IMG/VR virus record: IMGVR_UViG_3300010392_001000
Location: 1-31,793 of that record
Direction: 5' to 3' (one strand)
From: a virus
Length of the DNA stretch: 31,793 nucleotides
The position numbers and the translations under genes were made by a program. The notes under the pieces were generated by a model. The model saw only the letters and a program-made list of their open reading frames with translations. It did no database searches and was not told the DNA's origin. Below, piece by piece: positions 1 through 31,793 of the stretch (positions within the stretch are counted from its first letter, which is position 1; each line of letters opens with the position of its first letter).

Positions 1-318
1 CATAAGAACAATGGTGCCTCAAAATTGTGGATGCAGCCTGACAAATACGATGTGTTTGTATTCGCCGAATGGTGGGAAGGCGTAGGCTTTGCCATCGAGG
101 AAGCAATTTTCTGCTACATCGATGCCCTGGCAGTGATCAATTCATACGCCGAAGGTGATTCTGCTACAAAGCTCCAGCTTTATATGTTGGAAGATGCCGG
201 AGCAAGTGATGCCGTAGTTGGTAAGCTTGCCGATTACAAAACAGCTATTGCAGCTGAAGATTCGATTGCTTCACTGGCTGCACTTCAAACCATTGTTGAT
301 ACGGTCAACGCAGCGTAA
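1..318 (+). CDS. 3' part of an unrecognised phage-region protein (5' end outside window)
   Basis: The reading frame is open from the first base, so this is the C-terminal 105 residues of a longer protein. A TTG at 25 could be read as a start, but upstream codons stay open and nothing supports initiation there. The visible part is acidic and alanine-rich, with a tryptophan/phenylalanine-rich stretch (FAEWWEGVGF) followed by predicted helices. I do not recognise the family. It lies just upstream of a structural-type gene and is closed by its own terminator, so a virion or head/tail assembly role is a guess from position only. Confidence 0.6.
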   Translation, partial: HKNNGASKLWMQPDKYDVFVFAEWWEGVGFAIEEAIFCYIDALAVINSYAEGDSATKLQLYMLEDAGASDAVVGKLADYKTAIAAEDSIASLAALQTIVDTVNAA

Positions 319-324
319 TCCAAC

Positions 325-351
325 GGAGCCGGTCCAGGCCGGTTCCTTTTA
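325..351 (+). terminator. Rho-independent terminator after the first gene
   Basis: An 8-bp stem, GGAGCCGG paired with CCGGTTCC (one G-T wobble), with a 6-nt loop is followed by TTTTATT. It lies 7 nt after the stop codon of the first gene and 22 nt before the next ATG, so the next gene needs its own promoter or read-through. Confidence 0.65.
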
Positions 352-373
352 TTCACTTTAAACCAACATTACC

Positions 374-1189
374 ATGTATGTAAAGCTTTCAGTCTCCAAA
401 CCCGGCCTGAATAAAGGCGTAGGAGGCAATAAAAAAGACAGAATAATCCTCTTTGATTTTGATGATGTATTAACATGGCCCGCCCCTGATTCCAAGGGTG
501 TGGTGATAACCGACAACATCGTTTTTAAGGATGGCGCTTACGCCATAGAAGTTTATGGTACCTCTAATACGATTGCATTGAACAATGCAACAGAAGGTGA
601 AATGGATGCCGTTGGCTTTAAACCGACCCTTGAGTTTTCCCATCCCGGAAGTTCCATTGAAATCCGTGAGTTTGTGGCCAACTGGTTGAGCAGAAATATC
701 GGGGCTATTGTGGTGAAATGTTCCACCGGTGAAAAGGACCTGATAGGAACGCCCTGTGCTGCCTTGCGCATGATGCCCACTTTTGTGGATGATAAGGATC
801 AGAACAAGACAACCCTGAAATTCGAGACCCAACAGGTTACTCAGTTTTGCATTGCAGCATACCAGGGAACTGTAACATTCGACACGGTTACCGGAACAAT
901 TGCTGTCGATGCTACATCAATTGATGCTGCCAATGGCGAAGGGAGATACCAGCTGAGCGATGGTTCTGTATCAGCTGTTGAAATCACAACTGCTACCAAT
1001 GTTACCGATGGCATGGTATTTACCCTGATCGGTTCCGGCGGGTCCAATCCATCTACTATTCCTTCAGGGAATGACTTCGAGCTTGCTTCCGGAAATACCT
1101 GGACAGCACTGGCCGGATCGGAAATTACTTTTAAGGCCTTCAAAAACGGGGCTTCATCCTTTGTCTTTGTTGAACAATCCAGAATGTAA
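374..1189 (+). CDS. Putative phage structural protein (tail-tube-like or other virion protein)
   Basis: This 271-residue protein starts at ATG 374. The N-terminal ~165 residues contain FDFDDVLTWPAPDSKGV, a central segment with EIREFVANWLSRN, and a GTPCAAL motif. I associate this pattern with structural proteins of Bacteroidota phages, possibly a tail tube. The C-terminal ~100 residues are rich in Ser, Thr, Gly and Val and look like an added beta-sandwich or Ig-like decoration domain. No catalytic motif or signal peptide is seen. It is a single transcription unit, bounded by terminators on both sides. It could instead be a head decoration protein; structure prediction would separate these. Confidence 0.5.
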   Translation: MYVKLSVSKPGLNKGVGGNKKDRIILFDFDDVLTWPAPDSKGVVITDNIVFKDGAYAIEVYGTSNTIALNNATEGEMDAVGFKPTLEFSHPGSSIEIREFVANWLSRNIGAIVVKCSTGEKDLIGTPCAALRMMPTFVDDKDQNKTTLKFETQQVTQFCIAAYQGTVTFDTVTGTIAVDATSIDAANGEGRYQLSDGSVSAVEITTATNVTDGMVFTLIGSGGSNPSTIPSGNDFELASGNTWTALAGSEITFKAFKNGASSFVFVEQSRM

Positions 1190-1225
1190 CCCTCCTTTAT
1201 AGTGTTTTTTGATTTATTCATTTTT

Positions 1226-1257
1226 AAAGCCTTGCATTTTGCAGGGCTTTTTTTATT
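1226..1257 (+). terminator. Rho-independent terminator before the packaging operon
   Basis: An 11-bp stem, AAAGCCTTGCA paired with TGCAGGGCTTT (one G-T wobble), has a 3-nt TTT loop and runs straight into a T tract. It closes the structural gene and abuts the promoter-like motif of the packaging operon. Confidence 0.85.
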
Positions 1258-1292
1258 GTCCTTTCATGCAATTGCACATAGCATTTCCTTTG
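1256..1292 (+). promoter_or_regulatory. Bipartite late-promoter-like motif, copy 1 (packaging operon)
   Basis: TTGTCCTTTCA begins at 1256, and the TTG of a TTCCTTTG box begins exactly 34 nt downstream at 1290. The same two elements at the same distance occur at 15156, 21583 and 28740. The downstream box resembles the Bacteroidota -7 element TAnnTTTG. It lies directly after a terminator. The first ATG is only 5 nt past the box, so either that start is leaderless or the ATG at 1306 is used. Confidence 0.65.
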
Positions 1293-1296
1293 GTTT

Positions 1297-2085
1297 ATGA
1301 TTAACATGAATCTCTCAATTTTAAACTACCTCAAAACCGATCGATCATTCGATGCAGGAGTTTCCCTTTATAACCAGTTCGGGAACAACAAATCTTTTCT
1401 GCGTAAATTGAATTTACAGGGAAATACAGGGAAAAACCTTGAAATGCTGCACTACCAGCTTTTCAAATTAATGGGCTACCCCTCTCAACACTTCAACCAC
1501 ATCATGAGCAGGAAAGTTGTGCCGGCAGAAAAAGTGTCCCCTCCTGAAACCACCCCCGATAAGGAAAAGGAAGCCGACCCGGAAATAGATGCACCGAAAA
1601 CTTTAAAAACAAATGAAACCAGGCTCAGGGAAGAATTCCCCTTCCTTGCCGATCCTGCTTGTCCGGATTCCCTCAAAGTACTGGTTGCTGATATGCTGAC
1701 GGCACATGATAAGTATGTCAGGGCTCACGCTGAACTTTTCCAGGTTAAAGATGAAAAGGAAGCTTTTGAAACGGCGGATCAACTTGTTTCGGGTTTTATG
1801 GATAACCAGGCCATCTGGAAAGAATTGAACCATTTTAAGAAAACTGGAAAAATACTCGGGGAGCATTTTTACTTTACAGGCCAGAAAAGAAGGGAAGAAT
1901 TAACACAGCTTTCCATCCCTGAACTGATGAAGCTTTTGAAAAAAACCGAATACAACCTCTGGCGCAATAAAAAGAAACTGGAAGAAGATCCCAATCCGAA
2001 ATTCCTGAAAGCACGGCAGAAAAGAATTGCAGAGTATGAACTGGATTTAAAAATCTTAAATAACCTTGTCAACATTAATGGCTAA
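1297..2085 (+). CDS. Unrecognised phage packaging-operon protein
   Basis: This is the first gene of the packaging operon, 262 residues if started at ATG 1297. An in-frame ATG at 1306 may be better, because 1297 is only 5 nt from the predicted -7 box. The N-terminal ~75 residues (LYNQFGNN, then LLHYQLF-like helices) are followed by a low-complexity linker rich in Pro, Glu and Lys (about residues 75-105). A long, highly charged helical part rich in Lys and Glu ends the protein. No enzyme motif is visible. It overlaps the next gene by 8 nt, implying translational coupling. A DNA-binding or head-assembly role is possible but unsupported. Confidence 0.7.
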   Translation: MINMNLSILNYLKTDRSFDAGVSLYNQFGNNKSFLRKLNLQGNTGKNLEMLHYQLFKLMGYPSQHFNHIMSRKVVPAEKVSPPETTPDKEKEADPEIDAPKTLKTNETRLREEFPFLADPACPDSLKVLVADMLTAHDKYVRAHAELFQVKDEKEAFETADQLVSGFMDNQAIWKELNHFKKTGKILGEHFYFTGQKRREELTQLSIPELMKLLKKTEYNLWRNKKKLEEDPNPKFLKARQKRIAEYELDLKILNNLVNING

Positions 2086-2683
2086 GCAACTTTTTAAACT
2101 GGATGAATTGAAACCAGCGGCACCGGTACAGTCTGATAAATCGGACCTGCTGGCTGTTAAGTTTCTCAATGCCCACTCCCGCAAGCTTCGCTGGGTAAAA
2201 GAACTTTCGGACAGGCTTCCGGAACCGGGAGAAATCTTTTTCATCTGGACGATCAATCAGTTTAACGCTTTCACTTTTATTCCCTGGATACTGTCTATCT
2301 CAAATCCCATTGATGAATTGATTATTACCACATATTCTATTAATACAAAGATCATACGCTCACTGGCAAAGTACCTGCGAAATGGTATGGTTAAATACCT
2401 GCACATTGTTATCAGCGACAGTGTGAAATTCAGAATTCCCAAAGTGATCGATGAATTATCTCAGTTGAAGCAGGGCTTTCCGGACAGGACAGATATTACA
2501 TATGCCTGGAACCATTCAAAAGTTAGCCTGGTAAAACTCAGGGATCATTCGCTGATCATTGAAGGATCCGGAAATTTTTCTGAGAACTCCCGCCATGAAC
2601 AGTATATCATTTCAAATAAGCCTGAAGTTTACGATTTCAGAAAAAAATGGATAGTCGATGACATACACGGAAAAACAACTTGA
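2078..2683 (+). CDS. Phospholipase D-like (single-HKD) protein in phage packaging operon
   Basis: ATG 2078 (MAKQLF) is preferred over an upstream TTG at 2066; it overlaps the previous stop by 8 nt. The ~201-residue protein carries a PLD-type C-terminal core: H146-S-K148 followed by GSGNFSENSRHEQY, the usual GS.N....R.E pattern. The Asp expected seven residues after the His is replaced by Lys, and the nearest Asp is three residues later, so the HKD motif is altered. One-motif PLD proteins normally dimerise to build one active site and can act as nucleases. Related proteins are found near phage packaging genes. A role as packaging-associated nuclease or DNA-end processor is inference; an inactive structural homologue is the alternative. 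Confidence 0.65.
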   Translation: MAKQLFKLDELKPAAPVQSDKSDLLAVKFLNAHSRKLRWVKELSDRLPEPGEIFFIWTINQFNAFTFIPWILSISNPIDELIITTYSINTKIIRSLAKYLRNGMVKYLHIVISDSVKFRIPKVIDELSQLKQGFPDRTDITYAWNHSKVSLVKLRDHSLIIEGSGNFSENSRHEQYIISNKPEVYDFRKKWIVDDIHGKTT

Positions 2684-2963
2684 AGAAATTGAAAACCTTT
2701 CCGGCCTGAACTATACATTCAAGCAAATTGCCATGTATCTTAATGTTTCGCTGGTTGGAATGATCGACGATTATAATGATCCTCAATCGGAATTCCGCTT
2801 TCACTATGACCGGGGGCAACTGATGGCCAGTGCACAAATAGATCAGTCTAATTTAGAATCAGCCAAAACCGGAAACATTTCAGCCCAACAGCGTTATGAT
2901 AAAAGACAGAGAGAAAATATGCTCAGGAAGGCAAAAGCAAGAATTTTCGGACGCGCTGAATAA
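2658..2963 (+). CDS. Terminase small subunit-like HTH protein
   Basis: A 101-residue protein overlapping the previous gene by 26 nt. The N-terminus has a helix-turn-helix pattern (YTFKQIAMYLNVS, about residues 20-32). A DPQSEF/YDRG segment and a charged C-terminal helix with NLESAKTGNISAQQRY follow. This matches small DNA-binding packaging proteins that recognise phage DNA and load the large terminase; the NISAQQ stretch resembles the part of such proteins that counts against repeated packaging substrates. It sits two genes upstream of the large terminase, as expected. Assignment rests on pattern and position, so it could be another HTH protein. Confidence 0.55.
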   Translation: MTYTEKQLEEIENLSGLNYTFKQIAMYLNVSLVGMIDDYNDPQSEFRFHYDRGQLMASAQIDQSNLESAKTGNISAQQRYDKRQRENMLRKAKARIFGRAE

Positions 2964-3555
2964 GGTCAGCCTCGATGCCCTTCAAATCTATATCAACACC
3001 GGTAAATCAAAAAGCTTACCGGATGAATTTGTAGTGTATCTTGAACTCCTTGAAATCGTAAGAAGTCTTTATAATAAGTACGAAACCAAAGTTTTCATTC
3101 TTAACCTGCTCATGTCTGATATTTATGGACTATCGAGGCAACAGGCAACAATCCTCTATTTTGATTCACTGAATTTCTTCTATGCCGACAATAAAATAAA
3201 GCAATCGGCCTGGGAAAACATTTATGCCGACCACCTGGATAACCTGGCTTATTACGCTTTGGAAAAAGATGACCTGGAAACTGCAAGACGTTGCTTTGCC
3301 GAAGCGGCAAAACTCCGTGGCGCCGGCAGGGATGAAATTACACAGGTTCCTGAAGAAATGAAGGTAAGGCCCATTGTCATTTACTCGATGGATCCGGAGA
3401 AGCTTGGCTTGCCCAGGGCCAACCGTAAATTGCTGGGTAAGTTCATTGATGACCTCCCTGAAATTACAGAAAAGGAACGTGTAAGATTTAAACAGGATGC
3501 CGGAATAATTGATGTAAACCTATTTGAAGATGCCCACCCGCAAACAAAAGATTAA
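2896..3555 (+). CDS. Unrecognised helical protein between terminase subunits
   Basis: The frame opens with ATG 2896 and would give 219 residues. That start overlaps the previous gene by 68 nt, so the true start may be a later non-ATG codon around 2940-2990. The protein is mostly alpha-helical. A central stretch (LAYYALEKDDLETARRCFAEAAKLRG) resembles a TPR-like helical hairpin, followed by a Pro-rich linker and a C-terminal tail. No catalytic motif is visible. It overlaps the large terminase gene by 26 nt and is probably made and used with the packaging machinery, for example as an adaptor between the subunits; that role is inference. Confidence 0.65.
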   Translation: MIKDREKICSGRQKQEFSDALNKVSLDALQIYINTGKSKSLPDEFVVYLELLEIVRSLYNKYETKVFILNLLMSDIYGLSRQQATILYFDSLNFFYADNKIKQSAWENIYADHLDNLAYYALEKDDLETARRCFAEAAKLRGAGRDEITQVPEEMKVRPIVIYSMDPEKLGLPRANRKLLGKFIDDLPEITEKERVRFKQDAGIIDVNLFEDAHPQTKD

Positions 3556-5248
3556 GGAGTCTGCAGTTGATGTAGAAGTCCGTTATTCAAACTGGATAAA
3601 AATGCTTATCGATCTGATAAAGCCCAAGAATTTGGTTTTTATCGGAGGGCGTGGTACTGCTAAGTCCACCGACATCATTGCCGAAAGGTCAATCGATATC
3701 TGCTATGCCATGCCCCGGGCACCATTTGCATTTGTTTCCGACACCTATGTGAACCTTATGACAAACATAGTACCGGCCATCCTGCTTGGATGGGAACGCA
3801 AAAAGTGGTTGGATTACAATCCGGATACGAAATGGGGCCACTATGTGGTCGATAAAATGCCCCCACCCTTCTGGCCTGAACCATATATCAAGACCTTTGA
3901 CTATAAACACTCCATTTCTACTTTTCTGGGGAATAAGTTTTTTCTTTTATCGCTTGACCGCAGTTCGATATCTGCCGGTATCTCGGTAGTCCATCATTTT
4001 ATTGACGAATGTAAATATGCCAGGGAAGATCGTGTTGCAAGGCTTTTCCCCACCCTTAGAGGTGATTCGATCCTGTATGGCAATTCCCCTTACTTCATGG
4101 GACAGACCTTTTGTACGGATATGCCCAATGCTGCCCTGGGCGAATACGATTGGATACTCAGGCTTGAAAAGAATATGGTTAAGGAGCAAATAAGCCTGAT
4201 CATCCAGACTGCCCTTGTTGTAAATGAGCTCAACCAGGAACTTGTTTCCAACCAGCAATGCGATGCTGATGACAAGGTTATTGAGGGGATAAAACTTCGC
4301 CTGAAATACTGGACTGAAAGATTAAACAAGGTAAGGCAGGGATCCACATTCTTTTATATTGTCAGCAGCTTTGTAAATGCCGACATCCTTACCATCAATT
4401 ATTTTAAAAACCTTTTAGAAACCCTTGAATTCGAGGAATTCAAGTCTGCCGTGCTTTCGCTCAAACCCACCCTGGACAGGGGTTCAAGATTTTATGGAAA
4501 CCTGCGACCATCCCATTTTTATGAAGATGGCTACGATTACAACTACTACGACAAATTCCAGATCAGCGATAATATCCGACAGGTTTCGTTGGGCTTAAAG
4601 TACATTGATACGCACAAGCCATTGGATGGGGGCTTTGATGCCGGTAACATGATGAGCCTTGTTTTTGGACAGGCCCAGGGAACCACATACCGGGTACTTA
4701 AAAATATGTATGTACTTACACCGGAATGGATACGTGACCTGGCCAATAAATTCCTTGAATTTTTTGAGCCTCACGAGAATAAGGTATTGCACCTGTATTA
4801 CGACAGGGCCGCAAATGCTTACAATAAGGCCAAGCAAGACTTTGCGTTCAAACTTAAATCAAGCATAGAGAAAAATGGCTCCGGGAAGCCGACTGGTTGG
4901 ACTGTGATACTGATGAGTATAGGGCAGGCAAACATTACCCATGCTGAGGAATTCGACCTGATGAATGAAATGATGAGCAACAGGAACAGGCACCTGCCTA
5001 CATTGCTTATTGATATGCATGAGTGCAAAGAGCTAAAGAGTAGTTTGGAATTGGCGCCGGTGACCAAGGATGGCAAGGGGAACCTGCAAAAGGATAAACG
5101 AAGCGAGAAGTTGGAGATTAGAAGATTGCCCATGGAGAGCACAAACTTTAGTGATGCCTTTAAGTATTTGATGTGCAGGAAGAAGTATCTAAAGATGATC
5201 AAAAGGAAGTCCGGGAATTATTTATTGGGTGATCCCGGGGTGGTTTAG
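3530..5248 (+). CDS. terL: Phage terminase large subunit (ATPase plus nuclease)
   Basis: ATG 3530 (MPTRKQ) is preferred over a TTG at 3524. The ~572-residue protein has the two-domain layout of large terminases. The N-terminal packaging ATPase shows a Walker A motif GGRGTAKST (about residues 39-47) and a Walker B motif VVHHFIDE (about 153-160), whose last Glu is the expected catalytic residue. The C-terminal RNase H-like nuclease shows GGFDAGNM (Asp near 370) and LYYDRAAN (Asp near 425), the acidic metal ligands. It translocates DNA into procapsids and cuts the concatemer. It is the last gene of the operon. Instead of being followed by the portal gene, it is followed by about 10 kb of accessory DNA. 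The C-terminus looks complete. Confidence 0.9.
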   Translation: MPTRKQKIKESAVDVEVRYSNWIKMLIDLIKPKNLVFIGGRGTAKSTDIIAERSIDICYAMPRAPFAFVSDTYVNLMTNIVPAILLGWERKKWLDYNPDTKWGHYVVDKMPPPFWPEPYIKTFDYKHSISTFLGNKFFLLSLDRSSISAGISVVHHFIDECKYAREDRVARLFPTLRGDSILYGNSPYFMGQTFCTDMPNAALGEYDWILRLEKNMVKEQISLIIQTALVVNELNQELVSNQQCDADDKVIEGIKLRLKYWTERLNKVRQGSTFFYIVSSFVNADILTINYFKNLLETLEFEEFKSAVLSLKPTLDRGSRFYGNLRPSHFYEDGYDYNYYDKFQISDNIRQVSLGLKYIDTHKPLDGGFDAGNMMSLVFGQAQGTTYRVLKNMYVLTPEWIRDLANKFLEFFEPHENKVLHLYYDRAANAYNKAKQDFAFKLKSSIEKNGSGKPTGWTVILMSIGQANITHAEEFDLMNEMMSNRNRHLPTLLIDMHECKELKSSLELAPVTKDGKGNLQKDKRSEKLEIRRLPMESTNFSDAFKYLMCRKKYLKMIKRKSGNYLLGDPGVV

Positions 5249-5445
5249 TTTTCAATAATACTTTGGGCGATCACTGGCTGTGCCAGTGCCGGGCTTTCCA
5301 CTCATACAAGGTATCCGTTTCAATCCCATATCGCAAAACCCACCACACGCTTACAAATACCGTAAGCAAGCTTACCGTATCTGCAAGTCCCCTGAATAGG
5401 TCTTGATCAAATCTGCCTGCAGCCGAATAGATCAAGGCAAATTAA

Positions 5446-5470
5446 CGGCTGCAATTACAAATTGCAGCCG
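5446..5470. repeat. Perfect 11-bp stem-loop
   Basis: CGGCTGCAATT and AATTGCAGCCG flank a 3-nt loop ACA. Part of the arm (CTGCAGCCG) also occurs at 5416-5424, giving alternative pairings. No T tract follows, so it is not a typical terminator. Confidence 0.75.
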
Positions 5471-5936
5471 ATGTCAAGATGCAAACCAATAAAGGTGTGG
5501 CTGTGCCACGTATTATTGAACAATGCCTGACGCTCTGCATCAGACATTGGTTGGATTTTGGTAGAGGGAGGGAGGGGCGGATTTAGCGATCTGGGGCGAT
5601 TCGGGGGCTTCTGCTGTCCTTTCTGTTTGTAGTGGGGAAATGCTTGAAATTCGTTTGAGCGCCTGTCATATATCCTAATTAAAAACATGCCTGCAATTGC
5701 AATGTGTTTTCCGAGCGGCTCGTAATCAAATAGTCTTTTTTCACTTTGAAAAAGTGAAACAAAGCTTAAGCACCTGATTTTTAGTAGATGTTTGCAGCGG
5801 CTAACATCTATTTACAGGGCATCTTGACTTTGGCGACCTGCGCCAAACCCGCTACGCATGGTATCTCAACTAATTTTATCCTGCTGAAGCCTGGATCGTG
5901 TTTCGATGGAGTGCCTTTCCATCCGTGATGGGCGGT

Positions 5937-5963
5937 GCTTTTTCTTTTGCGAAAAGAAAAAGC
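5937..5963. repeat. Perfect 12-bp stem-loop, A/T-rich arms
   Basis: GCTTTTTCTTTT and AAAAGAAAAAGC flank a GCG loop. The next bases repeat the theme (TTTGCAAAAAGAAAA). It looks like a dispersed genomic palindrome; no gene ends at it. Confidence 0.75.
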
Positions 5964-6010
5964 TTTGCAAAAAGAAAATCCCCCCGGTCTGTTCTGTTTA
6001 TTCCAAATTT

Positions 6011-6054
6011 TCAGCAAAGGTACAGCCAGCCAAATCTCATAAGTAAAGGTTCTC
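6011..6054 (+). repeat. Imperfect ~44-bp direct repeat, copy 1
   Basis: This segment matches 12668-12710 in the same orientation at about 38 of 44 positions with one 1-nt gap. The conserved core includes TCATAAGTAAAGG and GCCAAAT. The two copies bracket the RadC, DUF262 and restriction-modification genes. Confidence 0.7.
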
Positions 6055-6250
6055 CATTCATTTCATGTTCCGGATATAGCCGAAATGCATTCCGACCTTT
6101 CAGGTGCTGTCAATTTTCCTCCTGATGGATTCGAAAATGGACCCGCAATCTTGACTTAGAATTTGGCTTAGCTGTGTATTCAAGCCCAAAATTTTTAATT
6201 AAACGGCGGGCCAGATGCCAAAAATAGTCCCCAGGGCAGGGGCAAATTAC

Positions 6251-6709
6251 ATGAACTATTCTTTATTCACACAAAACATTTCAGAAGTAGCAATCACTTA
6301 CCACAACAAAGTTAAAGCTTCCGACAGGCCAAAAATCACTTGTTCCAACGACAGCTACCAAATCTTTGCCACAGCCTGGGACGATAACATGGACCACATC
6401 GAATCCTTTTATGCCATGTTTCTTAACCGCGCCAATGCCTTGCTTGGTGTTGCCAGGGTAGCAGTAGGAGGAACCACCGGCACCATTGCAGATCCCAAAG
6501 TGATATTCCAACTGGCGCTAAAGGTTAATGCTTCATCCATTATAGTAAGCCATAACCATCCCTCTGGCAGCCTCAATCCTTCTGTCCTGGATGAGAAACT
6601 TACCCGGAAACTAAAATCTGCAGGGAGTTTCCTTGATATCTCATTCCTGGATCACCTGATCCTGACTTCTGAAGCTTATTACTCCTTCGCGGATGAAGGG
6701 AATATGTAG
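6251..6709 (+). CDS. RadC-like JAB-domain protein
   Basis: ATG 6251 (MNYSLFTQ) gives 152 residues; an upstream ATG at 6215 is possible but the extra residues look unlike the family. The protein is the MPN/JAB domain of the RadC family, with the metal-binding motif intact: H101-x-H103, S111 and D114 in SHNHPSG...S..D, followed by LDHLIL and YSFADEG. Short RadC-type proteins without the N-terminal HhH region are common cargo of mobile elements in Bacteroidota. Their enzymatic role is unsettled: metalloprotease- or nuclease-like functions have been suggested, and a DNA-repair role is doubtful. It stands alone, closed by a strong terminator, at the left of the defence genes, which marks the region as mobile. 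Confidence 0.85.
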   Translation: MNYSLFTQNISEVAITYHNKVKASDRPKITCSNDSYQIFATAWDDNMDHIESFYAMFLNRANALLGVARVAVGGTTGTIADPKVIFQLALKVNASSIIVSHNHPSGSLNPSVLDEKLTRKLKSAGSFLDISFLDHLILTSEAYYSFADEGNM

Positions 6710-6735
6710 AAATTCCTTGCATGAAGCTTTTTATT

Positions 6736-6760
6736 AAGTCCCCGGATGGGGACTTTTTTT
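6736..6760 (+). terminator. Strong rho-independent terminator after the RadC-like gene
   Basis: AAGTCCCC (6736-6743) pairs perfectly with GGGGACTT (6748-6755) around a GGAT loop, followed by a T run. Confidence 0.9.
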
Positions 6761-6994
6761 GGTCATTGCAGGGCTTTGTGATTAGAATTATTGTTTAGAT
6801 TTGCTGTAATTTAAAGACCATCATGAAATGAGAACATTTTTGAAATCCATATTGATAGAACTTCTCTTGCAAATTTAATTGGCACTTTAGGTCATTATTA
6901 TGGCTCTATTGTGTACGTTTTCTGTGTATTATGAAATTTCACACAATGATAAATATAGCAACCATTATTATATTACAACGTTAGCAAAAATTGT
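6761..6994 (+). other. Intergenic stretch ending in an attC-like right half-site
   Basis: No gene is seen between the RadC terminator and the DUF262 gene. A 7-bp inverted repeat ATTGTGT/ACACAAT lies near 6908-6956. At 6976-6994 the sequence ACAACGTTAGCAAAA and following bases look like the right end (GTT core) of an attC-like site. Its 15 nt at 6980-6994 are the reverse complement of 8981-8995 with one mismatch, which makes it the left boundary of the DUF262 cassette. The matching left arm of a full upstream site was not found. Confidence 0.5.
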
Positions 6995-7008
6995 AAAATA
7001 GAATCAAT

Positions 7009-8979
7009 ATGCAAGCAAAAGAAACAAAACTTCAGGAAATAATTGAGGGAACAAAACAGTATGTAATTCCTCTATTTCAAAGAACATATAGTTGGACATC
7101 AAAAGAATGGACAATATTATGGGAGGATTTATTGGAGCTCAGTGAAATGGAAAATCCCCGGACTCATTTCATTGGTTCAATTGTGAATATGCCAACTGTT
7201 TCAGTGCCTGAAGGAGTTTCAAAGTTTATGCTTATTGATGGGCAACAAAGAATGACAACCATCTTAATTATTCTTATTCTTCTCAGAAATAAGGCTCAAG
7301 AAGAAGGAAATCAGGAGTTCTCAGAAGAAATAAACAATACTCTAATTGTGAATCCTTACAAAAAAGATTCTGACTACTACAAATTATTGCCTACCCAAGT
7401 TGATAGAGATTCTTTTTTACAGCTTGTAAATAATGATAACATTGAAAATAATTGTCAAATTTCATCAGCCTATAATTTCTTTGAACGGAAATACAGGCAA
7501 ACATCAATAAAAGGTGAAAAATTAAAGAAAGTAATTACGACATATTTTTCAGTTGTCAGTATTGTTCTTGATGCGGATGATAATCCATATTTAGTTTTTG
7601 AGAGCTTAAATGCAAAAGGAAGACCTTTAACTCAAGCTGATTTAATTCGTAACTATTTCTTCATGAGAATTCATGTAGACAATCAAGACAAGGTTTACAA
7701 GGAATTTTGGAAACCCATGCAAGACAAGCTTGCTGAAAACTTAACAGAATTTATTCGCCATTATTTAATGAAAGATGGTTCAATTATTAAACAATCAGAT
7801 GTCTATTATCAGCTTAAAGAAGCAGTAAATCAAGGAAACGTTATTAATCACTTGGCAGATTTATCCAGATATTCAGAGTATTACTATAAGCTTTTACATC
7901 CAGAAAACGAACCTAATCAAGAAATTAAAAAATATCTTAAAAGACTTAACAGGATTGAAGTTTCCACTGCTTATCCTCTTCTTTTAAACATTTATGAACA
8001 TTACTCAAAGAATGAAATAAGTTCACAGGAATTTGTGGATATTCTTAAAACAATAGAGAATTATTTAATAAGAAGATTTATTTGTGCTATTCCAACAAAC
8101 CAATTAAATAAAATTTTCCCGACAATTTACCCGCAATTATTAGCTAATCATATTGATGATCTTAGTTCAGGCTTAAAAATTGTATTGCAAAGCAAAGGAT
8201 ATCCAAAAGACTCCTCATTTAAATCAAGTTTAATGACATCTAAGCTTTACGGTGCAGCAGACAGAGCTATCAAGACCAAATTAATTCTTGAAACAATAGA
8301 ATTATCCTATAATCATAAAGAACAAGTTCCGTTTGAAAACCTATCCATTGAGCACATTATGCCTCAAACTTTATCAGAATACTGGCAAGAACATCTTGGT
8401 GATGACTGGCAGACAATCTATGATCTCTATCTTCATAGTTTGGGTAATCTGACATTAACCGCCTACAACTCGGAAATGTCAAACGCACCATACCCTGAGA
8501 AAAAAGAATTCTATCTTGATAGCCATTTGGAACTTAACAAGTATTTTGAAGAACAAGAATTTTGGAAGAGAAACGACATTGTAAATCGATCTGAATATTT
8601 AGCAGATAAAGCTTTAGAAGTATGGGGCTACTTTGGACAAGACGACTCTGATTTGAATATTATAGCTGATGTAACTGGAACGACACCTACTGGTCTTTGG
8701 ATAATGGGGCAATATTTTAAAGTTCAAAGCTGGAGAGACGTTTTTGAAGAAACGATGAATACTATCGCTGACTTAGAGCCTGAAAAGTTTGAAATAATTA
8801 TGAACCAGTTTCCGAATTACATCACGAGAGAAAAGAATAAATTAAGAGCAATAAGAGAATTACAAAACGGAACTTTCATTGAAGTAAATCTTTCTGCACA
8901 AGCTATTCAAAGATTATGTTACCAATCAATTGAAACTATAGAATTATCATCTGAAGATTGGAAAGTTGAGACATTGTAA
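7009..8979 (+). CDS. GmrSD-like DUF262/DUF1524 restriction protein
   Basis: This 656-residue protein has the two-domain architecture of GmrSD-type modification-dependent restriction enzymes. The N-terminal ParB-like DUF262 NTPase domain shows IPLFQRTYSW (residues 20-29) and DGQQRMTT (77-84). A DUF1524 His-Me/HNH nuclease follows, with IEH449IMPQ and HSLGN480LTLT and a downstream Asn (N487 or N492). A C-terminal ~90 residues (after ~570, with VQSWRDVFEE) form an extra domain I cannot name. Family members cut modified phage DNA, or in DUF262 relatives act in other anti-phage systems; its target is unknown. The gene is AT-rich and has only 29 nt between the cassette core and ATG, with no obvious promoter. 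Confidence 0.85.
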   Translation: MQAKETKLQEIIEGTKQYVIPLFQRTYSWTSKEWTILWEDLLELSEMENPRTHFIGSIVNMPTVSVPEGVSKFMLIDGQQRMTTILIILILLRNKAQEEGNQEFSEEINNTLIVNPYKKDSDYYKLLPTQVDRDSFLQLVNNDNIENNCQISSAYNFFERKYRQTSIKGEKLKKVITTYFSVVSIVLDADDNPYLVFESLNAKGRPLTQADLIRNYFFMRIHVDNQDKVYKEFWKPMQDKLAENLTEFIRHYLMKDGSIIKQSDVYYQLKEAVNQGNVINHLADLSRYSEYYYKLLHPENEPNQEIKKYLKRLNRIEVSTAYPLLLNIYEHYSKNEISSQEFVDILKTIENYLIRRFICAIPTNQLNKIFPTIYPQLLANHIDDLSSGLKIVLQSKGYPKDSSFKSSLMTSKLYGAADRAIKTKLILETIELSYNHKEQVPFENLSIEHIMPQTLSEYWQEHLGDDWQTIYDLYLHSLGNLTLTAYNSEMSNAPYPEKKEFYLDSHLELNKYFEEQEFWKRNDIVNRSEYLADKALEVWGYFGQDDSDLNIIADVTGTTPTGLWIMGQYFKVQSWRDVFEETMNTIADLEPEKFEIIMNQFPNYITREKNKLRAIRELQNGTFIEVNLSAQAIQRLCYQSIETIELSSEDWKVETL

Positions 8980-8980
8980 A

Positions 8981-9120
8981 ACAACTTTTGCTAACAGCGG
9001 CTCATAGTGCATGCCGCAAATAGTACTATTAAGAAAAATTATTTTAAGAATAAAAATGGTGCAAATCAAGAAAATAAAAAGTATAAATGCGGCACGCACC
9101 ATAGCCGCTAACCGTTAGTA
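8981..9120. other. attC-like hairpin site after the DUF262 gene
   Basis: Only 10 nt after the stop codon comes the R''-like GCTAAC (8990-8995). A left arm at 8996-9018 begins AGCGGCTCATAGTGC. A ~69-nt AT-rich loop and a right arm at 9088-9109 follow, then the R'-like CGTTAGTA (9113-9120). The arms pair over 22 positions with one extrahelical C and two A/C oppositions, which become T-G wobbles on the bottom strand. In addition 8981-8995 is the reverse complement of the cassette's own start (6980-6994). Length, R boxes, extrahelical base and bottom-strand preference match integron attC sites; no integrase is present, so function is inferred. Confidence 0.6.
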
Positions 9121-9147
9121 AGAATCAAAAGAAATTAGAAAACATAA

Positions 9148-12100
9148 ATGTCGTTATACCAATTATCAGTACTCAATAAACACCTTGCATCACAAGATGC
9201 AGAAGCCGTAAAAGCTGCTTACACCAAGTACGCAGCGTACTTCCTGAACAAGGAGATACAAGAAAACATTCGTAACGCAAAAGAAGAGCAGTTTCAGCAG
9301 AAATTTCTGATGGAATTGTTTGTGAATGTATTCGGATATGTTATGAATCCGGATGCTGGTTACAACCTAACCACCGAGCTCAAGAACATTAAGGACGCCA
9401 AGAAAACCGATGGCGCCATTCTGAAAGCTGATGGTTCAGCCATAGCCGTTATTGAACTGAAAGGCACCGACACCAAAGATCTTGATAAGGTAAACGACCA
9501 AGCGTTTAATTACAAGAACAATCAGCCCGATTGTGTGTATGTGATTACCAGCAACTTTGAAAAGCTGCGGTTCTTTATACACAATGCTGTAGAACACGAA
9601 GAGTTTAACCTTTTTACCCTTACAGAAAAACGCTTTGAGTTGCTTTGGCTCTTCTTGCAAAAAGACAACCTGCTGGGTGGCATACCTGCCAAGGTAAAGG
9701 AAGAAAGCCTGTTGCAAGAGGATAAGATTACCAAGGCCTTGTACGCAGACTATTCGGCTTTTAAGAACGACCTCTGGAACGATATGGTGCAGCGTAACTC
9801 GCAGCACGACCCGTTACTGCTATACAAGAAAAGCCAAAAGCTGCTAGACCGTTTCCTCTTCATCTTCTTTTCTGAAGACAAAGGACTGCTACCGCCAAAT
9901 AGCATCAGTCTTATTGTAGAGCAATGGACAAAGCTGAAAGAGCTGGACGAGTACAAACCGCTCTACGACCGATTTAAGAAGTACTTCGGGTATATGAATG
10001 ATGGCTACAAGGGAGCCAAGTACGAAATACACGCCTACAACGGTGGCTTGTTTAAAGTAGATGAATTGCTAGATGGACTGCTCATTGATGATGAACTGCT
10101 CAAAAAGTATTGCCTCAAGCTCACCAACTACGATTTTGCCGATGAGGTAGATACCAACATTCTCGGGCACATCTTTGAGCATAGCCTTAACGATATTGAG
10201 AATGTACGTGCCCGATTGGAAGGAGAAGAGGTTGATAAGAGCAAAACCAAGCGCAAGAAAGATGGCGTGTTCTACACGCCCAAGTACATTACCAAGTACA
10301 TAGTAGATAACACGGTTGGTAAACTGTGCGAAGAGAAAAAGGCCGAATTAGGCATAGATGAAGAAGAGTTTGCCAAAGACCGCAAAGGCAGACGAAAAGA
10401 CACTATTAAAAAGCTAGATGCCCAGCTGAAACAATATCGTGAATGGCTCTTGCAACTCACCATTTGCGACCCTGCCTGTGGTTCGGGTGCATTCTTAAAC
10501 CAAGCGTTGGAGTTTCTAATGGCAGAACACCGTTATGTAGATGAGTTGGAAGCGCAATTGTTTGAAGGCAGCATTGTGTTTCAAGATGTGGAGAACCACA
10601 TATTGGAGAACAACATTTATGGAGTAGATATAAACGAGGAAAGCGTAGAAATTGCCCGGCTCTCCTTATGGCTACGCACCGCACAAAAAGGCCGCAAGCT
10701 TACTTCGCTTAGCAGCAACATTAAATGTGGTAACAGTCTGATAGATGACCCCGAAGTGGTGGGTGATTTGGCCTTTAATTGGCAAGAGGAATTTCCAAAG
10801 GTGTTCGACCCTTCGGTAGGCTCTGGAGGAGGTTTTGATGTGGTGATTGGGAATCCGCCTTATGTAAGGCAGGAGTTGATTAAACAATATTCTGGATTTC
10901 TATTAGAAAACTATTCAGTCTTTTCTGGAAAAGCGGATTTGTACACCTATTTCTATGAGCTTGGTAAACGAATTTTAAAAGAGAACGGATACCTTTCATT
11001 TATCTCTTCAGGGAAGTTTTTCGCTGCTAGCTATGGTAAGCCTCTTGTTGAATTTTTAACAAGCAACACTACTATAGTTGAAGTAATTGATTTTGATGAT
11101 TTAGATGTGTTTGAAGGCATTTCAGCATATCCATTAATTCTTACGTTCAAGAATAGAGATCCAAATGCTGAAAGTGCTTTTTCATATTGCTTTGTTCCAG
11201 CACTGCGGTTTAATGCAATATCAGATGTTGTCAATAATCTGCCTTTGAAATTCATAAAGCTGAAAGGCTTTGTTCAGAATGATTACAATTTCATAAGTGA
11301 AGAAATAGCTTCCATTTTTGAAAAGATAAGGGAAGGCTCGTCTTCACTTTCTAAGCTTCACTGCCTACCATTAGTTGGCATAAAGACTGGGTACAATGAT
11401 GGTTTTCTGACCAATGAACCGCCTTCAGTATTCTGCAAACCTTACGTTTTCGGAAAGGATATTAAAAAGTATGCTCCGTTAAACTCTACATCAAACATTA
11501 TTTTTCCTTACCAAAAGGAAGAAGGAGAATACAAATTAGCACAAGAAGTAGAGTTAGACTCAAATCTTCGCGAATCAATTGAAACAAACCGAGAACGACT
11601 TGAGCGACGGGCAATAATAAAGGATGGAATACACAATGGAACTAAGATTTGGTATGAGTATCAGCAAATAAATCGAAAAGTTAATTTTGATTCGGAGTTT
11701 ATTGTTTATCCCAATGTTTCCTTGGGACCAAATTTCACATTGTGTAAAGGGAATGTTGTGGATATGACGGGGTTCATCATTCCGTCTAACGATAGGTATT
11801 TATTGGCCTTGCTAAATTCAAAATTGGTTGACTTCCAAATGAACAAGCTGGCAATTTCACGTAGAGGCGGTTATCTAGAGTACAAGATTCAATACTTGAC
11901 TCAACTTCCGATTAAGGTGGCTAGGGAGTCGGAAAAGATGCCATTCCACGTAAAAGTGGAGCATATAATTGAATCAACTGGTAATCTCAATTCCATTAAT
12001 CGAGGATTCATTCAACTCCTCCAATCCAAATTCAACCTACCGAAACCGAGCACGAAGTTGAAGCATTGGCCAAGTTTAGATTTCAAAGGCTTTTTGGCGG

Positions 12101-12294
12101 AGCTCAAAAAGGCCAAGGTACCAAAACTGAGTTTAGAAGATGAAGCCGAATGGATGGCCTACTTCAATAAAAAGAAAGAAGAAGCCAATGAGCTACAATC
12201 TGAGATTGATAGGATTGATAAACAAATAGACCAGATGGTTTATGAGCTTTATGGTTTAACAGAAGAAGAAATACAAATAGTTGAAAACAATTAA
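9148..12294 (+). CDS. One-polypeptide restriction-modification enzyme (type IIG/IIL-like, Eco57I-type methylase)
   Basis: This 1048-residue protein fuses nuclease, methyltransferase and specificity functions. The N-terminus has a PD-(D/E)XK-type site: D88, then E103-L-K105 in AVIELKG. The adenine methyltransferase has SAM motif I DPACGSGAF (441-449) and catalytic motif IV N569-P-P-Y572. The remainder (~575-950) is the target-recognition part, followed by a C-terminal helical region with LEDEAEWMAYF. It should methylate adenine in its recognition sequence and cut unmodified DNA. Base composition shifts to visibly AT-richer DNA from about 10870 to 12000, the recognition region, and back afterwards, suggesting domain exchange. 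It begins 34 nt after the upstream attC-like core. Confidence 0.85.
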   Translation: MSLYQLSVLNKHLASQDAEAVKAAYTKYAAYFLNKEIQENIRNAKEEQFQQKFLMELFVNVFGYVMNPDAGYNLTTELKNIKDAKKTDGAILKADGSAIAVIELKGTDTKDLDKVNDQAFNYKNNQPDCVYVITSNFEKLRFFIHNAVEHEEFNLFTLTEKRFELLWLFLQKDNLLGGIPAKVKEESLLQEDKITKALYADYSAFKNDLWNDMVQRNSQHDPLLLYKKSQKLLDRFLFIFFSEDKGLLPPNSISLIVEQWTKLKELDEYKPLYDRFKKYFGYMNDGYKGAKYEIHAYNGGLFKVDELLDGLLIDDELLKKYCLKLTNYDFADEVDTNILGHIFEHSLNDIENVRARLEGEEVDKSKTKRKKDGVFYTPKYITKYIVDNTVGKLCEEKKAELGIDEEEFAKDRKGRRKDTIKKLDAQLKQYREWLLQLTICDPACGSGAFLNQALEFLMAEHRYVDELEAQLFEGSIVFQDVENHILENNIYGVDINEESVEIARLSLWLRTAQKGRKLTSLSSNIKCGNSLIDDPEVVGDLAFNWQEEFPKVFDPSVGSGGGFDVVIGNPPYVRQELIKQYSGFLLENYSVFSGKADLYTYFYELGKRILKENGYLSFISSGKFFAASYGKPLVEFLTSNTTIVEVIDFDDLDVFEGISAYPLILTFKNRDPNAESAFSYCFVPALRFNAISDVVNNLPLKFIKLKGFVQNDYNFISEEIASIFEKIREGSSSLSKLHCLPLVGIKTGYNDGFLTNEPPSVFCKPYVFGKDIKKYAPLNSTSNIIFPYQKEEGEYKLAQEVELDSNLRESIETNRERLERRAIIKDGIHNGTKIWYEYQQINRKVNFDSEFIVYPNVSLGPNFTLCKGNVVDMTGFIIPSNDRYLLALLNSKLVDFQMNKLAISRRGGYLEYKIQYLTQLPIKVARESEKMPFHVKVEHIIESTGNLNSINRGFIQLLQSKFNLPKPSTKLKHWPSLDFKGFLAELKKAKVPKLSLEDEAEWMAYFNKKKEEANELQSEIDRIDKQIDQMVYELYGLTEEEIQIVENN

Positions 12295-12306
12295 AACGGC
12301 ATACGT

Positions 12307-12389
12307 TCGAGTAGCCCGTCCCGCCAGTAAAAACTGACGGGAAGAGGCTCTCGCACCACCGTAGCTAAGGGTCTTGTATTCAATGGTTC
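12307..12389 (-). ncRNA. Remnant of a group II intron 3' end (domains V-VI), antisense
   Basis: Read on the minus strand, 12389 to 12356 is a 34-nt element starting GAACC and ending CTACGGTGG, which can fold like domain V (with wobble pairs). It continues TGCGAGAGCC, then a domain VI-like hairpin at 12320-12341 (9-bp stem with one mismatch, AAAA loop in plus orientation), then GGGCTACTCGA near 12307. The series TACGGTGGTG.GAGAG...CTACTCGA is the typical 3' end of bacterial group II introns. No reverse transcriptase or upstream domains remain, so it is a 5'-truncated remnant. Minus-strand homology may extend to about 12480. Confidence 0.5.
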
Positions 12390-12528
12390 GTCCGTTCAGA
12401 AGTTCTATCGCTGGACAGAAAAGTGCCACGCAATCCGCCTTACATCACATACGCTCCACCGTTAACTTACCTCACATATTATTCTCTTCCCAAAATTCGT
12501 CCTTATTTGTTACCTACTCCTGATTTTT
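12390..12528. other. Non-coding stretch, unexplained
   Basis: No gene, strong hairpin or promoter is evident. The first ~90 bases may be further degraded group II intron sequence on the minus strand. The rest is AT-rich spacer. Confidence 0.4.
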
Positions 12529-12616
12529 TGATGAATTGATGAGCTTTTGATGAGCTTTTGATGAGGGCTATCATCCTCATTCATTATATGTTACAAAGCA
12601 GCTCATCAATTCATCA
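12529..12616. repeat. Long inverted repeat with perfect 17-bp arms
   Basis: TGATGAATTGATGAGCT (12529-12545) is the exact reverse complement of 12600-12616. Inside are two more direct copies of TTTGATGAG and an inner pairing GATGAGG/CCTCATT. Runs of T follow (CACTTTTTTCATCTTTTTT). It could end transcripts entering from the restriction-modification gene, or be a mobile-element end; arms this long with an 88-nt total span are unusual for a terminator. Confidence 0.75.
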
Positions 12617-12667
12617 CTTTTTTCATCTTTTTTATCTAATACCTAATACGCCGGTTACTCAATTTAA

Positions 12668-12710
12668 TCAGCAAAGTTAAGCCCGCCAAATATCATAAGT
12701 AAAGGCTCGC
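12668..12710 (+). repeat. Imperfect ~44-bp direct repeat, copy 2
   Basis: Second copy of the element at 6011-6054, same orientation, sharing TCAGCAAAG, GCCAAAT and TCATAAGTAAAGG. Confidence 0.7.
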
Positions 12711-12931
12711 GTGCCCAACAGTAGAAATATTTGGAAAAGTTGTTGGAAGAACATATTTTTACATTTTATTGGATTGGGTATTGGTAAGCTACAGGATAAT
12801 TTCGGTTAGCAAATCGAAAAGGTACACAATACATGCCGATTCGGTGGGGTATATGTACCTTTACGTCAAGGATAATGAAAAAATATATGTACCAGGTAAA
12901 TATAGCCAAACGTTGGGGGCAAGGCCAATAA
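12711..12931 (+). other. Leader stretch of the PIN gene with attC-like right half-site
   Basis: No gene is seen. A 9-bp inverted repeat AAAGGTACA/TGTACCTTT lies at 12818-12826 and 12854-12862, and TATATGTACC is directly repeated at 12850 and 12884. At 12901-12920 the bases TATAGCCAAACGTTGGGGGC match the right end of the site downstream of the PIN gene (ATAGCCCAAACGTTG). GTTGGGGGC (12912-12920) is the exact reverse complement of 14954-14962. A possible left box GCCCAAC lies at 12713-12719, but the arms between are poorly paired. Confidence 0.5.
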
Positions 12932-14944
12932 ATGAAAATTAAAACCAAGCATATTATGAATGAAAAAACTTTAATGACATATTCTTTATTAAATCATTTA
13001 AAGGAAACAGGTTTCAATAATTATAGTGGTATCGCTGAATTGTTTTTCCCAATAGTTAAAAAAGCTATTCATGAGTTTGCAAAGAATTATGGTAGCAGCA
13101 ATATCAAAGGCAAGAGCATTTCTGAGATTCAAGACCAAGTAAAAGATTTTTTCGAATTAGAAATACCCTTGAGTGTTTTAGATTTCATTCTTTCTCAAAT
13201 TAGTAAAGAAATCTCCGATGATAATGTGTTTGCGTATTACCAAGACAAGAGTTTTATAATAAATAGCTTCATCTTTAACGATATAGATGATAGAATTGAT
13301 GATGAGCAAAACAATATTCAACATTTAAAAAATGACTTTAAAGAATTCTGTTCAGGATCAGGGTATGAATTTGAATTTAATGAGCTTATCGACTTTATTT
13401 GCTCACAGAAAATTGAGTTGCTTGCAGAACAAAAAAAAGAAGAATTGGATGTAAGTTTCCATATCCCAAAATACCTCTCTCAAAAATTTCTTGACAAAAA
13501 AATATTCAAAATAATAAGTGATATTTATTTAGGAAGTTTGATTTCAACATATTTTGAATTTAAAATTGACTCACCCGTTGCCAATACAGAGTTACTAATT
13601 GACACTAATTTTTTCATTAGTCTTATTGACTTAAACTCTCATGAAGCATACCTTACTTGCAATCAACTGCTCGATATATGTAATAGACTCGGATTTAGAT
13701 TCTCTATTTTATATAGCACAATTGACCAAATAAAGTATTTACTAAATTCAAGAATTCAAGATTTTAAAAATAAAGATATTGGTTTAACAAAAGAAACAGA
13801 TATTTTTGGTGCTTGCATTCGAAGGAATCTTGATAAATCTCAGCTGGAAAGAATAAAAGATCAAGTTGATACTACTCTCCGAAAGTTTAATATTGACATT
13901 ATACATGAAGCAAGGATTTTAGACCTTATTTCGAAAGCAAAGAAAAGCAAGAAGTATAAGGAATTACTAGAATTAAGGAATTTTCATGTAGAAAGTGCCT
14001 TAAATGATACAATCGCATATTTCTATGTGATGAAGAAACGAGGAGGAAATGTTCAAGAATTTTCTGATGTTAAATGTTGGTTCCTAAATAATACTTTTCA
14101 CCGTGATTATTATATTGGATTAGGATACAAATTACATGAACGATTTAAAATTAGTGCAAACGAACTATTATCCCTTTTATGGCTTGCAAACCCAAGTCAA
14201 GAGAACATTGATTTAAGCATCCTTTCAAAAGGTGGGATAGCATCGTATATTGCAAAATACAAACAAACCAAAGTACCAAGCGTCAATACCATCAAAGACA
14301 TAAATGCAAGAGCTAAGAGGGTTTTACAACAAGGTTTGATTACCGAAAAAGATGTTTTCGCAATTAGTATCCGAATGGCCGAAGGCCAATTAACTAATGG
14401 AGATGCATCTGCACTTTCTGAACTGCCGGATGAAGAGTTTATTCAATCTGTAAAAAACCTAACTCAAAAAGATGAGGAGATACTTAACAAAGTTAGTGAA
14501 CAGACAATTCTGATTCAACAACAAAATGAAATATTAGAAGAGCTACGTCAACAAAATATTGACAATCAATACACAATTGCTAAGGAAAAGTTTCTCACAT
14601 CTAGAGATAAATATGTTGACAATAAATTGCCCCAAGCAATATTAAGTATGAATAAGATAGCTTTGGGCTATTTACTTTTTGTATTTGCAATTATAACCGT
14701 TTGGCTCTTAAACTATTTTGAATTTCAATTGCTCGGGATAGAACTAAGTGGATTTATTTCATTCATACTTTTCATTGTTGCACTGTTTATCAGATTCGTT
14801 GAGCATAAATCGGTCTGGAAATGTCTGCAATTTACCTTCATCAAGAATTATAGAAATATCAAATTGGTAGAAATCCGTGAGGAATTTGAAAAGGAATACG
14901 ACTTAGCTAATAAGAAGCCTACTAGGGAAATGTTCATTAAGTAA
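12932..14944 (+). CDS. PIN-domain protein with C-terminal two-helix membrane anchor
   Basis: 670 residues from ATG 12932; an in-frame ATG at 12956 (MNEKTL) is an alternative. The N-terminal ~215 residues are helical and unrecognised. A PIN-type nuclease core follows: LLID224TN226, then E354 and D359 in ESALNDTIAY, and D379 in FSDVKCW, which fit the acidic metal-binding set. Residues ~490-545 form a coiled coil (QTILIQQQNEILEELRQQN). Two membrane helices (~577-596 and ~603-624) precede a charged cytoplasmic tail. PIN domains cleave RNA or structured nucleic acid. A membrane-tethered PIN enzyme next to restriction genes suggests an abortive-type defence effector, but this is inference. The gene is AT-rich. 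Confidence 0.65.
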   Translation: MKIKTKHIMNEKTLMTYSLLNHLKETGFNNYSGIAELFFPIVKKAIHEFAKNYGSSNIKGKSISEIQDQVKDFFELEIPLSVLDFILSQISKEISDDNVFAYYQDKSFIINSFIFNDIDDRIDDEQNNIQHLKNDFKEFCSGSGYEFEFNELIDFICSQKIELLAEQKKEELDVSFHIPKYLSQKFLDKKIFKIISDIYLGSLISTYFEFKIDSPVANTELLIDTNFFISLIDLNSHEAYLTCNQLLDICNRLGFRFSILYSTIDQIKYLLNSRIQDFKNKDIGLTKETDIFGACIRRNLDKSQLERIKDQVDTTLRKFNIDIIHEARILDLISKAKKSKKYKELLELRNFHVESALNDTIAYFYVMKKRGGNVQEFSDVKCWFLNNTFHRDYYIGLGYKLHERFKISANELLSLLWLANPSQENIDLSILSKGGIASYIAKYKQTKVPSVNTIKDINARAKRVLQQGLITEKDVFAISIRMAEGQLTNGDASALSELPDEEFIQSVKNLTQKDEEILNKVSEQTILIQQQNEILEELRQQNIDNQYTIAKEKFLTSRDKYVDNKLPQAILSMNKIALGYLLFVFAIITVWLLNYFEFQLLGIELSGFISFILFIVALFIRFVEHKSVWKCLQFTFIKNYRNIKLVEIREEFEKEYDLANKKPTREMFIK

Positions 14945-14953
14945 TAAAGCCCA

Positions 14954-15086
14954 GCCCCCAACAAAGGCTATACCCAATAAGGGTTTTAGTAGCAACCTGA
15001 TAGCAAATTCAAGAAATGAAAATCTGTAATAAATTAAAACATCAGCGCTTCGAAATCCCTTACTGGGCATAGCCCAAACGTTGCCT
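14954..15086. other. attC-like hairpin site after the PIN gene
   Basis: Nine nt after the stop codon comes the R''-like GCCCCCAAC (14954-14962), the exact reverse complement of the cassette start at 12912-12920. The left arm GGCTATACCCAATAAGGG (14966-14983) pairs with CCCTTACTGGGCATAGCC (15057-15074) at 16 of 18 positions across a 73-nt loop. The two mismatches are A/C on the top strand and T-G wobbles on the bottom strand. The right end is AAACGTTGCCT. The 133-bp length is close to that of the site after the DUF262 gene. Confidence 0.6.
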
Positions 15087-15112
15087 CTAGTATCCTTTTC
15101 TAAATAACTGAC

Positions 15113-15144
15113 CCGGGATCCCCCCAAGGAATCCCGGTTTTTTT
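15113..15144 (+). terminator. Rho-independent terminator at the right edge of the insert
   Basis: CCGGGAT (15113-15119) pairs perfectly with ATCCCGG (15131-15137) around an 11-nt loop, followed by seven T. It separates cargo from the phage operon and directly precedes promoter copy 2. Confidence 0.9.
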
Positions 15145-15155
15145 ATGCCAGTATT

Positions 15156-15192
15156 TTGTCCTTTCACATTCTAATCCTGAAACCTATCCTTG
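15156..15192 (+). promoter_or_regulatory. Bipartite late-promoter-like motif, copy 2 (portal operon)
   Basis: TTGTCCTTTCA starts at 15156, and the TTG of TATCCTTG starts 34 nt later at 15190. It lies 33 nt before the start codon of the secreted protein, right after a terminator. Confidence 0.65.
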
Positions 15193-15224
15193 CACCACAT
15201 ATTATTAACTAAATTATTTATATC

Positions 15225-16943
15225 ATGAAAAGGTTTATTGGATTAATCTTAATTCTTGCAATGTTGTCCATTTTTGGTACTAACAACTTTATCCGCGCAC
15301 AGGACTGCAAGCCTGACCCACCGCCCGGATCAGAAGATGGCTTCACTATCCGTAAGGAATTGGCCTATTACAGAACCGGTGAGAGTGAGCCCTCATTCTA
15401 CAATATAAAGGGGATCGAGTTTCCCATCTTTGATGATCAGGATTACATTGGTACATATGGTATCGATGGCTTCTGTAGGGGGAGTGACAACCTTTGGGTT
15501 ACTGATGGCACAGCCCATGCCTTCACTAAAGGCTTTAGTCATGAAGATGGCTACGGCATTAAGTCTGGCTTTGATTACCAGGAGGAAGTGTTTCTGTTTT
15601 ACTATGATAAACAGTCTGACACTTTCTATGAGCTAAGAGGGACTGTTTATGATTATGTAGCATTGGCTAACGATCCGAATGTCCTGCCTGTGGAGCATAT
15701 GACGCATAGTTCCCTAACATTCTACTTTATGTTCGACCCCTATCTTGGCGATGAAATTACGCTCAATATAGATGCCGAGCTGGTTGCTCCTGTCCTTTCT
15801 CCCAACCCTGATATTACTGAAGTAAAAACAGGCATGACCAAATACGCCAACCTTAACCTCAAAAACAGGAATGTTAAAAAGATTGCTATAGATATTGTTG
15901 CTGGGCCTGGCACTGCTTATAAAAGTAATGTCTGGCCATATTCCTATTTTTTTGAAGCTGAACCGATTTCCGGTACCACTACCATTAAGCTTTCTGCACT
16001 CGATTATTACGACAATACCTATATCGAATCCATTGTTCAATTCAATACCCTGGTTACTGAAGATGATCAAGTGAAGCTTTTTGAAGATGATAGAATTGCA
16101 TTTTGGGAACAGGATGGGAATTTACATTTCCGATCCAAGATTGGTGAAACATACCTATCATTCGTTAGTCGATCTGCAATGCAAATTGGTAATGTAGAAT
16201 ATATCCCGATGGCACGCTTACTCCGTGAGGTAAAGAAAAATAAATCGGGTGAAGTCAATGGCTGGTATATGTACTATACCGGCCCGGAACACGTGTCAAA
16301 ATCCAAACAAAAGGTTTTCTTTGAATTCATTGTTCCTGGCGCAATACCTGAACCGCCTGTCACGGATCTCCTGTATGAAAATGACAAATTCAAATTACAA
16401 TCTGTCGATTCTGATATAGTAGGTGTCCTTTCCGATGAAGATATTCTGCTGGTGAAATTCCTGTACAATGGTAGATTCGTTACCAAGAGAATGGGAACTT
16501 CAAGACCTGTATTTGGTGTAAGCCAGGCTGTGGATAAAGGCCTCTCGATCATTGAATACAAGGTGCGGAATGGCAGGAAATGGGATGTGTACCCAATGGA
16601 TGTTGTTATTTATGAAGCGCAGGATCCTGATGCCGGTATTGTAAAATTCGTTGCCAATCCACCTGAAGTGGTCGATATTTTCTACGACCATGCCTATATT
16701 AAATGTGGCTATGACAATGACCAGGTTGTTGTGTCTAATTTCACAACTGAAAGCATGACATTCAAATTCTATGTCAACAATGGTTTTATCATTAGCACAT
16801 CGGTTAAGCCCGGGGCTTCATATGAGTTCGCAAGTAAAAAGCTTGCTGATTACTCCGGCAGATCCCCTATCGGATTTGAATGGTGCATAAAGAACAGCCC
16901 AATCTGTGAGGATGTTCCAAATTTAATACCAATGGTAGATTGA
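15225..16943 (+). CDS. Secreted phage-operon protein of unknown function
   Basis: This 572-residue protein has a clear signal peptide: MKR, a hydrophobic core (FIGLILILAMLSIFG) and probable cleavage after A25 (RA|QD). The mature part looks all-beta, with several repeated-looking modules, few helices and scattered cysteines, including a pair near the C-terminus (WCIKNSPIC). I see no enzyme motif. It is the first gene after promoter copy 2, and its stop overlaps the start of the next gene. It is therefore co-transcribed with the portal gene, which is odd for an exported protein. Possible roles are a lysogenic-conversion or superinfection-exclusion surface factor, or a virion-attached protein; none is demonstrated. 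Confidence 0.75.
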   Translation: MKRFIGLILILAMLSIFGTNNFIRAQDCKPDPPPGSEDGFTIRKELAYYRTGESEPSFYNIKGIEFPIFDDQDYIGTYGIDGFCRGSDNLWVTDGTAHAFTKGFSHEDGYGIKSGFDYQEEVFLFYYDKQSDTFYELRGTVYDYVALANDPNVLPVEHMTHSSLTFYFMFDPYLGDEITLNIDAELVAPVLSPNPDITEVKTGMTKYANLNLKNRNVKKIAIDIVAGPGTAYKSNVWPYSYFFEAEPISGTTTIKLSALDYYDNTYIESIVQFNTLVTEDDQVKLFEDDRIAFWEQDGNLHFRSKIGETYLSFVSRSAMQIGNVEYIPMARLLREVKKNKSGEVNGWYMYYTGPEHVSKSKQKVFFEFIVPGAIPEPPVTDLLYENDKFKLQSVDSDIVGVLSDEDILLVKFLYNGRFVTKRMGTSRPVFGVSQAVDKGLSIIEYKVRNGRKWDVYPMDVVIYEAQDPDAGIVKFVANPPEVVDIFYDHAYIKCGYDNDQVVVSNFTTESMTFKFYVNNGFIISTSVKPGASYEFASKKLADYSGRSPIGFEWCIKNSPICEDVPNLIPMVD

Positions 16944-17227
16944 AAAACGCCAATACCATATCCCTCTATTCTGCCATTGACCAGATGCGGAAGATCAGCG
17001 AAAGAAAAGGCCATTTCTCTTTTTCCTTTATGTCCTACTCCCGCTCAGATGGAAGCTCCCATGGCATTGTACAGGTGGATAAGGCCCGGCTGCGGAGCGG
17101 CAATCCGGATGAGGCCAATTATGGTGACTATCTCTTAAACTTTGTTGATCTCAATACGGGGAAAGCATTCCAGTGCTGGAAACCCTGCCTGATGATTTTT
17201 GATAGCAATAAAATATTCCTGAAATGA
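16940..17227 (+). CDS. Small phage protein, function unknown
   Basis: 95 residues starting at TTG 16940, overlapping the previous stop codon by 4 nt. It ends 4 nt into the portal gene (ATGA-type overlap), so it is translationally coupled on both sides. The sequence has a basic N-terminal helix (SAIDQMRKISERKG), then strands with FSFSFMSYSRSDGSSHG and a C-terminal FQCWKPCLMIFD. I do not recognise it. A head or portal-assembly accessory is plausible from position only. Confidence 0.65.
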   Translation: MKNANTISLYSAIDQMRKISERKGHFSFSFMSYSRSDGSSHGIVQVDKARLRSGNPDEANYGDYLLNFVDLNTGKAFQCWKPCLMIFDSNKIFLK

Positions 17228-18570
17228 TTACAAGGAACGGAAACACAGGCCTTGTGAGCATGGCTGATAACTCAGCATACTCATTCAATATTGCCAGCGC
17301 AGATTCTGTTACTGATTTCGAATTTTTCAATTCAAATCAACAACAGACCTGGGAGGATGATCCCCAGGTGGTAGGCGGCTTTAAAATTGTTCCCTTTGGT
17401 GAAATGAATAACCTTCCGGTTGTCCTGCGCAATATCATCGAGGACAATAACCTGGCTGCCGGCATCTTTAAGCGACAACGGGGATTGCTGTGGGGCCAGG
17501 GCCCGGAACTTTACAGGGAAGAATTTACAGGGAATGATAAACAAAGAGTGTGGGTTGAGGATAACCAGGTTAAAGACTGGTTAAAGTCATGGGATTACGA
17601 ATCCTACCTCCTTCACCTTATCGTTGATTATTTTCATTCTGAATGCACCTTTTCAAAAATTGTCCGCAACCGTGGCCCCCGGATCGGCGGCACAGGGATG
17701 ATAAAGCTTCTGGAATATGTTTCCGTTTCACGGGCAAGGTTGGAATGGCCACAGGACAGGATAAAACCAAAACAGGTAGTTGTCGGTGATTTCGACGATC
17801 AGCAGTACAACCATTACCAGGCTTATCCCATATTCAATGAATCCGATCCTTACCAATACCCTGTGTCAATCATGTTTTCGAACATGGCTTCGTTTGCAAG
17901 ACGCTTTTATGGAGTGCCGGCCTATTATGGTGCCCTGAACTGGATCAGGAAGGCTTCTTCAATACCAAAGATATTGCAGTCGCTTACTGACAACTCATTG
18001 AACATTAAGTGGCATATCATTTCCCCTGCAGCTTACTGGGAAGCAAAACAGGAAAAGATCAGGGAGAACTGCACCCTCAAAGGCATCGAATACAACGACC
18101 GGATGTTGGAGGACCTCAAGGATGAAATTTTTAAAAAACTTGCCAAGGTATTGGCCGGGGAAACCAATGTTGGCAAGTTTTTTACTTCCGAAAAAGTCAT
18201 GAATGAGTTTGGCCAAATGGAAAATTGGGAAATCCAACCCATCGATCAAAAGGTGAAGGACTTTATTGAGAGCCAGATAAAAGTCGCCGATAAAGCGGAT
18301 AGCGCTACAACATCCGGCTTGGGCTTACACCCTGCCCTATCCAATATTATGGTGGATGGAAAGCTTGCCTCCGGATCAGAACAGCTGTATGCCCTCAAAT
18401 TGTACCTGGCCACTGAAATTGATATCCCTGAGAAAATAATTACAAAGGCCCTCAATACTGCCATTGCCATCAACTGGCCTTACAAAAACCTCAAAATCGG
18501 TTTTTATCATAATGTGGTCAAAACAGAAGATTCGGTAACGAGTAACGAAAGGATGAAAAATGCTGTTTAA
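17224..18570 (+). CDS. Phage portal protein
   Basis: 448 residues. The early segment (GGFKIVPFGEMNNLPVVL, then NNLAAGIFKRQRGLLWGQG) and the middle beta/helical region match portal proteins of Bacteroidota phages. The long helical stretch RMLEDLKDEIFKKLAKVLAG would be the stem/clip region. The C-terminal GSEQLYALKLYLATEIDIP resembles the portal wing end. The portal forms the dodecameric ring through which the terminase pumps DNA. It is slightly short for the family and normally lies next to the large terminase, whereas here about 12 kb separate them. It overlaps the next gene by 11 nt. Confidence 0.75.
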   Translation: MITRNGNTGLVSMADNSAYSFNIASADSVTDFEFFNSNQQQTWEDDPQVVGGFKIVPFGEMNNLPVVLRNIIEDNNLAAGIFKRQRGLLWGQGPELYREEFTGNDKQRVWVEDNQVKDWLKSWDYESYLLHLIVDYFHSECTFSKIVRNRGPRIGGTGMIKLLEYVSVSRARLEWPQDRIKPKQVVVGDFDDQQYNHYQAYPIFNESDPYQYPVSIMFSNMASFARRFYGVPAYYGALNWIRKASSIPKILQSLTDNSLNIKWHIISPAAYWEAKQEKIRENCTLKGIEYNDRMLEDLKDEIFKKLAKVLAGETNVGKFFTSEKVMNEFGQMENWEIQPIDQKVKDFIESQIKVADKADSATTSGLGLHPALSNIMVDGKLASGSEQLYALKLYLATEIDIPEKIITKALNTAIAINWPYKNLKIGFYHNVVKTEDSVTSNERMKNAV

Positions 18571-19549
18571 TAAATCAAACAACGGGATTGAGGAGCTTAA
18601 TCTACTGACCGGCTTCTTTTACAATTACAACAACTTTGACAATATCCGAACGGATATCCTGCTGGCCGAAGAATATATTGCTGACCTGGTAGGAAAGGAA
18701 GTGATGGCCTTTGCCCAGGCACACTATGATAGCGTGAATTATCAGGCTGATAATTTTGATGAACTAACTGACCTGGTTTATCATATTCAGCTGCCGGTAA
18801 CTTTTCTTGCCATTAAATCGTACAGCGAAAATGCTGATCTCAGCCATGAAGACACCGGGAGAAAAGTTAAGATTGATGCTGAAAACGAGAAATTGCCCTG
18901 GCAGTGGATGCTGGACAAAGACGAAAAGGCGTTAGTAAAAAAGGCCAATAAAACAATCGATAGACTGATCGCTTTCCTTGATGAAAATGTTTCCATAATT
19001 ACACCATGGAAAGACTCCGAGGCCCGTAAATCAATAGCGGCACAATTCATTGTCTCAGCTTCGCAGTTCAATGATATCTACCCCATAGAAAGTTCCAGGA
19101 GTTTTTTCATCCGGATATCTCCTTTTATCAGGGAAGCGGAACTGAATTACATTCTTCCTGTCTTAACCAAATCTACCTACGACGACATCAAAGCAGCACT
19201 GAAATCGGATGAAGGATACCAGGATACTGATCACCTGCTTGATTTCATTCGTGTGCCGCTTGCATTGTTTGCCATGGGCATCGCCATCGAAAGGCTTGCC
19301 CTCGATGTACTTCCTGATGGGGTCTATCAGAATGTTATCTCGGATAACCATACCATGAATGCAAAAAAGCCTGCTAATATGGACCTGAGGAACCAGGTTT
19401 CACAGATGCTCAAGGAACAGGCTGAATCTAAATTATCCCTGCTTCAGAACAAGATCAAACAAATTGCAGCCATAGCTTCAGGGTCAGAATATGAATCTCC
19501 TGATCTTACCCAGGGTTTGAATGCAGACAACCAATTCGCCAGGATATAA
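18560..19549 (+). CDS. Putative head-tail connector or head-completion protein
   Basis: 329 residues, mostly helical, starting inside the end of the portal gene and ending in a TAATG overlap with the next gene. The N-terminal half contains LLTGFFYNYNNFDNIRTDILLAEEYI and a second half with SRSFFIRISPFIREAELNYILPVL. The pattern of two related helical halves is one I associate with an uncharacterised Bacteroidota phage family found right after the portal. There is a coiled-coil-like C-terminus (MLKEQAESKLSLLQNKIKQ). A connector or adaptor role is inferred from position. Confidence 0.5.
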   Translation: MLFNKSNNGIEELNLLTGFFYNYNNFDNIRTDILLAEEYIADLVGKEVMAFAQAHYDSVNYQADNFDELTDLVYHIQLPVTFLAIKSYSENADLSHEDTGRKVKIDAENEKLPWQWMLDKDEKALVKKANKTIDRLIAFLDENVSIITPWKDSEARKSIAAQFIVSASQFNDIYPIESSRSFFIRISPFIREAELNYILPVLTKSTYDDIKAALKSDEGYQDTDHLLDFIRVPLALFAMGIAIERLALDVLPDGVYQNVISDNHTMNAKKPANMDLRNQVSQMLKEQAESKLSLLQNKIKQIAAIASGSEYESPDLTQGLNADNQFARI

Positions 19550-20409
19550 TGCATACAGTTGAAATAGCAGGCCGGATAAATGTTTTGGAATTCCCTTCCT
19601 CACTGGACGAACTATCTCCGGAGAATTTTATAGCCTTCGTGAATGCATACATTAAATTCTCCGCCAGGGAAATCAGCTACCGGGACTTCAAGATCATGAT
19701 GTTGTTCCACTTTATTGATATTGATACAAGGAATTGGGTAAGGGATAAACTAACAGAAGTGCAGAAAGACCTGATCACGGAAAATGTTCACAGGCTTTCT
19801 GAGTTGATCAATTTCTTTTTTTCTGCTGATAAAACCAATGGGGAAATAAACCTTGCCATAGATTTCTCATCCTGGACAAAAAATCTATTGCCGGAATACA
19901 AAGGTTATCATGGACCGGTGGGATTATTCTCTGATCTGATCGGAATCGAGTACAAAGAAGCACAGGTTGAATCCAGCTTGTTTATGCAAGACCTGGACAC
20001 CCGGCATCTGGATGTTCTCTGTGCCGTACTTTACCGAAAACCGCTTTTACCTTTTATGCAGAAACCAAAGTTTGACGCAATCAAAGTTGCTGCAATATCC
20101 AAAAAAACATGCAAGTGGCCTCTGGTGGTGAAATATGGCGTATTTCTGAACTTTATGGCCCTGCAGTATCATTTAAAATGTAGCGCCTTTACCGTCGATG
20201 GAAAAGAGATATCATTTGCTCCCCTGTTTTCAGAAGAAAATTCAGGTAGTGATGATAATTTAGGAATGACGGCATTATTTTTCACCCTGGCAGAAAGCCG
20301 GGTATTTGGTAATGTCGCAGAAACCAGCAGCCAGAATATTTTTGATATCCTCTACCGCCTTTACCAAATCCATACCTCTTACAATAAAAACAAAAAGACT
20401 GATGGTTAA
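19549..20409 (+). CDS. Unrecognised phage morphogenesis protein
   Basis: 286 residues, translationally coupled to its neighbours: TAATG at its start and an 8-nt overlap at its end. Predicted alternating helices, no signal peptide, no membrane segment and no catalytic motif. It sits between a connector-type gene and a tail-terminator-type gene, so a head-to-tail joining role is possible. I cannot name a family. Confidence 0.65.
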   Translation: MHTVEIAGRINVLEFPSSLDELSPENFIAFVNAYIKFSAREISYRDFKIMMLFHFIDIDTRNWVRDKLTEVQKDLITENVHRLSELINFFFSADKTNGEINLAIDFSSWTKNLLPEYKGYHGPVGLFSDLIGIEYKEAQVESSLFMQDLDTRHLDVLCAVLYRKPLLPFMQKPKFDAIKVAAISKKTCKWPLVVKYGVFLNFMALQYHLKCSAFTVDGKEISFAPLFSEENSGSDDNLGMTALFFTLAESRVFGNVAETSSQNIFDILYRLYQIHTSYNKNKKTDG

Positions 20410-20851
20410 TATTTCATCGTTGCTTAGTCTGGCAGAAAACCTGAAGAACAATACAGAACTGAATCATGTAATTTGGGTAACTACCGAGTCTGAGCTGTCA
20501 AAGAAACTTCCTAAAGCTTCTTTAACCAGCTTTCCTGCCCTGGTGGTTGTTACTCCCTCCTATGACTCTAAAGGTTCGGACAGGGAATCAATTCGCGATA
20601 TTACCAGCCTGATTTTTTTTATCCTCAGCAAGCAATCCCATCAAAACATCAAAGAAGAGGAGCTTGTCATGGACATGGATAAAACACTTTCAATATGTAA
20701 ACAAATCGAAACCATTTTGATCTCGGGATTTCCCAACCAGGACACATGCTATATTTCAAATCATGTGGATCCTGAAAGTTTCCATATTGATCCCGAATTC
20801 AACTATCTGGGATGCAATGGCTGGTCGATGACTTTCGAATTAACATTGTAA
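20402..20851 (+). CDS. Small phage protein, possibly tail terminator/completion
   Basis: ATG 20402 (MVNISSLL) gives 149 residues and an 8-nt overlap with the previous gene; the longer frame from 20306 is not needed. Alternating strands and helices (PALVVVTPSYDSKGSD) end in a conserved-looking HIDPEFNYLGCNGWSMTFEL. Short alpha/beta proteins with this kind of ending occur in phage neck/tail modules. The tail-terminator call is weak and based mainly on position between portal and tape measure. Confidence 0.6.
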   Translation: MVNISSLLSLAENLKNNTELNHVIWVTTESELSKKLPKASLTSFPALVVVTPSYDSKGSDRESIRDITSLIFFILSKQSHQNIKEEELVMDMDKTLSICKQIETILISGFPNQDTCYISNHVDPESFHIDPEFNYLGCNGWSMTFELTL

Positions 20852-20855
20852 TGAA

Positions 20856-21185
20856 ATGAGTGATGAATTAAAAATTGAATGGCGCAAAGCACTGTGGTCA
20901 CTTGTAATTGCCGCAATTCTCGCAATTGCCGGCACCATATCCGCCAATGTTATTACCACTGCCACTTTGCGTGAAAAAATCGATACCATCGAAACCGAAC
21001 AACAAAACATCCGGGCGAAACTGGATATTCTGACGATTCAGATGGAAAGGAAAGTGCCCCGGGAGACCATGGATGAATGTCTGAGGGACATGGAAAATAA
21101 ACTTGACAACATCCATACATCCGCCGAAAAAAACTACCATAATTTAAACAACTCAATTCTTGAAATCTATAAAGTCCTAAAATAA
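20856..21185 (+). CDS. Single-span membrane protein with coiled coil (lysis accessory or spanin-like)
   Basis: 109 residues. One N-terminal membrane helix (about residues 12-35, WSLVIAAILAIAG) is followed by a charged coiled coil (40-105, IETEQQNIRAKLDILTIQMERK). It lies 4 nt after the previous stop and couples through TAATG to the holin-like gene. This topology fits an inner-membrane spanin or holin-accessory protein. No lipoprotein partner is visible nearby, so the exact role is open. Confidence 0.6.
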   Translation: MSDELKIEWRKALWSLVIAAILAIAGTISANVITTATLREKIDTIETEQQNIRAKLDILTIQMERKVPRETMDECLRDMENKLDNIHTSAEKNYHNLNNSILEIYKVLK

Positions 21186-21571
21186 TGAAGATCTTCTCCA
21201 GAAAAAACATTGACCAGGTTGTGGATGCCACAATCTCAGCAGGCGATAAGCTTTTCTTCACCAACGAAGAAAAGGCCGACTATTCAAAAGGCATTGCCGA
21301 TGCACAGATAGAGTATCTGAAAAGCACCATCGGTGAGAGTTCAATCCGATCATTAACCAGGCGCTGGTTATCGATGGCTATCATGTTTGTTTTCCTTTTT
21401 CTGATCCTCTTTTCTGTTGCAGTACGATGGTGGGATCCTGAGTACGCACGTTTTGTATTCTCAGTTGCCAGGGAAATGCTTACCCTGGTCATGATGGTAG
21501 CCGGCTTTTTCTTTGGGGGCTATATGGTTAAGAATTATGTAGCTCCAGCCTTTAATAAAGGCAAGAAGTAG
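21185..21571 (+). CDS. Holin-like membrane protein
   Basis: 128 residues with a soluble N-terminus (~60 residues, containing TNEEKADYSKGIADAQIEYL) and two strong membrane helices (about 61-83 and 98-116), ending in a basic tail (FNKGKK). This resembles the holins-of-three-TMs type annotated in phages of Bacteroidota and Proteobacteria, in which the first segment is weakly hydrophobic. Holins permeabilise the inner membrane at lysis. Its pairing with the preceding single-span membrane gene supports a lysis pair. No endolysin is visible in the window. It is the last gene of the portal transcription unit. Confidence 0.65.
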   Translation: MKIFSRKNIDQVVDATISAGDKLFFTNEEKADYSKGIADAQIEYLKSTIGESSIRSLTRRWLSMAIMFVFLFLILFSVAVRWWDPEYARFVFSVAREMLTLVMMVAGFFFGGYMVKNYVAPAFNKGKK

Positions 21572-21582
21572 TATCAGTAAAA

Positions 21583-21619
21583 CAGTCCTTTCGCAAAAGG
21601 TAGTGGCAATCTACATTTG
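21583..21619 (+). promoter_or_regulatory. Bipartite late-promoter-like motif, copy 3 (tail operon)
   Basis: CAGTCCTTTCG starts at 21583, and the TTG of TACATTTG (a perfect TAnnTTTG) starts 34 nt later at 21617. The ATG at 21625 is only 5 nt after the box, implying a leaderless transcript. The first two bases differ from the other copies (CA for TT). Confidence 0.6.
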
Positions 21620-21624
21620 GCACC

Positions 21625-22062
21625 ATGGCAAATGAAGAATTAAATTTTATCAATAAAACGCTGGTTTCGCAGGCCGACTTCATGATAGACCTTTTCCAAA
21701 GGGATATCGATAAGAAAAGACTCCGTGATACAGATGCATTGAGGAACAGTTTTAAAGCAAGCATTTCTGCGTCCGGAGGGAAACCAACCCTGAGAATGTC
21801 ATTCTACTCCTATGGCCGTGCCCTGGACATTCGCTTTTATAAGAAAAGGAAAGACCTGGCATCTTTTAAATCAGATACTCATAAGGATATTTGGGGTATC
21901 CGGGACAGAAAGAAAAAAAGGAAAAGAACAAACTGGTACGCCCGCAATTTTTATGGTTCGGCAAATCGCCTGTTCACTATTCTGTCAACAGAATACAAAG
22001 CAAGTGAACGCAAAAAATACACACGGATCCTTCATGGCCAAAACATCAAGATTGCCTTATGA
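21625..22062 (+). CDS. Basic phage tail/neck protein
   Basis: 145 residues, very basic in the C-terminal half (RDRKKKRKRTNWYARNFYG). The N-terminal ~60 residues have the helix-then-strand pattern (DADALRNSFKASIS-like) of tail-completion proteins related to HK97 gp10, but similarity is faint. It overlaps the tape-measure gene by 4 nt and starts the tail operon just after promoter copy 3. It may alternatively be a tape-measure chaperone. Confidence 0.6.
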   Translation: MANEELNFINKTLVSQADFMIDLFQRDIDKKRLRDTDALRNSFKASISASGGKPTLRMSFYSYGRALDIRFYKKRKDLASFKSDTHKDIWGIRDRKKKRKRTNWYARNFYGSANRLFTILSTEYKASERKKYTRILHGQNIKIAL

Positions 22063-25000
22063 GCTTAAAAATTGATCGCCTGCAACTGGAAATTATCATT
22101 AACAATGATAAAGCCCGCCAGTCCCTAAAGGCCCTGGAAAGGGATATGGTTTCGGTGAAAAAGCAATTGAAAAAAGTTCCTGAAGGATCTGCTGAATGGA
22201 AGCTATTGGATAATCGGCTTAAAACACTTCAGCAGGAACATGACAGGGTAACATCTTCCATTGGTTTACACGGGATGTCCATGAAGGAACTTTCGCAACG
22301 TCAGAAGGAACTCAACCTGATGATGCGAAACATGGACCCAAGGACTGCTGCCTATAAGCAACTGGACGTACAACTCCAAAAGGTAGCTGCCAGGCAGAGA
22401 GAACTTCGCATGGGGACCCAGGCCACCAATATGTCGCTGACCAAAATGGCAAATGGCTTTAATAAATACTTCTCGATGATCGCCGCAGCAGCAGCAACGA
22501 TCACCGGAATTATTATGGGCTTCCGGAAGTTGGTTGATCTGGCGAATGCTTTTGAAGAATCCGTTGCCAAGCTATCCAGTATCACAGGGTTGATGGGGGA
22601 TCAGCTTGACTGGCTTTCAAATGCAGCTAAAAGGGCAGCTAAAGAGGGAACAGACTCGGGGATCAAAATCACATCCAGCGCCAACGATATTATAGATGCC
22701 TACACACTGATGGGATCAGCACAACCGGTTCTGCTGGGAAACAAAAAAGCTTTGGATGCTGTAACCCAATCAGCAATGACTTTGGCCGAAGCAGCCAAAA
22801 TGAAGGTAACTGAAGCCGTGGAAGGACTTGCCAATACGATGAACCAGTTCAACGCGCAGGCACATGAATCCACACGCTACATTAATGTTCTGGCTGCCGG
22901 TTCCAAAGCCGGTGCAGCGCCGATTAATGATATCAGTGAATCGATGGTGAAATTTGGTGCCGTCAGTGCTGCTTCAAATATTTCCGTGGAAGAATCCGTG
23001 GCACTTATTGAGACAATGGCAGCAAAAGGCATCAAAGGTGCCCAGGCCGGAACAATGCTAAAAACAGCCCTTCTGAAAATGCAGGTGGCCACCGATGATA
23101 TTAATCCAAGGATTGTAGGTATGACCACAGCCCTTGAAAATTTGCGTCGCAAAAATTATGATGCAGCGGAAATGATCAAACTTTTTGGTCTCAAAGCATA
23201 TATTGCAGGTCAAACACTCGTTTCCGGAGTTGAGGATTTTAAGCAATTCAAAGAAGCTGTTACAGATACCAATACTGCGCTGGAGCAGGCCGCTACCAAT
23301 ACCGCTACCAGAGCCGCTAAATTACAGCGGGCTAAAAACAGTTTTGCGATCGTAGCCATGGAATTGGGTGAAAAGCTGGCTCCTGCCCTAACCTTCTCAA
23401 CCAACTCATTCAAGTATTTTATTAAAGCACTCATGGCTGCGCCACAGTTTGTTCAACAAAATCAATTAGCAATCATTTCATTGGTTGGAGCTTTCATGGC
23501 TTACAAACAGGCTCAGCTTGCTGTAATCGCTACTTCACTTATGGAGCATTTAACCCTTCAAAAAGGTATTGGATTAAAGATCAAAGATGCCGTAGTCATG
23601 CAGGGATTGATTATTAAGGAGCAGCTTTTAACAGTATGGAAAGGGAAGGGAACCATAGCATCCAAAGTGGCTACAACCGCTCAGTTGGTATGGAACAGGG
23701 CCGTGGCAGCAAACCCCATTGGCGCTATCGTAATGGTGCTGACAGCCCTGGTGGTTGCTATTAAATTGTATGACCGTTATAATTCAGATGCCGTTTTACG
23801 TCAACAACATCTGAATGACGCGATGGAAGATGCCGATACAATTATCAGCAAGCTATCCGGAGCCAATAAAGAGTATCAGGAACATATCGTTGCGCTTAAT
23901 AAACTCTCACTTCAGGAGAAAAAGGATCTGGAAGAAAAGATTGACCTGTCCATCAAGCTTGCCAAAGCAAAGCTTTTGGAAATGCAGGCCGATGAAAAAG
24001 CCCTTCGCGCTGAGAATACAAAGGCCACCACCTTCCAGATGGTTACCAATGCTGTTCTTTCCCTGGGGAATGCATCCATTATGACTGGAATGAATATCAA
24101 GGATGCTTTTGAAAACGGTGCAGAAGCCGTGGATCCATTCAAAGAAAAGTTGAATGCCCTGGCCCTTGAGATATCCGATCTTGAAAACACTGCCCTGTCG
24201 TTGGATGAAGTCCTGGGTGCCGAACAAATTGCCGATAAGATCGGAATTGGTTCAATCTCCGAAGTGGAAGAAAAAATGCGTTACCTGGGAATCGCCCTGA
24301 AAAATGCTTCTGCCGGATCAGAAGAATTTAACAGGATTTCTGCAAAACTTTCCGAAGCAACCAAAGTCTATTTTGCCCTTACTGAGAATAATCTTGATGA
24401 ATCGGCAGATGCTCAAAAGGCAAGGATCGAGGCCATGAAAAAAGCCAATGAAGATTATTTTGCATCCATTAACAAGCTGGCTGATAAAGCCTATGAAGAT
24501 ACGCTAAACCGTTCCGAGAAGGAAGTGCTGGCCATCGATGAAAAATACCAGGCGCTCTATGAAAAGGCAGACCTTGCCGGGCAGGAAACGACGGAACTTC
24601 AACAGATGCACGCTGATGAACTTGCCGCTAAACGTATTGAGCAGGAAGAAAGGGCAAATCTCGAATTGCTTGAAATCAAGCGTAAATATGGTATAGATGT
24701 CTATGACGAATTGTACAACCTTGAACTTGGACAGCTTGAAATTCTTTACGAGAAGAAGCTTCTTATGGAAGAAGAGTTTCAGATAGCTGTCCAGACCCTT
24801 CAGGACAAGTACAATAACATGAGGGAGAAGGCCAATTCAAAAACCACTGACAAGACCAAGGCAAACCTTAACAAGGTTAAGGCCTGGGAGGATGTAAGCG
24901 CTGTTGAACGTGTTGACAGGGTGCAATGGATTGTCCGGGAATCTGCATCAGCACTTAACCAAAACACCGCTGCCTATAAAATTCTTGCTTCTGCTGATGC

Positions 25001-25556
25001 TGCAATGAACACTTACAAAGCGGCTAACCTTGCCCTGGCATCATTCCCACCGCCATACAACTTCGTTGCTATGGGTCTTACAATTGCAGCGGGACTTGCT
25101 AATGTTATGGCCATTAACAGTGTTCAGTTTGATAAGGGTAAATATGATGTGATTGGCCAGGATGATGGTAAAACTTATCAGGCCATATACCAGCCGAAAT
25201 CAAAAACAGGGATAGTTAGTTCACCAACCCTGTTCGGGAACCTTGGCCTGGTCGGGGAAAAAACTCCTGAACTGGTTGTCGATGGAAAAACCTTAAAAAA
25301 TATTCAGCTTAATGCCCCTGAGATCATTGACGCAATTCATTATTATCGTGTACCTCAATTTGATTCGGGAAAATATCCTTCCAACGGATCTGCCGATCCT
25401 GCTGTAAGTACACCAAATTACGGTCCTGATATTCTTATGCTTTTGAATTCCGTCATTGACGAACTCAAAAAGCCTATCCCCGCAGTTATCGACTACAACC
25501 ATATGATAGAGGTAAATGAAGAAATGGATGAAATCCTAAAAACAGTTGCAAAATGA
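22059..25556 (+). CDS. Phage tail tape measure protein
   Basis: 1165 residues, the longest gene. The N-terminus (1-120) is coiled coil. A hydrophobic segment follows at ~137-156, then the TP901-type tape-measure domain from ~165 (FEESVAKLSSITG ... SESMVKFGAVSAASNISVEE ... GTMLKTALLKMQ). Further hydrophobic segments lie at ~553-572 and ~997-1020, with long charged helices between ~780 and 930. The protein sets tail length and is ejected with the DNA. Its presence implies a long-tailed virion (siphovirus or myovirus morphology; no contractile sheath gene is seen here). ATGA overlaps link it to both neighbours. Confidence 0.9.
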   Translation: MSLKIDRLQLEIIINNDKARQSLKALERDMVSVKKQLKKVPEGSAEWKLLDNRLKTLQQEHDRVTSSIGLHGMSMKELSQRQKELNLMMRNMDPRTAAYKQLDVQLQKVAARQRELRMGTQATNMSLTKMANGFNKYFSMIAAAAATITGIIMGFRKLVDLANAFEESVAKLSSITGLMGDQLDWLSNAAKRAAKEGTDSGIKITSSANDIIDAYTLMGSAQPVLLGNKKALDAVTQSAMTLAEAAKMKVTEAVEGLANTMNQFNAQAHESTRYINVLAAGSKAGAAPINDISESMVKFGAVSAASNISVEESVALIETMAAKGIKGAQAGTMLKTALLKMQVATDDINPRIVGMTTALENLRRKNYDAAEMIKLFGLKAYIAGQTLVSGVEDFKQFKEAVTDTNTALEQAATNTATRAAKLQRAKNSFAIVAMELGEKLAPALTFSTNSFKYFIKALMAAPQFVQQNQLAIISLVGAFMAYKQAQLAVIATSLMEHLTLQKGIGLKIKDAVVMQGLIIKEQLLTVWKGKGTIASKVATTAQLVWNRAVAANPIGAIVMVLTALVVAIKLYDRYNSDAVLRQQHLNDAMEDADTIISKLSGANKEYQEHIVALNKLSLQEKKDLEEKIDLSIKLAKAKLLEMQADEKALRAENTKATTFQMVTNAVLSLGNASIMTGMNIKDAFENGAEAVDPFKEKLNALALEISDLENTALSLDEVLGAEQIADKIGIGSISEVEEKMRYLGIALKNASAGSEEFNRISAKLSEATKVYFALTENNLDESADAQKARIEAMKKANEDYFASINKLADKAYEDTLNRSEKEVLAIDEKYQALYEKADLAGQETTELQQMHADELAAKRIEQEERANLELLEIKRKYGIDVYDELYNLELGQLEILYEKKLLMEEEFQIAVQTLQDKYNNMREKANSKTTDKTKANLNKVKAWEDVSAVERVDRVQWIVRESASALNQNTAAYKILASADAAMNTYKAANLALASFPPPYNFVAMGLTIAAGLANVMAINSVQFDKGKYDVIGQDDGKTYQAIYQPKSKTGIVSSPTLFGNLGLVGEKTPELVVDGKTLKNIQLNAPEIIDAIHYYRVPQFDSGKYPSNGSADPAVSTPNYGPDILMLLNSVIDELKKPIPAVIDYNHMIEVNEEMDEILKTVAK

Positions 25557-27085
25557 TCACTATCAACAAAAAGCCGGAATGGCTAAGCCTTTCAGCCAAC
25601 CCTGTGTCACTGGACATTACAGGCCATAATCAATTTTCAACTCCAGGGCACAGATCATTCACTGCCTTTATGTTTACCGCCGGGCAGGCAATAAGTTATT
25701 ATCAATCCATTACGCTTTCGTGGGGAATACATACTGTTACCATCCTGATTTCTGACACACCGGATCCTGATGTCTATATATTCCCTCCCACACCTTCCGT
25801 TGATGATGAATATGTCAGGGATTTTGCAAACCTCCTGAGATCGATTTATCCCCTGGTAAATGATTTCGACATAAGTGCAGGTGGCGATCAAGTAACAATG
25901 TGGAGCAGGGAAATGGGATCTCAATATTCTGTCAGCTTTCCAGCAAACACAATCTCGCCGATGGCATTATTTGCCTATGGTAACGCAGGAACAAGCCCAG
26001 TACCAAGACCAAACTACCAACTTGTTTGTCAAATCTATTCAAGTTCAAATAAAAAGGTGATTGGCGAAGAAGCAATCAATCCCGATCAATCCGGCAATGC
26101 CGTTTTTGATCTTTCTGAGTATTTACAATCATACATTCCGTTACCGGAAACGCCAAGATTTACCTTTCCATATGATTCTGATAAAATCATTCAGCATGAT
26201 TTCATCCTTCCATTTGATCTGCGTTTCGCTGAAAAATGGGACGGAGAGGTAAAACGCCTGACAACCCTAAACAACTTCATTGCATTGCCTGGAGGCTTTT
26301 CAAAATCCAAACTCAAAGAGTTTGATATCTCCGGCAATTCGGTTTCAGATTTTTTATCAGGCTTTGATTTCCTTTCATGGCAACCTGATCAGAAGTTGAC
26401 CAGTCGTGATGCCCCTGAAAGGATCTATTTCTTTTCCCCGTACCAGCCTACTACAATCAAATACAAACTCAAAAGATTTTTTTCAGACGGCACCGATGAA
26501 ACGATCACCCTTGCCGCCCAGGCGGCAAGTCAATATAAATTGTATGAAGTGATCTGTGACCACCGCGCCCATACATTTGCTGGACTGGTAAAGTACCAGG
26601 TGTGGTTAGAGGATCAGGATAATGTAGTAATCAGCAAAACGCAAACTTTTATTGTTGACAATAACAGTTATGCCAATGAGCATTACCTTGCTTTCAGGAA
26701 CAGCTTCGGCACATTTGATGCCCTCCGTTGCACCGGAAGGCTGGAAACAAAGCCATCAGTAACAAAGGATGAGATTGTTAGTACGGAAGATGTACGGCGT
26801 AATTTCAACAGCCTTGCCGAACATAGCTACGAACTGAACACTGGCTCCATTCCCGCATCCCATGTTAAGTGGCTCGGGGATCTGCTGATCAGCGAAGAAG
26901 TGTATTGGTTAACACTCAACCGGGCAGTACCGATTGTCATTACCAATAAGAAGCTTAACCCTGTGGATGATATCCAACGCCGTTTTCACTTCGATCTATC
27001 CTTTAGCTTAAGCACAAAAGAAAGGCATTATTCAAAATTAAATTTCCTTTCCCAGGGAATCCAACCACCAATAACAACCATCTGA
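25553..27085 (+). CDS. Putative distal tail/baseplate protein
   Basis: 510 residues, predominantly beta, starting 4 nt inside the tape-measure gene. It begins with LSANPVSLDI and a beta-sandwich-like N-terminus, carries FDLSEYLQSYIP in the middle, and ends with LSFSLSTKERHYSKL. Such large beta proteins directly after the tape measure are typical for distal-tail or baseplate components in Bacteroidota phages. No catalytic residues are recognised. One nt separates it from the next gene. Confidence 0.6.
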   Translation: MITINKKPEWLSLSANPVSLDITGHNQFSTPGHRSFTAFMFTAGQAISYYQSITLSWGIHTVTILISDTPDPDVYIFPPTPSVDDEYVRDFANLLRSIYPLVNDFDISAGGDQVTMWSREMGSQYSVSFPANTISPMALFAYGNAGTSPVPRPNYQLVCQIYSSSNKKVIGEEAINPDQSGNAVFDLSEYLQSYIPLPETPRFTFPYDSDKIIQHDFILPFDLRFAEKWDGEVKRLTTLNNFIALPGGFSKSKLKEFDISGNSVSDFLSGFDFLSWQPDQKLTSRDAPERIYFFSPYQPTTIKYKLKRFFSDGTDETITLAAQAASQYKLYEVICDHRAHTFAGLVKYQVWLEDQDNVVISKTQTFIVDNNSYANEHYLAFRNSFGTFDALRCTGRLETKPSVTKDEIVSTEDVRRNFNSLAEHSYELNTGSIPASHVKWLGDLLISEEVYWLTLNRAVPIVITNKKLNPVDDIQRRFHFDLSFSLSTKERHYSKLNFLSQGIQPPITTI

Positions 27086-27086
27086 A

Positions 27087-28736
27087 ATGATATCCATCGT
27101 AGTTAATGACATCGGCCTCGATCTTGGTAATGTTAAAATCAGTTTTGAACTCATTTCACCTTTATTTAATGACATTGGGTCTTTTAGTTATCCATTTACA
27201 CTCCCGGGAACGGCTAAAAATAAAAGGGCATTCGGTTTTCCAAATCGCATAAACCGTCATGATCCGGTTTCTGCAACACTCCCTGCCTCAATTTTTATCA
27301 ATGGGATCCATTGGAGTAATGGAAATATTGTGGTGAAATCTGCTGACGATAATATAATCAAAGCTTATTTTACCGTCAGGGAAGGCTATTTCTATTCGCA
27401 GATCAAGGAGCATAAGCTTAATCAGCTTGACCTTGGTGGGGATAGGCATTGGGCTGGGTACACCAACAGTCAGATTGGTTATTGGGGATCGATCTACAAT
27501 AAAAACTATCCTGAAACTGATTTTACCCTTTTCCCCATGGAAATGCCAAACTTTTATGGCGATTCAGAAATTGGAGAGTTTCTGAATAATACATACCAGG
27601 GCGTTGTGAACTATTTTGATACTACAAATTATTATGTGCATCCTGAAAACACCTTTGTTCTTTTCCCCTTCCTGAATTATGTCTTAAAAAGTCTCTTTTC
27701 AAAGCTTAATGTCAATATCGTTAACAATCCGTTCCTTACTGATGCTGACCTTTTACAATTGGTGATCTTTAATAGTGTAACGCCTTGTGTTTGGTCTGCT
27801 GTTTCGCCCCCATCCAACCACCTTGGCTCTCGCTTTAATTTTGCTGAATCAATGCCTGATAAGCCGCTTTCTTACTTGCTGAACCACCTAGAATCCATTT
27901 TCAAATCATTCCTGTTCTATGACGATAATAAGTCAGAGGTATCCATCCGATTGTTCAAGGATATTATCAAGGACCAGGACACTATCGCTCTTTCCGGCCA
28001 TTCAAAAATCAATTTCCTTAAACCGAATCTATGGGATGGATACAAGATGTCATACGAACTGGATGGCAATGACACTCTCAATGAAGCCTATTTCAGTGAT
28101 CTTTCAGCATTCAAATTCAAAGGGGAACTTGATTACCACACCCAACTTCCTGGTGGGGTCAACCCGCACCTCGATCTTTATTACATAAGATCCCTGCACC
28201 GCTATTATTATTTTCAGGAAGGCTTTGCCGGAAACTCAGGAAACTGGATACCATACTGTTCTGATAAGCTGGCATATTCAGAGGGTAATGCTGGGTTTGA
28301 ATTTGCAATACCCGGGGTATTCCCACGAAAATACAATAAGGCGATCTGTGGCAATCAAGGCCATTGGCAAAATTTATGGCAGTCTTATTCACAAGCCCCA
28401 CCGCAGGAGTTAAGGCTCTTGTTCTGGCACGGCATCAAAAATGGGGTTCCTTTGGGAAGCCCCTTTAATGATGGCGGAATCAGCACTGACAAGCATGATT
28501 TGCAATGGGATGGGGATTATGGCATCCGGGAGAAATTTCACAAAGAGTTTCTGGAATTTCAAAAATCAACACGTGAGATCGATTTCAATATCCTGCTATC
28601 TGCCGGGCAGCTAAAGAATATTGATTTCTCAAAAAAGTATCGTTTTAAGGAGGCCAATTGGTTGCTCAATAGATTAAAATTCACGGTAACAAATGACAAG
28701 ATTTCCCCAGTGAATATCACCGCCTTTAAGACCTGA
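27087..28736 (+). CDS. Putative tail tip/baseplate hub protein
   Basis: 549 residues, beta-rich. The N-terminal 90 residues (LGNVKISFELISPLFNDIGS, then PFTLPGTAKNKRAFGFPNR) are characteristic of a Bacteroidota tail protein that follows the tape-measure cluster. The middle part is aromatic-rich with many Tyr and Trp. It probably forms part of the tail tip that carries appendages. Last gene of the tail operon; no terminator follows, and promoter copy 4 starts 4 nt after its stop. Confidence 0.6.
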   Translation: MISIVVNDIGLDLGNVKISFELISPLFNDIGSFSYPFTLPGTAKNKRAFGFPNRINRHDPVSATLPASIFINGIHWSNGNIVVKSADDNIIKAYFTVREGYFYSQIKEHKLNQLDLGGDRHWAGYTNSQIGYWGSIYNKNYPETDFTLFPMEMPNFYGDSEIGEFLNNTYQGVVNYFDTTNYYVHPENTFVLFPFLNYVLKSLFSKLNVNIVNNPFLTDADLLQLVIFNSVTPCVWSAVSPPSNHLGSRFNFAESMPDKPLSYLLNHLESIFKSFLFYDDNKSEVSIRLFKDIIKDQDTIALSGHSKINFLKPNLWDGYKMSYELDGNDTLNEAYFSDLSAFKFKGELDYHTQLPGGVNPHLDLYYIRSLHRYYYFQEGFAGNSGNWIPYCSDKLAYSEGNAGFEFAIPGVFPRKYNKAICGNQGHWQNLWQSYSQAPPQELRLLFWHGIKNGVPLGSPFNDGGISTDKHDLQWDGDYGIREKFHKEFLEFQKSTREIDFNILLSAGQLKNIDFSKKYRFKEANWLLNRLKFTVTNDKISPVNITAFKT

Positions 28737-28739
28737 TTT

Positions 28740-28776
28740 TTGTCCTTTCAAATCAACAGCTGCAGATTTACCATTG
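28740..28776 (+). promoter_or_regulatory. Bipartite late-promoter-like motif, copy 4 (appendage operon)
   Basis: TTGTCCTTTCA starts at 28740, and the TTG of TACCATTG starts 34 nt later at 28774. The start codon follows 16 nt after the box. There is no terminator between the preceding gene and this motif. Confidence 0.65.
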
Positions 28777-28792
28777 CATAAATATTTGAATC

Positions 28793-29836
28793 ATGTCATA
28801 CACAAAACAACAAGTCGAAGATTTTACGCTGGAACAGCTTCCCGATAACGTCATTGCAGATATTGAACCTGATGAACTCCGGAATGTCTTTTTATACCAC
28901 CGTGAAATGGAAAAGCTTGCCAGCTATGTTAAGTTTGTTAATGCTTTCCTTAACTGCACCACAGCCGAAGGAGCATTGAACACGCTTGCCAGCAATAACA
29001 TTCCATCATGGAGTGATAAGGCCTGGCCTATTGGCTATTTTGTGTTTTATAGCGATGGTCTTTACAGATCAAATGAAGCTATTTCAACCGGTGAAACCAA
29101 TCCTGCAGCTAGTTCGAAATGGGATAAATTCGGATCACTGACTGCCATACAAATCCGTGATCTGCTGCATACTTTGACTTCCACGAACCGAGTAAATAAA
29201 TCTGCTGTCCGTGGTGCCGATTTCTCACTTAACCGCAGGGGCCAGGGAGATATCCTGAATGGAACCTACGCTTCCGGCATGACACATATCCTGAAAGGTG
29301 ATTTCTGGATTTATGAAGATGAATCCAGTTCCGGAGGAACCGATTCCATTAGCGAATGGGATTGGGTTGTTGCGCTGAAAGATGATGCCGATCCTTCCGA
29401 CTACGATACCGCCGACTGGTGGACTATTAAGTTCAGCGTAATGTCTGCTGGCACTAATATGACTGCTACCGCTATCCGGGATGCGCTAAAAACCCTCGCC
29501 GTTGCTGAAATGCTTCCGCTGGCCAACGTCATGTATGATACCGGTACCACCGCAAAAACCAAACTGGATGGTAAGAATGATAAGCTATACAAACGCCGTA
29601 TCATCTTTGATGAAATCAGCGATGCCGGTGCACTTACCATTCCCAATACGAATCTTCTGCCATTGACCTTCTGCATTAACAGAGTACCATATGTTGGTGT
29701 CCTTGGCACTTCATATGACGGTTGGGATTTTAAATATGAGCATGTGGGCATTGATACGGTAATCACAATGAATCCCGGGGTAAATGTCCTTTTTGTACGC
29801 AACGACATTATTGACATCCTTTATACTGCGGCTTAA
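28793..29836 (+). CDS. Putative tail appendage protein
   Basis: 347 residues. A helical N-terminus (residues 1-65) is followed by beta-rich modules (WPIGYFVFYSDGLYRSNEAIS, resembling carbohydrate-binding or fibre-attachment modules). Two related short helices (IQIRDLLHTL and ATAIRDALKTL) hint at an internal duplication. The C-terminal ~100 residues look like a compact beta domain. Position after the tail tip suggests part of the host-recognition apparatus. A TAATG overlap leads to the next gene. Confidence 0.55.
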   Translation: MSYTKQQVEDFTLEQLPDNVIADIEPDELRNVFLYHREMEKLASYVKFVNAFLNCTTAEGALNTLASNNIPSWSDKAWPIGYFVFYSDGLYRSNEAISTGETNPAASSKWDKFGSLTAIQIRDLLHTLTSTNRVNKSAVRGADFSLNRRGQGDILNGTYASGMTHILKGDFWIYEDESSSGGTDSISEWDWVVALKDDADPSDYDTADWWTIKFSVMSAGTNMTATAIRDALKTLAVAEMLPLANVMYDTGTTAKTKLDGKNDKLYKRRIIFDEISDAGALTIPNTNLLPLTFCINRVPYVGVLGTSYDGWDFKYEHVGIDTVITMNPGVNVLFVRNDIIDILYTAA

Positions 29837-30426
29837 TGAGCAACGACCTTCAGCGAATAAGAAAAGAGCAGGTGCATTCTCCGGCTTATAAGTCATGGAA
29901 TTACAGAGGATCAGAGGGCTTTTCATCCTTTAACCCTTCCAGGGTACTTGCAGGGGATAATTGGGAATGTAATGCCGAAGAAATTGTCTGGCTTGATGAT
30001 GATCAGGTATTCATAAGATTCGGAGATATTGTTATCGCCATGGTTAATTCCCCAGGTGAATTTACTAAAGCCAACATCGATGCTGGGAAATGGAAGATAT
30101 TCCGCAACCTTACCAATGAGGAAATTCAAAAGATCATTGACCTGCAGGGAGAAGTTCTCGCCATGAAAGCGGAACTTACCATTGCTATTGATATGAATTT
30201 CGTGGTGAGCTCACAGTATCTGACTATTGCTGCTTTTGCTGACACTCCATTCAAAACCAATGACAATGTCAATATGTATGTCAACGGTCAAAAATACACA
30301 ACCAATGTTTTCACATTCCAGCCTGATAACAATGTTATTGTCTGGATCCCATCCAATTCGAACTTTGATCTTATTGAAGGGGATTATTGTGAAATCGAAG
30401 TTTTTAGATATGTCACTTTAACTTAA
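29836..30426 (+). CDS. Small tail appendage-associated protein
   Basis: 196 residues, coupled to the preceding gene through TAATG. It has an N-terminal part rich in Trp and charged residues (IVWLDDDQVFIRFGD), a central helix (TNEEIQKIIDLQGEVLAMKAE) that could trimerise, and a C-terminal beta domain. This arrangement fits a fibre connector or short appendage. I do not recognise a family. Confidence 0.55.
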   Translation: MSNDLQRIRKEQVHSPAYKSWNYRGSEGFSSFNPSRVLAGDNWECNAEEIVWLDDDQVFIRFGDIVIAMVNSPGEFTKANIDAGKWKIFRNLTNEEIQKIIDLQGEVLAMKAELTIAIDMNFVVSSQYLTIAAFADTPFKTNDNVNMYVNGQKYTTNVFTFQPDNNVIVWIPSNSNFDLIEGDYCEIEVFRYVTLT

Positions 30427-30436
30427 AATCAATACC

Positions 30437-31768
30437 ATGGCAAACGGACAAACAAGACAAGATCAAGTTGAGAACCTTGTCGTTGACCTCGGTCATAAAC
30501 TTCTCGACACAAATAATTTGAGTGATCTTCCCAATAAGGCAACCGCCCGGGGGAATCTCGAATTGGGTAATGCAGCCACCAAAGATGTTGGTACAGGATC
30601 CACACAGGTTTCCGCTGGTAATCACAACCACTCCGGTGTTTATGAACCAGCTGATCCTGACATCCAATCACACCTAATCGATTACGACAACCCACACCAG
30701 GTCAATAAGACAGATGTAGGCCTGGGCAATGTTGTTAATGCTTTGCAATTGCAGGCAGCTAATAATCTCCAGGATGTTGCAAATTCGGTAGACGCTCTCG
30801 CCAATCTTGGCTGTGGCACTGCTGCTGTTGCTGATATCGGTTCTAATGCTGGCGATTGTGCAGAAGGTAATCACAACCACGATGCCGATTACGAACCTAA
30901 AAACGGTAACATTCAGCAACACATTGACGATACCAACAACCCTCACTCCGTGAGTAAAGCCCAGGTTGGTCTTAGTGATGTTCAGAATGTAAAACAAATC
31001 GGTTATTGCAACTTATCTCCTGATGCCGGAAATGTGCCTGTTTGGGCTGATGATGGTGGTGATAGCCTCGAACCGGGTTACGGTGTTACTGATGATCTTG
31101 CAGCTTCTGCAACTTCAAATCAACTCGCAAGGGCTGATGCGATCAAAGCTTATGTTGATGCTATCCAGACTTCCGGAGAAGCAATGCTTTTCATAGATAT
31201 CATTAATTGTTCAGCTAATCCCAACTATCCGGCAGCAGATGCAGGGCATGTGTACAAGGTTTCTGTAGCTGGCCGTATTGGTGGTGCTTCGGGTCCAAAA
31301 GTTGAAATTGGTGATACCATCATGTGTTTGGAAGATGGCACAGTTGCCGGAACACATGCAACTGTTGGTACGAAGTGGAATATTGCCCAGGCTAATATTG
31401 ATGGCGCAGTAACCGGACCTGCATCCTCTGTAAATTTAAGGATTGCTGTATTCAATTCTACCTCCGGTAAATTAATCCAGGATGGGGGCAAAACAATCGC
31501 TGAATTGCAAGCAACCGTTACCGAAGCTTTCAAAATCTCAAATCCTTCAGCCGGAGTTGCAAAAGAGACCTCATTTAGTATTGCAGGCGCTTTTACTTCT
31601 GCCCCAAGTACTAATTGTGTTCCGAAAGTCTTTTTTAATGGCATTGCCATTCCAAAAGGAAATCCTGCAACGACAATCAACCGCTGGTCAAATTCAGGGA
31701 CTACCCTGACTTTAAAGCTCCCATTTGCTGTACTCACCTCCGATGAAGTCCATGTGATATACTGGTAA
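30437..31768 (+). CDS. Tail fibre protein with two ~83-residue repeats
   Basis: 443 residues. Two repeats (about residues 31-101 and 114-184) each contain an NLxD/ANLG..AA segment, the GNHNH motif, a YEP turn, and NPHxVxKxxVGLxxVxN. The NPH.V..DVGL.NV.N signature is common in phage tail-fibre shafts, and the HxH pair may bind metal in a trimer. The C-terminal ~200 residues are beta-rich and end in DEVHVIYW, probably the receptor-binding or trimerising tip. It is the final complete gene of the appendage cluster. Confidence 0.8.
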   Translation: MANGQTRQDQVENLVVDLGHKLLDTNNLSDLPNKATARGNLELGNAATKDVGTGSTQVSAGNHNHSGVYEPADPDIQSHLIDYDNPHQVNKTDVGLGNVVNALQLQAANNLQDVANSVDALANLGCGTAAVADIGSNAGDCAEGNHNHDADYEPKNGNIQQHIDDTNNPHSVSKAQVGLSDVQNVKQIGYCNLSPDAGNVPVWADDGGDSLEPGYGVTDDLAASATSNQLARADAIKAYVDAIQTSGEAMLFIDIINCSANPNYPAADAGHVYKVSVAGRIGGASGPKVEIGDTIMCLEDGTVAGTHATVGTKWNIAQANIDGAVTGPASSVNLRIAVFNSTSGKLIQDGGKTIAELQATVTEAFKISNPSAGVAKETSFSIAGAFTSAPSTNCVPKVFFNGIAIPKGNPATTINRWSNSGTTLTLKLPFAVLTSDEVHVIYW

Positions 31769-31772
31769 GAAT

Positions 31773-31793
31773 ATGGCAGGAGAGACAAGGATA
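31773..31793 (+). CDS. First seven codons of a further gene (cut by window edge)
   Basis: An ATG 4 nt after the tail-fibre stop opens a frame reading MAGETRI to the end of the window. The spacing is what is seen between genes of this operon, but seven codons cannot be identified. Confidence 0.35.

What the first reader, a model, noticed from the sequence alone, without database searches (positions are those of the whole stretch)
12307..12389. Antisense group II intron remnant where the restriction gene's attC-like site should be
The restriction-modification cassette starts with a GTTAGTAAG core, but no reverse complement follows its stop. Instead, 12 nt after the stop lies what looks like the domain V/VI end of a group II intron on the minus strand. 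Known: group IIC-attC introns insert into the bottom strand of attC sites, so they lie antisense to cassettes. The remnant could have destroyed the site. The class of this intron cannot be told from what remains.
Basis: partly seen in the sequence, partly recalled or inferred. Interest (0 to 1): 0.6.

Follow-up and report, generated by a model that had tools for sequence, protein, structure and literature searches.

The report
Dead group IIC-attC intron in phage cassette
Just behind a restriction-modification gene in a phage-carried string of integron-type gene cassettes lies the broken tail of a mobile ribozyme (a group IIC intron of the kind that jumps into cassette recombination sites), together with half of the recombination site it probably ruined.

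Summary
Minus strand 12389-12306 is the complete domain V/VI end of a group II intron. A covariance model built from 37 Bacteroidota introns, window excluded, matches it over all 84 positions at 75 bits, E 8e-17. A full-length Flammeovirga intron matches at 82% over 82 nt. Rfam misses it because domain V is degenerate: the catalytic CGC is now CAU.

It can be for the relatives: their reverse transcriptase matches GsI-IIC best (338 bits, against 121 for LtrA), and their empty sites read TTGT|T, the published group IIC-attC target. Of 18 relatives with both ends, 11 sit in attC-type hairpins.

Nothing of the intron upstream of domain V remains. Instead 12414-12466 resembles the right half of a Bacteroidota attC and ends at a core, GTTAACTTACC. 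The likeliest history is an insertion into the restriction-modification cassette's attC, then a deletion that removed most of the intron and the attC left arm. Weak point: the gene-side flank (GGCATAC) does not match the cassette's own start (GTTAGTAAG).

It is a new, dead member of a known kind in an unusual place: a cassette array of restriction genes in a Bacteroidota-type phage.

The parts
12306..12389 (-). Group IIC intron 3' end: domain V (about 12389-12355, catalytic CGC changed to CAU), domain VI hairpin (about 12352-12308), end CTACTCGAA (relatives CTACTCGAT)
   Evidence: Model R1: 75 bits, 84/84 positions; nhmmer/blastn to full-length introns; alignment of 37 relatives
12295..12305 (+). 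Gene-side flank AAAACGGCATA(C): where the attC R'' box should be; same flank AAAACGGCATA next to another Bacteroidota intron end (L228)
   Evidence: 3' exon consensus TTR in 67 of 83 relatives; does not match the expected CTTACTAAC
12414..12471 (+). Probable right half of an attC ending in R' core GTTAACTTACC (12461-12471); left arm missing
   Evidence: 77% over 53 nt (12414-12466) to the right half of a complete attC in Bacteroidota genome G357 (L232), flush at the core; no left arm found
9148..12294 (+). Type IIG restriction enzyme-methyltransferase, gene of the affected cassette
   Evidence: PADLOC PDLC03609 1081 bits; Pfam Eco57I
9114..9122 (+). Core GTTAGTAAG, start of the restriction-modification cassette and R' of the preceding attC
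8986..9122 (+). Complete attC-type site of the GmrSD cassette (R'' TTTTGCTAAC matches cassette start GTTAGCAAAA at 6980-6989)
   Evidence: Arm match 17, 0 of 500 shuffles; blind scan
14954..15087 (+). Complete attC-type site of the 12932-14944 cassette (R'' GCCCCCAAC matches cassette start GTTGGGGGC at 12912-12920)
   Evidence: Arm match 16, 0 of 500 shuffles; blind scan

Best explanation
A retrotransposing group IIC intron of the attC-targeting kind inserted, antisense to the gene, into the bottom strand of the attC site that ended the type IIG restriction-modification cassette. It recognised the hairpin plus TTGT|T. The copy then died: its catalytic domain V mutated, and a deletion removed everything from upstream of domain V (domains I-IV and the reverse transcriptase) through the left arm of the attC. 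The 84-nt 3' end and the right half of the attC remain. The restriction-modification cassette should therefore no longer be excisable by an integron integrase as a single unit, and it is fixed in this phage-borne array. Shown: identity of the remnant, class and target of its relatives, orientation, and absence of a complete attC here. Inferred: that the insertion target was this cassette's attC, the deletion, and the loss of mobility.
For: 75-bit full-length model hit. 82% identity over 82 nt to full-length Flammeovirga pacifica introns. Relatives have both ends (GTGYGCCC..CTACTCGAY), 5' exons ending in TTGT or similar, and 3' exons starting with T then R. Joined flanks of relatives form attC hairpins: 11 of 18 sites with p<0.01. 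Their protein is of the IIC type. A second remnant in Flammeovirga kamogawensis plasmid p2 sits 13 nt after a gene stop, with flank GTAGGTAA matching its cassette start GTTACCTGC. The right half of an attC at 12414-12471 resembles L232. Published target and orientation of IIC-attC introns: PMC7923331.
Against: The gene-side flank (GGCATAC) is not complementary to the cassette start GTTAGTAAG, whereas two of two intact neighbouring cassettes match over 9-10 nt. The last intron base is A, not the usual T or C. The L232 match alone is weak (E 0.003 per genome, 395 genomes searched, with about 30 chance-level hits elsewhere); its weight comes from its position and register. No copy of this phage locus without the intron was found, so there is no direct empty-site comparison.
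Confidence: 0.82

Rival explanations
1. The intron inserted after the gene's own terminator-like sequence, not into an attC. The attC half came from another attC-borne copy of the intron by recombination, as in the published proposal that IIC-attC introns help form new cassettes. The remnant would be the scar of joining a non-cassette gene to an attC.
For: Flank GGCATAC does not match the cassette start. None of 12 type IIG homologues in Bacteroidota genomes has an attC behind it. Hypothesis of Leon and Roy, described in PMC7923331. Some relatives here sit after T runs (L194, L160).
Against: The gene has a normal cassette start at 9114 directly behind an intact attC, which the model does not require. 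No terminator hairpin is evident before the junction. Flank mismatch may be decay. The homologues are only 34-77% identical.
Confidence: 0.12
2. Not an intron: a chance hairpin or an ordinary terminator between two genes.
For: Rfam gives no hit; the hairpin is strong and stands right after a stop.
Against: Full-length covariance and sequence match, including the unpaired conserved segments GGTGGTG.GAGAG and CTACTCGA. No run of T follows.
Confidence: 0.01
3. A shortened but still mobile non-autonomous element, moved in trans by a full intron, rather than a dead remnant.
For: 263-nt shortened copies with both ends intact occur at two sites 1.1 kb apart in a Saprospiraceae genome, so internally deleted copies exist in this family.
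Against: The window copy lacks any recognisable 5' end (no GTGYGCCC; one search shows no match upstream of domain V) and has a broken domain V (CGC to CAU, and an invariant G changed to A).
Confidence: 0.03

Closest known systems
Group IIC-attC introns (S.ma.I2 lineage; Quiroga, Roy and Centron 2008; Leon and Roy 2009)
   Same: Antisense to the cassette gene, at the R'' side of the attC bottom strand, TTGT|T target in relatives, IIC-type protein
   Different: Bacteroidota lineage, phage-borne array; this copy is reduced to 84 nt with a broken domain V
UHB.F1 truncated group IIC-attC intron, Tanatar-5 soda lake (PMC7923331)
   Same: 5'-truncated IIC-attC copy lying antisense in a cassette array
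   Different: Still keeps part of the protein gene; metagenome contig, not a phage
Integrons and attC clusters in phage genomes (PMC9892861), including Polaribacter phage P12002L with methyltransferase cassettes
   Same: attC cluster without integrase in a phage, carrying restriction-modification type genes, also a Bacteroidota host
   Different: The paper does not mention introns
Flammeovirga kamogawensis plasmid p2 remnant (NZ_CP076131.1 29507-29570)
   Same: Same 3' end, same strand, 13 nt after a gene stop, in a cassette
   Different: More decayed domain V (37.6 bits), but its flank matches its own cassette start

Membership tests
Group II introns | Domain V and domain VI at the 3' end, covarying stems, AY-type end | tested here: met
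   75 bits over 84/84 positions; stems covary in relatives. In this copy the catalytic triad and last base are changed.
Group II introns | Domains I-IV and 5' end GTGYG | tested here: not met
   No match upstream of domain V: a remnant, not a functional member
Group IIC (class C) | IIC-type reverse transcriptase | tested here: met
   Tested on relatives only: GsI-IIC RT 338 bits against LtrA 121 and the IIB-type maturase 6me0 105. The window copy has no protein.
Group IIC-attC | Insertion at TTGT|T in the bottom strand of an attC hairpin | tested here: inconclusive
   Met in relatives. In the window only the orientation, position and probable right half are preserved; the 5' junction is lost.
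Group IIC-attC | Antisense to the cassette gene | tested here: met
   Gene on plus strand to 12294, remnant on minus strand
Group IIC-attC | Protein groups with the attC lineage in a tree | not tested
   No protein in the window; no tree built for relatives
Integron gene cassettes / CALIN | Two or more attC hairpins with R''/R' cores | tested here: met
   Two complete sites, none in shuffles
Integron gene cassettes / CALIN | Recombination by an integron integrase | not testable with these tools
   Needs an attC x attI assay

The most novel reading that the evidence does not exclude
The scar records cassette birth: a group IIC-attC intron joined a normally non-cassette type IIG restriction gene to half of an attC in a phage-borne array, as has been proposed for such introns.
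Probability: 0.1. Interest if true: 0.65.

Novelty: new member of a known kind. Interest (0 to 1): 0.36.

Why it matters
It adds a phage-borne Bacteroidota case to the interplay of integron cassettes and retroelements, and it shows how such an element can freeze a restriction-modification cassette by destroying its recombination site. The scan behind it uncovered at least 84 related intron 3' ends, nearly all from Bacteroidota contigs, many in attC-type sites. The passages of the papers read here do not mention that group. The family model R1 finds decayed copies that Rfam misses.

Tried and rejected
Rfam for domain V: negative, too degenerate. Exact search for the degenerate domain V in viral contigs: none. 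Relatives of the restriction gene or of the 17224-18570 phage protein among viral contigs: none, so no empty site. The repeat AAATNTCATAAGTAAAGG (6017-6052 and 12673-12708): six viral matches are unrelated, apparently coding sequence. Left arm for the site ending at 12912: candidates at 12784 and 12704 scored at chance, so an ORF-less cassette between 12461 and 12912 is not claimed. A conserved loop motif AAGTGNCACGNAATCNGCC for the attC half: 24 viral matches, about what chance gives, and only G357 among 296 genomes. The motif AAACGGCATANAACA as a general R'' box: none in 198 genomes.

Full report
What is there. The window is a whole IMG/VR virus record without a host genome. Phage-type genes flank a run of genes between 6980 and 15087: GmrSD (7009-8979), a type IIG restriction enzyme-methyltransferase (9148-12294) and an unidentified protein (12932-14944). 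A blind scan for hairpin arms next to a CGTTR core finds exactly two complete attC-type sites in 31.8 kb, 8986-9122 and 14954-15087, and none in 10 block shuffles. Their arm matches are 17 and 16, against shuffle means of 5.7 and 5.4. In both cases R'' is the perfect complement of the start of the same cassette (GTTAGCAAAA/TTTTGCTAAC; GTTGGGGGC/GCCCCCAAC), as expected of integron cassettes. No integrase was seen, so this is an attC cluster without integrase.

The remnant. Eighty-eight viral stretches carry the same kind of 3' end, GAACCGCCGTATAC..GTACGGTGGTGTGAGAGG..CTACTCGATT. A covariance model from 37 of them, window excluded, hits the window at 75 bits over all 84 positions, minus strand 12389-12306. 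That scan pattern was designed from the window and one Flammeovirga remnant, so the set is tilted toward similar domain VI hairpins; domain V, apart from its last bases, was not part of the pattern. Compared with relatives, domain V has lost the CGC triad (now CAU) and an invariant G, and the last base is A. Rfam does not see it although it sees intact relatives.

Class and target of relatives. Introns with both ends run from GTGYGCCC to CTACTCGAY. D1-D4 Rfam models hit many of them. The protein in L202 is closest to GsI-IIC (338 bits) and far from LtrA (121) and the IIB-type maturase 6me0 (105). Their 3' exons begin T then R in 67 of 83 cases, and the 5' exons end in TGT. Joining the flanks gives TTGT|T, the target published for IIC-attC introns, which lie antisense to cassette genes (PMC7923331). 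Of 18 non-identical sites with both ends, 11 form attC-type arms at p<0.01; some others follow T runs, as IIC introns also do.

What happened here. Upstream of domain V nothing of the intron is left. From 12414 to 12466 the sequence resembles the right half of a complete attC in Bacteroidota genome G357, in register and ending at the core. The left arm is nowhere near. I infer insertion into an attC followed by a deletion that took domains I-IV and the left arm. A second remnant, in Flammeovirga kamogawensis plasmid p2, stands at the same distance from its gene and has a flank that matches its own cassette start in 7 of 8 bases.

Weak points. The gene-side flank in the window, AAAACGGCATAC, does not match the cassette start GTTAGTAAG. 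It may be decayed or may come from another site. Another Bacteroidota intron end has the same flank AAAACGGCATA (L228), but this motif is not a general R'' box. The G357 match is not significant by its E-value alone. No empty version of this locus was found.

Novelty. Truncated IIC-attC introns in cassette arrays are known (PMC7923331), and so are attC clusters with methyltransferases in phages, including a Bacteroidota phage (PMC9892861). The combination and the Bacteroidota intron family were not found in the papers searched, which are open-access only. Hence: new member of a known kind, modest interest.

Noticed in passing
6980-15087: Phage-borne run of integron-type cassettes carrying defence genes (GmrSD, type IIG restriction-modification, an unidentified 670-aa protein) with two complete attC-type sites and no integrase.
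   Followed up: partly
L158 1131-1393 and 2225-2487: Two almost identical 263-nt group IIC introns with both ends and domain V intact but no protein gene, 1.1 kb apart in a Saprospiraceae contig, next to similar GC-rich hairpins; other copies in that genome also have internal deletions. Possible non-autonomous elements.
   Followed up: partly
6017-6052 and 12673-12708: A 36-nt near repeat (83%; about 47 nt at 86% by blastn) in the two non-coding stretches of the array, AAGTTAAGCCCGCCAAATATCATAAGTAAAGG; no relatives found.
   Followed up: partly
12529-12616: Perfect 17-bp inverted repeat TGATGAATTGATGAGCT with 54 nt between the arms, in a stretch without a gene; purpose unknown.
   Followed up: no
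12461-12912: Gene-less stretch between two attC-type cores; no left arm could be found for the site ending at 12912, so it may be a broken ORF-less cassette.
   Followed up: partly
L091 4000-4063: Decayed intron 3' end of the same family in Flammeovirga kamogawensis plasmid p2, 13 nt after a cassette gene.
   Followed up: yes
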